DNA of 64,000 nt from contig NZ_FOAO01000003.1 in NCBI RefSeq assembly GCF_900109665.1, positions 62,001-126,000 on the forward strand, read 5' to 3'. The notes under the pieces were generated by a model, which did not search any database, was not told the origin of the DNA, and worked only from the letters and a program-made list of their open reading frames with translations. Made by a program: the position numbers and the translations under genes. Positions 1 to 64,000 of the stretch are shown in pieces; within the stretch, counting starts at the first letter, position 1, and the number at the start of each line of letters is the position of its first letter. The DNA comes from Blastococcus sp. DSM 46786 (lineage in GTDB: Bacteria > Actinomycetota > Actinomycetes > Mycobacteriales > Geodermatophilaceae).

Positions 1-2
1 CC

Positions 3-1490
3 TTCGACCGCAGCGGCACGGAGGTGGGGCCGGACGGCATCCGGCGCTACACCGGCCTGCCGCAGAACCTGGTGCAGCTGCTCCGCGCCGCCGTCGACGC
101 GCACCCCGACGCCGAGGCGCTGGCCGAGCTGGGCGGTGAGCGGCTGACCTACCGGCAGCTGTGGGACCGCGCCACGCGGGTCGCCGGTGGGCTGCGGGCG
201 GCCGGTGTGCAGCCGGGTGACCGGGTCGCCAACCGGCTGGGCAACGGGAACGACTGGGTGCTGGTCTTCTGGGGGACGCTGCTCGCCGGGGCCGTCGTCG
301 TCCCGGTGAACACCCGCTTCGCCGAGCCCGAGGTGCGCTACGTCGTCGAGGACTCCGGCGCCGCCGTCGTCGTGGAGCCCGGCGCACCGCTGCCCGATGG
401 GGAGCCGCTCGCGGTGACCGACCAGGGGCACACCGACCTGGCCGGGATCTTCTACACCAGCGGCACGACCGGCTTCCCCAAGGGGGCGATGACCACCCAC
501 GAGAACTTCCTGTCCAACGTCGAGACCTGCCTGCGCTGCCTCGGGCTGCCGCGCGACGAGCCGCTGTCGACGCTGATCTCGGTGCCGCTCTTCCACGTCA
601 CCGGCTGCAACTCCCAGCTGCTGGTCGTCACCGCGGTCGCCGGCCGCGCGGTGGTCATGCCGGTGTTCGAGGTCGGCGCCTTCCTGCGGGCGATCGAGGA
701 GGAGCGCATCTCGGTGGTCACCACGGTGCCGGCGATCTACTGGCTGGCGCTGCAGCAGCCCGGCTTCGCCGATGTCGACACCTCGTCGGTCCGGGCGCTG
801 AGCTACGGGGGCGCGCCGATCGCCCCGGACCTCGTGCACCGCATCAAGGCCGCCTTCCCGACCGCCCGGGTGGGCAACGGCTTCGGTTTGACCGAGACCT
901 CGTCGGTGTCGACCTACCTGCCCGACGAGCACGCCGCCGAACACGCCGACTCGGTCGGGTTCGCCGCTCCCGTCGTCGACCTGGACCTCGCCGACCCCGA
1001 CCCGGCCACCGGCGTGGGCGAGCTGCTGATCCGCGGCCCGAACGTGGTCGCCGGCTACTGGCGCAAGCCGGAGCAGACGGCGGAGACCTTCGTCGACGGC
1101 TGGCTGCACAGCGGCGACCTGGCCCGCATCGACGACGAGGGCCTCGTCCACGTCGTCGACCGCAAGAAGGACATGATCAACCGCGGCGGCGAGAACGTGT
1201 ACTGCGTCGAGGTCGAGAACGCCCTGGCGGCGCACCCCGCCGTCGGCGAGGTCGCCGTGCTCGGGGTGCCGGACCCGATGATGGGCGAGAAGGTCGGTGC
1301 CGTCGTCGTCCCGCTGCCCGGGCGCGACCTGGACCGGGAGGACCTGCTGGCCTTCGCCCGCGAGCGGCTGGCCGACTTCAAGGTGCCGCAGTTCGTCGCC
1401 GTGCGCACCGACCCCCTGCCGCGCAACCCCGGCGGCAAGGTGCTCAAGCCCCCGCTGCGCGAGCAGACCGACTGGCAGACCACCCGCTAG
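3..1490 (+). CDS. AMP-dependent acyl-CoA synthetase/ligase (5' end open)
   Basis: ANL-superfamily enzyme that activates a carboxylic acid with ATP to an acyl-AMP and then forms the CoA thioester. The P-loop YTSGTTGFPKGAM, the GFGLTETSS motif, the HSGDLARIDDEG hinge region, DRKKDMINRGGENVY and the C-terminal catalytic Lys in PRNPGGKVLK are all present. The visible protein is about 490 residues, near the usual 500. The reading frame is open to the window edge. The first candidate GTG (24) has its GGAG directly abutting it, too close for a ribosome site, so the true start is probably just upstream of the window. It ends in TAG. The substrate cannot be read from sequence. A phosphotriesterase-like hydrolase follows in the same direction, which hints at a shared catabolic operon, but this is inference. 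Confidence 0.9.
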   Translation, partial: FDRSGTEVGPDGIRRYTGLPQNLVQLLRAAVDAHPDAEALAELGGERLTYRQLWDRATRVAGGLRAAGVQPGDRVANRLGNGNDWVLVFWGTLLAGAVVVPVNTRFAEPEVRYVVEDSGAAVVVEPGAPLPDGEPLAVTDQGHTDLAGIFYTSGTTGFPKGAMTTHENFLSNVETCLRCLGLPRDEPLSTLISVPLFHVTGCNSQLLVVTAVAGRAVVMPVFEVGAFLRAIEEERISVVTTVPAIYWLALQQPGFADVDTSSVRALSYGGAPIAPDLVHRIKAAFPTARVGNGFGLTETSSVSTYLPDEHAAEHADSVGFAAPVVDLDLADPDPATGVGELLIRGPNVVAGYWRKPEQTAETFVDGWLHSGDLARIDDEGLVHVVDRKKDMINRGGENVYCVEVENALAAHPAVGEVAVLGVPDPMMGEKVGAVVVPLPGRDLDREDLLAFARERLADFKVPQFVAVRTDPLPRNPGGKVLKPPLREQTDWQTTR

Positions 1491-1495
1491 AAGGA

Positions 1496-1547
1496 CCACC
1501 CTTCCCCCACGCCTCGCTCGCGCAGGCGGAGGGTCCCTGAAGGGTGG
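1496..1547 (+). other. Intercistronic inverted repeat
   Basis: A 9-bp perfect inverted repeat (CCACCCTTC at 1496-1504, GAAGGGTGG at 1539-1547) encloses a smaller GCCT/AGGC hairpin. It lies between the ligase stop codon and the ribosome site of the next gene. It could be a weak terminator, a processing site or an attenuator; there is no T-run to favour a terminator. Confidence 0.4.
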
Positions 1548-1585
1548 CCGACCACAACACCACACAACACCTGGGAGGCCCCGCA

Positions 1586-2566
1586 GTGCCCACCGTCGAG
1601 ACCGTCCGTGGCCCGATCGACACCGCCGTTCTCGGCGCGACCCTGATGCACGAGCACGTGTTCGTGCTCTCCACCGAGCACGTGCAGAACTACGGCACCG
1701 GGGACTGGTGGGACGAGGACGAGCGGGTCGCCGACGCGGTGAGCCAGCTCGACGAGCTCAAGGCCCTCGGCATCGACACGATCGTCGACCCGACCGTCTG
1801 GGGGCTGGGGCGCTACATCCCGCGGGTGCAGCGGGTGGCCGAGCAGACCGACATCAACATCGTCGTGGCCACCGGGCTCTACACCTACGACGAGATCCCG
1901 CACCAGTACGAGCACCGCGGCCCGGGCCTGCTGCTGGACCTGCCGCACGACCCGATGGTCGACGACTTCACCGGCGACATCCGCGACGGCATCGCCGGCA
2001 CCGGGGTGAAGGCGGCCTTCCTCAAGTGCGTCATCGAGGCCAAGGGGCTCACGCCCGGCGTCGAGCGGACCGTGCGCGCCGTCGCCGCCACCCACCGGGA
2101 GACCGGTGCGCCGATCACCGTGCACACCTCCTCGCACACCGGGGCCGGCCGGCTGGCCGTGCAGGTGTTCGGCGAGGAGGGCGTCGACCTCACCAAGGTC
2201 GTCATCGGCCACGCCGGCGACAGCAACGACCTCGACTACCTGAGCGAGCTCGCCGAGGCGGGCTGCCTGCTGGGCATGGACCGGTTCGGCCTGGACCTCT
2301 ACAACCCGACGTCGTCGCGGGTCGACACGATCGTGGCGCTGGCCGAGCGCGGCTACGCCGACAAGATGGTGCTGGCCCACGACGCCAGCTGCTACATCGA
2401 CTACTTCCCGGGCGCCGAGGGCCAGGCGGCGAAGCAGCAGATCGCGCCGAACTGGAACTACACGCACATCAGCAAGGACGTGCTGCCGATGCTCCGGGAG
2501 CGCGGGATGACCGAGGAGCAGATCAAGCAGATGCTGGTGGACACGCCGCGGCGCTACTTCGAGTAG
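1586..2566 (+). CDS. Phosphotriesterase-family metal-dependent hydrolase (lactonase-like)
   Basis: Amidohydrolase-superfamily TIM barrel of the phosphotriesterase/lactonase group, 326 residues. The metal ligands are visible in order: HEH at residues 22-24, the Lys that would be carboxylated in FLKCVIEAKG, His in TVHTSSHTG, His in VIGHAGD and Asp in LAHDAS. I chose the GTG at 1586 because GGGAGG sits 7 nt upstream; an earlier in-frame GTG at 1544 has no such site and adds 14 atypical residues. Family members hydrolyse lactones, esters or organophosphates; lactonase is the most common natural activity, but the substrate here is unknown. The gene ends in TAG. It follows an acyl-CoA ligase gene by 95 nt on the same strand. 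Confidence 0.88.
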   Translation: MPTVETVRGPIDTAVLGATLMHEHVFVLSTEHVQNYGTGDWWDEDERVADAVSQLDELKALGIDTIVDPTVWGLGRYIPRVQRVAEQTDINIVVATGLYTYDEIPHQYEHRGPGLLLDLPHDPMVDDFTGDIRDGIAGTGVKAAFLKCVIEAKGLTPGVERTVRAVAATHRETGAPITVHTSSHTGAGRLAVQVFGEEGVDLTKVVIGHAGDSNDLDYLSELAEAGCLLGMDRFGLDLYNPTSSRVDTIVALAERGYADKMVLAHDASCYIDYFPGAEGQAAKQQIAPNWNYTHISKDVLPMLRERGMTEEQIKQMLVDTPRRYFE

Positions 2567-2638
2567 TGCAGGTTCCACGCCCGAGGGCCCGGCGGGGCTG
2601 CCAGGCTGAGGGTTCCCGACCCAGGAGGTGGTGGCCCG

Positions 2639-3418
2639 ATGGCCTTCAAGAAACTCATGGCCCGGCTCGGTGCCGGCAACGCGCAGGTCGAGACCGTGCT
2701 GGTCTCGCCCGACACCACGCCCGGCGGCACGGTCGCGGGGACGGTGACCGTGACGGGCGGCTCGGTGGCGCAGCAGTTCGACCGGATCCGGGTGGAGCTC
2801 GTCGCGACGGTCGAGGTGGAGAGCGGGGACGCCTCGTGGCGCGAGGACGTCACCTTCGGCGCCGCGGTGGTCGCCGAGGGCTCGACGATCGAGGCGGGGG
2901 AGCAGCGCAGCATCCCGTTCGGCTTCGACGTGCCGTGGCAGTGCCCGTTCACGACCGTGGGGCAGTGGCACCTGCGCGGCATGCGCGTCGGGCTGCGCAC
3001 CCGCGTGGACATCCCCGGCGGGGTGGACCCCGGCGACCTGGACGCGGTGCACGTACGGCCGCTGCCGGTCCAGGTCGCGGTGCTGGAGGCGCTGGAGCGG
3101 CTCGGGTTCTCCTTCCGCGGTGCCGACGTGGAGAAGGGACGGGTGCGCGGGAGCGAGCTGCCGTTCTACCAGGAGGTGGAGTTCTGGCCGCCGCGGGAGC
3201 TGCGGGGCCGGATCAACGAGCTCGAGGTCACTTTCCTGACCGATCACCAGGGCGCCGACGTCGTCCTGGAGGTGGACCGCCGCGGGGGTCTGCTCAGCGA
3301 GGGCCGGGACGTCGCCGGCCGGCTGCGGCTGTCCCACGACGACACCGACGTCGCCGCCGTCGCCGCCCGGCTGGACGCGGCGGTGCGGCAGCTGGGCGCT
3401 CGCCGCGGCTGGCTCTGA
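2639..3418 (+). CDS. spo0M: Spo0M-like sporulation-control/arrestin-fold protein
   Basis: Spo0M family protein of 259 residues, the usual length. It has the typical opening MAFKKLMARLGAG, an N-terminal arrestin-like beta-sandwich rich in short Val/Thr strands, the GFDVPWQCPFTTVGQWHLRG segment and a C-terminal half with the FWPPRELRGRINELEVTFL block. In Bacillus the family influences sporulation and cell-cycle control; in non-sporulating actinobacteria the role is unclear. The ATG at 2639 has GGAGGTGG upstream. A perfect palindrome just after the stop codon probably ends the transcript. Confidence 0.88.
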   Translation: MAFKKLMARLGAGNAQVETVLVSPDTTPGGTVAGTVTVTGGSVAQQFDRIRVELVATVEVESGDASWREDVTFGAAVVAEGSTIEAGEQRSIPFGFDVPWQCPFTTVGQWHLRGMRVGLRTRVDIPGGVDPGDLDAVHVRPLPVQVAVLEALERLGFSFRGADVEKGRVRGSELPFYQEVEFWPPRELRGRINELEVTFLTDHQGADVVLEVDRRGGLLSEGRDVAGRLRLSHDDTDVAAVAARLDAAVRQLGARRGWL

Positions 3419-3423
3419 CGCCC

Positions 3424-3455
3424 CCCGTCGCCCCCGGCCGGCCGGGGGCGACGGG
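3424..3455. terminator. Perfect 14-bp stem hairpin after spo0M
   Basis: A 32-nt perfect palindrome with 14-bp arms and a CCGG loop begins 5 nt after the spo0M stop codon. There is no T-tract, as is common for actinobacterial terminators. It separates spo0M from the promoter-like TAGGCT of the next gene. Confidence 0.7.
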
Positions 3456-3471
3456 TCCCTTCCGGCGGGCC

Positions 3472-3477
3472 TAGGCT
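3472..3477 (+). promoter_or_regulatory. -10-like TAGGCT for the next gene
   Basis: TAGGCT matches the actinobacterial -10 pattern TANNNT. It would place transcription start near 3484, leaving a 25-nt leader that contains GGAAGG before the GTG at 3510. No clear -35 element is seen. Confidence 0.4.
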
Positions 3478-3509
3478 GCGGTGCCCCGCTGCCCACGGAA
3501 GGACCGCCC

Positions 3510-4127
3510 GTGCCCGAGGAGCTCACCGGCCGGCCCGCGCCCCGCGGCCCGGCGCGCCTGCCGCTGCTGCACCCCGCGGAGCTGGACGGCGAACGCGCGC
3601 GGCTGCACGCCGAGATCACCGAGGGCCCGCGGCAGGCCCAGTCGTCGGTCGTCCCGCTCACCGACGACGCCGGCCGCCTGATGGGGCCCTTCGCCGCGAT
3701 GCTGCTCGAGCCCCGCATCGGCTCGGCGGTGCAGGCCGTGGGCGCGGCGCTGCGCGGTGAGCAGCTCCTGGGCCCGCGGGCGCGGGAGCTCGCGATCCTC
3801 GCCGTCGCCGCCCGGCGCCGGTCGCACTTCGAGTGGCTGGCGCACGAGCAGGCCGCCCGTGCGGCGGGCGTTCCCACGGCGCAGCTGCAGGCCCTGCTGG
3901 ACGGCCGGGTCCCCGACGGGCTGGACCCGGTCGACGAGGCCGTGGTCGTGGCGACGTGGCGGCTGCTCGACGACGGCGAGCTCGACGACGCGGGCTACGC
4001 CGAGGCGACGTCGGTGCTGGGGGTCGAGGCGCTGGCGGCGCTGGTGTGGCTGGTCGGGTACTACGCGATGCTCGCCACCGCCCTGGCCACCTTCCGGCCG
4101 GACGGGGCCACGCCCTCCGCCGGCTGA
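3510..4127 (+). CDS. Carboxymuconolactone-decarboxylase-fold protein
   Basis: AhpD/CMD-like all-helical protein of 205 residues. The core segment LLGPRARELAILAVAARRRSHFEW and the following HEQAARAAGVP are characteristic. The CxxC redox pair of AhpD is absent (SHFEW replaces it), so a peroxidase-coupled disulfide role is unlikely and a decarboxylase-like or unknown role is more probable. The start is a GTG with GGAAGG 6 nt upstream. It faces the next two genes, which run on the minus strand. Confidence 0.8.
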   Translation: MPEELTGRPAPRGPARLPLLHPAELDGERARLHAEITEGPRQAQSSVVPLTDDAGRLMGPFAAMLLEPRIGSAVQAVGAALRGEQLLGPRARELAILAVAARRRSHFEWLAHEQAARAAGVPTAQLQALLDGRVPDGLDPVDEAVVVATWRLLDDGELDDAGYAEATSVLGVEALAALVWLVGYYAMLATALATFRPDGATPSAG

Positions 4128-4138
4128 GCCGGCCGGGG

Positions 4139-4648
4139 TCAGACGAGGATGCGCCGGCCGTGCAGGCGGTCGGCGGCCTCGGCCGCGAGCAGGATCCGGC
4201 GGGCGGGGCGGTACCGGCCCTCCCGCAGGGTGCGGGCCTTGTCCGGGTCGGTGCCGGCCAGCGCCTCGCTGGCGGCGAGGTCCAGCGCGTTGCCGACCAG
4301 CATGACCAGCCGTCCCAGGGGGTCGGCGGCGGCGCGGCGGACCGAGCCGCCCATGTAGGGCTCACCGGGCCGCGGGGTCACCGCTTCCACGGCGGCCACC
4401 ACCGCCTCCGGCACGCCCAGGGCACGCAACCGGTCGACGTCATAGCGCCGGGCCCGGTCCCGGTGGTCACGGGTGAGGGCCAGGACGTCGCGGAGCACGC
4501 CGGCCATCTCCGCCTCGGGGCCGTGGGGGCGCAGCATCTCGGCGAGCGGCCGCAGGGAGGCGAGGTAGTGGTCGTGGCCGTCCCGGTCCACCTGCCCCTC
4601 GTGCGCGGCCAGCGCCAGCAGGTGCGCGTCGGGGACGGTGAAGGCCAC
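4139..4648 (-). CDS. HD-domain-like protein
   Basis: Soluble helical protein of 169 residues that looks like a small HD phosphohydrolase-type domain. The N-terminus has AAHEGQVDRDGHDHYLASL, the middle ALTRDHRDRARRYDVDRLRALGVPE, and a later LVGNALDLAASE helix. The classic HD metal doublet is not clearly preserved (a lone H, then RDH), so catalysis is uncertain; relatives are annotated as HD or phosphohydrolase domain proteins. The start is a GTG. It lies 9 nt after the coiled-coil gene on the same strand and is probably co-transcribed with it. Confidence 0.6.
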   Translation of the reverse strand: MAFTVPDAHLLALAAHEGQVDRDGHDHYLASLRPLAEMLRPHGPEAEMAGVLRDVLALTRDHRDRARRYDVDRLRALGVPEAVVAAVEAVTPRPGEPYMGGSVRRAAADPLGRLVMLVGNALDLAASEALAGTDPDKARTLREGRYRPARRILLAAEAADRLHGRRILV

Positions 4649-4657
4649 GACCCGAGG

Positions 4658-5617
4658 CTAGGCGGTGCCCGCGCGCGGGGGGCGGGCGCGGCGGAGCCGG
4701 TCGAGGAGCCGGCCGGTGGTCGCGGCCGGCGGGTCGGCGGGCCCGGCCGGGACCGTGCGGGCCACGCGCTCGACCTCCGCCGCGAGCTCCTCCCGGCGGC
4801 GCTCCAGGGCCGCCACGTCCGCGAGCAGCGCCGCCCGGCGCTCGGTGGCCTGCCGGTCCAGCCGGTCGCGGTGCGCCGCCGCCTCGGCGTCCGCCCGGCG
4901 CCGCTCCTCCCGGCCGGTCGCGAGCATGTCGAGGACCTCCGCGCGTCCCTGCAGCCGGCCCCGGGCCACCTCGGCCGCGGCCTGCTCCACGAGCTCGGCG
5001 GCCCGCTCCGCCGCACGCCGCTCCACCGTCCGCGCTCCGGCCGCGCGGCGTTCCGCCTCGGCGACGGCGTCGGTGCGGATCCGGTCGGCGGCGTCGAGGG
5101 TGCGCCCGACCACGACGAGCAACGTCTCGGCCCGCGCCGTGGCGGCGGCGGCGGTCTCGCGGGCGCCGGCCCGGGCACGGGCCAGTTCGTCGGCGGCGAG
5201 GGCCCGCAGCTCCTCGGCCTCCGCCCGTGCGGCGGCGCGCAGCTCCTCGGCCTCGGCCGTCATGCCCTGGGCCTGGTCGGCCGCGGCGGCGAGCATCGAG
5301 CCGATGCGCTCCGAGAGCCGCAGCAGCTCACCGCCGCCGGCGGAGTGGTCGAGCAGTTGCCGGGCCTCGTCCAGGGCGGTCCGCGTCTGCAGGCAGCGGT
5401 CCAGCAGGTGCTCCCGCTCGCGCTCCGCCGTCGCCAGCTCGTCCTCCGCCCACTGGACGTAGGTGTCGACCTGGAAACGGTCGTAGCCGGCCAGCACCCG
5501 GCGGAACATCGGCGCGGCCCGGAACAGCGTGGGCAGGTCGCCGGAGACGTTCGGGTGCGGGCGCGGGGCGCCGTCGGTGACCTCGGCAGCGCCCTCGAGC
5601 TGCGTCGCGGTGCTCAT
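4658..5617 (-). CDS. DivIVA-like coiled-coil protein
   Basis: A 319-residue protein with a short N-terminal segment MFRRVLAGYDRFQVDTYVQW, which resembles the DivIVA membrane-targeting motif (GYDxxxVDxY). Roughly 200 residues of Ala/Glu/Arg-rich heptads follow, which predict long coiled coils. Such proteins in actinobacteria act as polar or septal scaffolds. No enzymatic motif is present. It ends in TAG. It heads a two-gene unit with the HD-like gene. The homology to DivIVA rests on one short motif, so the family call is moderate. Confidence 0.65.
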   Translation of the reverse strand: MSTATQLEGAAEVTDGAPRPHPNVSGDLPTLFRAAPMFRRVLAGYDRFQVDTYVQWAEDELATAEREREHLLDRCLQTRTALDEARQLLDHSAGGGELLRLSERIGSMLAAAADQAQGMTAEAEELRAAARAEAEELRALAADELARARAGARETAAAATARAETLLVVVGRTLDAADRIRTDAVAEAERRAAGARTVERRAAERAAELVEQAAAEVARGRLQGRAEVLDMLATGREERRRADAEAAAHRDRLDRQATERRAALLADVAALERRREELAAEVERVARTVPAGPADPPAATTGRLLDRLRRARPPRAGTA

Positions 5618-5841
5618 CCGGCTGCCTCCTCCCGTGCGTGTCCGGCTCCCATCGCGCCGACGCTAGGGCGGCGGACCGAAGGTCCGCGCGCCGAGACGGG
5701 CCCGGTCACCCGGCCGGGTGGGGTGCCCACCCGGTGCGGTCGGGCGCCCCGGACGCCGTCGCGCTGCGTCATGTCGCCCGCACGGGTGAGGCTCCCGCGG
5801 CAGGCGTTCCCCGTCCCCCGGGGCGGGGCACACCGTGGCCC

Positions 5842-6063
5842 ATGGCAGCGCCCAGCCCCGCGCCGGTTCCCGGCAACATGACCGTCCCCCCGCTGTTCGA
5901 GTGGGAGGTCGTGGCGACCGTCGTCCTGCTCGCGGCCGTCCTCGCGGTCGTCGCGGTGGTCGCGCTCTCGGCGGCGGCGGGGGCGGGCGACCGCGCGGAG
6001 TGGCAGCGGTGGCTGGCCGGCCGGTCGCACCGGGAGCCTGGCGAGCCGCGCGCGGACGGCTGA
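5842..6063 (+). CDS. Small single-pass membrane protein
   Basis: A 73-residue product with one strong hydrophobic helix (VVATVVLLAAVLAVVAVVAL) and a basic, polar C-terminus. The ATG at 5842 is the first good start; an ATG at 5878 would give 61 residues. No clear ribosome site precedes either. The gene is isolated between two minus-strand operons. Function unknown; it could be a chance open frame, but the single well-formed transmembrane segment argues for a real gene. Confidence 0.45.
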   Translation: MAAPSPAPVPGNMTVPPLFEWEVVATVVLLAAVLAVVAVVALSAAAGAGDRAEWQRWLAGRSHREPGEPRADG

Positions 6064-6074
6064 CGGCCGCCCGC

Positions 6075-6713
6075 TCAGGCGCCGCCCCGGAACCGGAGGA
6101 CCGCATCGACCCGGTTGCGGGCGTCGAGCTTGGTGAGCAGGTGGGACACGTGGTTCTGCACCGTCTTGACCGACACCCCGAGCCGGCGGGCGATGCCGGC
6201 GTTGTCGAGGCCCTCGGCCATCAACCGGAGGACCTCGTTCTCGCGGTCGCTCAGCCCGGGTGCCGAGGTCGGCGCGGCCTCGCGCACCTGGCCGAGCCGG
6301 GCGAGGAGCCTCGGGGCCAGGGAGCGTCCGAAGACGGCGGAGCCGTGGTGCACCGCCCGCACCGCCGCCAGGAGCTCCTCCTGGCCGGCACCCTTGAGCA
6401 CGTAGCCGCGTGCTCCCGCGTCGAGGGCGGTGATGATCGCGTCGTCGTCCTCGACCATCGTGACCACCAGCACGGCGGTCGCCGGGCTGGCGCGCAGCAC
6501 CCGCTGGGTCGCCTCGGCACCGGACATCCCGGGCAGGTTCAGGTCCATGAGGACGACGTCCGGCCGGTGGACGGTCGCCAGCCGGACGGCGTCCTCACCG
6601 GTGCCCGCCTCGCCGAGGACCTCGGTGTCCGCGACCGAATCGAGCAGTCCGCGCAGCCCCCGGCGGAACATCGGGTGGTCGTCGACCAGGACGATCCCGA
6701 TCCGGCCGCTCAC
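6075..6713 (-). CDS. NarL/LuxR-family response regulator
   Basis: A 212-residue two-component regulator. The receiver domain (residues 5-120) carries the acidic pair VDDHP, the phospho-acceptor Asp57 in VLMDLNLPG and the Lys in YVLKGAG. The C-terminal LuxR helix-turn-helix reads LSDRENEVLRLMAEGLDNAGIA with the recognition helix VSVKTVQNHVSHLLTKL. The GTG at 6713 overlaps the stop of the upstream kinase gene by 4 nt (GTGA), giving tight translational coupling to its partner. Target genes are unknown; the membrane-protein gene upstream of the kinase is an obvious candidate for the same operon. Confidence 0.93.
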   Translation of the reverse strand: MSGRIGIVLVDDHPMFRRGLRGLLDSVADTEVLGEAGTGEDAVRLATVHRPDVVLMDLNLPGMSGAEATQRVLRASPATAVLVVTMVEDDDAIITALDAGARGYVLKGAGQEELLAAVRAVHHGSAVFGRSLAPRLLARLGQVREAAPTSAPGLSDRENEVLRLMAEGLDNAGIARRLGVSVKTVQNHVSHLLTKLDARNRVDAVLRFRGGA

Positions 6714-8728
6714 CGGGGTCCTCCGGCCGAGGCGCCCGTCGGCAGAGCGGCTCTGACCACCGTGCCGCCACCGGCGCGGTCCGTGACGACGAGCTCTCCG
6801 CCCAGTTCCTCCGCCCACTCGCGCATGGTCAGGAGACCGTTGCCGGGGCGGGGCGAGGCGAGCGCCGCGTCCCGGCCGTGCCCGTCGTCCTCGACCGAGA
6901 CCGTCAGGCTCGGCCCGGCCTCCGCGCGGAGCACCACGCGCACGCACGTCGCGCACGGCCCCGCGTGCCGGATGGCGTTGGTCACCGCCTCCTGGGCGAT
7001 CCGGTAGGCGGCCACCTCGGTCGCGGCGGGGAGCGGCGGAACCGTGGGGCAGGCCTCGACGACCACCGGGAGGGGGCCGGTGCTCATCCGCCGGGCGAGC
7101 GCGTGCAGCGCGCCGGGCAACCCGAGGTCGTCGAGCGCGGCCGGACGCAGGTCCTCCACCACCCGCCGCACGTCGGCGACCGCCTCCTGGACGTCGTCGC
7201 GCAGCTCGAGCAGCACCCGGTCGACGGCCGGGTCGCCGCCCACGGTGTTCCGCGCGGTGTCGACCCGCAGCGTCAGCCCGGCGAGCGCCGGACCGAGCCC
7301 GTCGTGGAGGTCCCGGCGCAGGCGGCGCCGCTCCTCCTCGCGCGAGAGGACGAGCCGCTCGCGGGACGCCTGGAGCTGGCGGGAGAGCTCCAGCGCGCGC
7401 ACGACCGGAGCCAGCTGGTGCGCCAGCGCCGTCAGCACCGGGACCGTGGAGGCGCCGCGGTGGACGCCGGCGAGCCGCAGGACGCCGACCTCGACCCGTT
7501 CGTGCACCAGCGGCACCTGCTGCTCCGGCTCCCCGCGGCGGCCGCGGGACGCCAGGACGGCACCGTCGGCCCCCAGCACGGCGACGTGCGGCAGCCGGAG
7601 GGAATCGGCGAGCGCGTCGACCACCGCCGGGAGCGTGTGCTCCGGCGCCGCCGCATCGGCGAGCCGGTCGCCGAGACGGCGGACGACCTCCGCCGGCTCG
7701 TCCCACACGCCGAGGGTCAGCCGGTTCACCGTCCGCTGCACGCGCTCCCGGACCGGCTGGAAGGCCACCGCGACGACGGCGGCGGCGACGACCGGCGCCC
7801 ACCCGGGACCACCGGAGCGGAGCACCGCGCCCACGCCGCCGACCACCACGACGTACACGGCGACGACCCCCGCGGTGAGCACGCCGTAGACGAGCGTGCG
7901 GTTGACCGCGAGGCGCAGGTCGTAGAGGCCGTGCTGCAGGACCGCCACGCCGACCGCGACAGGAATGGCCGCGACCGCGAGCGGGAAGGCGATCGCGCTC
8001 CGGCTCTGGTCGACCACGATCCAGAGGCCGATCACCAGGGACACGGTGGCGGCCACCAGCAGGGCGCCGACCTGCTGCCGCACGAGCGGGTCGCCCCTGC
8101 GCCGGCGCACGGTGACCGCGCAGAGCCCGACCAGTGCGCTGACCACCACCAGCGCGAGGCCGGTCAGCGGCAGGAGGTCCACGGCCGGCCGCCAGTCGCG
8201 GGGGAACCCGAGCGGGTTGCGGATGCCGGCGAGGCGGTAGTCGAGGGGTTCAGGGGCGGTGAGCACCGCGCCCGTGAAGAGCACCAGCGAGCCGAGGGCC
8301 AGGGCGACCGCGGGGCGCCAGCGTGCCGACGGCAGCCGCCCGTCGGGGAAGAGCAGCGGGAGCAGGACGACGACGAGGATCCACCCGGCGCCCCGCACGG
8401 CCAGCGCCACCACCGCGACCACCGCCCACCCCGGCCGGTCGGCGCCCGCGACCAGCCGGGCGGCGGCCACCTCCAGGAGCAGGGAGGACAGGCCCCACAG
8501 CCCGCCTCCCGCCCACAGGAGGAGGCCGATCGGGTGGCCGGGGCGGTGGACCAGCACCACCGCCCCGGAGACGACGAACAGCGTGACGACGACGGCGTCC
8601 GCCACCCGGGCGCCGGCCTGGGGCAGGCCGCTGCCGTGCGCGACGGCGGCCGCGCCGGCCGCCGATGCCACGGCCGCCGACGTCGCGAGCCACAGCCCGG
8701 CGGCGCCCGCCCGTCCCATGGCGGTCAT
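6710..8728 (-). CDS. Membrane sensor histidine kinase (HisKA_3)
   Basis: A 672-residue sensor kinase. About ten hydrophobic segments occupy the first 330 residues, followed by a GAF-like region. The HisKA_3 dimerisation helix REEERRRLRRDLHDGLGP holds the phospho-His. The HATPase domain shows the N-box AYRIAQEAVTNAIRHAG and the G-boxes VEDDGHGRD and GLLTMREWAEELGG. The architecture resembles other actinobacterial NarX-type kinases with 7TM-like sensors. An ATG at 8728 or 8719 can start it. It is co-translated with the response regulator. The signal sensed is unknown. Confidence 0.92.
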   Translation of the reverse strand: MTAMGRAGAAGLWLATSAAVASAAGAAAVAHGSGLPQAGARVADAVVVTLFVVSGAVVLVHRPGHPIGLLLWAGGGLWGLSSLLLEVAAARLVAGADRPGWAVVAVVALAVRGAGWILVVVLLPLLFPDGRLPSARWRPAVALALGSLVLFTGAVLTAPEPLDYRLAGIRNPLGFPRDWRPAVDLLPLTGLALVVVSALVGLCAVTVRRRRGDPLVRQQVGALLVAATVSLVIGLWIVVDQSRSAIAFPLAVAAIPVAVGVAVLQHGLYDLRLAVNRTLVYGVLTAGVVAVYVVVVGGVGAVLRSGGPGWAPVVAAAVVAVAFQPVRERVQRTVNRLTLGVWDEPAEVVRRLGDRLADAAAPEHTLPAVVDALADSLRLPHVAVLGADGAVLASRGRRGEPEQQVPLVHERVEVGVLRLAGVHRGASTVPVLTALAHQLAPVVRALELSRQLQASRERLVLSREEERRRLRRDLHDGLGPALAGLTLRVDTARNTVGGDPAVDRVLLELRDDVQEAVADVRRVVEDLRPAALDDLGLPGALHALARRMSTGPLPVVVEACPTVPPLPAATEVAAYRIAQEAVTNAIRHAGPCATCVRVVLRAEAGPSLTVSVEDDGHGRDAALASPRPGNGLLTMREWAEELGGELVVTDRAGGGTVVRAALPTGASAGGPR

Positions 8729-8783
8729 GGTGCGGCTCCCGTGCTCCGTGCGGGGGGTTCCCGGTCGCGGCGGGTCGGCGCCG

Positions 8784-9434
8784 CTACCGGACGAACCGGG
8801 TCGCCTCCTCAGGGACGGACCGCCGGGAGAGGACGACGGCCGCCACCAGGACCCAGAGGGGGAGGACGAGCGCGAGCAGGAAGGACAGCGGCGTCACGAG
8901 GCCGACCGCGGCGAGGGCCGCGCTCGCCCAGCCGAACCACCGGGGGAACGCCGTGGTGCGGAGGACGGACACCGCCGTGCCGGCCAGCAGCACGGTCATC
9001 CCCACCGGCGCGGCCAGGCCGGAGAGCGCCAGCCCGCCGTCGTAGAAGACGACGGCGGACTCCGGTGCCAGGCCGGCGGGGCTGCCCGCCCGCAGGGCTC
9101 CGGCCGAGACGAGCGCGAACCCGCCGGCGAGCAGGCCGGTGGCCACGGCACCGCCGAGGCCCGCCATCCGGGCGGGCCACGGGTCAGCGGTCCGCGCGTC
9201 CTCCAGCGCGCGGACGAGCGCCGCCAGGAAGACGGCGAGCGGGACCAGCGCCAGCAGCGACAGCATCATCGCGACGGCGATGCGGTCCGGTGCCGCGGCG
9301 TAGAAACGCAGGACCTCCCCGGGCTCCGCGTGCGGCGCGGGGGTGGTGCCTTGCAGGGCGTTGCCTGCGACGGCGAGCGCGGCGAAGCCGCCGGCGGCGG
9401 CGAGGAGAGCGTGTCGGGACGTGGAGAGGGGCAT
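8784..9434 (-). CDS. Multi-pass membrane protein
   Basis: A 216-residue integral membrane protein with about six hydrophobic helices, beginning MPLSTSRHALLAAAGGFAAL. A periplasmic loop with PHAEPGEVLRFYAAAPDR follows the first helix. It resembles uncharacterised actinobacterial membrane proteins of the DUF4386 type, but I do not recognise a function. It ends 55 nt before the histidine kinase start on the same strand and may be co-transcribed with it. Confidence 0.7.
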   Translation of the reverse strand: MPLSTSRHALLAAAGGFAALAVAGNALQGTTPAPHAEPGEVLRFYAAAPDRIAVAMMLSLLALVPLAVFLAALVRALEDARTADPWPARMAGLGGAVATGLLAGGFALVSAGALRAGSPAGLAPESAVVFYDGGLALSGLAAPVGMTVLLAGTAVSVLRTTAFPRWFGWASAALAAVGLVTPLSFLLALVLPLWVLVAAVVLSRRSVPEEATRFVR

Positions 9435-9599
9435 GGTCGACCTCGTCGGCTGCGGGAGAGCGCCCGCCCGCGGGCCGGTCGGCGCGACCTGGGCCCCGGC
9501 GGTGCGTGGACGTGGCAACGGTCGCGCCCGGCGGTTCCCGCCGTCATCGGGCACCTTCCCCGCCGGCCGGGAAGTTCTCCCGGGTCCCGGGTGCCACCG

Positions 9600-9632
9600 A
9601 CGGCCTGACCGGCCGCCCTCCGGTCAGGCCGT
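9600..9632 (-). terminator. 13-bp hairpin overlapping the dehydrogenase stop
   Basis: Perfect 13-bp inverted repeat (9600-9612 and 9620-9632) with a 7-nt loop. It includes the stop codon of the minus-strand dehydrogenase gene. The probable role is termination of that transcript. Confidence 0.65.
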
Positions 9633-10598
9633 GTCGAGCACGATCTTGTACTGGCCGGCCCGCGGCTGGATCGCGGCGGCGAAGGCGGTCTGGACGTCGT
9701 CGACGGGGTGGACGTCGCTGACGTAGACGTCGCGCAACCCGGGGTGGGCCGCGAGGTACGCGCCCGCGTCCCGCAGCACCCGGGCCCGCTCGAGCGTGAC
9801 CCCGGCGCGCAACGTCAGGTTCTTCCGCAGGAACGTGATCATGTCCAGCGGGTAGACCGGGTCGTCGGGGATGCCGAAGTAGAGGATCTCGCCCCCGGGG
9901 GCAGCGGCGGCCAGGCAGTCCTGCAGCGTGGTCACCTGGTGCCCCACCGCCTCGACGACGACGGACGGGCGGTCGGCGTCCGGGAGGGTCGCGGCCCAGC
10001 GGCTCGCGCTGGCGGTGACGGTCTCGTCCACCCCGAAGGCGCCGGCCGCGGCGCTGCGGTCCACCCGGTCGATGCCGACGACGTGGCGGGCGCCGCGCTG
10101 CTTGAGCACGTGGCTGAACAGCAGCCCGATGGGGCCCTGCCCGACGACGGCGACCGCCTTCCCGCGCACGTCGCCGAGCTGCTCCGCGGCGTAGAGGACG
10201 CAGGCCAGCGGCTGGAGCATGACGGCGGTGGTGGGAGGCAGCGCGGTGTCGTAGCCGGCCAGCCCGTCGCCGTCGGTGACCAGCAGTTCGGCGATCCCGT
10301 CGAACGCGGCCGCCCAGCCGACCACCAGGTCGCCGGGGGAGTGGGCCGGGTGCCGGCTGGCGACCACCTCGCCGACCACCTCGTGCAGCGGGAAGCCGGG
10401 GAACGGCGTCACCGTCCGGTCCGCCGGGTTCGGGGCGTGGAGGAAGGGCGCGCCCTTGAAGAAGGGCAGGTCGCTGCCGCAGATCCCCCCGGCCCTCGTC
10501 GCGAGCAGCACCTGGCCGGCCGCCAGGTCCTCCGCGCGCGGGGCGGCGACCTCCACCCGCTCGAAGGCGAACGGTCCGCTCAGCCGCTGGGCCCACAC
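9624..10598 (-). CDS. Medium-chain zinc-type dehydrogenase (threonine/polyol dehydrogenase-like)
   Basis: MDR-superfamily oxidoreductase of 324 residues. The catalytic-domain start GGICGSDLPFFKG and the Rossmann nucleotide motif VAVVGQGPIGLLFSHVLKQRGA are clear. The four-cysteine structural zinc loop is absent, and the protein is shorter than typical 345-residue members. That fits a divergent polyol- or threonine-dehydrogenase-like branch. I chose the GTG at 10598. The gene is divergent from the SerA-like gene; the 187 nt between them holds both promoters. Substrate unknown. Confidence 0.8.
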   Translation of the reverse strand: MWAQRLSGPFAFERVEVAAPRAEDLAAGQVLLATRAGGICGSDLPFFKGAPFLHAPNPADRTVTPFPGFPLHEVVGEVVASRHPAHSPGDLVVGWAAAFDGIAELLVTDGDGLAGYDTALPPTTAVMLQPLACVLYAAEQLGDVRGKAVAVVGQGPIGLLFSHVLKQRGARHVVGIDRVDRSAAAGAFGVDETVTASASRWAATLPDADRPSVVVEAVGHQVTTLQDCLAAAAPGGEILYFGIPDDPVYPLDMITFLRKNLTLRAGVTLERARVLRDAGAYLAAHPGLRDVYVSDVHPVDDVQTAFAAAIQPRAGQYKIVLDTA

Positions 10599-10785
10599 GT
10601 CGCACCGCCTCCCCCCGCGGCCGCCGGGTGCGGCCGCCCGGGAAGTAGACCAGCGCCGCGCGCCGGGCGCAGCAGGACCGGTCGCAGGACGTCCCGGCGC
10701 CGCCGGGATACTGGTCGGCGTCGCGCACGCCCGGCGACGCGCCGGCGCACCGGCCGGCGGTCCCACGGTCGAGGAGGTCCTGGAC

Positions 10786-11994
10786 GTGCCCAGAGCGCTG
10801 CTGCTGGAGAACATCGACCCGGTCGCGACCGAGATCCTCGGTTCCGCCGGCTACGAGGTCGAGTCCCTGCGCGGGGCGCTCGACGAGGCGGACCTGATCG
10901 CCGCGCTCGACGGCGTCGACCTGCTGGGCATCCGGTCGAAGACGCAGGTGACCGCCGAGGTGCTGCGCAGCCGCCCCGCCCTGGAGGCGGTGGGCGCCTT
11001 CTGCATCGGCACGAACCAGATCGACCTGACGGCGGCCGCGGCGGCGGGCGTGGCGGTGTTCAACGCGCCGTACTCGAACACCCGCAGCGTGGTGGAGATG
11101 GCGATCGCCGAGATCATCATCCTCGCCCGGCGGCTGGTCGACCGCGACCGGTCGCTGCACGCCGGCACGTGGGACAAGTCGGCCGCCGGCAGCCACGAGA
11201 TCCGCGGGCGGACCCTCGGCATCATCGGCTACGGCAACATCGGCAGCCAGTTGTCGGTGCTGGCCGAGGCGCTGGGCATGCGGGTGATCTTCTACGACCT
11301 CGAGGACAAGCTGGCGCTGGGCAACGCGGAGCGGTGCAACAGCCTCGACGAGCTCCTCGAGCGGGCGGAGACCGTCACGCTGCACGTGGACGGGCGGGCG
11401 GGCAACGCCGGCCTGTTCGGGGCCGAGCAGTTCGCCCGGATGCGCCCGCGCAGCCTGTTCCTCAACCTGTCCCGCGGCTTCGTCCTCGACCACGAGGCGC
11501 TGCGCGACAGCATCCTGAGCGGCCACATCGCCGGGGCGGCGGTCGACGTCTTCCCGCACGAGCCGCGCGAGCAGGGGGACGAGTTCACCTCCGTCCTCCG
11601 CGGCCTGCCCAACGTCATCCTCACCCCGCACATCGGCGGGTCGACCCAGGAGGCGCAGCACGACATCGGGCGGTTCGTGGCCGGCAAGCTGGTCGACTAC
11701 ACCGCCACGGGGACGACGACGCTGAGCGTCAACCTGCCCACGGTGGTCCTGCACGGCTCCTCGGCCGACCGTTTCGCGCTGCTGCACCGCAACGTGCCCG
11801 GTGTGCTCGCGCGGGTCGACGCGCTGGTCGGCGAGCACGGCCTCAACGTCGACGCCCAGGTGCTCGCCACGCGCGGGGAGCACGGCTACGCGGTCACCGA
11901 CGTCAGCGCGCCGCTGCCGGCGGACCTGCTCGCGGGGCTCGCCGCGCTGCCGGAGGCCGTGCGCCTGAAGCGCTTCGGGCCCCGGGGCGGCTGA
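10786..11994 (+). CDS. serA: D-3-phosphoglycerate dehydrogenase-like 2-hydroxyacid dehydrogenase
   Basis: D-isomer-specific 2-hydroxyacid dehydrogenase with a C-terminal ACT domain, 402 residues. SerA normally oxidises 3-phosphoglycerate in the first step of serine synthesis. Visible motifs are FCIGTNQIDL, the NAD-binding GIIGYGNIGSQLSVLAEALG, the NLSRG block, the catalytic Glu region VFPHEPREQ and the His in TPHIGGSTQEAQ. The last 75 residues (NVPGVLARVDALVGEHGLNV) are the ACT domain. The length matches the short SerA form of E. coli rather than the 520-residue actinobacterial form, so it may be a second, specialised enzyme. The GTG at 10786 follows GAGGAGGTC by 6-7 nt. Confidence 0.85.
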   Translation: MPRALLLENIDPVATEILGSAGYEVESLRGALDEADLIAALDGVDLLGIRSKTQVTAEVLRSRPALEAVGAFCIGTNQIDLTAAAAAGVAVFNAPYSNTRSVVEMAIAEIIILARRLVDRDRSLHAGTWDKSAAGSHEIRGRTLGIIGYGNIGSQLSVLAEALGMRVIFYDLEDKLALGNAERCNSLDELLERAETVTLHVDGRAGNAGLFGAEQFARMRPRSLFLNLSRGFVLDHEALRDSILSGHIAGAAVDVFPHEPREQGDEFTSVLRGLPNVILTPHIGGSTQEAQHDIGRFVAGKLVDYTATGTTTLSVNLPTVVLHGSSADRFALLHRNVPGVLARVDALVGEHGLNVDAQVLATRGEHGYAVTDVSAPLPADLLAGLAALPEAVRLKRFGPRGG

Positions 11995-12031
11995 CCGCGG
12001 CGCCTCCCTCGCCAGCGGAGCGGCACCTGGG

Positions 12032-12037
12032 TACGGT
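12032..12037 (+). promoter_or_regulatory. -10 box for the selenoprotein operon (leaderless)
   Basis: TACGGT lies 6 nt before the GTG at 12044. Transcription would therefore begin at or next to the start codon, giving a leaderless mRNA. This suggests the thioredoxin-domain and UGSC genes have their own promoter and are not only read through from the SerA-like gene 49 nt upstream. Confidence 0.5.
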
Positions 12038-12043
12038 CGCGTC

Positions 12044-13441
12044 GTGCGGCTCCCGGACGGTCTCGTGGCCGTGGTCAAGCGCGACTGCCCCACCTGCGTC
12101 CTCGTGGAGCCGGTGCTGCGGCGGCTCGGCGCCGCCGTCTGGTGCCAGGACGACGCCGGGTGGTTCGACGGCGACGACACCGAGCTGGAGCTCTCCTACC
12201 GGCTGGGCATCGAGACCGTGCCGACGCTGCTGCGCGTGGCCGACGGTGCCGAGACCGCCCGGGTGGTCGGCTGGAGCCGGGAGCAGTGGGCGGAGCTGAC
12301 CGGCGTCCCCGACCTGGGCGAGGGGCTGCCCGAGCACCGGCCGGGCTGCGGCTCGCTCTCGGTGGACCCGTTCCGGGTCGACGCGCTCGAGGCGCGCTAC
12401 GGCGGCAGCGGGCTGGCCAGCCGGCGGATCGAGCTCGCCGAGCTCGAGGACGAGCACGAGGCGCTGTTCGACCGGGGCTGGACCGACGGGCTGCCCGTCG
12501 TCCCGCCGACGCCCGAGCGGGTGCTGCGGATGCTGCGCGGCACCACCCGGGACCCCGCCGAGGTCGTCGCCGTGGTGCCGCCGGACCTCGTCGAGTGCAC
12601 GGTGGAGAAGGTGGCCGTCAACGCGGTGCTGGCCGGGTGCCTGCCCGAGCACCTGCCGGTGGTGCTCGCCGCGCTCGAGGCGGCGGCCGCCGAGGAGTTC
12701 GCGCTGCACGGGCTGCTGGCGACGACGTACTTCGCCGGGCCGGTGGTGGTGGTCAACGGGCCCGTCGCCGGCCGGATCGGCATGAACAGCGGGGTCAACG
12801 CCCTCGGCCAGGGCAACCGCGCCAACGCCACGATCGGCCGGGCCCTGCAGCTCGTGGTGCGCAACGTCGGCGGCGGCCGCCCCGGCGAGGTGGACCGGGC
12901 CACCCTGGGCAACCCCGGCAAGTTCACCTTCTGCTTCGCCGAGCGCGAGCACGACAGCCCGTTCGCCCCGCTGGCCGCCGACCGCGGGGTGGCCGGCGAT
13001 GCGGTGACGGTGTTCGCCGGGTCGGGCGTGCAGCCGGTGGTCGACCAGCTCAGCCGCGACCCGGCGTCGCTGGCGCGCACCTTCGCGGCCTGCCTGCGCG
13101 TGAACGCCCACCCGAAGCTGCCGATGGCGTTCGACGCGATGCTCGTGGTCTCGCCCGAGCACGGCCGGGTGTTCCGCGAGGCGGGCTGGGACCGCGCCCG
13201 CCTGCTGGCCGAGCTCGAGGAGCTGCTGACGCTGCCCGCCGACGAGCTGGTGCGCGGGGCCGGCGGCATGGCCGAGGGGGTGCCCGCCGGGCTGGCCGGC
13301 GCCGACCTGCCGAAGTTCCGGCCCGGTGGTCTGCTGGTGGCGCACGCCGGCGGCGACGCCGGGCTGTTCAGCGCGGTCGTGGGCGGCTGGGTGTCCGGGG
13401 AGACCGGGAGCGCCCCGGTGACGAGAGAGGTGCGCGCATGA
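12044..13441 (+). CDS. Thioredoxin-domain protein fused to a UGSC-associated domain
   Basis: A 465-residue protein. Residues 1-90 form a short thioredoxin/glutaredoxin-like domain with the redox pair CPTC (Cys15, Cys18) and the cis-Pro segment IETVPTLL. A long domain follows, opening with RPGCGSLSVDPF and GWTDGLPVVPPTPERVLRML and rich in conserved Gly/Asn stretches such as GPVAGRIGMNSGVNALGQGN. I know this second domain only as a companion of UGSC proteins; its activity is not established. Its stop codon overlaps the start of the UGSC gene by 4 nt (ATGA), so the two are translationally coupled. A role as electron donor or partner enzyme for the selenoprotein is a reasonable inference. The start is a GTG with a -10 box just before it and no leader. 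Confidence 0.82.
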   Translation: MRLPDGLVAVVKRDCPTCVLVEPVLRRLGAAVWCQDDAGWFDGDDTELELSYRLGIETVPTLLRVADGAETARVVGWSREQWAELTGVPDLGEGLPEHRPGCGSLSVDPFRVDALEARYGGSGLASRRIELAELEDEHEALFDRGWTDGLPVVPPTPERVLRMLRGTTRDPAEVVAVVPPDLVECTVEKVAVNAVLAGCLPEHLPVVLAALEAAAAEEFALHGLLATTYFAGPVVVVNGPVAGRIGMNSGVNALGQGNRANATIGRALQLVVRNVGGGRPGEVDRATLGNPGKFTFCFAEREHDSPFAPLAADRGVAGDAVTVFAGSGVQPVVDQLSRDPASLARTFAACLRVNAHPKLPMAFDAMLVVSPEHGRVFREAGWDRARLLAELEELLTLPADELVRGAGGMAEGVPAGLAGADLPKFRPGGLLVAHAGGDAGLFSAVVGGWVSGETGSAPVTREVRA

Positions 13442-13956
13442 GGACCGTCCTGGACCCGACCGGCGAGCGGCAGGCGTCCGCCCGCGAGCTGCTGCCCCGC
13501 CCGGAGACGCTGCGCGGCCGCAGCGTGGGGCTGCTCGACATCAGCAAGGCGCGCGGCGACGTCGTGCTCGACCGTCTCGCGGAGCTGCTCGCCGCCGACG
13601 GTGCGCTCGTGCGCCGGTACCGCAAGCCGACCTTCGCCCGCACCGCCCCGGTGGACCTGCGGCACGAGATCGCCGAGCAGTGCGAGGTGGTCATCGAGGC
13701 GCTCGCCGATTAGGGCTCGTGCACGTCGTGCAGTGTGCACGACATCGCCGACCTCGAGCGCCGCGGCGTCGTCGGGGTGTTCCTCGCCAGCGAGGCCTTC
13801 GCCGAGGCCGCCCGCCTGCAGGGCGCGGCCCTGGGGTTCCCCGCGCCGTGCGTCCTCGCCCCGCACCCGGTCCAGGACCGCACCGACGCGGAGCTGCGGG
13901 CGGCCGCGGAGGCGGCGTACCCGGCGGTGCTGGCCGCCGTCACCTCCGCGGGGTGA
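13438..13956 (+). CDS. UGSC-family selenoprotein with in-frame TAG read as selenocysteine
   Basis: The frame opened by ATG 13438 runs through an in-frame TAG at 13711-13713 and continues without further stops to TGA at 13954-13956, giving 172 residues if TAG is read. The residues around it are ALAD-(TAG)-GSCTSCSVHD, so TAG falls exactly on the U of the UGSC signature. Cys95 and Cys98 follow it as a CxxC. The downstream half (DIADLERRGVVGVFLAS, then GAALGFPAPCVLAPHPVQ) belongs to the same family domain and keeps the same frame and codon bias. A pseudogene would not be expected to place its only stop at the one position where relatives carry selenocysteine. UAG-decoded selenocysteine was reported for Geodermatophilus and Blastococcus (recalled: Mukai and colleagues, 2016). 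An annotation pipeline would truncate this gene at residue 91 or split it. The biochemical role of UGSC proteins is unknown; a redox function with the coupled thioredoxin-domain protein is inferred. Confidence 0.88.
13717..13742 (+). promoter_or_regulatory. Candidate bacterial SECIS stem-loop
   Basis: Three nt after the TAG, TCGTGCAC (13717-13724) pairs perfectly with GTGCACGA (13735-13742), enclosing GTCGTGCAGT. A G-U closing pair would leave an 8-nt apical loop containing GU. Bacterial SECIS elements lie within the coding sequence just after the Sec codon, so the location fits. The distance from TAG to the loop (about 12 nt) is a little shorter than in E. coli fdhF. A smaller alternative hairpin (TGCAC-GTC-GTGCA, 13720-13732) competes. 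Confidence 0.6.
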
Positions 13957-13975
13957 CGTGCGTGCCGGTCGCTGC

Positions 13976-13981
13976 CAGGGT
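13976..13981 (+). promoter_or_regulatory. -10-like CAGGGT before the AhpD-like gene
   Basis: CAGGGT is 6 nt before the GTG at 13988, within GTCGCTGCCAGGGTGGGC. Almost the same string precedes the gene at 44254 (GTCGCTGGCAGGGTGGGC). Both would give leaderless transcripts. Confidence 0.4.
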
Positions 13982-13987
13982 GGGCCG

Positions 13988-14620
13988 GTGACCGAGATGC
14001 CGATCAGCCGCTTCCCCCTCCGGCCCGCCGACGAGCTGCCCCCCGACCTGGCCGAGCGCTACGCGGGGGTGGCGGAGAAGTCGGGCTTCCTGCCCAACGT
14101 CTTCGCCGCGCTCGCCTGGCGGCCGGACGAGGCGCGGGCGTTCTTCGCGATGCACGACGCGCTCATGGACAAGGAGACGCCGGGGCTCTCCAAGGCCGAC
14201 CGCGAGCTGATCGTGGTGGCGACCAGCGCCGGCAACGACTGCCTGTACTGCGTCGTCGCCCACGGCGCCGTCGCCCGCATCCGCAGCAAGGACCCGCACA
14301 TCGCCGACCACGTCGCCGTGGACTGGCGGAAGGCGCCGCTGTCGCCGCGCATGCACGCCGTGCTCGCGGTGGCCACCCGGCTGGCGGCCGATCCGGCCTC
14401 GGTCACCGCCGCGGACCTGGCCACCCTCACCGAGCACGGCCTGACCGAGGACGACGTGTGGGACGTCGGCATGATCACGTCGTTCTTCGCGCTCTCCAAC
14501 CGGCTGGCGCACTTCGCGGCGATAACGCCGAACCCGGAGTTCTTCCTGATGGGCCGGCTGCCGCGGGGCGCCGAGGCGCCGCAGGGTGGTTCCCGGGCGG
14601 GCGAGCCCCCGACGGGTTGA
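13988..14620 (+). CDS. AhpD-like peroxidase-related protein
   Basis: Carboxymuconolactone-decarboxylase/AhpD fold of the 'uncharacterised peroxidase-related enzyme' type, 210 residues. It retains the redox pair in NDCLYCVVAHG (Cys85, Cys88) with the downstream His, as in AhpD. The family signature GLSKADRELIVVATSAGN precedes it. It starts with GTG 31 nt after the UGSC stop codon. Its position next to a thioredoxin-domain protein and a selenoprotein suggests a peroxide or disulfide redox group, which is inference from context. Confidence 0.85.
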   Translation: MTEMPISRFPLRPADELPPDLAERYAGVAEKSGFLPNVFAALAWRPDEARAFFAMHDALMDKETPGLSKADRELIVVATSAGNDCLYCVVAHGAVARIRSKDPHIADHVAVDWRKAPLSPRMHAVLAVATRLAADPASVTAADLATLTEHGLTEDDVWDVGMITSFFALSNRLAHFAAITPNPEFFLMGRLPRGAEAPQGGSRAGEPPTG

Positions 14621-14626
14621 GCCGGG

Positions 14627-14683
14627 CCGGCCGACGTCCAGCCGCACCGTGGCGCGGCTCCACGTCGGCCGGTGCGGCTGGAC
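14627..14683 (+). promoter_or_regulatory. Two overlapping, mutually exclusive hairpins
   Basis: An 11-bp inverted repeat (14627-14637 with 14662-14672) interlocks with a 13-bp inverted repeat (14636-14648 with 14671-14683). Both are perfect, and they share bases, so only one can form at a time. The order A-B-A'-B' is that of an attenuator or a terminator with two states. It lies 6 nt after the AhpD-like stop codon and about 100 nt before the aldolase gene. No leader peptide is apparent. Confidence 0.45.
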
Positions 14684-14779
14684 GAGCGCTCCTCGCGCGG
14701 TGTCCCGGCCCCTCGGTCGCGGGTTCCGCGCGGTGCGCGCAGGATCGGACCGGATCGGGCGACGACAGGGGAGGGCCGG

Positions 14780-15517
14780 ATGGCGGGCGGCGAGGCGGAG
14801 CTGCGGCAGCGGTGGTCGGAGGGCCGGCCCTGCCACGGGCTGTGGAGCCTGCTGCCCGGGGCGGTGACCGGTGAGGTGCTCGCGCGGACCGGCGCCGACT
14901 ACGTGGTCGTCGACCTGCAGCACGGGGCCACCGCCGAGGCCGACCTCCCGGGCACCTGCGCGGCGATCACGGCGGCGGGCTCGGTGCCGCTGGTGCGCAC
15001 CCGCAGCTCGCTGTTCCCCGACCTCGGGCGGCCGCTGGACCTCGGCGCCCGCGGCGTCATCGTGCCCAACGTCCGCGACGCCGCGCACACCCGAGAGATC
15101 GTCGCCGCCTGCCGGTACGCACCCGCCGGCGGCCGGTCCATCGGCCGGCTCTCCGGCGGGGCCGACGAGCCGCTGGTGCTCGTCATGGTGGAGGCGGCGT
15201 CGATGCTCGCCGACCTCGACGCCGTCCTCGGCGTGCCGGGGGTGGACGGGCTGTACGTCGGCCCGGCAGACCTCGGGCTGTCGCTGCAGCTGACCGGCGA
15301 CGACCAGCGGCAGGAGCTCCGCGCGGTGCTGTCCTCGATCATCGCCCGGGCGCGGGCCGCCGGGGTGCCCGTGGGCGTGCACGCGCGCAGCGGTGAGGAG
15401 GCCGCCGGCTACGCCGCGGAGGGCGCCACCGTGGTGACGGTCGCCGTCGACGCCGGTGCCCTGGCCGAGGCCACCGCGCAGCACCTCGGCGTCGCGCGGG
15501 CCGCGGCCACCGGCTGA
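14780..15517 (+). CDS. HpcH/HpaI-family aldolase
   Basis: Metal-dependent class II aldolase fold, 245 residues, related to 2,4-dihydroxyhept-2-ene-1,7-dioate aldolase and citrate-lyase beta. It opens HGLWSLLPGAVTGEVLARTGADYVVVDLQHG, and the Arg in PLVRTRSS, the metal-ligand Glu in VLVMVEAAS and the Asp of YVGPADLGLSL are all in place. The ATG at 14780 has GGGAGGG upstream. These enzymes cleave 2-keto-4-hydroxy acids to pyruvate and an aldehyde. It converges with the alditol oxidase gene 10 nt away; a link between the two is possible only as inference. Confidence 0.9.
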   Translation: MAGGEAELRQRWSEGRPCHGLWSLLPGAVTGEVLARTGADYVVVDLQHGATAEADLPGTCAAITAAGSVPLVRTRSSLFPDLGRPLDLGARGVIVPNVRDAAHTREIVAACRYAPAGGRSIGRLSGGADEPLVLVMVEAASMLADLDAVLGVPGVDGLYVGPADLGLSLQLTGDDQRQELRAVLSSIIARARAAGVPVGVHARSGEEAAGYAAEGATVVTVAVDAGALAEATAQHLGVARAAATG

Positions 15518-15527
15518 CGGCGCCCGG

Positions 15528-16817
<1,290 letters not shown>

Positions 16818-17171
16818 GCTGGCTCGCGATCTGCTCGGGGTCGGCGGCCGTGCGACCTGCCGGGGTCCGATGATCCCCGACCGGGCCGGCCGCCGCGGAG
16901 GCCTCGCTCCCGTCCGGCCGAGCCGCTGGACGGGCGGCGGCACGGACGGTGGTCGTCACCGCCCGGAGGGCCTGGAGATCCCACCGCCAGGTGGTGGAGC
17001 CGACCGGCGGGTGGCGCGGAGGGCACCCCGCGACCGCGGCGCACGAGGTGGGAGGAGCTGCTGCGGATCTCCGTCCCCGGCGCCGGCCCGGTGCCCTGAC
17101 CGGGTCGCCCGCGCCGGGCCGCGCGTCCCCACCCGCCGGCCGGGGAGGGCGAGGACCGGCGGGAGACGTGC
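16818..17171. other. Intergenic stretch without a gene
   Basis: 354 nt between the alditol oxidase start and the end of the three-domain membrane protein gene, both on the minus strand. The promoter of the oxidase gene should lie here. A small CCACC-gcca-GGTGG repeat near 16990 is the only symmetrical element I see. Open frames here have no recognisable features. Confidence 0.4.
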
Positions 17172-19610
17172 TCACAGGCGGGACCGGTGCTCGAAGCGCG
17201 CCGTGAGGGCTGCGCCGGCCGCGGCCGGCAGCCAGAAGGTGAGCAGCCGGAAGAGCACCACACCGGCGCAGGCGCCGGCGAGCGGCGCACCGAGCGCGGT
17301 CAGCGCGAGCAGCAGCGCCACGTCGGCCGCGCCGGGAGCCGCCGTCACGGGGACGACCGACCACAGCAGGCGCAGCACGCCGTAGACGGTCGCGGTGGCC
17401 AGCAGCGCGACCCGCCCGCCGACGCTGTGCAGCGCCGCGGCCAGGACGGCGGCCTCGAGGAAGACCCCGGCGACCGTCCACGCCAGCTGGGTGCCGCGGC
17501 GCCGCGGCAGGCCGTCGGGGCCCGGCCGCCGGACGGTGAGCAGGTCGCGCAGCGCCTGCCCGACGTCCGCCCGGAGCTCGGTCCGGGCCGGAGCTGCCCC
17601 CGACCGGCGCAGGGCGAGCCACTGCCCGGTGAGCACGAGCACCCACGCCCCCAGCCCGACGACGACGGCGGGGACCAGCGCCTCGGGCGTCCGCCAGCCG
17701 GTCAGCCGGCCCTCCACCACGGCGAGGACGAAGGTGGCCGCCGCCACGACGACGGCGGCCACGACGGCGCCCGCGGTGAAGCGGGCCAGCGCCGCCGCCG
17801 CGGCGTCGGGCAGCACCCCGGCCCGCTCCAGGAAGCGGGCCGCGGCGCGCCGCCAGCCGTCGCGGCCGTGCAGCAGCCCTGCGCTGTCGGCCACCATGCC
17901 GGCGCCGTAGGTGTGGCCCAGGGCGATGCGCCGCTCCACGGTCACCAGCGCGCCGGCGGCCATGGCGATCCGGGCCAGGACGGCCAGCGCCACCGCGGCG
18001 CCGAGCCACCGCCAGCCGCCGCGCCCGACCACCTCGGCCATCGGGCCGGCCCCCGCCAGCAGCGGCACGCCCACCAGCGCGCCGATCGAGCCCAGGGCCA
18101 CGGCGCTCCGCGCCGGCCAACCGGCCGGCGCGAACTCCGGGCGGGCCGGGTCGGGCAGGCCCAGCCGCGCGCGCACCTCGGTGCGGAGCTGGTCGAGCCG
18201 GCCCGGCCGGGCCCGCAGCCGCGCGCGGGTCGCCGAGGAGAGGCCGAGCGGCGCGAGGGCCGGCAGCGCCGCCGCGACCGCTGCCGGGCCGAGCCGGTCC
18301 ACGGCCGAGCCGACGACGAGGGACGGCTCGACCAGGAGCACGAGCGAGGCCATGAGCTCGGCGACGTCGCCGGCGAGCGAGTCGTCGGAGGCGCCGGTGA
18401 GGGCGTTGCCGAAGTCCACGATCCAGGGCCGGCCGGCCTCGTCGACCACGATGCTGCCCGCCACGAGGTCGTGGTGGGCGACCCGTGCCTGGCGCAGCAG
18501 GCCGACCTGCGCCCAGACCTCGGCCAGGAGCTCCGCGGTGATCGCCTCGGGCAGCAGGTCGTCCAGCGGCCGGGCGGGGAGGAACTCCTGCACCACCACG
18601 GCGCCCCGGTCGTCCCCCCGGGCGAGCAGGATGCGCGGGGTCCGCACCCCGCGCTCCCGGGCGGTCATCGCGGCGACCGCCTCGTGCTCGGCCTGCTGCC
18701 CCAGCGGCGCGACGGCGTCGGCGTCCTTGACGTCCCGGACGGCGAGCAGCCGGTACAGGCGGTACAACCAGTCCCGCTCGGCGCGGTCGGGTTCGAGGTA
18801 CTTCACGTACAGCCGCTGCCCCGCGGGGGTGGTGGCGTCGAACGGGTGCGAGCTGCGGGCCTCGACCGCGGCCGGCCGGACGTCGGCCACGGGCAGGCCC
18901 AGCCGGGTCAGCAGCCCGCTGAGCCGGCGCGGGTCGACCTCGCGGCGGGGCACGCCGAAGACCCAGTGCACGAGCGAGCCGATGGCCCAGCCGACGGCCA
19001 CGCCGCCGACGACGTCGAGCGGCAGGTGGGCGCCGACGTAGATGCGGGCGAGGGCGACCGACCAGGCCAGCACCCAGGCGACGCGCCGAGCCCGCCGCGA
19101 GAGGTAGGGCACCGCCGCGGTCGCCAGCGCGGCGGCGACCGCGGAGTGCCCGGAGATGAAGCCCAGGCCACCGACCGGCCCCTCCGGGAAGTTGACCTCG
19201 ACGGCGAAGCCGCCCGGCCGCTCCCGCCGGACCACGCCCTTGACCAGGTCGGCCGCGACGTAGGCGAGCAGGCCGGAGAGCAACAGGTCCCGTGCCACGC
19301 GCACCTGCCACACGGCCAGCGCGCCGGTCGCCAGCACCGGGACGGCCACCGCGTTGCCGAGCTGCATGACCACCCAGACGAGCGGGAAGACCACCGCCGG
19401 CAGCCCGTTGACGAGCTGGAACAGGTCCCTCTCGAAGACGGGGAGCTGCCCCCGCTGCGCGACGAGGAAGCCGAGCCCGAGCACGGCGGCGCCCAGCACC
19501 ACCCGGACGAGGTCGACGGGGTGGCGCTGCACCGGCGGGCGGCCGGCGCGGGCACGGCCGGCACCGGGGCGACCGACGTCCCGGCTGCCCGCCTCCAGCC
19601 GCGTCGTCAC
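17172..19610 (-). CDS. PAP2 phosphatase - kinase-like - LPG-synthase-type transmembrane fusion
   Basis: An 812-residue membrane protein with three parts. Residues about 30-230 form a PAP2 lipid phosphatase with its three motifs: KGVVRRERP, ISGHS and RIYVGAHLPLD. Residues about 250-480 resemble an aminoglycoside/Rio-type kinase, with VVVQEFLPARPL, the catalytic loop VAHHDLVAGS (Ser where Asn is usual) and IVDFGNA. The last ~300 residues hold seven or so hydrophobic helices of the lysylphosphatidylglycerol synthase/UPF0104 flippase type. All three point to polyprenyl or phospholipid handling at the membrane. I chose the GTG at 19610. The gene is divergent from a patatin-acyltransferase pair. 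The substrate is unknown. Confidence 0.85.
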   Translation of the reverse strand: MTTRLEAGSRDVGRPGAGRARAGRPPVQRHPVDLVRVVLGAAVLGLGFLVAQRGQLPVFERDLFQLVNGLPAVVFPLVWVVMQLGNAVAVPVLATGALAVWQVRVARDLLLSGLLAYVAADLVKGVVRRERPGGFAVEVNFPEGPVGGLGFISGHSAVAAALATAAVPYLSRRARRVAWVLAWSVALARIYVGAHLPLDVVGGVAVGWAIGSLVHWVFGVPRREVDPRRLSGLLTRLGLPVADVRPAAVEARSSHPFDATTPAGQRLYVKYLEPDRAERDWLYRLYRLLAVRDVKDADAVAPLGQQAEHEAVAAMTARERGVRTPRILLARGDDRGAVVVQEFLPARPLDDLLPEAITAELLAEVWAQVGLLRQARVAHHDLVAGSIVVDEAGRPWIVDFGNALTGASDDSLAGDVAELMASLVLLVEPSLVVGSAVDRLGPAAVAAALPALAPLGLSSATRARLRARPGRLDQLRTEVRARLGLPDPARPEFAPAGWPARSAVALGSIGALVGVPLLAGAGPMAEVVGRGGWRWLGAAVALAVLARIAMAAGALVTVERRIALGHTYGAGMVADSAGLLHGRDGWRRAAARFLERAGVLPDAAAAALARFTAGAVVAAVVVAAATFVLAVVEGRLTGWRTPEALVPAVVVGLGAWVLVLTGQWLALRRSGAAPARTELRADVGQALRDLLTVRRPGPDGLPRRRGTQLAWTVAGVFLEAAVLAAALHSVGGRVALLATATVYGVLRLLWSVVPVTAAPGAADVALLLALTALGAPLAGACAGVVLFRLLTFWLPAAAGAALTARFEHRSRL

Positions 19611-19718
19611 CGCACGAGTGCACCTCCCGGGAAGCCCGGTCAGCAGGGTCTTCCGACCCTGGAGCGCGTGCGCCCGCCGAGGGGAGGGGGCCCGGCTCCG
19701 CCGGGTGGCCTGACGCCG

Positions 19719-19758
19719 CCCGGGCCCCGCCGCCGCCCCTGCCGCGGCGGGGCCCGGG
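19719..19758 (+). other. 15-bp perfect hairpin just before the patatin gene
   Basis: Perfect 15-bp inverted repeat (19719-19733 and 19744-19758) with a 10-nt loop, ending 15 nt before the patatin ATG. It precedes a -10-like CAGGAT (19762-19767). It could terminate transcription entering from the left, protect the gene from read-through, or act as an operator. Confidence 0.45.
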
Positions 19759-19773
19759 TGACAGGATGCGGGC

Positions 19774-20640
19774 ATGGCATCGGGGACCGCGGCCGGGCGG
19801 GGGATGACGGCGTTCGTCCTCGGCGGCGGCGGGGTCATGGGTGCGGCCGAGGTCGGCATGCTGCAGGCCCTGGTGGAGGCCGGGATCCGGCCCGACCTGG
19901 TCGTGGGGACGTCGGTCGGCGCGATCAACGGGGCGCTCGTCGCCACCGACCCGACCGCGGGCGCCGTGGGCCGGCTGCGCGCGGTGTGGGAGGACCTGGC
20001 CGAACGCGGCGTCTTCGCGGGGTCGGTGCTGGCCCGGCTCGGCACCCTCGTGCGCACCCGCACCCACCTGCACTCCCGGGAGCCGCTGCGCGAGCTGCTG
20101 GAGGAGCACCTGCCGGTGCGGACGTTCGGCGAGCTCGCCATCCCCTTCCAGTGCGTCGCCTCCAGCATCGAACGGGCCGCCGAGCACTGGTTCACCGACG
20201 GCCCGCTGGTCGACGCGGTGCTCGCCTCCTGCGCCGTCCCCGGTCTGCTGCCGGCGGTGGAGATCGACGGGGAGCACTACCTGGACGGCGGGCTGGTGCA
20301 CAGCATCCCGGTCGGCCGGGCGGTCGCCCTCGGCGCCGAGACGATCTACGTGCTGCACGTCGGCCGGATCGACCGGCCGCTGCGCCCGCCGGCCCGCCCG
20401 TGGGAGGTGGGGCTCGTGGCCTTCGAGATCGCCCGCCGGCACCGGTTCGCCGCCGACCTGGCCGCGCTGCCCCCGGGGGTGACGGCGCACGTGCTGCCCT
20501 CGGGCGGTGCTGCCACGCCCGGCGCGGGAGACCTGCGCTACCGCGACTTCTCCGGCGTCCCCGCGCGGATCGCCCGGGCGCACTCGGCGGCGCGGGACTA
20601 CCTGGGGCGCTCCGGGGCCGCCGGCGCCGGGACGACCTGA
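19774..20640 (+). CDS. Patatin-like phospholipase
   Basis: Patatin-fold serine lipase of 288 residues. The oxyanion loop GGGGVMGAAEVGML, the nucleophile elbow GTSVGAINGALV and the catalytic Asp in YLDGGLVHSIPVG are all present, so a Ser/Asp dyad is complete. It would release fatty acids from phospholipids or acylglycerols; bacterial members are cytosolic or membrane-associated. An ATG at 19774 or 19804 can start it. The next gene, an acyltransferase, begins one nt after its stop codon, suggesting a deacylation/reacylation pair in lipid remodelling. Confidence 0.92.
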   Translation: MASGTAAGRGMTAFVLGGGGVMGAAEVGMLQALVEAGIRPDLVVGTSVGAINGALVATDPTAGAVGRLRAVWEDLAERGVFAGSVLARLGTLVRTRTHLHSREPLRELLEEHLPVRTFGELAIPFQCVASSIERAAEHWFTDGPLVDAVLASCAVPGLLPAVEIDGEHYLDGGLVHSIPVGRAVALGAETIYVLHVGRIDRPLRPPARPWEVGLVAFEIARRHRFAADLAALPPGVTAHVLPSGGAATPGAGDLRYRDFSGVPARIARAHSAARDYLGRSGAAGAGTT

Positions 20641-20641
20641 G

Positions 20642-21715
20642 GTGCTGCCCCCGCGGCGCGTGCGCCGGTTCACCGGTCCGCTGCTGGTCGTGGCTCTCGT
20701 GGCCGCGGTGCTGCTGCTGCCGGTGCTCGTCCTGGTGGCCGCCGTCGCCTCGGTGTGGCTCCCCGGGCACTGGCGCGGCCTGCGGCTGCTCTGCTTCGCG
20801 CTGCTCTACCTCGCGCTGCAGGTCGCCGGGCTCGTCGCCGCGGGGGCGCTGTGGGTGCTCAGCGGGTTCGGCCGCCGGCTCACGGCGCCGCGGTCGCGCG
20901 CGGCCCACTACACCGTCCTGCGGCTGCTGCTGGACGCGCTGATGCGCGCCGCGCAGCGGCTGTTCGCGCTGCGGCTGGTCACCGACGGCGCCTCGTGGTC
21001 ACCGCTGGACGACGGTCTCCCCGGCTCGACCAACGCCATGGTGGTGCTGTCCCGGCACGCGGGCCCCGGCGACTCGTTCCTGCTGGTGCACACCCTGATG
21101 GACCGGGACCACCTGCGCCGGCCGCGGATCGTGCTCAAGGACGTGCTGCAGCTGGACCCGATGATCGACGTCTACCTCAACCGGCTGCCCAACCACTTCG
21201 TGCCGGCCGACCCGGCCGGCGGGTACAGCTCGGAGGAGGCGATCGCCGGCCTGGCCCGCGACCTGGGGGATGAGGACGCGCTGCTGATCTTCCCCGAGGG
21301 CGCGAACTTCACGGCCCGGCGGCGCACCCGCGCCATCCAGCGGCTCCGCGACCGGGGCCTGCTGGCGGCGGTGCGCCGGGCGGAGGAGATGCGGCACGTG
21401 CTGCCGCCCCGACCGGCCGGGGTGGCGGCGGCCCTGCGCGCCGCGCCGCACGCCGACGTCGTCTTCGTGGCGCACACCGGCCTCGAGCACCTGAACACGC
21501 CGCGCGACGTCTGGCGCGGTCTCCCGATGGACAAGGCCCTGCACCTGCGCTGGTGGTTCGTCCCCGCCGCCGACGTGCCGCGCGACCCGGGCGAGCAGGT
21601 CGACTGGCTCTACCGGTGGTGGGAGACGATCGACGCCTGGGTGGACGCGACGCCGGCGGCCGAGGGCGACGGCGCCCGGGTGCAGCCGGAAGCCGATCGG
21701 GCGCTCCCCGGTTGA
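20642..21715 (+). CDS. 1-acyl-sn-glycerol-3-phosphate acyltransferase-like (PlsC family)
   Basis: A 357-residue membrane acyltransferase. Two N-terminal hydrophobic helices (residues 10-75) anchor it. The catalytic motif is SRHAGPGDSFLL (H-x4-D), followed by IVLKDVLQLDPMIDVYLNRLP and the acceptor-binding LIFPEGANFT. The family adds an acyl chain to lysophosphatidate or a related lysophospholipid. The GTG at 20642 lies one nt after the patatin stop codon, so the two are almost certainly co-translated. Confidence 0.88.
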   Translation: MLPPRRVRRFTGPLLVVALVAAVLLLPVLVLVAAVASVWLPGHWRGLRLLCFALLYLALQVAGLVAAGALWVLSGFGRRLTAPRSRAAHYTVLRLLLDALMRAAQRLFALRLVTDGASWSPLDDGLPGSTNAMVVLSRHAGPGDSFLLVHTLMDRDHLRRPRIVLKDVLQLDPMIDVYLNRLPNHFVPADPAGGYSSEEAIAGLARDLGDEDALLIFPEGANFTARRRTRAIQRLRDRGLLAAVRRAEEMRHVLPPRPAGVAAALRAAPHADVVFVAHTGLEHLNTPRDVWRGLPMDKALHLRWWFVPAADVPRDPGEQVDWLYRWWETIDAWVDATPAAEGDGARVQPEADRALPG

Positions 21716-21722
21716 CCCCGGC

Positions 21723-22691
21723 GTGAGGTTCTCGCTGCTCGACCGCTCCCGCACCCGCACCGGCCACCCGGAGGCGGCGGCGCTGCAGCACACGGTGGAG
21801 CGGGCGGTCGCGGCCGATCGGCTGGGCTACCACCGGTTCTGGGTCGCCGAGCACCACGGCGTGCCGGGCATCGCCTCGGGCGCGCCCGCGGTGCTGCTGG
21901 CGGCCGTCGGCGCTCGCACGGCGACCATCCGGCTCGGGTCGGGCGGGGTGATGCTGCCCAACCACCAGCCCCTCGTGGTGGCCGAGCAGTTCCTGGTCCT
22001 GGCCGGGCTGCACCCCGGCCGGGTCGACCTCGGTGTGGGCCGCTCGCTCGGCTTCACCCCGCCCGTGCGGCGGGCGCTGCGCCGCACCGACGGGGAGCCC
22101 GACGCGTTCGCCCACGACGTCGCCGAGCTGCGGGCGTACCTGGAACGGGAGGCCGAGGTGACGGCCCGCCCCGTCGCCGAGGGGCCGGTCCCGCTGTTCG
22201 TGCTCGCCACCGGCCGCGGAGCCGACGTCGCCGCCGGCCTCGGGCTCCCGCTGGTGCTCGGCGGCCCGGTGCTGGACCGGCCCGAGCTCGGCGACGTGCT
22301 GGCGGGCTACCGGCGCGGCTTCCGCCCGCACCGGGGCAGCCGCCCGCACGTCACCGTCTCCCTGGACGTCCTGGTCGCCGACACCGATGACGAGGCTCGT
22401 GAGCGGGCGCTGCCCGAGGTGTGGGCGATGGTCCGCTCGCGGCGCACGGGCGTGTTCGGCGCGCTGGAGCCGGTGGCGGAGATCCGGGGCGGGGGCTGGG
22501 ACGACCTGGACGCCCGCCGGGTCGAGCAGGGCCTCGCAGCCGTGACCGCCGGCCGCCCGGCGACGGTGCGCCGCCGGCTCGAGCAGCTCGCCGAGCGCAC
22601 CGGCGCCGACGAGCTGCTCGCCAGCGGCGCGACCTACGACCGGGCGGCGCTCGCCTCCTCCGACGCCGCCCTGGCGGCCCTGCTGGCCTGA
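21723..22691 (+). CDS. LLM-class flavin-dependent oxidoreductase
   Basis: Luciferase-like monooxygenase of 322 residues, of the MsnO8-type branch. The signature N-terminal pattern FSLLDRS, then DRLGYHRFWVAEHHGVPG and IRLGSGGVMLPNHQPLVVAEQF, is intact. These enzymes use reduced flavin from a partner reductase. The start is a GTG 7 nt after the acyltransferase stop codon; it may be part of the same transcript. The substrate is unknown. Confidence 0.88.
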   Translation: MRFSLLDRSRTRTGHPEAAALQHTVERAVAADRLGYHRFWVAEHHGVPGIASGAPAVLLAAVGARTATIRLGSGGVMLPNHQPLVVAEQFLVLAGLHPGRVDLGVGRSLGFTPPVRRALRRTDGEPDAFAHDVAELRAYLEREAEVTARPVAEGPVPLFVLATGRGADVAAGLGLPLVLGGPVLDRPELGDVLAGYRRGFRPHRGSRPHVTVSLDVLVADTDDEARERALPEVWAMVRSRRTGVFGALEPVAEIRGGGWDDLDARRVEQGLAAVTAGRPATVRRRLEQLAERTGADELLASGATYDRAALASSDAALAALLA

Positions 22692-22845
22692 ACCCGCACC
22701 GCGGCACGGCGCCCGAGCGCACCGGTGCTCCCGGCGCGCACATCGCCGCCGACCGGCCGTCGGCCGTCCGCCTGGCTACGTCGGGGCGTCGCGCGTCCTC
22801 GCCGACCGCTCGCTGCGGGGTCGGCCCGGGGTACGGAGGTGTGCG

Positions 22846-23595
22846 GTGCGGCGGATCTTCGTGGTGGGCTGCCCGCGGTCGGGCACCACGCTGCTGCAGT
22901 CGTTCCTGGCTGCGCACCCGCAGGTGCACTCGTTCCCGGAGACCCACTTCTTCCACCGGCTCCAGGCGCCGCGCAGGGGCCGGCGGGCGACCGGGCTGGC
23001 CGCGACCGGCACGGCCGGGCGGCTCGACGAGGTCGCCGGCCGGCTGGGCGCCCCCCGCCGTCCCGTGCTGCCGACGGTGCGCCGCTCCGGCGCAGCGTTC
23101 GTCGCGATGGCCGACGCCGCCGCGCGCCGGAACGGTGCGGACACCTGGGTCGAGAAGACCCCGGCGAACCTGTACGTCCTGGACCTGATCGAGCGGGTCG
23201 TGCCCGGCGCGCAGGTGGTGCACATCGTGCGCGACGGCGTCGACGTCGTCGCGAGCCTGTGCGCCGTCGCCGGAGGCTGGGGGACCACCTACACCGTCGA
23301 CACCGCCATCGACCAGTGGGCGGAGTGCATCGCCCTCACCGACCGGTACCGGGACCGGTCGCGGCACTCCGTCGTCGGCTACGACTCGCTGGTGCGCGAC
23401 CCCGAGGCGGCCCTGGCCGCGCTCTGCGTCGAGCTGGGCCTCCCGTACACCGGCGAGATGGTCACCGGGCGCGCCGCCGCGGCCGGCGGGCTGGTCGAGG
23501 ACTTCGAGCACTGGAAGGCCGAGAACACCGGGCCGCTGCGGGACGGCGCGGGCCGGCGGGCCCGCGAGGTCTTCGACGCCGCGACGCTGCGGTAG
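22846..23595 (+). CDS. Sulfotransferase-family protein
   Basis: PAPS-dependent sulfotransferase fold, 249 residues. The 5'-phosphosulfate loop CPRSGTTLLQSFLAAHP is at the N-terminus, and the 3'-phosphate-binding region VVHIVRDGVDVVASL follows at about residue 125. The GTG at 22846 follows GGAGG by 6 nt. It ends in TAG. Such proteins sulfate glycolipids, glycans or small molecules; the acceptor here is unknown. A strong inverted repeat downstream isolates it from the next gene. Confidence 0.85.
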   Translation: MRRIFVVGCPRSGTTLLQSFLAAHPQVHSFPETHFFHRLQAPRRGRRATGLAATGTAGRLDEVAGRLGAPRRPVLPTVRRSGAAFVAMADAAARRNGADTWVEKTPANLYVLDLIERVVPGAQVVHIVRDGVDVVASLCAVAGGWGTTYTVDTAIDQWAECIALTDRYRDRSRHSVVGYDSLVRDPEAALAALCVELGLPYTGEMVTGRAAAAGGLVEDFEHWKAENTGPLRDGAGRRAREVFDAATLR

Positions 23596-23756
23596 GTCCG
23601 GGATCGGGTCGCGGCGGTACCGGTCCGGGAGCTCGCGCAGCGCACGTGACCCGACCGGCCGCGCGGGCGGGCCGCCCGCAGTCGCGGCCGGTGCCCCTGG
23701 ACGGCGACCGCACCGGCGAGGAGGGGAACCGGCCCCGGACCGCAGCACGTACCTGC

Positions 23757-23803
23757 GGGCAGTCGCTCTCTGCCCACTCCGGCGGGGCAGAGAGCGACTG
23801 CCC
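23757..23803. terminator. Perfect 19-bp inverted repeat
   Basis: GGGCAGTCGCTCTCTGCCC (23757-23775) and its exact complement (23785-23803) flank a 9-nt loop. It lies 160 nt after the sulfotransferase stop. It is the longest uninterrupted stem in the window. It has no T-run. A terminator is the simplest reading; a regulator or recombinase site is possible. Confidence 0.6.
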
Positions 23804-23862
23804 CGAGGTGAACGCTGCCGATCCCCGTCAGGGGACCGGTGCCACGACGCGGGGAGTGGCCC

Positions 23863-23868
23863 TACAGT
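23863..23868 (+). promoter_or_regulatory. -10 box TACAGT (leaderless gene)
   Basis: TACAGT lies 8 nt before the ATG at 23877, which would give a leaderless transcript. There is no ribosome site, which agrees. Confidence 0.5.
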
Positions 23869-23876
23869 GCGGCGGC

Positions 23877-24275
23877 ATGGCGCGCCGGTCGACGCTCGTC
23901 GCGGTCTCCTCCCTCCAGCTCGCGGCGCAGCTGGCCGGGCACGTGCTGGCCGTGCGGCGGCGCCGGCACTTCGACGTCCCGCTGCTGACCGGCAGCCCCG
24001 ACCACATCGGACGGGACTGGCTGTGGTTCGGCACCGCGTTCAGCGCGCCCTCCTACCTGGTGGCGCTGCAGACCTGGGCGGTGGCCCGGCTGCTCCGCGG
24101 ATGGGACGACCGGGCACGGTGGGTGCTCCGGTGGGTCGGCACGGGGATGACCGTGGGCTACGCGAGCGAGCGGGCGGTGCGGCTGCGGGTGCGCGACCCC
24201 GACCTCCTCGAGACGCCGGTGGTCGTGACGGGGTGGGGGTGCGCGGCCGCGATGGCCGTCCTGTCCCGCCGCTGA
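23877..24275 (+). CDS. Small membrane protein
   Basis: A 132-residue protein with about three hydrophobic segments: STLVAVSSLQLAAQLAGHVLA at the N-terminus, the AFSAPSYLVALQTWAVA region, and VVTGWGCAAAMAVL at the C-terminus. Basic residues lie between them. I do not recognise a family. It probably has its own leaderless promoter and stands between two strong regulatory gaps. Confidence 0.6.
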   Translation: MARRSTLVAVSSLQLAAQLAGHVLAVRRRRHFDVPLLTGSPDHIGRDWLWFGTAFSAPSYLVALQTWAVARLLRGWDDRARWVLRWVGTGMTVGYASERAVRLRVRDPDLLETPVVVTGWGCAAAMAVLSRR

Positions 24276-24349
24276 CCCGAGGCCCGTCGGTGCATACGGG
24301 AGGAGGCGGGGCGTTGGTGCCTGTGCGGCGGGACGGGCACACTGCCGGT

Positions 24350-25912
24350 GTGACGGGTGGCGGCGAGACGAGCACCGATCCCGGGATCAGGCTGCCCGAG
24401 CCGGACGGGGGCGACGGACGGTCCGAGGCGGGGGCACGGCTGCTGATCCCGGGCGAGACCTGCTGGCGGATCGAGCGGGCCGCCAGGTTCGCGATCTTCG
24501 TCGACGCGGCCGGCTACTTCGCCACCCTGAAGCGCGCGGTGCTCTGCGCCGAGCGCCGGGTGCTGTTCATCGGCTGGGACTTCGACCCGCGCATCCGGCT
24601 CGACCCGCTCGGCGGCGGGCGGCCCGAGGACGATCGCCTGGGCGCCGTCCTCGAGCAGGCGGTGGGGCGCCGCCCCGGGCTGGAGATCGGGGTGCTGCAG
24701 TGGGATCTCGGCATGCTGCGGGCCCTCGGCCGGGGGCTGAAGCCGATCGTGCTGCTCGACCGGCGCGCTCCCGACCGGCTCACCTTCGCCGTCGACACCC
24801 ACCACCCCGTGGGCGGGGCGCACCACCAGAAGATCGTGGTGATCGACGATTCGCTCGCCTTCGCCGGCGGCATCGACGTGACGGCCGACCGCTGGGACAC
24901 CTCCGACCACGCCGACGACAACCCGGACCGGTGCCGGCCCGTCAACGGCCGGGGTCCGGGGCGGCCCACCGGGCCGTGGCACGATGCGACCAGCATCATG
25001 ACCGGCCCGGCCGCCCGGGCCCTGGCCGAGCTCGCCCGCGAGCGGTGGGAGAGCGGGACGGGGGAGCGGCTCGAACCGATCGAGGAGGAGCGGGACTGCT
25101 GGCCCGAGGCGGTCGAACCGCTGCTCACCGACGTGGACGTGGCGATCTCCCGCACCCGGCCCGAGCACGGTGGTGCGCCCCTGGTGCACGAGGTCGAGCT
25201 GCTGTGGCTGGCCGTCATCGCCGCCGCCCGGCGATCGCTCTACGTGGAGAGCCAGTACTTCGCCAGCCGGCGGATCGCCGAGGCGGTCGCCGAGCGGCTG
25301 CGCGAGCCCCACGGCCCCGACGTGGTCGTCGTGAACCCCTGGACCGCCGACGGCTGGCTCTCGGAGAAGGCGATGGGCACGGCGCGCGCCTGCGTGCTGG
25401 AGACCCTGCGCGAGGCCGACGTCCACGACCGGTTCCGGCTGTACACACCGGTGACCGAGCAGCGGGCGCACATCTACGTGCACGCCAAGGTGACCGTGGT
25501 CGACGACCGCCTGCTGCGCATCGGCTCCAGCAACGTCAACAACCGCTCGATGGGGCTGGACACCGAGTGCGACCTGGCGATCGAGGCGGTGGAGGGGGAG
25601 CCGGGCGCCGAGCAGCTCGCCGCCACCATCGGCGGCTTCCGGGACCGGCTGCTCGCCGAGCACCTCGGCTGCACGCCCGAGCAGGTCGCCGCCGCGGTCG
25701 AGGCGACGGGCTCCCTGGTGCGGGGGATCGAGCAGCTGCGCCGCCCGGCCGGGCGGTCGCTGATCCCCTTCGAGCCGCCCGAGCTGGGCCCGGCCGACCG
25801 GGCGCTCGGGGAGTCGGAGGTCATGGACCCGGAGAAGACGCCGAACCGCTGGCGCCGGGTCGAGCGGTTCTTCGCCCGCCGTCGGCGGCCGCGGAGCCGG
25901 GCCCGCGCCTGA
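24350..25912 (+). CDS. Phospholipase D-family protein
   Basis: A 520-residue PLD-superfamily enzyme with two HKD motifs: HHQKIVVIDDSLAFAGG near residue 160 and HAKVTVVDDRLLRIGSSN near residue 375. Together they build one active site. It hydrolyses or transfers phosphodiesters, most likely phospholipid headgroups or cardiolipin-type lipids. No signal peptide or membrane helix is seen, so it should act in the cytosol or at the inner membrane face. The C-terminus is Arg-rich. The GTG at 24350 is preferred over upstream codons that would add low-complexity residues. Confidence 0.9.
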   Translation: MTGGGETSTDPGIRLPEPDGGDGRSEAGARLLIPGETCWRIERAARFAIFVDAAGYFATLKRAVLCAERRVLFIGWDFDPRIRLDPLGGGRPEDDRLGAVLEQAVGRRPGLEIGVLQWDLGMLRALGRGLKPIVLLDRRAPDRLTFAVDTHHPVGGAHHQKIVVIDDSLAFAGGIDVTADRWDTSDHADDNPDRCRPVNGRGPGRPTGPWHDATSIMTGPAARALAELARERWESGTGERLEPIEEERDCWPEAVEPLLTDVDVAISRTRPEHGGAPLVHEVELLWLAVIAAARRSLYVESQYFASRRIAEAVAERLREPHGPDVVVVNPWTADGWLSEKAMGTARACVLETLREADVHDRFRLYTPVTEQRAHIYVHAKVTVVDDRLLRIGSSNVNNRSMGLDTECDLAIEAVEGEPGAEQLAATIGGFRDRLLAEHLGCTPEQVAAAVEATGSLVRGIEQLRRPAGRSLIPFEPPELGPADRALGESEVMDPEKTPNRWRRVERFFARRRRPRSRARA

Positions 25913-25968
25913 GCCGTGCTCGCCGTGGGCGGCGACCACGGGCCCCGCACCGAGAGACAGGAGCGACC

Positions 25969-26454
25969 GTGTCCTTGCACCGGCACTACCCACCGGACCT
26001 CTACCGCGGCACGACGGGGGAGGTGAGCGCGTGGCTGCGTCCTGCGGGCGGCGACCCCGACACCACCTCGGCCAACGGGGTGACCTGCGAGTTCCTGGCC
26101 ACGGGAGCGGAGACCGGCGGGCGGTTCGGGCTGTACCGGTACAGCTTCGGGGCGGAGGAGGCCGGGCCGGCACCGCACTTCCACCGTTCGATCTCCGAGC
26201 AGTTCTACGTGCTGTCGGGGCAGGTGAGCGTCTACGACGGGCGTTCCTGGCAGGACGCCGGAGCCGGTGACTTCCTCTACGTGCCGGAGGGCGGCATCCA
26301 CGCCTTCCGCGGCGGTGCGCACTCCTCGATGCTGCTCATGTTCGCGCCGGGTGGCCCGCGTGAGGAGTACTTCGAGACCCTCGCCCGGGGCGAGCGGATG
26401 ACGCCCGAGGAGCGCACGGAGTTCATGCTCCGCCACGACACCTACTGGCTCTGA
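25969..26454 (+). CDS. Cupin-domain protein
   Basis: Single-domain cupin of 161 residues. The two cupin motifs are visible: HFHRSISEQFYVLSGQVSVY, with the His and Glu metal ligands, and GDFLYVPEGGIHAFRG with the final His. Such proteins can be isomerases, dioxygenases or small-molecule binders, and the function cannot be told from sequence. The GTG at 25969 follows ACAGGAG by 6 nt. It is 56 nt after the phospholipase D gene. Confidence 0.85.
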   Translation: MSLHRHYPPDLYRGTTGEVSAWLRPAGGDPDTTSANGVTCEFLATGAETGGRFGLYRYSFGAEEAGPAPHFHRSISEQFYVLSGQVSVYDGRSWQDAGAGDFLYVPEGGIHAFRGGAHSSMLLMFAPGGPREEYFETLARGERMTPEERTEFMLRHDTYWL

Positions 26455-26498
26455 GCCGTCGGCACGGAGCGGGGCCCGCCTCCTCCTGGGGTGTGCGG

Positions 26499-28151
26499 TC
26501 AGCCGGTCGCCAGGTCGCGGCGGCGGAACCCCGCGAAGCCGGTGGCGAGCAGGGCGACGGCGATGCCGGTGAGCGCCAGGACGGGGCCGGCGGTCCACGG
26601 CTCCAGCGGCATGAGCGGCACCCAGCTGACGGGGGAGAGGTCGCTGACCCAGCCGGGCCAGTCGAACGACCCGGCGAACATCGTGATCACCAGGAAGAGC
26701 CCCACGGCGGCCCAGGCGAGCGCGGTCGCCAGGCGGGGGAGCAGGCCGAACAGCGCCACGGCGAGGCCGGCGACCACCCAGACGGCCGGCACGTAGGCCA
26801 CCGCGGCGCCCACCATCCGGCCGAGGGCGGCCGCCTCACCGGTCTGCAGGACGCGGACCACGCCCGTGGTGACGCCGGACGCCGCCATGGCCAGCGCCGA
26901 GCCGGCCAGCGCGACGGCGACGTGGCTGCCCAGCCAGGCCGAGCGGCTGGTCGCCGTCGCCAGCACCGGCTCGGCCCGCTGCTCGCCCTCCTCGCTGCGC
27001 GCCCGCAGGACCGCCGACACCGCGTACGCCGCGGCCAGCAGGGCGGTGATGCTGAACGTGGTGCTCAGGTAGGCGTCGACCAGCTCGCCGACGTCCGGGT
27101 CGCCGAACATCGCCAGCGCCTGCTCGTTGCCGGCGATCAGCGTCTCGACGGAGTCGGCCAGCGCGCCGTAGACCACGCCCAGCAGGGCCAGGCCCAGCGC
27201 CCAGGCGAGGAAGGCGCCGCGCTGCAGCCGGACGGCGAGGCCGAGCGGTGAGCGCAGCGAGCGCGTCGCGGCGGGGCGCCCCGGGCGCGGCTGGGTCAGG
27301 CCGGCGCCCAGGTCGCGCCGGTCGAGCAGGGCGAACCCGGCCACGGTCAGCGCGACGGCCGCCACGAGGCACAGCAGCAGCGGCAGGAGTTCGTCCCTCG
27401 AGTACGGGTGGGTGGCCTGCGCCCACCCGATGGGCGAGGTCCACACCAGCCAGTTGCCCTCGATGTCGCCGATCGCGCGCAGCACGAAGAACACCGCGAA
27501 GGCGCCGCCCACGAGGCCGTACACCGACCGGGTGTGCCCGGTGACCTGCACGGCCACGGCGGTGATGCCGGTGAAGACCAGCCCACAGGCGCCGAAGGAG
27601 GCGCCGAGGACGAAGGAGCCGGCGGCCGGCAGACCGGTGGCCGTGGCGGCGGAGCCGACGGCGACGGCGAGGGCGGCGCAGGCCAGCGCCGACAGCAGCA
27701 CCGCGGCCAGCAGCGGCGCGTGCCGGCCGATCCGGGCGGAGCGGACCAGTTCGGTGCGCCCGGCCTCCTCGTCCGCGCGGGTGTGCCGGGTCACCGTGAA
27801 CATCGCCATCAGCGCCGCGATCAGCATCACCGTCGCCGAGATCTCGAACGCCACCGCGCCGGCCACGGTGTCCAGCCCGACCGGCGGGCCGGCCAGCGCG
27901 ATGGTGGCGGCGTTGCTGCCGACGGAGGCACGGTAGGCGGCCAGCGCCCCGGGGGTGTCGTAGAACGACTGGCTCGACACCGACTGCAGCGCCACCATGG
28001 CCGTACCGGCGGCGACCCAGACCGGCAGCCGGAGGCGGTCGCGGCGGAGCGCGAAGCGGAACAGCGCCGCCGTCCCGGCGGTGGTCGACGAGCGGCCGGG
28101 CCGCGCCGGTGCGGCGGGCCGTGCGGAGGCCCCGGACAGCTGCGTGCTCAC
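26499..28151 (-). CDS. ABC exporter permease
   Basis: A 550-residue permease with about twelve hydrophobic helices in two halves, each with [14 protein letters not shown]-like or [17 protein letters not shown]-like openings. It looks like a duplicated ABC-2 type domain, as in polyketide/antibiotic exporters (Tet/DrrB-like). The GTG at 28151 overlaps the ATP-binding gene by 4 nt (GTGA), so the pair is translated together. Substrate unknown; drug or lipid export are typical for this branch. Confidence 0.88.
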
Positions 28152-29071
28152 GACCGCACCGGCTCCCGTGCCGAGGCGCCGTCCTCGGCGAGTTCGTCGC
28201 CGTAGTGGCGCAGGAAGAGCTCCTCCAGCGTCGGCGGCGTGCTGGTGAGGCCGACCACGCCGAAGCCGGTGAGGTGGCGCAGCGCGCCGTCGAGGGCGTC
28301 GGTGTCGACGTCGAAGCGCAACCGCCCGTTCTCCTGCCGCAGGTCGTGGACGCCGGCCAGGGCGTCCAGGCCGGTGGCCGGCCGTGCCGTCTCGACCGTG
28401 ATGGCGGTGCGGGTCAGGTGCCGCAGCTCGTCCAGGCTGCCGCTCTGCACCGTCGCGCCGTGGCGGATGATGCTCACCCGGTCGCACAGCGCCTCGGCCT
28501 CGGCCAGGATGTGGCTCGACAGCAGCACGGTCCGGCCCTCGGTGCGCGCCTCGCGGATGCACTCCTGGAACACCGCCTCCATCAGCGGGTCGAGGCCGGA
28601 CGTCGGCTCGTCGAGCACCAGCAGCTCGGCGTCCGACGCCAGCGCGGCGACCAGTGCGACCTTCTGCCGGTTGCCCTTGGAGTAGGTGCGCGCCTTCTTG
28701 CGCGGATCGAGGTCGAACCGGTCGAGCAGCTCGGCACGACGGCGGGGGTCCAGCCCGCCGCGGAGGCGGCCGAGGAGGTCGATCGACTCGCCGCCGGAGA
28801 TGTTCGGCCAGAGCGTGACGTCGCCGGGCACGTAGGCCAGCCGGCGGTGCAGCGCCACGGCGTCCCGCCACGGGTCGCCGTCCAGCAGCCGCACGCTGCC
28901 CGAGTCGGGACGCAGCAGGCCGAGCAGCACGCGGATGGTCGTGGACTTGCCCGAGCCGTTGGGGCCGAGGAAGCCGTGCACCTCCCCGGTCGCCACGTCG
29001 AGGTCCAGGCCGTCCAGCGCACGGGTCGTCCCGAAGGTCTTGACCAGTCCCGAGACGGAGATCGCAGTCAT
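28148..29071 (-). CDS. ABC transporter ATP-binding protein
   Basis: DrrA/CcmA-type ATPase of 307 residues. Walker [11 protein letters not shown], the signature-like [16 protein letters not shown], Walker [14 protein letters not shown] and the switch His in [13 protein letters not shown] are in order. The C-terminal 80 residues are the usual DrrA-type extension. It forms an exporter with the permease encoded just downstream. It is divergent from a GbsR/MarR-type regulator gene, with a palindrome between them, so regulation by that protein is likely. Confidence 0.93.
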
Positions 29072-29091
29072 GCCGGCGAAGCTACAGAGGT

Positions 29092-29139
29092 TTCACGAAC
29101 TTGTGAAGCTCATTGAGCGGCCGATACGTCGGGTACCGT
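29092..29139. promoter_or_regulatory. Operator-like palindrome and promoter between exporter and regulator
   Basis: TTCAC-GAACTT-GTGAA (29092-29107) is an interrupted palindrome in the 75-nt divergent gap. On the plus strand, TTGAGC (29113-29118) and TACCGT (29134-29139) are -35- and -10-like, 15 nt apart, and the -10 ends 7 nt before the regulator GTG. A regulator bound at the palindrome could control both directions. Confidence 0.5.
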
Positions 29140-29146
29140 GGGCGGC

Positions 29147-29644
29147 GTGACGGTCGCGGAGAACACCGACGCCGAGCGGGCGACGCTCCTGCGCTATGTG
29201 GAGCGGTTCGCCCTGGTGCTGCGCGAGTCGGGCATGCAGCCGATGCCGGCCCGGGTCTTCGCCTACGCGCTGGCCGACGACGCCGACCGCTACACGGCCG
29301 CCGAGCTGGCCGACGGTCTGCAGGTCAGCCCCGCGGCGATCAGCGGAGCGGTCCGCCAGCTCGTGCAGATCGGCTTCCTGGTGCGCGAGCGGGAACCCGG
29401 CACCCGCAGCGACCTGTACGTCCTGGACGACGCCCACCTCTGGGCCCGGTTCGTCACCGCGGAGCTGCAGGCCCTGCAGCGGTTCCAGGAGATCGTCGCA
29501 TCGGGCATCGAACTGTTCGGCACCGACCGGCCGGGCGGACGCCGGCTCGCCGAGACCCGCGAGTTCCTCGCCTTCCTGCGCGAGGTGCTGGCCGACGCCG
29601 TCGCCCGCTGGCCCGAGGAGCGCGAGCGCCGCCGGCTCGGCTGA
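29147..29644 (+). CDS. GbsR/MarR-family transcriptional regulator
   Basis: A 165-residue winged-helix regulator. The segment LADGLQVSPAAISGAVRQLVQIGFLV is the helix-turn-helix and wing approach, as in GbsR-like MarR proteins, and the C-terminal helices are suited to dimerisation. The GTG at 29147 fits a leaderless start 7 nt after TACCGT; a GTG at 29138 overlaps that box and is unlikely. Its position, divergent from an ABC exporter operon, suggests a local repressor relieved by the exported compound. Confidence 0.88.
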   Translation: MTVAENTDAERATLLRYVERFALVLRESGMQPMPARVFAYALADDADRYTAAELADGLQVSPAAISGAVRQLVQIGFLVREREPGTRSDLYVLDDAHLWARFVTAELQALQRFQEIVASGIELFGTDRPGGRRLAETREFLAFLREVLADAVARWPEERERRRLG

Positions 29645-29822
29645 CGAGCACCGCCGGGCGCACCGGCGGCACCCGGGCGCGGGAGTCCTCAGGCGGGTGA
29701 CCGGTCCTCGCTGCCGGCGTCCGTGGTCGACGGCGGGGGAGGGGCGAGCCAGAGCTGCTCGGCGCCGACGAGGCGTTGCCCCTGTCCCGGACATCTGACG
29801 GCCTCGAACGTCCTTCAGAGGG

Positions 29823-30758
29823 TCACCGCCTGGTCGACCCCGGCTGGCGAGCTGTATCCGGCCAGGACGTCGTCCGGCGCTGACTGCGGGGGGAGCGGCG
29901 CAGGAAGTCCTGCGCGATGTCGTCGAAGGTCACCCAGCGGACGCCGTCGTGGCCGTCGATGTGCTCGATGAGCCGCTCCAGCATGAGCAGCACCTGGGGG
30001 CGGCCGGAGACGTCCGGGTGGATGGTCATGGTGAAGGCGGCGTAGTCCATCTCGCGGTGGACCCAGTCGAACTGGTCGCGCCACATCTGCTCGATGTCCC
30101 GCGGGTTGACGAAGCCGTGGCTGTTCGGGCTGGACTTGATGAACATCATCGGCGGGAGGTCGTCGAGGTACCAGTTCGCCGGGATCTCGACGAGGTCGGT
30201 CTCCTCCCCGCGGACCAGCGGCTCCATCCAGCTCTCCGCCGGCGCCTCGTAGTCGATCTTCGTCCACGAGTCGCCGACCCGGACGTAGTAGGGCTCGAAG
30301 TCCCGGTGCATCAGCGAGTGGTCGTAGGTGATGCCGCGCTCCAGCAGCAGCTCGTTGGTGACGCCGCTGAACTCCCACCAGGGGGCCACGTAGCCGGTCG
30401 GCCGGCGCCCGGCCCGCTCCTCGATCAGGGCGATGCAGCGGTCGAGCACCGCCTGCTCCTGCTCCCGGCTCATCGCGATCGGGTTCTCGTGGCTGTAGCC
30501 GTGCACGCCGATCTCGTGGCCGGCGGCGACGCAGGCGTCGAATTGCTCCGGGAACGTCTCGATCGAGTGACCGGGCCAGAACCAGGTCGTCGGCAGCTCG
30601 CGGCGGCGGAACAGCTCCAGCAGGCGGGGCACGCCGACCTCGCCGGCGAAGACACCGCGGGAGATGTCGTCGGGCGAGTCCTCCCCGCCGTACGAGCCGA
30701 GCCAGCCACCGACGGCGTCGACGTCGACGCCGAAGGCCACGAAGATCTCCTTGCTCAT
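29823..30758 (-). CDS. Polysaccharide-deacetylase-family hydrolase (imidase/PuuE-like)
   Basis: NodB-homology deacetylase fold, 311 residues, cytosolic (no signal peptide). Motifs are [11 protein letters not shown] (catalytic and metal Asp), [13 protein letters not shown] (metal His pair), [10 protein letters not shown] and [13 protein letters not shown]. This form, with a short N-terminus and these motif variants, resembles the PuuE allantoinase/cyclic-imidase and peptidoglycan deacetylase-like group and not the secreted chitin deacetylases. Its ATG overlaps the stop of the asparaginase gene by 4 nt. A joint role in opening a cyclic amide and then removing its amide is possible but unproven. 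Confidence 0.82.
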
Positions 30759-31762
30759 CCCTGCACTCCATCCACTCGGTCCGACGTCCGGGTCCCTGCT
30801 GCGAGGTGGTCGCGCACGACCGGCAGCGGGTCGTGCGGGGCGACGGCGAGCGCGGCGGCGAGCAGCAGGCGGGCCTGCCACGGGCTCAGGTCGCCGGCGA
30901 GGACCGCGCCGTCCCGGGCCAGGTCGGCACCGCCACCGCCGGTGTACAGCGGGGCGACGGCGCCGGACGGGACGCGCGAGCACACCAGCACCGGCGTCCC
31001 CCCGGCGACCAGCTCCGCCACGGCGGCGGCCACGGCCGGGGTCACGTTGCCCGCGCCGAACGCCTGCAGCACGATGCCGGCCGCACCGGCGGCCACCGCG
31101 GCGCGGAGCAGGGCGTCGTCGGCGCCCAGGTAGAGCGGGACGACGTCCACGCGCGGCAGGTCGGCGTCGAGGTCGAGGGGGAGGGCCGGGCCGCGCACCG
31201 GTCGGGCCAGCGGCGTCACCGCATCGCCGTCGACCCGCAGCACCGGCCCGCGTCCCGGTGCCGCGAACGCCCCGCTGCGCAGGGTCTCCACCTTCCGCAC
31301 GCCGCGCGCCGCGAACGCCAGGCCGTCGAAGCAGAGCAGCGCGCCGCATCCCCGGGCCGCCGGTGCGGCGGCGACGCGCAGCGCGTCGGCGAGGTTGCGC
31401 GGACCGTCGGGCGCGGGGTCGTCGAAGGGCCGCTGGGCGCCGGTGAGGACCACCGGGCGGAGGTCGTCGTGGACCAGGTCGGCGAGGAACACCGACTCCT
31501 CCATGGTGTCGGTCCCGTGCGTCACGACGACGCCGTCGACGTCCGCCGCCAGGCGCCGGCGCACCTCGGTGACCAGCCCGCGGAGGTCCGCCGTCGTCAG
31601 TGCGAAGCTGCCGACGGTGGTGAGGTCGCTGGTCGTCACCACCAGCCCGTCCGGCGTCCCCGCCGCGGCGAGGAGGTCGGCGGCGGGGGTGACCGAGGCG
31701 AGCCCGCCGGGCCCGCGGCGGCTCGCGATCGTGCCACCGGTGGCGAGCAGGTGGATGGGCAC
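30755..31762 (-). CDS. Asparaginase-family amidohydrolase
   Basis: L-asparaginase family protein of 335 residues. The first catalytic block [13 protein letters not shown] supplies the nucleophile Thr; the second, [19 protein letters not shown], supplies the Thr-Asp-Lys-like site. Deacylation of L-asparagine, glutamine or a related half-amide to the acid and ammonia is expected. No signal peptide is present, so it acts in the cytosol. It starts at GTG 31762 and is translationally coupled to the deacetylase-like gene downstream. Confidence 0.9.
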
Positions 31763-31936
31763 TCGTCCCCCCCGGGAGCGTCGGAGCGTCGGCACCGACA
31801 GTGCCCCGCGGGCCGTCCGCGCGCGACCGGAACCCCGGCGGGGAGGCCGGCGCCGGGGGAGTGAGTGACCTGGGGCCCTGTGCCGCGGCGCCGCTGAGGC
31901 GCACGCTGGCGGTACCCATCGGCGAGAGGAGTCGTC

Positions 31937-32281
31937 ATGACCGTCGTCAGCGGAACGCCGCAGCCCCCCGGGGAGACCGGCCGGCGGCGCGGTGGGTGGG
32001 ACCCGCTCCAGATGACCGAGGCGGAGAAGCGCGCCTGCGAGCGGGAGGCCAGGCACGACGTCGCCGCACGCGGTCGCCGGCCGGTGCAGGAGACCGTGCA
32101 GCACTACCTGGCGCACGAGCGGCTCACCCACGAGCACCGGGGGAGCACCGGAGCCGGGCAGGCGGCACGTCCGCCGGTCGCCCGTGCGACGCCGCCCGGG
32201 GTCCCGGACGGACCGCCCGCCCCGGTGCCGGTGCCGCGGACCGGTGGGCTGCTCCACCGGCTGCTCGCCCGCGTGCGCTGA
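31937..32281 (+). CDS. Small hypothetical protein
   Basis: A 114-residue soluble protein with a polar, charged first half (QMTEAEKRACEREARHDVAARG) and a Pro-rich linker. The C-terminus RTGGLLHRLLARVR is amphipathic. The ATG at 31937 has GAGAGGAG upstream. I recognise no family. It is convergent with the GAF-domain activator gene, 18 nt away. Confidence 0.5.
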   Translation: MTVVSGTPQPPGETGRRRGGWDPLQMTEAEKRACEREARHDVAARGRRPVQETVQHYLAHERLTHEHRGSTGAGQAARPPVARATPPGVPDGPPAPVPVPRTGGLLHRLLARVR

Positions 32282-32299
32282 CCGCCGGGAGCGACCGGA

Positions 32300-33490
32300 T
32301 CAGGAGCGGACGACAGACAGGGTGACGCCGTCCGCGAGCCGGTAGGGGGTGGTCGCCACCAGGCCGCCGATCACCCGGCGCAGCCGCGACACCTCCGCCC
32401 GCACCGTCACGCGGTGCTCCTCGTCGCCGTACAGCGCGGTGCTCAGCGCGGCGGCGGTCAGCCCCGCACGGCCGGCCCGTTGCAGCAGCACCAGGACGTC
32501 GGCGTTGCGCCGGGTCAGCGGCGTCCGCCACGACTCGGCGCCGGTGCGCAGCCCGAGCACCGGTGGGCCGGTGAGGTCGAGCTCGGCCTCGAGCACGTCG
32601 TCGCCGGGGCCCCGGGGGCGGACCAGCCAGCCCTCGCCCAGGCGCTCGGGGGTGCACAACCCCAGCCCGGGGACGGCGATCAGCCGGTCGGGCCGGGGCA
32701 CCTCGATCCGGTCGCGCACCGCGATGCCCGACCGGTGCGCCACCCAGCCGTCGTCGTCGACCAGCAGGACGGGGCCGCGGACGGCCGCCAGCGCGGCGCG
32801 GGCCGAGCGGCGCAACCGCTCCAGCCGGTGCTCGTGGTGGCGCCACAGCTGCGACTCCGCCAGCTTGACGGCCGTCTCCACGAGAGCGCCGATCACCGGA
32901 TGCAGGGTCAGCGCCGGTCCGCTGACGTCCACGACGCCGAGCAACTCCCCGCTGACCGGGTGGTGGATCGGTGCCGCCGTGCAGTACCAGGGGTGCTGGG
33001 CGAGCTCGAAGTGCTCGGCGGAGAACAGCTGCACCGGCGCCGCCTCGGCCAGCGCCGTCCCGATGGCGTTCGTGCCCACCGCGGCCTCCGTCCAGCGGGC
33101 CCCCTCGGTGAAGCCGAGCGCGTCCGCGCGCATCCGCACCCGCGCCGATCCCTCCCGCCAGAGGATGACGCCGTCGGCATCGGTGACCACCACGAGGAAC
33201 GACGAGGCGTCGGCGACGCTGACCAGCACCTGGCGCAGCTCGTCGACGACCAGCGACAGCGGGCTCCCGCGGCGGCGCCGCTCGACGTCCTCGAAGGGCA
33301 GCGGCGCCCGGGCGTTGGTGCGGGAGGCGTCGAGGCCGAGGCCCAGGACCCGCGACCAGGAGCGGGCGACGACCGTGCGCGGGCGCACGGGCGGGCGCCC
33401 GCCGGCGATGACCGCGTCGTGCACCCGGACCAGCACCCGGGCGTGCTCCGACAGGTCGGTGCCGGGGGAGATCGCCGAGTAGCCGGCCAC
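32300..33490 (-). CDS. GAF-domain transcriptional activator (AcoR-like, no AAA domain)
   Basis: A 396-residue regulator. The N-terminal half matches the GAF sensor region of sigma54-type activators such as AcoR (RSWSRVLGLGLD, then GTNAIGTALAEAAPVQLFSAEHF and GVVDVSGPALTLHP). The AAA+ ATPase domain is missing; a C-terminal winged-helix-like region (NADVLVLLQRAGRAGLTAAALS, then VRAEVSRLRRVIGGL) replaces it. This form is known in actinobacteria as an activator of alkene, acetoin or monooxygenase operons. The GTG at 33490 has AAGGAGG 5 nt upstream. It is divergent from a flavin monooxygenase gene, its probable target. Confidence 0.85.
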   Translation of the reverse strand: MAGYSAISPGTDLSEHARVLVRVHDAVIAGGRPPVRPRTVVARSWSRVLGLGLDASRTNARAPLPFEDVERRRRGSPLSLVVDELRQVLVSVADASSFLVVVTDADGVILWREGSARVRMRADALGFTEGARWTEAAVGTNAIGTALAEAAPVQLFSAEHFELAQHPWYCTAAPIHHPVSGELLGVVDVSGPALTLHPVIGALVETAVKLAESQLWRHHEHRLERLRRSARAALAAVRGPVLLVDDDGWVAHRSGIAVRDRIEVPRPDRLIAVPGLGLCTPERLGEGWLVRPRGPGDDVLEAELDLTGPPVLGLRTGAESWRTPLTRRNADVLVLLQRAGRAGLTAAALSTALYGDEEHRVTVRAEVSRLRRVIGGLVATTPYRLADGVTLSVVRS

Positions 33491-33528
33491 GTCCACCTCC
33501 TTCGGGGCGCCGCGGCGGCCGGGGGCCC

Positions 33529-33542
33529 TGCAACGCGCTGCA
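33529..33542. promoter_or_regulatory. Near-palindrome, candidate site for the GAF activator
   Basis: TGCAACGCGCTGCA is symmetrical apart from one base pair and is followed by a second TGCAACGC half (33539-33546). It lies in the 129-nt divergent gap between the activator and the monooxygenase gene. It is a plausible activator site. Confidence 0.4.
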
Positions 33543-33619
33543 ACGCTTCCCCCGCCGGAGGCCGAGCGCTGTGCTGGACATCACACCATGCCGATCGGCG
33601 GACGGAGGAGGCGCAGCGC

Positions 33620-35443
33620 ATGACCCAGACACTGGACACGCCCACGCAGACCCCGGAGCAGCGGGCGCACCGCTGGTTCACCGGCTTCGAGGAGGCGCTC
33701 CGCGCGCGGGACGTGGCGCGCGCGGCCGGGATGTTCGCCACGACGAGCTTCTGGCGCGACCTGGTCTCCTTCAGCTGGAACATCACCACCGTCGAGAACC
33801 CCGGGGGCGTCGCCGACCTGCTGACCGCGACCCTCGAGCACACCGGCCCCTCGGCGTTCGCCGTCGAGGAACCACCCGAGGAGGCCGACGGGGTCACGAC
33901 CGCCTGGTTCACCTTCGAGACCGCCGTCGGCCGGGGGCGCGGGCTGGTGCGGCTGGTCGAGGAGGACGGCGAGACGTTGGCCTGGACCCTCCTCACCACC
34001 CTGTCGGAGCTCAAGGGCCACGAGGAGCCGCGCGGCCCGGCGCGGCCGATGGGCGCCGAGCACGGGGCGAACAAGGAGCGCCGCACCTGGCTGGAGCGCC
34101 GCGAGCAGGAGGAGGCCGATCTCGGCATCGGCGTCCAGCCCTACGTCCTGGTCATCGGCGGCGGGCAGGGCGGCATCGCGCTCGGCGCGCGGCTGCGCCA
34201 GCTCGGGGTGCCGGCGCTCGTCGTCGACAAGCACCCGCGGCCGGGGGACCAGTGGCGCGGCCGCTACAAGTCCCTCTGCCTGCACGACCCGGTCTGGTAC
34301 GACCACCTGCCGTACCTCAAGTTCCCCGACAACTGGCCGGTGTTCTCGCCCAAGGACAAGATCGGCGACTGGCTCGAGTCCTACGTCACGGTCATGGAGG
34401 TGCCCTACTGGGGCAGCACCACGGCCACGTCGGCGACCTTCGACGAGGAGAAGGGCGAGTGGACCGTGGAGGTCGAGCGCGAGGGCAAGCCCCTCACCCT
34501 CCGGCCGAAGCAGGTGGTCCTCGCGACGGGGATGTCGGGCAAGCCGAACATCCCGGCCATCCCCGGGCAGGACGTCTTCCGCGGCGACCAGCAGCACTCC
34601 TCGGCCCACCCCGGGCCCGACGCCTACGCCGGCAAGAAGGTCGTCGTCATCGGCAGCAACAACTCCGCCTTCGACATCTGCGGGGCGCTCTGGGAGCACG
34701 ACGTCGACGTGACCATGGTCCAGCGCTCCTCGACGCACATCGTCAAGAGCGACTCCCTCATGGAGATCGGGCTCGGTGCCCTCTACTCCGAGCAGGCGCT
34801 GGCCGCCGGGGTGACGACGGAGAAGGCGGACCTGATCTTCGCCTCGCTGCCGTACCGGATCCTGCACGAGTTCCAGATCCCGCTGTACGAGCAGATGAAG
34901 CAGAAGGACGCCGACTTCTACGACCGGCTCGAGAAGGCCGGCTTCTGGCTGGACTGGGGCGAGGACGGCTCGGGCCTGTTCATGAAGTACCTGCGCCGCG
35001 GCTCGGGCTACTACATCGACGTCGGCGCCGCGGAACTCGTCGCCGACGGCCGGGTGAAGCTGGCGCACGGGCAGGTGGTCCGGCTGACCGAGGACGCCGT
35101 CGTGCTGGACGACGGCACCGAGCTGCCCGCCGACCTGGTCGTCTACGCCACCGGCTACGGGTCGATGAACGGCTGGGCCGCCGACCTGATCAGCCAGGAG
35201 GTCGCCGACCGGGTGGGCAAGGTGTGGGGCCTGGGCTCGGACACCACCAAGGACCCCGGCCCGTGGGAGGGCGAGCAGCGCAACATGTGGAAGCCCACCC
35301 GGCAGGAGGCGCTGTGGTTCCACGGCGGCAACCTGCACCAGTCGCGGCACTACTCCCTCTACCTGGCGCTGCAGCTCAAGGCCCGGTACGAGGGGATCCC
35401 GACGCCGGTGCACGGCCTGCCGGAGGTGCACCACACGGGCTGA
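33620..35443 (+). CDS. Flavin-containing monooxygenase with N-terminal NTF2-like domain
   Basis: A 607-residue oxidoreductase. Residues 15-145 form a SnoaL/NTF2-like domain (HRWFTGFEEALRARDVARAAGMF). A class B flavin monooxygenase follows: FAD-binding VLVIGGGQGGIALGARLRQ near residue 175, a GxGxxG-like NADPH site KVVVIGSNNSAFDICGALWEH near residue 340, and DLVVYATGYGSM near the C-terminus. It should oxygenate a ketone, amine or sulfide using NADPH and O2. The ATG at 33620 has GGAGGAGG upstream. Substrate unknown; control by the divergent GAF activator is likely. A strong hairpin follows the stop. Confidence 0.9.
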   Translation: MTQTLDTPTQTPEQRAHRWFTGFEEALRARDVARAAGMFATTSFWRDLVSFSWNITTVENPGGVADLLTATLEHTGPSAFAVEEPPEEADGVTTAWFTFETAVGRGRGLVRLVEEDGETLAWTLLTTLSELKGHEEPRGPARPMGAEHGANKERRTWLERREQEEADLGIGVQPYVLVIGGGQGGIALGARLRQLGVPALVVDKHPRPGDQWRGRYKSLCLHDPVWYDHLPYLKFPDNWPVFSPKDKIGDWLESYVTVMEVPYWGSTTATSATFDEEKGEWTVEVEREGKPLTLRPKQVVLATGMSGKPNIPAIPGQDVFRGDQQHSSAHPGPDAYAGKKVVVIGSNNSAFDICGALWEHDVDVTMVQRSSTHIVKSDSLMEIGLGALYSEQALAAGVTTEKADLIFASLPYRILHEFQIPLYEQMKQKDADFYDRLEKAGFWLDWGEDGSGLFMKYLRRGSGYYIDVGAAELVADGRVKLAHGQVVRLTEDAVVLDDGTELPADLVVYATGYGSMNGWAADLISQEVADRVGKVWGLGSDTTKDPGPWEGEQRNMWKPTRQEALWFHGGNLHQSRHYSLYLALQLKARYEGIPTPVHGLPEVHHTG

Positions 35444-35451
35444 CGGCTGCC

Positions 35452-35507
35452 AGGAGGGTGACCGGGGGACCCGTCCGGTGCAGAATCGGGCCCCCGGTCA
35501 CCCTCCT
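35452..35507. terminator. 17-bp hairpin after the monooxygenase gene
   Basis: Perfect 17-bp inverted repeat (35452-35468 and 35491-35507), extended inside by CCCG/CGGG after a one-base bulge. It starts 9 nt after the stop codon. It is the likely terminator of the monooxygenase transcript. Confidence 0.75.
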
Positions 35508-35520
35508 CCCGGCTGGACCG

Positions 35521-35739
35521 ATGTCCGTGACGCCGCCGCCCCACCAGCGCGAGATCCGCTCGGCCCGGTTCCCGCACGGGCTGCCGGACCGCTGCGACGA
35601 CACCGTCTTCGAGGCGTTCGACGGCGCCTGGTTGCTGCTGGAGCGGACGGGCAGCGGGTACCGGGTCCTCGGGGTCGCCGAGGACTACCGCTCCGCCCGG
35701 GCCTGGCTGACCGCGGCCGGGGACACCACGGGGCCCTGA
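35521..35739 (+). CDS. Small hypothetical protein
   Basis: A 72-residue soluble product (ATG 35521) with a compact C-terminal part that looks folded: FDGAWLLLERTGSGYRVLG, then EDYRSARAWLTAAG. It lies directly after the terminator hairpin. No family is recognised. Its codon bias is that of a coding frame, so I keep it with modest confidence. Confidence 0.5.
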   Translation: MSVTPPPHQREIRSARFPHGLPDRCDDTVFEAFDGAWLLLERTGSGYRVLGVAEDYRSARAWLTAAGDTTGP

Positions 35740-35874
35740 GCCGCCGCCCGCGTGATCGGCGGGACCGCCGGCAGCGGCTGCGGCGGAGTGGTGCCGACCC
35801 CGGGGACGCCGACCTCACTCCGCCGACGGTCTCCTCGCGCACCCGGCGTGCGACCGTCGTGCCGGGCGGTCTCG

Positions 35875-35880
35875 TATCGT
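35875..35880 (+). promoter_or_regulatory. -10 box TATCGT (leaderless MFS gene)
   Basis: TATCGT lies 8 nt before the ATG at 35889 and fits a leaderless transcript. Confidence 0.5.
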
Positions 35881-35888
35881 CCGGGGCC

Positions 35889-37100
35889 ATGCACCCTCCG
35901 GCAGCGGTCGACTCCTCCCGCGGGTGGGTGGTGGTCGCCGCGGCGTTCGCCGGGATGTTCGTCTCGTTCGGGATCGCGTACTCGTTCGGCGCCTTCCTGG
36001 AGCCCATGGCCGACGAGTTCGGTTCCGGCCGCGGCACGACGTCGGCCTTCTTCGCCCTGACCTCGCTCACCTACTTCGGCCTCGGCGCGCTCAGCGGAGT
36101 CGCGGTGGACCGCTACGGCCCGCGCCGGGTGCTGCTGTTCGGCGCCGTCGCCCTGGGCGCCGGGCTGACCGCGACGTCGCTGGCCGGGGAGCTGTGGATC
36201 GGCCTGGTCACCTACGGCCTGGGGGTCGGCATCGGGGTCGCCTGCGCCTACGTCCCGATGGTCGCCGTGGTGAGCGGGTGGTTCGAGCGACGGCGCACGC
36301 TGGCGGTCGGGGTGTCGGTGACGGGCATCGGGCTGGGCACGCTCGCCGTGGCGCCGCTGGCGGCGTCGCTGATCGGTGAGCTGGGGTGGCGCACCACCCA
36401 CCTCGTGCTGGGGCTGGGCGGCGCGGTGGTGCTCGCGGCCTGCGCGCTGGTGGTGCAGCCCCCGCCGGTGCCGTCCGGACCGGCGGCGCTGACCCTGCGC
36501 GAGGCCGTACGCAACCGCGACTACCGGCGGCTGTACCTGGCCTCGGGTCTCATGGCCGTCGCCCTCTTCGTGCCCTTCGTGCACCTGCCCGGGTACGCCG
36601 TGCAGCAGGGCGCAGACCCGGTCGCGGCGGCGGCCCTGGTGGGGGTGATCGGGCTGGCGAGCACCGCCGGCCGGCTGCTGCTCGGCGTGGTCGCGGCGCG
36701 GACCGGCACGCTGCGCGCCTTCCAGGGGTGCTTCCTGACCATGGGCCTGAGCTTCGCGTTGTGGGGCCTGGGGAGCGGGTACGGCGTGCTGGTCGTCTTC
36801 GCCGTGGTGCTCGGCGTCGGCTACGGCGGCTTCGTCGCCATCGGTCCCGCGGTCGTCGCCGAGCGCTTCGGCACCACCCGGCTCGGTGGGCTGCTCGGGG
36901 TCCTGTACACGAGCGCCGGCCTCGGGTCCGCCGTCGGGGCGCCGCTCGCCGGCGCGGCCGTCGACGCCTCCGGCTCCTACCTCCCCGCGATCGCGGGCTG
37001 CCTGGCGCTGGGGCTGGCGGCCTACGTGGCGGTGCTCAGCGTCGGTCGTGGTTCTCCGGTGCGGGGGACGGGAGCGGAGGTGCGGCCGGCGGCGCGGTGA
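35889..37100 (+). CDS. MFS transporter (monocarboxylate/OFA-like)
   Basis: A 403-residue permease with twelve predicted helices. The A-motif-like loop GVAVDRYGPRRVLLFGA lies between helices 2 and 3, and the pattern ILWFERRRTLAVGVS is replaced here by SGWFERRRTLAVGVSVTG, typical of the oxalate/formate and monocarboxylate branch. The ligand is unknown. Its 3' end overlaps the convergent membrane-anchored protein gene by 65 nt. Confidence 0.88.
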   Translation: MHPPAAVDSSRGWVVVAAAFAGMFVSFGIAYSFGAFLEPMADEFGSGRGTTSAFFALTSLTYFGLGALSGVAVDRYGPRRVLLFGAVALGAGLTATSLAGELWIGLVTYGLGVGIGVACAYVPMVAVVSGWFERRRTLAVGVSVTGIGLGTLAVAPLAASLIGELGWRTTHLVLGLGGAVVLAACALVVQPPPVPSGPAALTLREAVRNRDYRRLYLASGLMAVALFVPFVHLPGYAVQQGADPVAAAALVGVIGLASTAGRLLLGVVAARTGTLRAFQGCFLTMGLSFALWGLGSGYGVLVVFAVVLGVGYGGFVAIGPAVVAERFGTTRLGGLLGVLYTSAGLGSAVGAPLAGAAVDASGSYLPAIAGCLALGLAAYVAVLSVGRGSPVRGTGAEVRPAAR

Positions 37101-37746
37101 GCTCCTGGTAGGCCGACGTGTGCGCGCGGAGGGCGGCGACCGCGTCGGCGACCCCGGTGACCGGGCGGACGCCTGCCGAGACCGCCCGCTCCGCCTCCAG
37201 CACCGCGTCGCAGACATCGGCGACCGTCGCGAGGTAGTCGCGGGCCTCGGGCCCGGGGTCGGCCCGGTCGGCGGGGTCGGCGGCCAGGGCGCGCTGCCGG
37301 AGGCGCTGCTCCAGCCGGGCGCCCTCGGCGTCCAGCGACGGCAGCAGCTCCGGGATCTCACCCAGGTGGGCGCCGGCGGCCCGGGCGGTGGCCACGTGGT
37401 GGCGCAGGCGGTCGCGGGCGCGGGCGACCTCGAGCTGCAGCCCCGCCGCGGAGCGCCGGTGGCCCGGCGGGAGGTGCCGCGCCGCCACGGCGGTCGCGCC
37501 CTGGAGCCCAAGGTCCCGCCCGCGCGAGGCGAGCTCCCGGCTCCGGGCCACCAGCGGGCTGCGCCGCACGCGCCGCAGCACCAGCCACCCGGCGAGCGCG
37601 GTGATCAGCAGGACGACCAGCAGCGCGCCACCGAGGACGGCGAGGACCGTGGGGTCGAGCGACGTCAGCCAGGTCAGCGCGCCGTCGTCGCCCAGGTCGC
37701 CCAGGTCGAGGGCGACGGCGAGGTCGGTCGGCGGCAGGGTGGTCAT
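37036..37746 (-). CDS. Hypothetical single-pass membrane protein
   Basis: A 236-residue protein with one transmembrane helix (VLAVLGGALLVVLLITALAG) near residue 45 and a helical, Ala/Arg-rich cytosolic part of 170 residues that could form coiled coils. The N-terminus is rich in Leu-Asp repeats (LALDLGDLGDDG-like). No family is recognised. The gene is convergent with and overlaps the MFS gene by 65 nt. The ATG at 37746 gives a sensible N-terminus. Confidence 0.65.
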   Translation of the reverse strand: MTTLPPTDLAVALDLGDLGDDGALTWLTSLDPTVLAVLGGALLVVLLITALAGWLVLRRVRRSPLVARSRELASRGRDLGLQGATAVAARHLPPGHRRSAAGLQLEVARARDRLRHHVATARAAGAHLGEIPELLPSLDAEGARLEQRLRQRALAADPADRADPGPEARDYLATVADVCDAVLEAERAVSAGVRPVTGVADAVAALRAHTSAYQELTAPPAAPPLPSPAPENHDRR

Positions 37747-37911
37747 GGGGCTCCTCGTGCAGGGCGGTGTGCCGGTTCCCTGGGGAACGCTCCCAGGCCG
37801 CCCGTGGGTTCCCCGCCAGGACACACCGGCCCGGGAGGGCTCGGGCGCGCGCCTCAACGCCTGGGGCCGGGCCCGCCCGGCCGGGAGACCGACGGCTGAC
37901 AGCATGGCGGC

Positions 37912-38949
37912 GTGCGCGCCCTCGTCGTCGATGCCGTCCGAGCCAGGCCCGAGGTGCGGGAGGTGGCCGCACCCACGGCCCCCGCGGGCGGCGTGGTGGT
38001 GCGCGTCATGGCCACCGGGATGTGCCGCAGCGACTGGCACGCCTGGGCGGGGCACGACGAGATCGCCTTCCCGCACGTGCCCGGGCACGAGCTCGCCGGG
38101 GTGGTCGCCGAGGTCGGTGCGGGTGTCGCCCGCTGGCAGGTGGGTGACCGGGTCACCGTCCCGTTCGTCTGCGGCTGCGGCCGGTGCCGGTGGTGCCGTG
38201 CCGGGGAGGCCCAGGTCTGCCCCGACCAGCAGCAGCCCGGCTTCACGCACTGGGGCTCGTTCGCCGAGCACGTCGCCCTGCACGGCGCCGACACCAACCT
38301 GGTCGCGATCCCCGAGCGCGTGGACTTCCCGACCGCGGCCGCGCTCGGCTGCCGGTTCGCCACGGCCTACCGCGCCCTGGTCGGCCGCGCACGGGTCGCC
38401 GAGGAGGAGTGGGTGACCGTGGTGGGCGCCGGCGGCGTGGGGCTGAGCACGGTGATGATCGCCCGTGCCATGGGCTGCCGGGTCGTGGCGGTCGACCGCC
38501 ACCCCGCGGCCCTCGCGGCCGCGGCCGCGCTCGGTGCGGAGCACACGGTCCTGGCCGACGGCGCCGACGTCCCGGCCGCCGTCGTCGAGCTGACCGGTGG
38601 CGGCAGCGACGTCGCCGTCGACGCCGTGGGGAGCGAGCAGACCTGCGCCGACGGCATCCGCAGCCTCCGCCGGCGTGGCCGCCACGTGCAGATCGGGTTG
38701 CTGCCGCCGGTCCATGGGCACCCACGCGTGCCCATGGACCGGGTGATCGGCTGGGAGCTGGACCTGCTCGGCAGCCACGGGATGGCGGCGGCCGACTACC
38801 CGGGCATGCTGGCCCTCATCGAGCAGGGCGCGCTGTGCCCCGAGCTGCTGGTGGAGCGCACCATCGGGCTCGAGGAGGCGGCGGAGCTGCTGCCCACCTT
38901 CGACCGGGCGGCCGTCGCCGGGATGACGATGGTCGACCCCGCCCGCTGA
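37912..38949 (+). CDS. Zinc-dependent alcohol dehydrogenase
   Basis: MDR-family enzyme of 345 residues. The catalytic zinc Cys in GMCRSDWHAW, PHVPGHELAGVV, and the structural zinc cluster CGCGRCRWCRAGEAQVC with four cysteines are all present. The Rossmann motif VVGAGGVGLSTVMIARAMG binds NAD(P). It oxidises a primary or secondary alcohol; the substrate is unknown. It starts with GTG, with a CAGCAT -10-like hexamer 6 nt upstream. Confidence 0.92.
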   Translation: MRALVVDAVRARPEVREVAAPTAPAGGVVVRVMATGMCRSDWHAWAGHDEIAFPHVPGHELAGVVAEVGAGVARWQVGDRVTVPFVCGCGRCRWCRAGEAQVCPDQQQPGFTHWGSFAEHVALHGADTNLVAIPERVDFPTAAALGCRFATAYRALVGRARVAEEEWVTVVGAGGVGLSTVMIARAMGCRVVAVDRHPAALAAAAALGAEHTVLADGADVPAAVVELTGGGSDVAVDAVGSEQTCADGIRSLRRRGRHVQIGLLPPVHGHPRVPMDRVIGWELDLLGSHGMAAADYPGMLALIEQGALCPELLVERTIGLEEAAELLPTFDRAAVAGMTMVDPAR

Positions 38950-39096
38950 CCGGCCCGGCGGCCTCACGCGGTCGGGCGCGCGCGGGCGACCCCCTTGCCC
39001 CGGCGGGCCGGCAACGGCAGGGTGCCCTGCACCGCCATGACGCAGGTCACGGCGTCGACCGGTGCGGCCGGTCGTCCTCCGATCCGGGAGCGCCCC

Positions 39097-40254
39097 ATGG
39101 ACCCGAACGCCGTCGACGCCGTCCTGCAGGAAGCCGTGGCACGGGGCGCGGTGCCCAACGCGGTGGTGGTCGCCGCCGACCGGGACGGTCCGGTCCTGGA
39201 GAGCGCAGCCGGGTCCCGGGTGGCCGGCGGGGACGAGCCGGTCGGCGCCGGCACGCACTTCCGGATCATGTCGATGACCAAGATGGTCGCGACGGTGGCG
39301 GCGCTCCAGCAGGTCGAGCAGGGCACGCTCCGCCTGGACGCGCCGGTGGAGGAGTACTGCCCGGAGTTCGCCGGGCTGCAGGTCCTCGACGGTTTCGACG
39401 GCGACGTGCCGCGGCTGCGGCCGCCGGCGACGAAGGCCACGGTGCACCAGCTGCTCACGCACACGGCCGGGCTGGGCTACTGGTTCTTCGACGCCGACCT
39501 GCTGCGGTGGGAGACGGTGACCGGCACCCCGAACGTGCTGTCGGGGTCGAACGTCATCTTCGGGGCGCCGCTGCTCGCCGACCCGGGCACCCGCTTCGAG
39601 TACGGCATCAACACCGACTGGGTGGGCAAGGTCGTCGAGGCGGCCAGCGGGCTGGGCTTCGACGTCGCGGTGAAGGAGGGCGTCACGGGGCCGCTGGGCA
39701 TGGACGACACCTCGTTCGCCCCCAGCGCCGAGCACCGGGCGAACTGCGTGCCGGTGCACATGCGCGCTCCGGACGGCTCGTGGCAGCCCAGCGAGCTGGA
39801 CCTGCACCCGGAGCCCGAGTACTACGCCGGTGGCCACGGGCTGTACTCGACGCCCCGGGACTACCTGCGCTTCCAGCGGGCACTGCTCGGCGACGGCGAG
39901 CTCGACGGCGCCCGCATCCTGCGGCCGGAGACGGTGGACGCGGCGTTCACCAACCAGATCGGGGAGCTGGACTTCCCCGCCGCGATCACGACCGCCGACC
40001 CCGGCTCGACGGCGGACTTCTGCGTGGGGCCCGGCCACAAGTGGGGGTACGGGCTGATGCTCAACACCGAGGACCTCCCCGGGCGCCGGCGCGCGGGCAG
40101 CGGCGCGTGGGCCGGGCTGTGCAACACGCACTTCTGGGTCGACCGCACGACCGGCATCACGGCGGCGGTCTACACCCAGACCCTGCCGTTCGTCGCGCCC
40201 GACGTGCACCAGGTCTACGTGGACGTGGAGACGGCCTTGTACGCGTCCCTCTGA
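39097..40254 (+). CDS. Beta-lactamase-fold serine hydrolase
   Basis: Class C beta-lactamase/EstB-like esterase of 385 residues. The nucleophile motif SMTK follows FRIM, with YGIN (the Tyr-x-Asn equivalent) at about residue 168; the third motif is likely HGLYSTPRD or a nearby glycine-rich turn. No signal peptide is seen, so it is probably a cytosolic esterase rather than a periplasmic penicillinase. The ATG at 39097 lies 8 nt after GGGAG. It follows the alcohol dehydrogenase gene by 147 nt. Confidence 0.88.
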   Translation: MDPNAVDAVLQEAVARGAVPNAVVVAADRDGPVLESAAGSRVAGGDEPVGAGTHFRIMSMTKMVATVAALQQVEQGTLRLDAPVEEYCPEFAGLQVLDGFDGDVPRLRPPATKATVHQLLTHTAGLGYWFFDADLLRWETVTGTPNVLSGSNVIFGAPLLADPGTRFEYGINTDWVGKVVEAASGLGFDVAVKEGVTGPLGMDDTSFAPSAEHRANCVPVHMRAPDGSWQPSELDLHPEPEYYAGGHGLYSTPRDYLRFQRALLGDGELDGARILRPETVDAAFTNQIGELDFPAAITTADPGSTADFCVGPGHKWGYGLMLNTEDLPGRRRAGSGAWAGLCNTHFWVDRTTGITAAVYTQTLPFVAPDVHQVYVDVETALYASL

Positions 40255-40308
40255 CGGCCGCGCCGGGCGGTGCCGCCGACCCGGCGGGGGAGGTGAGCTG
40301 GTTCGCCG

Positions 40309-41349
40309 TCACCGGAGGGTGGCCGCGTCGATGACGAAGCGGTAGCGGACGTCGGAGGCGAGGACGCGCGCGTACGCCTCGTCGACCTGGTCGGCCGGGA
40401 TGACCTCGACCTCCGCCCCGATGCCGTGCACGGCGCAGAAGTCGAGCATTTCCTGGGTCTCGGCGATGCCCCCGATCATCGAGCCGGCGTAGGACCGCCG
40501 ACCGGCGATCAGCGACATGGCGTGCAGGCTCAGGGGCTCGGCCGGGGCGCCGACGTTGACCAGCGCGCCGTCCACCGCCAGCAGCGACAGGTACGCGTCG
40601 ACGTCGATGCCGGCGCTGACGGTGTTGAGGATCAGGTCGAACCGCCCGGCGAGCCGGGCGAACGTCTCCGGGTCGGAGGTGGCGAAGTAGTCGGTCGCGC
40701 CGAGCCGCAGGCCGTCCTCCTGCTTCTTCAGCGACTGCGACAGCACGGTCACCTCGGCACCCATCGCGGCGGCGAGCTGCACGGCCATGTGGCCCAGCCC
40801 GCCGAGCCCGACGACCGCGACCCGCTTGCCCGGCCCGGCGCCCCACCGGCGCAGCGGGGAGTACGTGGTGATGCCGGCGCACAGCAGCGGCGCGGCCGTG
40901 GCCGGGTCGATGCCGTCGGGCACCCGCAGGACGAAGCCGGCGTCCACGACGACGTGGGTGGAGTAGCCGCCCTGCGTGGTGGTGCCGTCGCGGTCGGTCC
41001 CGGCGTAGGTGGGGACCATGCCGTCGAGGCAGTACTGCTCGTCGCCGTTGCGGCAGTTAGCGCACTTCCCGCAGGAGCCGACCATGCAGCCGACGCCGAC
41101 GCGGTCACCGACCCGGTGCGCCGTGACCTCGGAGCCGACCTCGGCGACGACGCCGACGATCTCGTGGCCGGGGACGACGGGGAAGGGCTGCGGACCCCAG
41201 TCGCCGTTGACGGTGTGGATGTCGGAGTGGCAGATGCCGGCGTACTCGATCTCGATGAGCACGTCGCCGGAGCCGACGTCCCGGCGCTCGATGGTGGTCG
41301 GGGTCAGGGGCCGTCCGGCGGCGGGGGCGGCGTAGGCGTTGACTCGCAC
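40309..41349 (-). CDS. NADP-dependent zinc alcohol dehydrogenase (AdhC/YahK-like)
   Basis: Cinnamyl-alcohol-dehydrogenase-type MDR, 346 residues. [15 protein letters not shown] and [13 protein letters not shown] begin the catalytic domain, the structural zinc cluster [15 protein letters not shown] is complete, and [21 protein letters not shown] is the nucleotide fold. This branch reduces a wide range of aldehydes with NADPH. The GTG at 41349 is chosen. It is divergent from a MmyB-type regulator gene, which is the common arrangement for aldehyde reductases of this kind, and may be controlled by it. Confidence 0.92.
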
Positions 41350-41408
41350 GGGGTTCTCCGTCTTCTGGTCGGGGGGTGTCCTCCACGGAACGCCTCCGCG
41401 GGCGCGGG

Positions 41409-41472
41409 AGGGAGGTCGGGTCTGTGGGGGGTAGCAGCTCGACCTCCCTGGACGCCGGGCCCGCCGTACCGT
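41409..41472 (+). promoter_or_regulatory. 10-bp inverted repeat and -10 box in a divergent gap
   Basis: AGGGAGGTCG (41409-41418) and CGACCTCCCT (41440-41449) form a perfect repeat 21 nt apart, between the dehydrogenase and the regulator genes. TACCGT (41467-41472) ends 7 nt before the regulator GTG. The repeat is a candidate operator. Confidence 0.45.
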
Positions 41473-41479
41473 CGATCGC

Positions 41480-42364
41480 GTGGACAACCGCTCCGACATC
41501 CGCGACTTCCTCACCACGAGGCGGGCGCGGATCACCCCCGAGCAGGCCGGGCTGCTGCCCGGGGGTGGCCGCCGCCGCGTGCCCGGGCTGCGCCGCGAGG
41601 AGGTCGCCGTCCTTGCCGGGGTGAGCACCGAGTGGTACACGCGGCTGGAGAAGGGCCACATCGCCGGTGTGTCCGAGGACGTCCTGGAGGCGGTGGCGCG
41701 CGCCCTGCAGCTCGACGAGGCCGAGCGGACCTACCTGTTCGACCTCGCCCGCGCCGCGATCAAGCCGGCCCGCACCCCTCAGCGACGCGGTAGGGCGCAG
41801 GTGCAGCCCCGCGTCCAGTGGATGCTCGACTCGATGACGGGATCCGCCGCCTTCGTCGCGAACGGCCGGTTGGACATCGTCGCCACCAACTCCCTGGGGT
41901 GGGCGCTGAACTCACCGCTGTTCGACGCCCCGCAGCGGCCGGCGAACTTCGCCCGGTTCACGTTCCTCGACCCGCGGGCCGCCGACTTCTACCCGGACTG
42001 GGCGGGCGCGGCGGACATCACCGTGGCCCTGCTCCGGGCCGAGGCCGGCCGCCACCCGGGCGACGCGCGGCTGCGCGCGCTCGTCGGCGAGCTCTCCACG
42101 GTCAGCGAGGAGTTCCGGACGCGCTGGGCGGCGCACGACGTCCGCATCCACCACAACGGCGCCAAGCGGTTCCAGCACCCCGTCGTCGGCGCCCTGGATC
42201 TGGCCTACTACACCCTCGACCTGCCGGCCGAGGATCACCGCGGTCTGCGCCTGACCGTCTACACCGCCGAGCCCGGGTCACCCTCGGAGGACGCGCTCAA
42301 GCTGCTGGCCAGCTGGGCGGCGACCGCCGCCGGCACCTCCGCGGCTGCCACCGATCGGTCCTGA
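41480..42364 (+). CDS. XRE-family regulator with MmyB-like ligand domain
   Basis: A 294-residue regulator. The N-terminal helix-turn-helix reads [26 protein letters not shown], the signature of the MmyB group; the remaining 200 residues form its PAS-like ligand domain ([25 protein letters not shown], later [15 protein letters not shown]). Some of these proteins bind fatty acids. It starts with GTG, directly after a leaderless promoter. It probably controls the divergent alcohol dehydrogenase gene. Confidence 0.92.
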
Positions 42365-42476
42365 GCCGGCTGGGTCGGAGAAGATGTCGTGCTGCCTGTC
42401 GATCCGGCCGTGTCGCCGTTCGACCCAGGGGTGAGAGGGTCCGACCGGGACCCGGACACCACCCAGGAGCGACGCC

Positions 42477-42896
42477 GTGAAGTACATGCTGATCATGCGG
42501 GCCACCGACGAGAGCTACGCCGAGATGGCGAACGTCGACTTCGACGAGGTGCTCTCCTCGATGGGCCGGTTCAACGACGAGATGATCCGGGCCGGGGTCC
42601 TCGTCGCGGCCGAGGGGCTCGACGACGCGGCGAAGGGCGTCGTCGTCGACTACTCCTCCCAGCCACCGGTCGTCACCGACGGCCCGTACGGGGAGACCAA
42701 GGAGCTGTTCGGGGGCTTCTGGATCCTCGACGTGGCCTCGCAGGAGGAGGCCGTCGAGTGGGCCAAGCGGGCGCCGCTGGCCGGCCCGGGCATGAAGGCC
42801 GAGATCCGCCGCGTCAGCAGCATCGACGAGTTCCCGCAGGACAACGAGTGGATCCAGAAGGAGCGCGCGTGGCGGGAACGGACCGGCCAGCTGTGA
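42477..42896 (+). CDS. YCII/DGPF-domain protein
   Basis: Small YCII-related protein of 139 residues with the diagnostic VVTDGPYGETKELFGGFWIL. Such DGPF proteins are coded next to ECF42-type sigma factors in many actinobacteria; their function is unknown. Here the stop codon overlaps the sigma-factor GTG by 4 nt. It starts with GTG, 9 nt after AGGAG. Confidence 0.92.
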   Translation: MKYMLIMRATDESYAEMANVDFDEVLSSMGRFNDEMIRAGVLVAAEGLDDAAKGVVVDYSSQPPVVTDGPYGETKELFGGFWILDVASQEEAVEWAKRAPLAGPGMKAEIRRVSSIDEFPQDNEWIQKERAWRERTGQL

Positions 42897-44206
42897 GCCC
42901 GCCGGGGGGTGGCCGTCCGGCCACTCCCCGCACCGGCAGCGGCCGGGAGGCCGTCGAGGCGGTGTGGCGCATCGAGTCCGCGCGCATCGTCGGCCGGCTC
43001 GCGCGGTACACCGGCGACTTCGCGCTGGCCGAGGACCTGGCCCAGGAGGCGCTGGCCGAGGCGCTGGTCACCTGGCCGCGGGAGGGGGCACCGCGCGATC
43101 CCGCGGGCTGGCTGCTCACCGTGGGGCGACGGCGGGCCATCGACGCCTTCCGCCGCCGGTCCGCCCGCGACCAGCGGTACGCCACCCTCGCCCGGGGCCT
43201 GGACGACGGAGGCACCACGTCCGACGCCTGGGCACCCGCCACGGACGACGCCGACCTCCTGTGGGACCCCGACCGGGTCGACGACGACGTCCTCGCGCTG
43301 ATGTTCATCGCCTGCCACCCGGTGCTCTCGCGGGAGGCGCAGGTCGCGCTCACGCTGCGCGTCCTCGGTGGCCTCGGCAGCGACGAGATCGCCCGTGCGT
43401 TCCTCGTGCCGACCGCCACCGTGCAGGCCCGCATCACCCGGGCCAAGAAGACGCTCGCGGCGGCGGAGGTGCCCTTCGAGGCGCCGCCGGCCGAGGAGCG
43501 CCGCGAGCGGCTCGGGTCCGTGCTCAGCGTGCTGTACCTGATCTTCACCGAGGGGTCGACGGCCACCTCCGGGGACGACTGGATCCGGCCGGACCTGACC
43601 CGCGAGGCGATCCGGCTGACCCGGATCCTGACGCGGCTGGCGCCCGACCAGCCGGAGGCACACGGCCTCCTGGCGCTCCTCGAGCTCACCGCGGCCCGGT
43701 TCCCGGCCCGGGTGGGGGACGACGGCGAACCGGTGCTGCTCGAGGACCAGGACCGCCGGCGCTGGGACCGGGCGGCGATCCGGCGCGGTCGGGCGGCGCT
43801 CGCCCAGGCCGGGCGCGTCGGCCGCGGGCTCGGCGCGTACGGCGTCCAGGCCGCGATCGCGGAGTGCCACGCGGTCGCGCCGTCGGTCGAGGGGACCGAC
43901 TGGGAGCGGATCGTGCTGCTCTACGACATCCTCTCCCGGCTGGCGCCCTCGCCGGTGGTCCGGCTCAACCGGGCGGTCGCGGTCTCGATGGCCCGGGGTC
44001 CGGCGGTCGCGCTGCCCCTGGTCGACGACCTCGTCGCGGCCGGCAGCCTCTCCGGCTCCCACCTCCTGCCGAGCGTCCGAGGGGAGCTGCTCCGGCGGCT
44101 CCACCGCTTCGAGGAGGCGCGGGAGGAGTTGGAGCGCGCGGTCGGCCGCTGCGGCAACGAGCGCGAACGCGGCCTGCTCCGGCGCAAGCTCGCAGCGCTG
44201 CCCTGA
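42893..44206 (+). CDS. ECF42-like RNA polymerase sigma factor
   Basis: A 437-residue ECF sigma factor. Region 2 (residues 25-95) contains RLARYTGDFALAEDLAQEAL and DPAGWLLTVGRRRAIDAFRR; region 4 contains LTLRVLGGLGSDEIARAF and VPTATVQARITRAKKTL. A C-terminal TPR-like extension of about 230 residues follows, as in the ECF42 group. There is no anti-sigma gene nearby; control is thought to go through the extension. The start is a GTG whose last bases overlap the TGA of the YCII gene (GTGA). An upstream GTG at 42869 is less convincing. Confidence 0.92.
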   Translation: MSPPGGGRPATPRTGSGREAVEAVWRIESARIVGRLARYTGDFALAEDLAQEALAEALVTWPREGAPRDPAGWLLTVGRRRAIDAFRRRSARDQRYATLARGLDDGGTTSDAWAPATDDADLLWDPDRVDDDVLALMFIACHPVLSREAQVALTLRVLGGLGSDEIARAFLVPTATVQARITRAKKTLAAAEVPFEAPPAEERRERLGSVLSVLYLIFTEGSTATSGDDWIRPDLTREAIRLTRILTRLAPDQPEAHGLLALLELTAARFPARVGDDGEPVLLEDQDRRRWDRAAIRRGRAALAQAGRVGRGLGAYGVQAAIAECHAVAPSVEGTDWERIVLLYDILSRLAPSPVVRLNRAVAVSMARGPAVALPLVDDLVAAGSLSGSHLLPSVRGELLRRLHRFEEAREELERAVGRCGNERERGLLRRKLAALP

Positions 44207-44253
44207 CCCCCCGGCCCGGGCGGTGTCGGGCGGTCGCTGGCAGGGTGGGCGGC

Positions 44254-45162
44254 ATGGTCGCGTCCTCTCCCGTCGTCGTGGTGACCGGTGCCAACGGACT
44301 GGTGGGCACCGCCGTGTGCCGGGCGCTCGTCGAGCGGTCGGCGCAGGTGCGCGCCGTCGTCCGACGCGCGGGCACCGCGCCCTCGCTGGACGGGGTCACC
44401 GAGCACGTCGGCGACTTCGCCGACGGGGGGTTCGCCCGCGAGGTGACCCAGGACGCCGGCGCGGTCGTCACGACGGTCCACCCGATGGGGTCGCCCCGGG
44501 AGGTGCAGCACCGGGTGGGCGTCGAGGGCACGCCGGTCATCGCCCGGGCCGCCCGGGACGCCGGCGTCGCCCGACTGGTGCACGTCTCCACCGCCGGGGT
44601 CTACGACCGCTCGGCCGGCGTCGGCGACGTCGCCGAGGACGGCCCGCTCCTGCCCGAGGGGAGCGGCGCCTACCCCGACACGAAGAACGCCGCCGACGCC
44701 GCGCTGGCGGAGGTCGGCGGGCTCACGACGGTGCTGGTCCGCCCGCCGGCGATCCTGGGTGCCGGCGAGACGTCGGTGTGGAACACGCTGCGGCCGCAGG
44801 CGGTCCGCGACGGCGAGAACCGGGCGAACCCGGCGCAGACCTGGGCGTGGGTGCACGTCGACGACCTGGCGGCGCTGATCGCCGACGTCGCCACCGGCGC
44901 GATCCCGACCGCCGACGACCCGGAGCGGGGCCCCGTGGCCGGGAGCACGACCCCGGTCGTCGTCGCGGGCGAGCCGGCGACATGGCGGGACTACCTCGGC
45001 ACGGTGACCGACGCGCTGGGCACCGTGCCCGCGTGGACCGACGAGCCGGTCTGGACCGGGCAGCTGGTCGCCGACCGCGCGCGGCGGTGGGGCTGGGCGC
45101 CACGGGTGGGCCTCGCGCAGGCCATGGACGAGCTGCGGCGGGGCCTGACGCCCCCGTCGTGA
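44254..45162 (+). CDS. NAD(P)-dependent epimerase/reductase
   Basis: Extended short-chain dehydrogenase fold of 302 residues. The nucleotide motif VVVVTGANGLVGTAVCRAL is at the N-terminus; the active-site Tyr-x3-Lys is GAYPDTKNA. The architecture fits a dehydratase- or epimerase-like enzyme of unclear substrate. A CAGGGT -10-like box ends 7 nt before its ATG. It is convergent with oleD, 22 nt away. Confidence 0.82.
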   Translation: MVASSPVVVVTGANGLVGTAVCRALVERSAQVRAVVRRAGTAPSLDGVTEHVGDFADGGFAREVTQDAGAVVTTVHPMGSPREVQHRVGVEGTPVIARAARDAGVARLVHVSTAGVYDRSAGVGDVAEDGPLLPEGSGAYPDTKNAADAALAEVGGLTTVLVRPPAILGAGETSVWNTLRPQAVRDGENRANPAQTWAWVHVDDLAALIADVATGAIPTADDPERGPVAGSTTPVVVAGEPATWRDYLGTVTDALGTVPAWTDEPVWTGQLVADRARRWGWAPRVGLAQAMDELRRGLTPPS

Positions 45163-45184
45163 CGGGCGCCGGTGGGGGACCGCG

Positions 45185-46216
45185 CTACCCGGACGCGGCT
45201 GCCGGCGGGACGCTGCCGACGGCGCCGGCCCCGGGGTCCGCACCCGTGCCCGCGCCGCCGTACCAGGCGGCCAGGCGGGCGAACCCCTCCTCCAGGCCGA
45301 TTTCCGGCCGCCAGCCGAGCGCGGTCCGGGTCCGCCGCTGGTCGAACCAGTGCGCCGTCGTCAGCTGCTCGGTGAGGAACCGGGTCAGCGGGGGAGTCGA
45401 GCACCGGCCGGTGGCCGACCAGATCCCCTCCACCACGGCGCCCGCCAGCCAGGCCGCGTGCGCCGGCACCCGGCCTCGCGGTGGGGGCACGCCGGCCGCC
45501 GAGCACAGCCGACGCAGGATCTCGGCCACCGGGCGGGGTTCCCCGTTGGAGACCACCAGCGCCTCGCCGTGCACGGGGCCGCAGGCGTCGACCGCCGCCA
45601 CGAGCGCGGCCACGGCGTTGTCGACGTAGGTGGTGTCGATCAGCGCGGCGCCCGAGCCGACGAGCGGGAGACGCCCCGCCCCGGCCCGCGCGACGATCCG
45701 CGCCACGAGCTGCTCGTCGCCGGGCCCCCACACCAAGTGCGGGCGCAGGACGAGCACGGCGAGGCCGGCCGAGTCCGCGTCCAGCGCCACCTGCTCGGCC
45801 ACCGCCTTGGAGCGCGAGTAGGAGCCGCGGGCCCGCGCCGGGTCGGCGGAGCCCGCCGCGGCCCCGAACAGCGGGGACCCGGCGTGCGAGACCGACGGGG
45901 ACGACACGTGCACGAGCCGTCCGACACCCTCGGCGGCGCAGGCGGCGACGACGTTCCGCGTCCCCTGGACGTTGGCCCGCTCGTACTCGTCCCACGTGCC
46001 GGTGACGTCCACCTTCGCCGCGAGGTGGACGACGGCGTCCTGCCCCGCGGCGGCTCGCGCCACCACCGAGGGATCGGCGACGTCCCCGAGCACCTCGGCG
46101 CAGGGCAGGCCGGCGGGACGGCGCTGCAGGACGGTCACCTCGTCGCCCCGGGCGAGCAGCTGCTGGGTGGTGACCCGGCCGAGCATGCCGCTCGCCCCGG
46201 TGACGAGGACCTTCAC
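45185..46216 (-). CDS. oleD: OleD, NADPH-dependent 2-alkyl-3-ketoacid reductase
   Basis: SDR of the 3-beta-HSD type, 343 residues. Motifs are VKVLVTGASGMLGRVTTQ, the active-site RGSYSRSKAVAEQ (Tyr-x3-Lys) and VSSPSV for the catalytic Ser. In the ole pathway it reduces the beta-ketoacid made by OleA to a beta-hydroxy acid. The assignment rests on the family plus its place directly after oleBC. The GTG at 46216 overlaps the oleBC stop codon by 4 nt. Confidence 0.9.
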   Translation of the reverse strand: MKVLVTGASGMLGRVTTQQLLARGDEVTVLQRRPAGLPCAEVLGDVADPSVVARAAAGQDAVVHLAAKVDVTGTWDEYERANVQGTRNVVAACAAEGVGRLVHVSSPSVSHAGSPLFGAAAGSADPARARGSYSRSKAVAEQVALDADSAGLAVLVLRPHLVWGPGDEQLVARIVARAGAGRLPLVGSGAALIDTTYVDNAVAALVAAVDACGPVHGEALVVSNGEPRPVAEILRRLCSAAGVPPPRGRVPAHAAWLAGAVVEGIWSATGRCSTPPLTRFLTEQLTTAHWFDQRRTRTALGWRPEIGLEEGFARLAAWYGGAGTGADPGAGAVGSVPPAAASG

Positions 46217-48804
46217 GGTCTCGTGCTCCGCCGGGAGGCCCACCGGACCGGCGTGCCGGAGAGGACCCGGGTCGCCCGGCGGGCCAGTACCGCCCGGTCC
46301 ACCTTCGACTGGTGCCGGATGTCGACCGGCAGCGCGCCGGCCACGAGCACGGCGGCGAGGTCGATCTCGGCCACCTCCCGCACCGTTCCCGCGAGCTCGG
46401 CCGGCGCCACGGTGAGCCGGTCGGCGCGGGGGAGTCGCCGCCGGGCGCGGCCCGGGGGCACGACGACGGCCACGGCCACCTGGGCGCCCACCGGGCCGAC
46501 GCCGACGATCGCCGCGGCGGCGACGGCGTCCAGGAACTCGATGCGGAGCTCCGGGCCGACCGGGGTCATCGGACCGTCCGCGGTGGTGAGCACGTGCGCC
46601 AGGCGGCCCTCGATCCAGAGCCGTCCCTCACCGTCCAGGTGCCCGACGTCCCCGGTGCGGTGCCAGCCCGGGTCGCGGCCGGCGGCACGCTCGGTTGCCC
46701 ACAGCGCGTCGTAGCGATCCTTCACGTGCGCGGCGCGGACGCAGACCTCGCCGGGGACGTCGGGGGACCCCGTGAGCGCTCCGTCGGCGGTGCCCAGCGG
46801 GGAGAGCGGGCTGATCCGCACCTCCACGCCCGGCACCGGGCGGCCGACGCAGATCCCGTTCCCCGGCCCGGCGGCCTCGATCTCGCCCAGGGAGACGTCG
46901 GTGACGGGCAGCGCCTCGGTCATGCCGTACGGGGTGTGCGGCTCGGCCGCCGGGAAGGTCTCGCCGAGCCTGCGCAGGAGCGGGGTCGGCACGGGTGCCC
47001 CGGCCGACATGAGCAGCCGGACCCGGCCCAGCGCCGACCGCTGCTCCTCCGTCAGGTCCGAGGAGGTGGCGGCGACCCGGCGCAGGGCGGCCGGCGCGGC
47101 GAACACCACGGTGGCGTCCACCGCGGCCGCGGCGTCCGCCAGCTTCGCCGCGGTGAGCGTCGCGGGCGCCGTGACGTCGACGTCGGGCACGGACGAGGCG
47201 ATCCCGAGACCCGGTCCGAGGACGGAGAAGGGGGCGAAGGCGGCGACCAGCGAGTCGCCCGGCGTGAGGCGGTACGCCGTCCTGACCAGCTCCAGCTGGG
47301 CGCCGACCTGGCGCTGGGTGTAGACCACGCCCTTGGCCGGGCCGGTGGCCCCGGAGGTGAAGACGACCGCGCAGTCGGCGTCCAGCGGTGGCTCCGCCGG
47401 CGCGGACGACGTCCGGCCGAGCACCTCGAGCGAGGCCAGGTCGTGCCCGGCGCCGAGGGCCCGGCGGAGCCGCGCCGACGCCGGGCCGGCCAGGATGCGC
47501 GTCGCGGGCAGGCCCATCGCCCGCGCGGCGGCCAGCCCGGCGGCGCTGCCGAGGACGTGGTCCGGCGCCGCGCCGCGCAGCGCGCGCCGCATCCCCCGGA
47601 GGCCGAGGCCCTTGTCGGCGACGACGATGACGGCTCCGGCGCGCCAGGTGGCGTAGACCGCTGCCGTCAGGTCGGTGGAGGGCTCCAGGAGGAGCGCCAC
47701 CCGGTCCCCGGGGCGGATACCGGCCGCGGCCAGGCCGGCCGCGAGGTCGGAGACCCGGCGGGCCAGCCGCGCCCAGCTGACCGGAACCCCGCCTGCCGCC
47801 ACGACGGCCGGGGAGTCGTCGCCCGCGCGGTCGGCCAGGGCGGCCCAGGGCCGGGCCGGCTGGGCCGATGCCCCACCCCTGCCCGGGGTCGGAGCGTTCG
47901 ACGCTCCGCACCTGTCGGTCACCCACGTCGCCACCGCCTCGGCGTACTGCGGAGCGTCCTCGGGGAGGAGGTGGGAGGCGCCCTCGTAGCGGTGCACGTC
48001 CGCCCGGGGCAGCCGCTCGCGCAGGTCGGCGAGGTACTTCTCGCCGAAGACCGGGTCCCGGGGACCCCACAGCAGGAGCGCCGGCACGTCGAGCGAGCGG
48101 ATCCCCTCGGCGATCGCCTCCTGCGCCGGGCGGGAGGCGTGGCCCGGCCGGAAGGGGATGTCGGCGACGAACTCGCCCACGGCCCGGCGCCGCTCGGCCG
48201 AGTCGTAGGGCTGCGCGTACGCCCGGCGGACCTCCCGGGGGAGCGGCGGCCGGGACAGCGCCGTCGCCCCGCGGACGAACACGGAGCTGGCCTGGGTCAC
48301 GGCGGTCCGCAGGCCGGGCGCGTGCGCCAGCCGGATCAGCGCCGGCCCCAGGTCGCCCTCGGGCATGGCGACGGCGGTGTTCGTGAGGACGACGCCCCGC
48401 ACGTCCTGCCGGTGCTCGAGGGCCCAGCCGAGGGAGATGATGCCGCCCCAGTCGTGGGCCACCGTCACGACCGGGCCGCTGACGCCCAGCTCGGCGGTGA
48501 GAGCTCCCAGGTCGGCCACCCGCTGGGCCAGGGTCCGCGGTGCGGCAGGGCGGTCGGACCACCCCATGCCGAGCTGGTCGGGGGCGACGACGCGCCACCC
48601 GGGCGGGGCGGCGGCGACCAGGCGGCGCCACAGGTAGGACCAGGTCGGGTTGCCGTGGACGCAGAGCAGGGTGCCGACCGGGTCCGGGACACCGTTGTCG
48701 AGCACGTGCCAGCGGTGCTTCCCGCCGTCCGCGCCGGGCACGGGAACCCACCGCGACCAGGACGGGTCCAGCCCCGGCAGCTCGATGGGCGAGCTCGCCG
48801 TCAC
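46213..48804 (-). CDS. oleBC: OleBC fusion: beta-lactone decarboxylase plus beta-lactone synthetase
   Basis: An 863-residue fusion. Residues 1-300 are OleB, an alpha/beta hydrolase of the haloalkane dehalogenase type with HGNPTWSYLWR and the Asp118 nucleophile in VAHDWGGI. Residues 320-863 are OleC, an ANL-type enzyme with VVFTSGATGPAKGVVYTQ, PYGMTEALPVTD and a C-terminal DIRHQSKVDRAVL. OleC turns the beta-hydroxy acid into a cis-beta-lactone; OleB decarboxylates it to a cis-olefin. Such fusions are typical of actinobacteria such as Micrococcus. It overlaps both neighbours by 4 nt. If OleB is impaired, the product would be a beta-lactone. Confidence 0.92.
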   Translation of the reverse strand: MTASSPIELPGLDPSWSRWVPVPGADGGKHRWHVLDNGVPDPVGTLLCVHGNPTWSYLWRRLVAAAPPGWRVVAPDQLGMGWSDRPAAPRTLAQRVADLGALTAELGVSGPVVTVAHDWGGIISLGWALEHRQDVRGVVLTNTAVAMPEGDLGPALIRLAHAPGLRTAVTQASSVFVRGATALSRPPLPREVRRAYAQPYDSAERRRAVGEFVADIPFRPGHASRPAQEAIAEGIRSLDVPALLLWGPRDPVFGEKYLADLRERLPRADVHRYEGASHLLPEDAPQYAEAVATWVTDRCGASNAPTPGRGGASAQPARPWAALADRAGDDSPAVVAAGGVPVSWARLARRVSDLAAGLAAAGIRPGDRVALLLEPSTDLTAAVYATWRAGAVIVVADKGLGLRGMRRALRGAAPDHVLGSAAGLAAARAMGLPATRILAGPASARLRRALGAGHDLASLEVLGRTSSAPAEPPLDADCAVVFTSGATGPAKGVVYTQRQVGAQLELVRTAYRLTPGDSLVAAFAPFSVLGPGLGIASSVPDVDVTAPATLTAAKLADAAAAVDATVVFAAPAALRRVAATSSDLTEEQRSALGRVRLLMSAGAPVPTPLLRRLGETFPAAEPHTPYGMTEALPVTDVSLGEIEAAGPGNGICVGRPVPGVEVRISPLSPLGTADGALTGSPDVPGEVCVRAAHVKDRYDALWATERAAGRDPGWHRTGDVGHLDGEGRLWIEGRLAHVLTTADGPMTPVGPELRIEFLDAVAAAAIVGVGPVGAQVAVAVVVPPGRARRRLPRADRLTVAPAELAGTVREVAEIDLAAVLVAGALPVDIRHQSKVDRAVLARRATRVLSGTPVRWASRRSTRP

Positions 48805-49826
48805 CAGGCGATCTCGAGGCAGCAGGCGTTGAGGCCGGAGCCGATCCCCATCAGCAGCACGCGGTCCCCGTCGGCGAGGGTGCCGGTCTCGCCCGCCAGC
48901 GTGAACGGGACCGAGGCAGGGCCGAGGTTGCCCCGGGTCGGGAAGGTCGTCGGCACCCGTGCCCGGTCGATGCCGAACCGGTCGCACAGCGCCCCGGTGT
49001 GCACCTTGGAGACCTGGTGGATGACGTAGCGGTCCATGCCCCGCGCCCAGTCGAACTCGGTGTCGGCGTCCGCCCAGAGCTCCCCGGACAGGGCGAGGCC
49101 GGCGTCGAGCAGGCCCTTGAGGTCGGTGTGCATCCCGTCGTTGTCGCCGGTGCACAGCCCGTGGTGCCGGGTGTCGGCCCGGCTGACGGACCCGATCAGC
49201 CGGTGGCCCTCGGGGTGCTCGTCGGCCCGGCCGAGGACCATGGCCACCGCCCCGGAGCCGAGGGTGAGCGTGGCGAAGTGGCCCATCACGTCCTTGGCGA
49301 CGGTGTCGGGCCGGTTCAGCAGGTCGATGGTGCGCTCCTGCACGGGCCGGGAGTCCTCGCCGTTGACGACGAGCGCGTACCGGACCATCCCGACGTCGAT
49401 CATCGCCGCGGCCAGCTCCATGCCGTTGATGAACCCCAGGCAGGCGTTGGTCACGTCGAAGTTCTGGCAGGAGCTCGGCAGCCCGAGGGCGTCGTGCACG
49501 GCGACGGCCGTGGAGGGCTCGAGGTGCTTGCGGCTGACCGACGTGTTCACCATCAGGCCGATGTGCGCCGGGTCGACACCGCTCTCGCTGATGGCCTTGG
49601 CGCCCGCGGTGGCGGCGCCGTCGACGAACGAGGCGCCGTCGGCCCACCAGCGGCGTTCCCTGATGCCGGCGAGCCGCTCCAGCAGCCCGGGTCGCAGCCC
49701 GACGCGCTGGTAGGTGTCGCCCAGCTGCTCGTCGAGCGCAGCCGAGGTGATGACCTGGGATGCGTCCGCCGTCTGCACGGTCAGGATCGCGGTGTTGCTG
49801 AATCGGTGTGTGGCGTTGCCGGTCAT
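48801..49826 (-). CDS. oleA: OleA, acyl-CoA head-to-head condensing thiolase
   Basis: Thiolase-superfamily enzyme of 341 residues. The catalytic Cys129 lies in NFDVTNACLGFING, the His in RYVIHQVSKVH and the Asn in RGNLGPASVPF, the FabH/OleA triad. OleA joins two fatty acyl-CoAs head to head, giving a beta-ketoacid. It is the first gene of the oleA-oleBC-oleD unit, and the GTG of oleBC overlaps its stop codon. The ATG at 49826 is used; a GTG at 49835 would add three residues. Confidence 0.92.
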   Translation of the reverse strand: MTGNATHRFSNTAILTVQTADASQVITSAALDEQLGDTYQRVGLRPGLLERLAGIRERRWWADGASFVDGAATAGAKAISESGVDPAHIGLMVNTSVSRKHLEPSTAVAVHDALGLPSSCQNFDVTNACLGFINGMELAAAMIDVGMVRYALVVNGEDSRPVQERTIDLLNRPDTVAKDVMGHFATLTLGSGAVAMVLGRADEHPEGHRLIGSVSRADTRHHGLCTGDNDGMHTDLKGLLDAGLALSGELWADADTEFDWARGMDRYVIHQVSKVHTGALCDRFGIDRARVPTTFPTRGNLGPASVPFTLAGETGTLADGDRVLLMGIGSGLNACCLEIAW

Positions 49827-49967
49827 CAGATCCACTCGTGAGGCGCGGCGGGCGGCCGCCGTCCTCGTGCGCCACCCTCGTCCGGCCCGCTTACCCCCCA
49901 GGGCGGCGCGTACACCGGGCCATTGCGCCGGCTGAGGTGAGGACCGCGCGCGGTGGCCGCTGGGTGT

Positions 49968-50240
49968 GTGCGCACCCACGTCGTGGAGCAGCCGCGACCA
50001 CGTGCTCCGCCGTCCGGCCTCCAGGTGCTCACCGCCTGCGGGTTCGTGAGCTCCCGGGCCGACGTCGCGGCCTGGCCGACGGGCGGAGGCAGCAGCGGCG
50101 GCTCGTGGACGACTTCTACCGCGACGCCCGGTGGCGGCACGACGTCCTCCTGGACGGCGCACGCCCGGTCGGTGACCGCCGGAACCTCGACGACGAGAAC
50201 TGGCAGCCACCGCCGGCCGACGGCCCCGGCTACCCGCGGA
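49968..50240 (+). pseudogene. Relic of an FeS-type photolyase/cryptochrome
   Basis: Two adjacent frames carry successive parts of the deoxyribodipyrimidine photolyase-related (FeS-BCP/CryPro) family. The first reads VVEQPRPRAP...LQVLTACGFVSSRADVAAW; after a frameshift near 50070-50095 the second reads LVDDFYRDARWRHDVLLDG, then RRNLDDENWQPPPADGPGYP. Intact proteins continue for about 330 residues with the FAD and iron-sulfur region, which is missing here. Nothing in the fragment can be functional. Homology is by recognition of the family pattern, not by a search. Confidence 0.6.
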
Positions 50241-50268
50241 CGACGAATCCAACAGCCCGGTCGCCCAG

Positions 50269-50634
50269 CTACCGGCGAGAGGTCCGCACGGTCACGAGGA
50301 ACTCCGACGTGGCCGAAGGAACCACGTCACCGGTCCAGGGGTCTTCCAGGTGGCCGTCGTCGTCATCGCCGAAGCCCCGCAGCGCCTGCCCGCTCGGTAC
50401 GCGGAGGACCGCCTGCGTGACACCTCCGGCCTGGACGACCCGGATCTCGGTCACCCGTCCCCGGATGCGCTGGTCGGCCGGGACGTCGAGGCCGCCGTGA
50501 CGACTCTCGGCGAGTCGCAGCAGGCCGTCCGGCCCCACGTAGCGGATGCATCGGACGTCCACGAGCTGGTTCCGCTCGATGGCGTCCCCGCAGCACTCGT
50601 GCTCCCAGCCACCCACCTCCACGACGACATCCAC
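50269..50634 (-). CDS. DUF6578-like small protein
   Basis: A 121-residue soluble protein opening MDVVVEVGGWEHECCGDAI. This W-x-x-ECCG pattern followed by a beta-rich body resembles the DUF6578 family of actinobacteria, whose function is unknown. The paired Cys suggests a metal or redox site. It is the only intact gene between oleA and the succinate-semialdehyde dehydrogenase gene. The family call is from the N-terminal motif alone. Confidence 0.6.
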   Translation of the reverse strand: MDVVVEVGGWEHECCGDAIERNQLVDVRCIRYVGPDGLLRLAESRHGGLDVPADQRIRGRVTEIRVVQAGGVTQAVLRVPSGQALRGFGDDDDGHLEDPWTGDVVPSATSEFLVTVRTSRR

Positions 50635-51071
50635 GGCAGCAACCTATGCCCCGGCAGGGGGCCGCACAGGCATCCCCGCAGTGCCGACCTGCCCCTCCTC
50701 GCTTCGCCCCGGGCGCGCCGATCGGTGGCACGGTCCGGGTCACGAGCCGCAGCGACCGGCGCAGGACCGGATGGCCTCGGGGGAGTGGTGGGGCGCGCAC
50801 CGCCGCGGTGCGGACCGCCTTCTCCGCGGGGGTGTCCGAGAGGCGAGACAGCGCATGCGCGCTACCGGGCCGCCGGAGTGCCACGCGTTCGAGTACTGCG
50901 GCCGTCGACGTCCGCCTGCCTGGCGGCTGCCTTCCCGAGACCGCCGCTGATGGCGACGGAGTGCGCAGATGGTCAGTTGTCGGCACGGGAATGGCGCGTC
51001 TGCGCACACTGTCCTGACGCGAAGCGCTAGCCGGCCCAGCTCGAACCAGTCGAAGGTTGCGTGCCGCGGTA
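50635..51071. other. Gene-free stretch with an inverted repeat
   Basis: 437 nt without a convincing gene; several frames are open but with no family signal. GTGCGCAGA (50961-50969) and TCTGCGCAC (50999-51007) form a 9-bp inverted repeat 29 nt apart. Base composition is less extreme than in the flanking genes. Next to the photolyase relic, it may be decayed DNA. Confidence 0.4.
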
Positions 51072-52523
51072 CTAGATCGAGATGCCGACGAGCTTGGTGT
51101 CGAGGTACTCGTCGATGCCCTCGTACCCGCCCTCGCGGCCCAGACCGCTGGCCTTGATCCCGCCGAAGGGGGCGGCCGCTGACGTGGGGTTGATGTCGTT
51201 GATCCCGACCATCCCGAAGCGCAGCTTCTCGGTGACCCGGATCGCCCTCGACAGGTCGTTGGTGTAGACGTACGCGGCGAGGCCGTACTCGGTGTCGTTC
51301 GCCCGGGCGATGACCTCGTCCTCGTCGTCGAACGGCGTGACCGCGGCGATGGGCCCGAAGGTCTCCTCGCGGGAGATGAGCATGTCCGGGGTCACGTCGG
51401 CCAGCAGCGTCGGCGAGAAGAAGGTCGTGCCGTCGAGCCCGTCGACCTGCACGCGCCCGCCTCCCGCCACCACCCGGGCGCCGCGGGTGCGGGCGTCGAG
51501 CACCTGGGCCTCCATCTTCGCCACGGCCCGCTCGTCGATCAGCGGGCCGATCGAGACGCCGTCGGAGTCGCCCTTGCCGACCCGCAGCGCCGCGATCCGC
51601 TGCTCGAGGGTCGTGACGAACGTGTCGTAGACGGACCGGTGGACGTAGATGCGGTTGGGGCTGATGCACGCCTGGCCGGTGTTGAGGAACTTCACCAGCG
51701 CAGCGCCCTTCGCCGCGCGGACCGGATCGGCGTCGGGGAAGACGATGAACGGCGCGTGGCCACCCAGTTCCACCGACACCCTCTTCAGCGTGGCACCGGC
51801 CTTGGCCGCCAGCATCTTCCCGACCGCGGTGGATCCGGTGAACGTCAGCTTCCGCACCAGCGGGGACTCCAGCAGCGTGTCGCCGACCTCGGCCGGGCGC
51901 GTGGTGGTGACCATGTTGACCACGCCCGCGGGGACCCCTGCATCGGCCAGCAGCTGCACCGTGGCGACCGCGCACAGCGGTGTCTGGTCGGCGGGCTTGA
52001 GCACCGAGGTGCACCCGGCGGCGAGAGCCGGCGCGAGCTTGCGGGTCAGCATCGAGATCGGGTAGTTCCACGGGGTGATCGCCGCGACCACGCCGACCGG
52101 CTGACGCATCGTCACGAACCGCTGGTCGGCCCGTGCCGAGGGGATCGTGACACCACCGATGCGCTTGGCCTCCTCGGCGAACCACGCCAGGAAGTCCGCG
52201 GCGTACGCCACCTCGTTCATCGACGCCTTCAGCGGCTTGCCCTGCTCCCGGGTCATCAGCGCGGCCAGGTCCTTCCGCCGCTCCCGCATCAGCGCATCGG
52301 CCTTCGCGAGGACGGCCGCGCGCTCGTAGGCCGTGGCGCCCGACCAGGCCGGCAGTGCGCGGTCGGCAGCGGCGATGGCCGCCAGGGTGTCCGTCCGGTC
52401 GCCGTCCGCGGCCTGCCCGATCACCTCGCCCGTGGCCGGATCCGTCACGGGGAACGTCCGGCCCCCATCGGCCGGACGCCACTGCCCGTCGATGTGGAGC
52501 GTCTGTGCTGAGCTGTGCGTCAT
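51072..52523 (-). CDS. gabD: Succinate-semialdehyde dehydrogenase
   Basis: ALDH-superfamily enzyme of 483 residues, GabD-like. TPWNYPISMLTRKLAPALAAG, the glycine loop FTGSTAVGKML, catalytic Glu in VELGGHAPFIVF and catalytic Cys in NTGQACISPNRIYV are all present. It oxidises succinate semialdehyde to succinate with NAD(P), the last step of GABA degradation. No GABA transaminase is coded in the window. The ATG at 52523 follows GAAGG. It ends in TAG. Confidence 0.9.
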   Translation of the reverse strand: MTHSSAQTLHIDGQWRPADGGRTFPVTDPATGEVIGQAADGDRTDTLAAIAAADRALPAWSGATAYERAAVLAKADALMRERRKDLAALMTREQGKPLKASMNEVAYAADFLAWFAEEAKRIGGVTIPSARADQRFVTMRQPVGVVAAITPWNYPISMLTRKLAPALAAGCTSVLKPADQTPLCAVATVQLLADAGVPAGVVNMVTTTRPAEVGDTLLESPLVRKLTFTGSTAVGKMLAAKAGATLKRVSVELGGHAPFIVFPDADPVRAAKGAALVKFLNTGQACISPNRIYVHRSVYDTFVTTLEQRIAALRVGKGDSDGVSIGPLIDERAVAKMEAQVLDARTRGARVVAGGGRVQVDGLDGTTFFSPTLLADVTPDMLISREETFGPIAAVTPFDDEDEVIARANDTEYGLAAYVYTNDLSRAIRVTEKLRFGMVGINDINPTSAAAPFGGIKASGLGREGGYEGIDEYLDTKLVGISI

Positions 52524-52717
52524 CGCGTCTTCCTTCACCGGGCGAACGAGACAGGAGGCGTCAGGTCGCGGAGCCGTGCCTGCAGGGCGCCGCACCGACC
52601 AGATCGTGTCATCCCTGGTCGGAGGAGGAGCACCGAGGCGAGGCCGCCGACGACCGCGTCGCCCGGACCCGGTGCCACGGGTGGCGTCCGCACCCCGGCC
52701 CGGGTGAGGCTGTGGCG

Positions 52718-53659
52718 GTGAGGATCCTGGTCACCGGTGCGTCGGGGTTCGTGGGGAGCCGGCTGGCCACCGCGCTGGAGGAGGCGGGCCACGACGTCCG
52801 GGCGATGACCCGGCGGCCGGCGCGGTACGCGGGCGTCGGCACCCCGGTCGCCGGCGACGTGGGCGACGAGGCCTCGCTGAAGGCGGCGCTCGAGGGCTGC
52901 GAGGCCGCCTACTACCTCGTGCACTCCCTCGGCGACCCGGACTTCGAGCGCAAGGACGCCGAGGCGGCGCGCGCGTTCGCCCGGGCCGCCGCCGCGGGGG
53001 GAGTGGGCCGGATCGTCTACCTCGGCGGCCTCGGCCGGGACGACGACCGGCTCTCGCCGCACCTGCGCAGCCGCCGGGAGGTCGAGCAGCTCCTGGCCGG
53101 TACGGGTCTGCCGGTCACCGTGCTGCGCGCGGGCATCGTGGTGGGCCACGGCGGGGTCTCCTGGGAGATGACCCGCCAGCTGGTGGCCCACCTGCCCGGG
53201 ATGGTCACCCCCCGCTGGGTCAGCACGCGGACGCAGCCGGTCGCGGTCGCCGACGTCGTCCGGTACCTGGTCGGCGTCCTCGACGCACCGGGCACGGAGG
53301 GGCGGGTGTTCGAGGTGGGCGGCCCGGAGGTGCTCACCTACCTGCAGATGCTCACCCGGGTCGCCGACATCCAGAACCGGCACCTGTTCGTCGTCCCCGT
53401 GCCGCTGCTCAGCCCGCAGCTGTCCTCGCGCTGGCTGGCCCTGGTCACCGACGTCGACGTCGCCACCGGCCGGTCGCTCATCGACTCGATGACCATCGAG
53501 GTGGTCGTCACCGACGACGCCATCCGCTCCGTCGTCCCGTTCGAGCCGATGGACTACGACGAGATGGTGCTCACCGCGCTCATCGAGCGGGCGCGGGAAC
53601 GCCGGCGGCAGGTGGGGGAGCGGCGCGGCGGCTGGCTGAGCCGGGGAGCGCGGCGGTGA
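52718..53659 (+). CDS. NmrA/epimerase-like NAD(P)-binding protein
   Basis: A 313-residue atypical SDR. RILVTGASGFVGSRLATALEEAG binds the nucleotide; AYYLVHSLGD and RIVYLGGLGRDD follow, and no Tyr-x3-Lys is apparent. This is the NmrA/Ycf39-type pattern, usually a sensor or assembly factor and not an oxidoreductase. The GTG at 52718 is used. The stop codon overlaps the CPBP protease start by 4 nt. Confidence 0.82.
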   Translation: MRILVTGASGFVGSRLATALEEAGHDVRAMTRRPARYAGVGTPVAGDVGDEASLKAALEGCEAAYYLVHSLGDPDFERKDAEAARAFARAAAAGGVGRIVYLGGLGRDDDRLSPHLRSRREVEQLLAGTGLPVTVLRAGIVVGHGGVSWEMTRQLVAHLPGMVTPRWVSTRTQPVAVADVVRYLVGVLDAPGTEGRVFEVGGPEVLTYLQMLTRVADIQNRHLFVVPVPLLSPQLSSRWLALVTDVDVATGRSLIDSMTIEVVVTDDAIRSVVPFEPMDYDEMVLTALIERARERRRQVGERRGGWLSRGARR

Positions 53660-54501
53660 ACCACCGCCGGGCAGTCCGGGCGCTACGGGCCTGGGTCCTG
53701 CGGGCCGCCGGGCCGCTGCTGCGCAGCGTGCCGCGGGACCACTGGGAGAGCGACACGGCCTTCCGGCGACGCCGGCGCGTCACCGGCGCCGTCGCGGTCA
53801 CCGGTGCGTCGCTGCTCGGGGCGTCGCTGTCGACGCCGCCGGGTTCACCACGGTTCTACGGGCTCACCCTGGGCGTCGCCGGCACCTGGGTGGTCGGCGG
53901 CCTGGCGTCCGGGCCGCTGCACCTGGGGCGGATGTTCGGGCCCGGGGATTCGCTGCGCCGGCCGGTGCTCACGCCGGTCGCCTCGGGGGTGGGCGCCTTC
54001 GGTGCCTTCTACGCCGCGGCGCTGGTCGCCCGGCGGATCCCCGTCCTGGAGCGGGCGATCGGCTCGGTGCTCCGCTACGCCGACCAGGGGTCGACGCCGC
54101 TCGTGGCCACCACCACGCTGGCCAACGGCATCGCGGAGGAGGTGTTCTTCCGCGGCGCGCTGTACGCGGCGGCGGGCACCCGGCGGCCGGCGCTCGTCTC
54201 GACCGCGGTCTACGGGCTGGCCACGACGGCCACCCGCAACCCGGCGCTCGTCCTGGCCAGCGTGCCGATGGGGCTGCTGTTCGCGCAGCAGCGCCGGATC
54301 ACCGGCGGCATCCAGGCGCCGGTGCTCACCCACGTGGTGTGGTCGGCCCTGATGCTGCGCTACCTGCCGCCGCTGTTCGCCGACCGGCTCGCGGAGGAGC
54401 GGTCGCCCTCGCCCGGGGAGGGTGGACGACGGAGCGGTCCGGCTCCGGTACGTCCTGCCGCCGTACCCTCGCGCGGGTGTCCGACCTCTTCGCACCCCTG
54501 A
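53656..54501 (+). CDS. CPBP-family intramembrane glutamic protease
   Basis: A 281-residue membrane protein with about six hydrophobic segments. The CPBP/Abi motif is complete: the catalytic pair in NGIAEEVFFRGALY and the downstream HVVWSAL His. The enzyme would cleave within the membrane, as in Rce1-type CAAX processing; its substrate is unknown. It starts with GTG in a 4-nt overlap with the NmrA-like gene. Its own 3' end overlaps the next gene by 25 nt. Confidence 0.85.
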   Translation: MNHRRAVRALRAWVLRAAGPLLRSVPRDHWESDTAFRRRRRVTGAVAVTGASLLGASLSTPPGSPRFYGLTLGVAGTWVVGGLASGPLHLGRMFGPGDSLRRPVLTPVASGVGAFGAFYAAALVARRIPVLERAIGSVLRYADQGSTPLVATTTLANGIAEEVFFRGALYAAAGTRRPALVSTAVYGLATTATRNPALVLASVPMGLLFAQQRRITGGIQAPVLTHVVWSALMLRYLPPLFADRLAEERSPSPGEGGRRSGPAPVRPAAVPSRGCPTSSHP

Positions 54502-55556
54502 CGCTGGCCCACGGCCCTGCCGCACCGAACCGGCTGTGGCTGGCTCCGCTGACCAACACGCAGAGCCACCCCGACGGCCGGCTCTCCGACGAGGAGCTGC
54601 ACTGGCTGGCGATGCGGGCCCGCGGTGGGCACGGGCTGACCATGACCTGTGCCGCGCACGTGCAGGCAGGTGGCCAGGGCTTCCCCGGGCAGCTCGGCGT
54701 CTTCTCCGACGACCACCTGCCCGGGCTGACCCGGCTCGCCACCGCGCTCAAGGACGCCGGATCGCTGGCCGCCCTGCAGCTGCACCACGCCGGTGCCCGG
54801 TCGCCCCGGGAGCTGGTGGGGCAGCCGATGGCGCCGTCGGACGACGAGGAGAGCGGCGCGCGGGCGATGACCGCCGACGAGGTCGCCCAGCTGGTGGAGG
54901 ACTTCGCTGCCGCCGCCCTGCGGGCGGAGCGTGCCGGCTTCGACGGCGTGGAGGTGCACGGTGCGCACGGCTACGTGCTCACCCAATTCCTCTCGCCGGA
55001 GCTGAACCGGCGCACCGACCGCTACGGGGGCTCGCTGGAGAATCGCGCCCGCCTCCTGCTCGACGTCGTCACCGCGGTGCGCCAGCGGTGCGCGCCGGAC
55101 TTCCAGGTGGGCGTCCGGCTGTCGCCCGAGCGCTTCGGCCTGCGGCTGGGTGAGGTGCGCGAGGTAGCGGCCGAGCTGTTGCGCTCCCACGACGTCGACT
55201 ACCTGGACCTGTCACTGTGGGACGTCGCCAAGCAGCCGCAGGAGGAGGCGCACCGCGACCGTCCGCTGATGGAGTGGTTCACCGACCTCGACCGCGGCAC
55301 GGCCCGCCTCGGCGTGGCCGGCAAGGTGCGCACCGGCCGGCAGGCGCTCGAGACGCTCGAGCGGGGCGCCGACTTCGTCATGGTGGGCCGGACAGCGATC
55401 CTGCACCACGACTTCCCCGAGCGCGTGCGTCGTGACGCCGCGTTCGAGCCGGTCCCGACGCCGGCGAGCCCGGCCCACCTGGCCGCCGAAGGACTGTCGC
55501 CGCCGTTCGTCGACTACATGCGCGGGTGGCGCGGCTTCGTCGCGGACGTGTCGTGA
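54477..55556 (+). CDS. Old yellow enzyme-family NADH:flavin oxidoreductase
   Basis: FMN enzyme of 359 residues with the OYE layout: RLWLAPLTNTQSH at the start, QLHHAGARSP, VEVHGAHGYVLTQFLSPELN with the catalytic region, NRRTDRYGGSLENR and FVMVGRTAILHHDFP at the end. It reduces activated C=C bonds with NAD(P)H. The GTG at 54477 is used; its first 25 nt overlap the CPBP gene. The stop codon overlaps a small MFS-like gene by 4 nt. Confidence 0.9.
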   Translation: MSDLFAPLTLAHGPAAPNRLWLAPLTNTQSHPDGRLSDEELHWLAMRARGGHGLTMTCAAHVQAGGQGFPGQLGVFSDDHLPGLTRLATALKDAGSLAALQLHHAGARSPRELVGQPMAPSDDEESGARAMTADEVAQLVEDFAAAALRAERAGFDGVEVHGAHGYVLTQFLSPELNRRTDRYGGSLENRARLLLDVVTAVRQRCAPDFQVGVRLSPERFGLRLGEVREVAAELLRSHDVDYLDLSLWDVAKQPQEEAHRDRPLMEWFTDLDRGTARLGVAGKVRTGRQALETLERGADFVMVGRTAILHHDFPERVRRDAAFEPVPTPASPAHLAAEGLSPPFVDYMRGWRGFVADVS

Positions 55557-55921
55557 CCGCGACGGCGCTCGCGGTCTCCGCCGTCGCACTGGCCGGGTGG
55601 GCCGTGTCGACCACCCCTGCCGTGGTCCTCTGCGGCTTCGCCGGCATCGGTCTGGCCTACGGGGCGGTCTCCGCGCTGGTGCCTGCGGCGACGGCGGACC
55701 GGGTCGGGCCGCGCGCGTTCCCGACGGTGTACGGCTTCGTGTTCACCGCGTGGGGGTGCGCGGCTCTCGCGGCACCGCTGTTCGACGGTGGGACTCCGGC
55801 TGCCGGGGGGAGCCGGCCGCAGGCGTACCTCCTGTTGGCGGCCCCGCTCCTCGTCGCCGTGGCCGCACTGGCGTCGTTGGCGTCGTTGGCGTACGAGGAG
55901 ACGTCCCGCCTCGGCAGGTGA
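55553..55921 (+). pseudogene. C-terminal fragment of an MFS transporter
   Basis: A 122-residue product with four hydrophobic helices that matches only the end of an MFS permease (GFAGIGLAYGAVSALVPAATAD, then FPTVYGFVFTAWGCAALAAPLFDG). A full permease needs twelve helices, so two thirds are gone. It still starts with a GTG overlapping the preceding TGA and keeps an open frame, so it may be expressed. It is either a decayed permease or a small membrane protein recruited from one. Confidence 0.55.
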
Positions 55922-55939
55922 GCGCCGTGCGGTGCGGAG

Positions 55940-56764
55940 CTACCGGTTCGAGACCTCGGCTGCGTCGACGAGCTCGACCCGTTCGCCCACCGAGATCTCA
56001 CCCGGCTGCTCGACGGTCGCGTACATGCCGAAGATGACCGCTCCGTCGTCGGGGAGGTGGGCGACCGGTGTCGTGAGGTCGCGGGCGAGCTCTCCCCGGT
56101 AGCGCACGATGGCCTTGAGCGTGTTGAAGTCGATGATCCCGCTGTCGGGGTTCTCGTTGGTGACCACGCAGCGTGGGACGGGCCCGACGACGCGCAGCCG
56201 GGTCTGGCCGACCTGCACGCACCGCCCGGCCCAGCTGTCCTCCTCGTGCACCTCGCACCCGTCCACCTCGAGGAGCATCCGGAACCGGCGGTGGTCCAGC
56301 GATCCGCCGGGAGCGACGCGGCGCAGGTGCTCGATGGTGGCCGACGACACCAGCGTCACCGGGTGCACGTCGACCGCATCACCGGGGGAGTCGGCGGCCA
56401 CGAGGTGCACCGGCTCACCGACGAAGTCGCTGAGCGCGGCCGACCACGGCCCGTCGACCAGGTGACCGGCCACGTCGCGGCCGTAGAAGTTGGTGACCAC
56501 GGCCTCGCCCCACTCGTTCGCCGGGCCTTCCAGCGGCTCACGACCGGGAATCCGCAGGGACAGGCGTTCGTGCTGCTCGTCGAACTCGGCCGTGATCTGG
56601 ACCAGCGGCCCGTGCTGCTTGCCGTTGAACAACCGCCGTCGGGCATCGACGAGGTAGAAGCGGCGATTGGTCAGGACCCCGTTCCGGGTGACCGCGACGC
56701 GGGCCGGGTGGTGGAGTGCGGAGCCCTTGACCGGGGTGATCGAAAGGCGCGAGACGAACGGCAT
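55940..56764 (-). CDS. MOSC-domain protein
   Basis: A 274-residue protein of the MOSC superfamily (molybdenum-cofactor sulfurase C-terminal domain). The N-terminal beta-barrel segment ITPVKGSALHHPARV is followed by the MOSC core with the conserved Cys in VGPVPRCVVTNENPDSG. Related proteins bind sulfurated molybdenum cofactor or reduce N-hydroxylated compounds. No molybdenum genes are nearby. It ends in TAG. Confidence 0.88.
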   Translation of the reverse strand: MPFVSRLSITPVKGSALHHPARVAVTRNGVLTNRRFYLVDARRRLFNGKQHGPLVQITAEFDEQHERLSLRIPGREPLEGPANEWGEAVVTNFYGRDVAGHLVDGPWSAALSDFVGEPVHLVAADSPGDAVDVHPVTLVSSATIEHLRRVAPGGSLDHRRFRMLLEVDGCEVHEEDSWAGRCVQVGQTRLRVVGPVPRCVVTNENPDSGIIDFNTLKAIVRYRGELARDLTTPVAHLPDDGAVIFGMYATVEQPGEISVGERVELVDAAEVSNR

Positions 56765-56833
56765 GGATCGCTCCCGGGGCCAGTAGGTGCCCGTGACCCT
56801 AGTGGCCCCGAGCGGGGCCGCAGCCAGGCGCGT

Positions 56834-58705
56834 CTACTCCCGGCCGTCGGCTCCCCGCCGATCCGGCACGGGGGAGTCCACGTCACCGAGCGTCCGGCCC
56901 GCTGATCCCGTCCGGTGCTCCGCTGTCCGCGTCGGTGGCGTCCCCGCTGCCGGGCCGCGGTCACCTGCGCCGTCGGCCTCGTCCACGTGCTCCACCGCCA
57001 GCACGAAGTCGTCACCGTGCCGGGTCAGGCCGTCGACGACGGCCTGCCGCACCGCCTCGAGGGCGACCGTCCGGCGCACCATCGCCGGATCGCTGCGCAG
57101 GTCCTTGGCCAGGGACACCATGAGCACGGCGATGACGACGGCGAAGGGGACCGCTCCGATGATCGTCAGGTTCTGCAGGCCCTGGAGCGCCTCGTCGCCC
57201 CCGGCGAGCATCATCACGGCCGCGACCGAGCCGGTGAGCACGCCCCAGAAGATGACCACCCTCGACCGCGGCTCGCGGTTGCCGCGCTCGGACAGCGACG
57301 CCATGACCACGGAGGCCGAGTCGGCCCCGGTGATGAAGAAGATGGAGATCAGCAGCATGACGAGGACCGTGGCGATGCTGGACAGCGGCAGCCCCTCGAG
57401 CAGCCCGAACAACTGCGCCTCCGTCGAGGACCGGCCGGCCAGGTCACCCCCGGTCCGCTGGACGTCGATCGCTGCGCCGCCGAAGATCGCGAACCAGAGG
57501 ACGCTCACCGCGCTCGGCACCAGCAGCACCCCGGCGACGAACTGGCGGATCGTCCGTCCCCGGCTGATGCGGGCGATGAAGATGCCGACGAAGGGTGTCC
57601 AGGAGATCCACCACGCCCAGTAGAAGACCGTCCACCCGGACAACCAGGTCGCCATGGCGTCTCCGCCGACCGCTTCCGTGCGCGCCGCCATCTCGGCCAG
57701 CTGGTCGAAGTAGGCGCCGAGGGCGGTCGGGACCACGTTGAGGATGAAGACGGTCGGGCCGAGCACGAACACGAACAGCGCCAGGGTGAACGCCAGCACG
57801 ACGTTGATGTTCGACAGGTACTGGATGCCCTTCGCGATGCCCGAGAACGCCGAGACCACGAACGCCGCGGTCAGGATGGCCAGGATCACCAGGATGACCG
57901 CGTTGCCGGCCTCGCCGACCCAGCCGATGAGCTCCACCCCGCTCCCGATCTGCAGGGCGCCGAAGCCGAGCGATGCCGCGGTGCCGAAGAGGGTGGCGAT
58001 GACGGCCAGCGTGTCGATCACCTTCCCCGCCGGCCGCTCCGACACGTCGCGGCCGAACAGGGGGACGAACGCCGACGAGAGCAGCTGCCTGCGGCCTCGC
58101 CGGTACACCCCGTAGCCGACGGCCAGGCCCATGAAGGCGTAGATCGCCCACGGGTGCAGCGTCCAGTGGAACAGCGTCGTCGCGAGCGCGGTGCGCACGG
58201 CGTCGTCCGTGCCGCCCTCGACGGTGCCCGGTGGCGGTTCGACGAAGTGCGCCAGCGGCTCGGCGACCCCGAAGAACATGAGGCCGATGCCCATACCGGC
58301 GCTGAACATCATGGCGATCCAGCTGATGGTCCGGAACTCCGGCGCCTCGTCGTCCCGGCCGAGGGGGATGCGGCCGTACTTGCTCGCGCCCAGCCAGAGG
58401 ACGAAGACCACGATCACCGTGGCCAGCAGGACGAAGAACCAGCCGACGTTGTGCACCACCCAGCTCAGCCCCGCGCTGGACGTGCTGCCGAGGCTGCTGG
58501 GGGACATGAAGCCCCAGATCACGAGCGCGAGGGCCAGGACTGCGGCGACGCCGAAGACCACCGTGTCCAGCCCGCGGGTGTCCTCCGCGACGTCCGCCGG
58601 GGGCTGGACGAGCGCGGGGTGCCGGCGGGGCGCCCCCTTCGGGTGCCGGGCGGGCGGCCCGGCCGGGGATGGCCTGCTCCCGGAAGGTCCGTCGTTCTCG
58701 CTCAT
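56834..58705 (-). CDS. BCCT-family transporter (glycine betaine/carnitine/choline)
   Basis: A 623-residue transporter with twelve predicted helices. The family signature WAWWISWTPFVGIFIARISRG and the aromatic substrate box are present, as is GMGIGLMFFGVAEPL. It imports betaine-type osmoprotectants with Na+. The N-terminal 45 and C-terminal 90 residues are cytosolic tails; the latter are acidic and Gly-rich and, as in BetP, may sense osmotic stress. The ATG at 58705 is used. It ends in TAG. Confidence 0.92.
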   Translation of the reverse strand: MSENDGPSGSRPSPAGPPARHPKGAPRRHPALVQPPADVAEDTRGLDTVVFGVAAVLALALVIWGFMSPSSLGSTSSAGLSWVVHNVGWFFVLLATVIVVFVLWLGASKYGRIPLGRDDEAPEFRTISWIAMMFSAGMGIGLMFFGVAEPLAHFVEPPPGTVEGGTDDAVRTALATTLFHWTLHPWAIYAFMGLAVGYGVYRRGRRQLLSSAFVPLFGRDVSERPAGKVIDTLAVIATLFGTAASLGFGALQIGSGVELIGWVGEAGNAVILVILAILTAAFVVSAFSGIAKGIQYLSNINVVLAFTLALFVFVLGPTVFILNVVPTALGAYFDQLAEMAARTEAVGGDAMATWLSGWTVFYWAWWISWTPFVGIFIARISRGRTIRQFVAGVLLVPSAVSVLWFAIFGGAAIDVQRTGGDLAGRSSTEAQLFGLLEGLPLSSIATVLVMLLISIFFITGADSASVVMASLSERGNREPRSRVVIFWGVLTGSVAAVMMLAGGDEALQGLQNLTIIGAVPFAVVIAVLMVSLAKDLRSDPAMVRRTVALEAVRQAVVDGLTRHGDDFVLAVEHVDEADGAGDRGPAAGTPPTRTAEHRTGSAGRTLGDVDSPVPDRRGADGRE

Positions 58706-58980
58706 GGAACGCACGGCGCCGACCTCGCGGCGCCCCTCCTCTCGTCGTCGACGTTCCCGCGTGCGGCCTCCGCCGAGCGCGGGAGAAGGTGCGGAGCGAC
58801 GCCGTCTCGCCGCCGTCGGGCCGGGGCAGCCCCCGGACCGACCCGACCGGGGTGCCCGCGCGGCGCCGGGAGCACACCTCGGGGCCGGAGCCGGTGGTCG
58901 TGGCGCGGTCGAGCGCCATCGCGTGCGACGGGCTCCGGTGCCGGCCCGCTGCCGCCGGCACAGGTGGAGGGTCAGCGTGG

Positions 58981-61230
58981 TCACCGGTCCGGGGACGCCT
59001 GCTGCCGGCTGCCGGTCTTGTGCCGGTACATGGCGGCGTCGGCGCGTGCGATCAGCTCCGCCGCCTCGCCGGCGTCGAGGGGGAACAGCGCGGCGCCGGA
59101 ACTGGCGCGGAGCCGGACCGTGGCGTCGGGCAGCTCGAACGGGGCATCGAGAGCAGCGTGGAGGTGCTCCCGGACCCGGCGGACGGTCTCCTCGGCCGAG
59201 GGTCCCCGCGCAGGGCCTTCCCGTCGTCCTCCCGGCGGGAGACCGGCGAGCACCACGAGGAACTCGTCGCCACCGAGTCGTCCGAGCAGGTCACCGGCGC
59301 GCACCGCCGACCGGAGGCGGCGGGCGGCCCAGGTCAGCGCCGAGTCCCCGGCAGCATGGCCGAACCTGTCGTTGATCTCCTTGAAGTCGTCCAGGTCCAC
59401 CATGAGGGCCGCCACGCACGTGCCGCTCCTCCGTGCGCGTCGGAGCTCCAGCTGGAGGTGCTCGAGGATGTGGCTCCGGTTGGGCAGCATCGTGAGCTCG
59501 TCGTGGTGGGCGAGGTAGGCCGTCCGTCGTTCGCGCTCGATGCGGCTGGTGACGTCGAGCTGGTTGCCGATGAAGTGGGTGATCTCGCCGGCCGGGTTGG
59601 TGACCGGGCTGATGTGCAGCTCGTTCCAGAAGGTCGAGCCGTCGCGCCGGTAGTTGAGCAGGACGGCGTGCACGCCGCGCCCGGCGAGGATCCGGCGCCG
59701 GATGGGTTGCACCTGGCTCGGGTCGGTGGCCGGGCCCTGCAGAAAGCGGCAGTTGCGGCCGAGCACCTCCTCCTCGGAGTACCCCGTGAGGTCCAGGAAG
59801 GCCGCGTTGGCGTAGACCAGGGGAACATCCGGCAGGAGCGCATCCGCGATCACGATGCCGTTGCTGGCCGTCGCGATGGCGCGGAGCAGCAGGTCCGGGA
59901 GGTCTGCCGGGGGCACCCGCACGGCGTCCTGCGCAGGGGTGCCCCGCGCGACCGGTGACGGCGCGGCTGGAGCGCCGGACGTGGGGCGCACCCTCTGCAG
60001 CATGAGCCCTGCCGCATCGAGGACCCGCTGGCGGTCGTAGGTCAGCAGGTACTCCAGCCGGCGCCCCGGCTGAGCGTCCGGCCCGGTCGGCCGGTCCCCT
60101 CCGTCGTCGTCCCGGGAGGTCACGTCCCGGGCCACGAGAGCGGCGGCGAAGTGCGGGCTGACGATGATGACCACCCACTGCCCGGTGAGCGGGTCGTCGG
60201 CCTCGAGGGCGGTGCCGTGGACGCCGGGGGCGGGTTCGTCGGGCATCCCGGCACCGGTGACCGCGGTCAGGGCCGAGAGGCTGGCCAGGGACTCGTACCG
60301 TCGACGGGTCGCCGGGGTCATGGCCTGCGCGTTCTGGAAGTTCGCCAGGACCACCGTCTGCTCGTCGAGGAGCAACGCCTGCCGTTCCAGTTGGCGGGTC
60401 ATCGAGGCGACCAACGGCTCGGCGGCTCGCTGCGCGGCCGAGGTGGCGGCGAGCACCGCGAACGGCGTCCGGGGCACCTCCACGGGCCCGGCGCCACGCG
60501 CACGTGCCGACGGGACGGAGAGCGCGGACATGCCGTCGGTGGGCAGTGGTCCGGGACGCCCGAACATCCAGCCCTGACCCAGTCGAGCGCCCATGGACAG
60601 CGCACGGTCGAGGTGCTGCTCGCTCTCGATGCCCTCCGCGAGCAGGATCGCGCCGGATCGCTCGGCCTCCGCGCGCACCGCGTTGACCACCGCGGCGGTC
60701 AGCAGGGTCGTGTGCCCGCGGACCAGGGCGAGGTCGAGCTTGATCACGTCGGGCCGCAGGAACGGCATGAGCGCGAGCCCCTTGGGCTCGGCACCCGCAT
60801 CGTCCAGGGCCACGCCCCAGCCGAGGTCGCGGAGGACCTGGACGCCACGGACCACTTCGGCGGCTCGCTCCAGGAGGTCGCGTTCGGTGACCTCCACGAC
60901 GACACGGACGTGCTCCGCCACCGCGTCCGCCAGCGCCGTCAGCCGCCGCGGGCCCAGGGCCGACAACGTGGCCGGCTCGACGTTGACGAACAGCGTGACG
61001 GCAGCGGAACTCTGCGCGGCACCCTGCAGGGCAGAGCGGAGGCAGGCCTCGTCGAGGTCGGCCAGCGTCCCGGCGGCCCGTCCGGCTGCGAAGAGCGCTG
61101 CGGCGGACTCCTGCGGTCCCGGTGCTCCCCGGGACAGCGCCTCGACGGCGACGAGCGTGCCGTCGTGCAGGTCGACGATGGGTTGGTACAACGATCGGAC
61201 CGTCCACCTGGGGGCGCCGGGCGACGTCAC
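58981..61230 (-). CDS. EAL-DICT-LOV-GGDEF light/c-di-GMP protein
   Basis: A 749-residue multi-domain signalling protein. Residues 8-235 form an EAL phosphodiesterase (VEALSRG, NVEPATL, EVTERDLL, VIKLDLALV, AEGIESEQH). Residues about 250-400 match a DICT sensor domain. Residues 455-565 are a LOV domain with the flavin-adduct Cys494 in GRNCRFLQG. Residues 585-745 form a GGDEF cyclase with the intact motif RLGGDEF. Both making and breaking of c-di-GMP are possible, presumably switched by blue light. The usual FGTGYSSL loop of EAL is replaced by AGAEPKGL. I chose GTG 61230, since GGGAAGG lies 8 nt upstream; GTG 61239 abuts that site. Confidence 0.9.
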   Translation of the reverse strand: MTSPGAPRWTVRSLYQPIVDLHDGTLVAVEALSRGAPGPQESAAALFAAGRAAGTLADLDEACLRSALQGAAQSSAAVTLFVNVEPATLSALGPRRLTALADAVAEHVRVVVEVTERDLLERAAEVVRGVQVLRDLGWGVALDDAGAEPKGLALMPFLRPDVIKLDLALVRGHTTLLTAAVVNAVRAEAERSGAILLAEGIESEQHLDRALSMGARLGQGWMFGRPGPLPTDGMSALSVPSARARGAGPVEVPRTPFAVLAATSAAQRAAEPLVASMTRQLERQALLLDEQTVVLANFQNAQAMTPATRRRYESLASLSALTAVTGAGMPDEPAPGVHGTALEADDPLTGQWVVIIVSPHFAAALVARDVTSRDDDGGDRPTGPDAQPGRRLEYLLTYDRQRVLDAAGLMLQRVRPTSGAPAAPSPVARGTPAQDAVRVPPADLPDLLLRAIATASNGIVIADALLPDVPLVYANAAFLDLTGYSEEEVLGRNCRFLQGPATDPSQVQPIRRRILAGRGVHAVLLNYRRDGSTFWNELHISPVTNPAGEITHFIGNQLDVTSRIERERRTAYLAHHDELTMLPNRSHILEHLQLELRRARRSGTCVAALMVDLDDFKEINDRFGHAAGDSALTWAARRLRSAVRAGDLLGRLGGDEFLVVLAGLPPGGRREGPARGPSAEETVRRVREHLHAALDAPFELPDATVRLRASSGAALFPLDAGEAAELIARADAAMYRHKTGSRQQASPDR

Positions 61231-61443
61231 GCTCGACACCTTCCCACGCGGCCGGGGGTTCAGCGCGGCCGTCGGTCGCCAGGTGACGCCGGACGTGTGC
61301 GCGGCCATCCGGAGCCGGTGGGCGCCGTCGCGCCGGGGACGCGCCCTGCGCGAGGACGGCCGGAGAGGCAGGAGGTGGACGGCTGACGACGGGCCGCGCC
61401 GTAGCGGGACACGACGCCGGTTGCCGACCACCCCTCCGGGACG

Positions 61444-61480
61444 GCAGAACCCCCACGGTCGGTGACCGCGGGGTCTCTGC
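61444..61480 (-). terminator. Terminator hairpin of the CrtA-like gene
   Basis: A 17-position stem with a 3-nt loop. On the minus-strand RNA it has one mismatch and two G-U pairs; on the plus strand those wobbles become A-C mismatches. This asymmetry favours a terminator for the minus-strand CrtA-like gene upstream. Confidence 0.6.
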
Positions 61481-61545
61481 TGTGTCCGACGAGGTGGAGA
61501 ACGCGCTCACCAGCTGAGCTCCCGCTCGCAGCAGCCCCTCTCGCG

Positions 61546-61585
61546 TGGCTCGGGACGGGAACTGCTGGCTCGGGACGGGAGCTGC
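61546..61585 (+). repeat. 20-bp tandem direct repeat
   Basis: TGGCTCGGGACGGGAACTGC is followed directly by a second copy that differs at one base (G for A). It lies in a gene-free gap of about 430 nt between the EAL-DICT-LOV-GGDEF and CrtA-like genes. Only two copies are present. Confidence 0.6.
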
Positions 61586-61658
61586 GCCGAGGCCACCTGC
61601 GGGGTGACGGCGGGAAGTGGTCCGGTGCTGGCAACCCCGACCGGCACGGAAGCGCCGG

Positions 61659-62351
61659 TCAGCGGGGCGCCGGTCCCAGCGGCTCGACGCCGGCGATCGT
61701 GCCGGAGGACGACCGAACGGCGAAGCGGGCGAACAGCTCCTCCGCGTACCAGCCCTCCCGGTGGGTCCGCTCGATGACCGCCGTGTGCGGGGACCGCCCG
61801 TAGGCGAAGGCGTTCAGCGACGACGACGAGTCCCAGAGGCTGAAGGTCCCCTGCAGGCCCAGCGGCGCCTCACCGATGCCCAGCGCCATCCGCAGGCCGG
61901 GGGACTCGAGCAGGTCCGCGGAGACCGGGGGGACGGCGGTCCAGAAGCGTGCCGCCCGCCGCAGCACCAGGCGGGCGCGGGTGATCGCGGCGACGGGGCC
62001 GCCGCAGACCCGCGGGCGGGGTCTGCCGAACGGCTCCTGCCCGGACCACAGCCCGCGCGCGGAGAGGGGCTCGAGATGGGCCACCCACTCCTCGTCGGCG
62101 AAGCGTCGCCAGCGCGCAGGCGGCCCGGAGTCCTGGAATGCCGCGGGCGCGGCCGGGTCGTCCCAGACCGCGAGCAGTCCCCACTGGCGTGGATCCGCGT
62201 CTCGGACGGTGAAGGTCCGCCCGCTCCCGGTGCCGAGCAGCTTGGCGAACCGCAGGCCAGGCGTCCGCCGCAGCGGACGGCGGTCGGCAGCCATGTGGAC
62301 CAGCGCGCGCGGGATCGCGTGCGTCGAGACCTGCCACAGATGAAGGGTCAC
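61659..62351 (-). CDS. CrtA-like (spheroidene monooxygenase family) protein
   Basis: A 230-residue protein resembling the spheroidene monooxygenase CrtA: LHLWQVSTHAIPRALVHMA at the start, GLRFAKLLGTGSGRTFTV, and THREGWYAEELFARF near the end. CrtA inserts an oxo group into acyclic carotenoids, but other actinobacterial homologs have no known substrate. No carotenoid gene is coded nearby. The GTG at 62351 is used. Confidence 0.72.
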   Translation of the reverse strand: MTLHLWQVSTHAIPRALVHMAADRRPLRRTPGLRFAKLLGTGSGRTFTVRDADPRQWGLLAVWDDPAAPAAFQDSGPPARWRRFADEEWVAHLEPLSARGLWSGQEPFGRPRPRVCGGPVAAITRARLVLRRAARFWTAVPPVSADLLESPGLRMALGIGEAPLGLQGTFSLWDSSSSLNAFAYGRSPHTAVIERTHREGWYAEELFARFAVRSSSGTIAGVEPLGPAPR

Positions 62352-62565
62352 GACAGCCGGGAGGGTCACCAGGAGGATGCTGCCGCACGTCCCGCGAACA
62401 GGCGTGGTGCATGGCCGGCATCCGCCTCTCGAGCAGGACCCGAGCCCGATCCCCGGTCCGGCCGACAGCTCGGTCCTCGCCCGCGATACGACACCGACCG
62501 GGAACGGGGACGCCGCAGCCGGGGTGCACCAGTCGGTGTCCGGGGGGCGATGCGGTACTTCCGCA

Positions 62566-63888
62566 TCAGCCACCCACGACGGACAGCTGCTCCGCACCGC
62601 GGAGACCGGCCAGGGCGTCCGCGACGGCCAGCGGTGACCACGGCAGCCCGGCGTCGGGCAGCGACCGCAGCGCGGAGGTGTAGCGCGCGAAGACGGCGAA
62701 GTCGGCCGGGAACGCCCGCGGGTCCACGCCGAGCAACCGACCGCGTCGGCGTGCCAGCTCGGCGATGCGCTGCCAGGTCCGGGCGTCGGCCAGTCCCCGG
62801 GATTCGACCCCGTGGCTGAACAGCAGGACGTCGACGTCGTCGTACGTCGTCGACGCCAGGTAGTCGGACAGATCGCGGGCGGCCGACCGGACCGGGAAGA
62901 AGGTCCAGAACGGCACGGACCCCGTGGCGATCGTCCGCCACGGGTCGTGCACGACGAACGAGCTCACCAGCAGTCGCTGGGCAGCGCCACCGCGCCGTCG
63001 TGTCCACGACCGGAGCACGTCGGCGACGGCGGCGGCGGGATCCTGCGGGTGGCCGTACCGCACCTCGACGACCGGGTGGCCGGTGCGGTGCGCTGCCTCC
63101 CGGAGCCCGTCCAGCAGCGGGTCGGCGAATCCCCACTCGGCCTCGGCGGCGGTCTCGTCCGGTGTCGGCACGCCCGGTGCTCCCAGGTACTCCTCGGAGG
63201 ACATGCCGCCCTGCGCACCGACCTGGAAGACGTGCCGGTCGTCGACGCGGGTGACCGGCCAGCTCGACGTGTCCCGCACGACGACGACCGGCGCCCCCGG
63301 CTCGAGCCGCTCGTCGAGGAAGCGCTGGTACGCCGGTGGCAGGCTGGTCCACTTCACCCGGAAGTAGGCCATCTGGGAGCCACTGAGCGCGTCCTGGTTG
63401 GCGTCCTGCATCTGGTGCAACGCCACCCGTGGGTTGTGCGCCAGGAGGGACGGGCCGTGGCGCGCGCCGAAGTCGAGTGCCGCCGGCATGTCCGCCGGGT
63501 CGGCGCCGCGGCGGCGCACCGGCACGAGCAGCGTCTGGGGCAGCCACGGGACGCCGCAGGCGGCCGCCAGGTGGGTCAGCGCGCCGTTCGACGAGCCGAT
63601 CAGCACGGCCGGATAGCGCCGGTCCGGATAGGTCCGCGCGACCCAGGAGGCGACCTCGTCCAGGTCGATGTCGCCGAGCCGGTCGACCGCGACCCCTTCC
63701 CGCCCGCTCGCGACCGCGTACGCACGGCAGCGAAGGGGCCGCGGAAGCAGCGCGCTGGCCCGCACCGGCAGCGCCTTCCACCGCGACTGACCCAGGTAGG
63801 GGAAGTCCCGGCTCTCGATCGCACGGGCCAGGGCCATGAAGAAGGCGCTGGCCGAGTCGAAGGACGCGACCGCCTCCTCGGGCGGCAC
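62566..63888 (-). CDS. Hypothetical alpha/beta-hydrolase-like protein
   Basis: A 440-residue soluble protein of no recognised family. VLIGSSNGALTHLAAACGVP near residue 105 looks like a nucleophile elbow (G-S-S-N-G), and VDVLLFSHGVES near residue 370 could be a later strand-turn. A hydrolase fold is possible. It starts at GTG 63888 and follows a gene whose last codons are seen at the window edge, 22 nt upstream, so an operon is likely. Confidence 0.6.
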   Translation of the reverse strand: MPPEEAVASFDSASAFFMALARAIESRDFPYLGQSRWKALPVRASALLPRPLRCRAYAVASGREGVAVDRLGDIDLDEVASWVARTYPDRRYPAVLIGSSNGALTHLAAACGVPWLPQTLLVPVRRRGADPADMPAALDFGARHGPSLLAHNPRVALHQMQDANQDALSGSQMAYFRVKWTSLPPAYQRFLDERLEPGAPVVVVRDTSSWPVTRVDDRHVFQVGAQGGMSSEEYLGAPGVPTPDETAAEAEWGFADPLLDGLREAAHRTGHPVVEVRYGHPQDPAAAVADVLRSWTRRRGGAAQRLLVSSFVVHDPWRTIATGSVPFWTFFPVRSAARDLSDYLASTTYDDVDVLLFSHGVESRGLADARTWQRIAELARRRGRLLGVDPRAFPADFAVFARYTSALRSLPDAGLPWSPLAVADALAGLRGAEQLSVVGG

Positions 63889-63910
63889 GGGGCGGCTCCG
63901 GCGGGCCAAC

Positions 63911-64000
63911 TCAGCGCGCCTTGGCCGACAGCCCGCGCAACGGCGCCGACCAGGCCTCGGGATCCAGCCACAGGAACGCATGGGCACCGGAGACCGTCAC
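63911..64000 (-). CDS. C-terminal end of an unknown gene (partial)
   Basis: The last 29 codons and the TGA of a minus-strand gene run off the window. The peptide ends GAHAFLWLDPEAW, then SAPLRGLSAKAR. The HAF segment looks like the catalytic-His end of an alpha/beta hydrolase, but 29 residues cannot decide this. Confidence 0.5.
   Translation of the reverse strand: MTVSGAHAFLWLDPEAWSAPLRGLSAKAR

Follow-up and report, generated by a model that had tools for sequence, protein, structure and literature searches.

A UGSC-family gene of Blastococcus sp. DSM 46786 that very probably specifies selenocysteine by UAG, and the range of this codon usage in the Geodermatophilaceae

INTRODUCTION

The roles of SelA, SelB, and SelD in the synthesis and delivery of selenocysteine (Sec) are well established. 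Published work is cited below by PMC number. The use of UAG as a Sec codon in the Geodermatophilaceae, in formate dehydrogenases (FDHs) and in selenoproteins with a UGSC motif, was reported by Mukai and colleagues, as related in PMC5330540, which itself adds an AhpC gene of Blastococcus saxobsidens DD2 that has UAG. The presence of UAG in Blastococcus is also stated in PMC5133445. The UGSC family itself, with UGA, was named in PMC2398784, and a review from 2026 counts the UGSC-containing protein among the selenoproteins whose functions are largely uncharacterized (PMC13188914). In the bacterial Sec insertion sequence (bSECIS) model, the element has a loop of 3 to 9 nt, a stem of 4 to 16 bp, a distance of 16 to 37 nt between codon and loop, and, near the start of the loop, a G followed by either G or U (PMC13188914). 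Recoding of UGA competes with termination, and its efficiency in vivo was 30 to 40% in the system studied (PMC4513850).

Here we describe a UGSC-family gene in a 64,000-nucleotide stretch of the genome of Blastococcus sp. DSM 46786 (the window; contig C16:62001-126000 of an assembly with 4,587,055 bases in 47 contigs, 99.99% complete). A reading of this DNA from its sequence only had noted that a UAG-decoding tRNA-Sec was reported in Geodermatophilus and Blastococcus (Mukai 2016), which PMC5330540 bears out, and had suggested that the present locus may not have been described. This stands for the species and falls for the kind, as UAG-encoded Sec in the Geodermatophilaceae, UGSC proteins included, has been known since 2016 to 2017 (PMC5330540). 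What is added here is the range of the switch, with a family-wide count and the border to sister genera whose tRNA-Sec has the anticodon UCA, and an AhpD-related UAG gene that is perhaps unreported.

RESULTS

A UGSC-family gene with one in-frame TAG

The locus has the following features (window positions).

12044 to 13441, plus strand: partner gene, with a thioredoxin-like domain carrying CPTC and a domain of about 300 residues; overlaps the start of the UGSC gene by 4 nt
13438 to 13956, plus strand: UGSC-family gene, very probably a selenoprotein gene (PF24696, NF041046, translation); 172 residues with TAG read as Sec; stop codon TGA
13711 to 13713, plus strand: in-frame TAG, the predicted Sec codon, residue 92, the U of UGSC (translation and family comparison)
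13725 to 13743, plus strand: apical hairpin of a bacterial SECIS, with an 8-bp stem GUCGUGCA/UGCACGAC and a GUG loop, separated from the UAG by 11 nt

Translation of the gene gave 91 residues, the TAG, 80 further residues, and a TGA stop codon, and the ATG at 13438 shares 4 nt with the TGA of the gene upstream. With the TAG read as U, the 172-residue product matched the Pfam UGSC family PF24696 (E value of 3.7e-42; 144.8 bits; cutoff, 25) from residue 3 to residue 169, corresponding to profile positions 1 to 171 of 172, and the NCBIfam family UGSC_fam NF041046 (140.5 bits; cutoff, 125). When 38 of the fetched UGSC sequences were aligned with U written as C, the columns of residue 92 and C95 were invariant, and the chain of the Cys-containing relatives ran uninterrupted through the Sec position. 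The sequence-only reading had placed a single in-frame TAG exactly at the U of UGSC, had assigned both sides of it to one conserved domain, and had noted the 4-nt overlap; translation, profile match, and alignment agree with it on each of these points.

TAG at the Sec position of UGSC genes in the family

Among 112 Geodermatophilaceae genomes, 54 had UGSC matches. The 95 matches listed comprised 72 with one TAG, none with TGA, and 23 without a stop codon. In the fetched matches that were read, every TAG fell on the residue aligned to U, and the 12 stop-free matches that were read (of the 23) all had a Cys codon there. In a sample of the same order (298 genomes, family members included), 21 genomes from outside the family had 28 UGSC matches, 15 of them with TGA, none with TAG, and 13 without a stop. 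The best 80 UGSC loci from named genomes comprised 21 with TAG, all from Blastococcus or Geodermatophilus, and 59 with TGA, all from outside these two genera. Among the named loci, those closest to the window gene are from Blastococcus. At the aligned Sec position, all UGSC relatives that were read had TAG, TGA, or a Cys codon. Four UGA-type loci (L101, L107, L130, and L095) come from assembled bins that carry the name Bifidobacterium breve or Ferrithrix thermotolerans; in the tree, they group with other uncultured actinobacterial bins, and the names look wrong.

Standard annotation would take the TAG for a real stop, and the gene would then encode a truncated protein of 91 residues, be a pseudogene, or contain a sequencing error. 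TAG does serve as an ordinary stop in the window, where 41 roughly predicted ORFs, chosen on the basis of composition, end in TGA (31 ORFs) or TAG (10 ORFs). We nevertheless consider a real stop at this position highly improbable. Each of the 72 stop-containing family matches has one TAG, at the same residue where read, and relatives outside the family have TGA at that residue. The half of the gene beyond the TAG is conserved (54 to 95% identity in 80 loci), as is the hairpin within it, and a matching CUA tRNA is present in the genome. Each of the 21 loci read from named Blastococcus and Geodermatophilus genomes has TAG, which speaks against a base-calling error at 13711 to 13713, an objection that the sequence-only reading had itself raised; chance or sequencing error is very unlikely as the source of the codon.

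A tRNA-Sec with the anticodon CUA and the sel genes

The same genome has the following genes in one cluster (positions in L009, a stretch of contig C18).

12469 to 12560, minus strand: tRNA-Sec(CUA) (RF01852)
11118 to 12434, minus strand: selA, directly downstream of tRNA-Sec on the same strand, recognized from the ORF translation
9352 to 11127, minus strand: selB (TIGR00475), on the same strand, beyond selA
13206 to 14213, plus strand: selD, upstream of tRNA-Sec and divergent, recognized from the ORF translation

The tRNA gene, at C18:67468-67559, matched RF01852 with 67.7 bits (gathering score, 47), the best Rfam family at this site. The SelB product matched TIGR00475 with 279 bits (cutoff, 242.25). 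The names selA and selD are those that we take the ORF translations to indicate; SelD has a cysteine in the motif GGGCACK. All four genes that had been proposed for a search of the genome are accordingly found. The stop codon of selB is TAG (L009 9352-9354), and the presumed factor for Sec delivery at UAG is thus itself terminated by this codon.

We could read tRNA-Sec in 108 of the 112 family genomes, taking the best match per genome and both matches in G036 and G058; G067, G071, G097, and G098 were without a match strong enough for reading. These 110 tRNAs comprised 102 with CUA, which all have one identical anticodon arm, and 8 with UCA. Seven of the eight UCA tRNAs belong to three genera of the same family (g5, g6, and g7; seven genomes), and homologs of the sel genes adjoin tRNA-Sec in these sister genera too: selA and selB lie near the tRNA in four of the five UCA stretches searched, and in the fifth (L194), in which the tRNA lies directly at the end of a contig of 5.4 kb, neither gene was matched. 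The CUA tRNA pattern occurred in 2 of 394 genomes of the class, both of the genus of the window, in a search that would miss other D-arm lengths. In the open-license literature searched, we found no mention of the UCA sister genera.

ARAGORN named the CUA tRNA "tRNA-Pyl," presumably on account of its anticodon, which would fit a reading of UAG as pyrrolysine or by an ordinary amber suppressor tRNA rather than as Sec. There is very little room for this reading. By covariance model, the tRNA is best described as tRNA-Sec and did not qualify as tRNA-Pyl, it adjoins selA and selB, and similar UCA tRNAs stand beside selA and selB in the sister genera. The codons found at the aligned position in the UGSC relatives, TAG, TGA, or Cys, also argue against it.

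Five further genes with TAG at the Sec position

In addition to the gene in the window, we found five genes elsewhere in the genome that have one TAG each, so that six genes from four families have TAG at the Sec position (two UGSC genes, two FDH genes, one AhpD-related gene, and one peroxiredoxin-like gene).

Contig C14: second UGSC gene, one TAG at the Sec position
Contigs C6 and C21: two formate dehydrogenase genes, one TAG each, in the context R-I-TAG-H
Contig C40 (L239): AhpD-related gene (NF041238, 226.5 bits with a neighboring match), in the context CFY-TAG
Contig C26 (L237): peroxiredoxin-like gene (PF00578), in the context W-TAG-PYC

The TAG between Ile and His of the FDHs stands at what we take to be the Sec position, and the TAG after CFY in the AhpD-related gene fits the family name CFYUT (NF041238). 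Among the 10 matches to PF00578 in the genome, 9 have no in-frame stop and 1 has the TAG. We found no mention of an AhpD-related selenoprotein with UAG in the open-license literature searched, and UAG in this type (CFYU) is perhaps unreported before.

Termination at the UAG followed by reinitiation downstream, yielding a free C-terminal piece, has nothing in its favor except the prediction to be expected of annotation software and is the least credible of the alternatives, as six genes from four families have TAG at the known Sec position with the domain on both sides and the chain is continuous in the aligned Cys relatives. Since TAG ends 10 of the 41 rough window ORFs, UAG is most likely recoded in context and not reassigned. 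UAG also remains the stop codon of selB, and we therefore expect some of the product of the UGSC gene to end at residue 91.

A conserved SECIS hairpin

Downstream of its TAG, the UGSC gene has a bacterial SECIS hairpin that shows conservation of the RNA. The loop of this hairpin, 3 nt with G and then U, is 19 nt from the codon. We examined conservation in 95 distinct loci of the UGSC type of the window only (31 with TAG and 64 with TGA). Six of the seven codons from +4 to +10 showed no synonymous variation, and none of 50 other conserved codons was free of it (Fisher P = 1.9e-7, to be taken only as a guide, given the relatedness of the sequences). The 64 TGA loci taken separately gave 6 of 7 hairpin codons versus 0 of 53 elsewhere. 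Among the 31 TAG loci, the signal was weaker (6 of 7 versus 25 of 86; P = 0.005) because these are close relatives. The commonest hairpin sequence is common to users of TAG (27 loci) and of TGA (36 loci). In the second UGSC gene of the genome, the stem is GUCGUGGA/UCCACGAC, with one base pair changed and pairing kept; in the FDH genes with TAG, the stem begins with GGUGCCC, and GGUCU lies in or at the loop.

The bSECIS model with a stem of at least 7 bp was matched by all six Sec-TAG sites (7 to 8 bp) and, of the 237 other TAGs that the window contains, by 12; at its minimum of 4 bp, it did not discriminate, and 128 of the 237 other TAGs passed. A spacing of exactly 11 nt was found at four of the six sites, the peroxiredoxin-like and AhpD-related sites being the exceptions; the hairpin of the AhpD-related site is weak. 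The folding energy of the single window sequence was little better than that of shuffled sequences (z scores of -1.2 for 50 nt, -1.9 for 40 nt, and -0.4 for 66 nt), and the proof of the hairpin rests on conservation and not on these values.

A possible course of the codon switch

We constructed a tree of UGSC proteins after removal of identical sequences (122 rows, including the window). In the free tree, L073, which has TGA, separates two clades of window-type TAG sequences, with a fork support of 100/97. Two further UGSC types contain TAG as well. Mapping the TAG label over this whole tree, in which several long branches (L182, L174, L034, and L021) are unsure, requires at least four changes, and a smaller tree requires two. 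An approximately unbiased (AU) test with all 31 TAG rows held together did not reject this arrangement (P = 0.207). The trees make a repeated conversion of UGSC genes to TAG possible, and the TGA of L073 may reflect a reversal.

The UGSC copies found in g5 to g7 (two in G066 and one in G072) have no stop codon, and for this reason the codon comparison for these genera rests on FDH. In genus g7, FDH matches of G071, G072, G073, and G074 carry TGA (among the matches listed; two were read at the Sec position), and these are of types different from the FDHs with TAG in the source genome and do not form a like-for-like pair with them. The highest-scoring FDHs of the crown genera have no internal stop among the matches listed, and a quick look in four of these loci found no Sec-site residue. 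A tentative scenario, which we put at somewhat below even odds, is that the switch from UGA to UAG took place after the crown genera had split from the three UCA sister genera and that the selenoprotein genes changed over one by one, copies gained later by transfer perhaps among them.

One genome, G058, has a CUA tRNA-Sec together with a complete second tRNA-Sec with UCA (81.8 bits; L193 [G058:C17:1-20000], 1173 to 1263, minus strand). Its nearest matches among the 394 genomes of the class are 84 to 87% identical. The 20-kb stretch L193 has transposase-like ORFs and gave no match to selA, selB, or selD, and no UGSC or FDH gene with TGA was among the matches listed for G058. This organism might be capable of reading both codes; the UCA tRNA could also be a transferred gene, a remnant of an integration site, or contamination.

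Partner gene, neighborhood, and fold

Relatives of the partner gene lie directly upstream of the UGSC gene in 71 of the 80 loci, with 0 to 98 bases between the matches. Among the other nine, a partner match lies further off in two (L123 and L139) and is absent in seven, four of which have fewer than 400 bases upstream of the UGSC gene. The N-terminal domain of the partner matched Thioredoxin_2 with an E value of 0.0004, below the cutoff of Pfam, and was matched to thioredoxin chains by sequence as well as by fold. In an alignment of 20 partner sequences, the motif is CPTC, with CATC in some relatives. For the second domain, of about 300 residues, we found no Pfam family and no convincing fold (model pLDDT, 79). 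On contig C14, the second UGSC gene is followed by two genes (L190 8039-8845 and 9203-9973) that resemble this second domain and are without the thioredoxin part. ARAGORN also placed a tRNA-Pro (cgg) at 12094 to 12183, inside the partner gene; this looks false, and Rfam at gathering scores returned nothing across the window.

Downstream, the neighbor at around 13990 to 14619, read in frame, is a peroxidase-related, AhpD-like gene. Because an AhpD-like neighbor and HpaI occur near UGSC in only 2 and 3 of the 80 loci, respectively, we left both out of the unit.

In the structural model of the UGSC protein (pLDDT, 94; pTM, 0.87), five strands and the helices between them alternate. Sec92 immediately precedes the helix after the third strand, and Cys95 follows three residues on (UxxC). 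Fold matches were mostly generic Rossmann-, flavodoxin-, or receiver-like; the absence of thioredoxin from the match list excludes nothing. By the model, the protein would be an alpha/beta domain of the flavodoxin- or Rossmann-like kind, in which a helix starts at Sec92. A thioredoxin-like fold had been a guess in an earlier paper (PMC2398784). We found no support for a kinship of UGSC with the selenoproteins of glycine and proline reductase.

DISCUSSION

Our results indicate that the UGSC gene of Blastococcus sp. DSM 46786 is very probably (about 0.95) a selenoprotein gene in which UAG would specify Sec. The suggestion of an alternative Sec codon, made at the outset from the letters of the locus, has gained the support of tRNA-Sec(CUA), the sel genes, the SECIS hairpin, and the TAG of the UGSC genes in the family. 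In the mechanism that we propose, SelA would convert Ser-tRNA-Sec(CUA) to Sec-tRNA-Sec with selenium supplied by SelD, and SelB would bring Sec-tRNA-Sec to the ribosome, positioned by the hairpin that begins 11 nt past the UAG. A UAG with such a hairpin would be read as Sec, and other UAG codons would lead to termination.

The UGSC protein most likely acts as a redox enzyme, with the thioredoxin domain of the partner as the reductant of its Sec92-Cys95 pair; we infer the activity, the electron transfer, and the cotranscription of the two genes. The role of the partner as electron donor is suggested by the order of the genes and by its weak match to thioredoxin, and our best guess for its second domain is that it binds the substrate.

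These results provide genome-wide support for a rare natural change in codon meaning, and annotation would cut UAG-selenoprotein genes short. Within one family, the usual and the changed states are found in gene clusters of one kind, which opens the path of the codon switch to experiment; for this, tRNA and mRNA hairpin could be exchanged between close relatives.

The locus can be compared with four described systems. With the pyrrolysine system (PMC10778597), it has in common the reading of an amber codon by a tRNA with the anticodon CUA, but here the tRNA is tRNA-Sec by covariance model and UAG would be recoded in a SECIS context, not reassigned. Its hairpin resembles the bacterial SECIS element (PMC13188914) in the 8-bp stem, the 3-nt G-U loop, and the 19-nt distance, and it follows UAG, whereas the element described there follows UGA. 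UGA-type UGSC selenoproteins have the same domain, motif, SECIS hairpin sequence, and upstream thioredoxin-like partner and differ in the Sec codon, which is UGA there and UAG here. The closest system is the UAG-Sec of the Geodermatophilaceae (PMC5330540), which shares tRNA-Sec(CUA) and UAG at the Sec position of FDH and UGSC proteins; to this, the present genome adds what is apparently another Blastococcus species and an AhpD-related UAG gene (NF041238).
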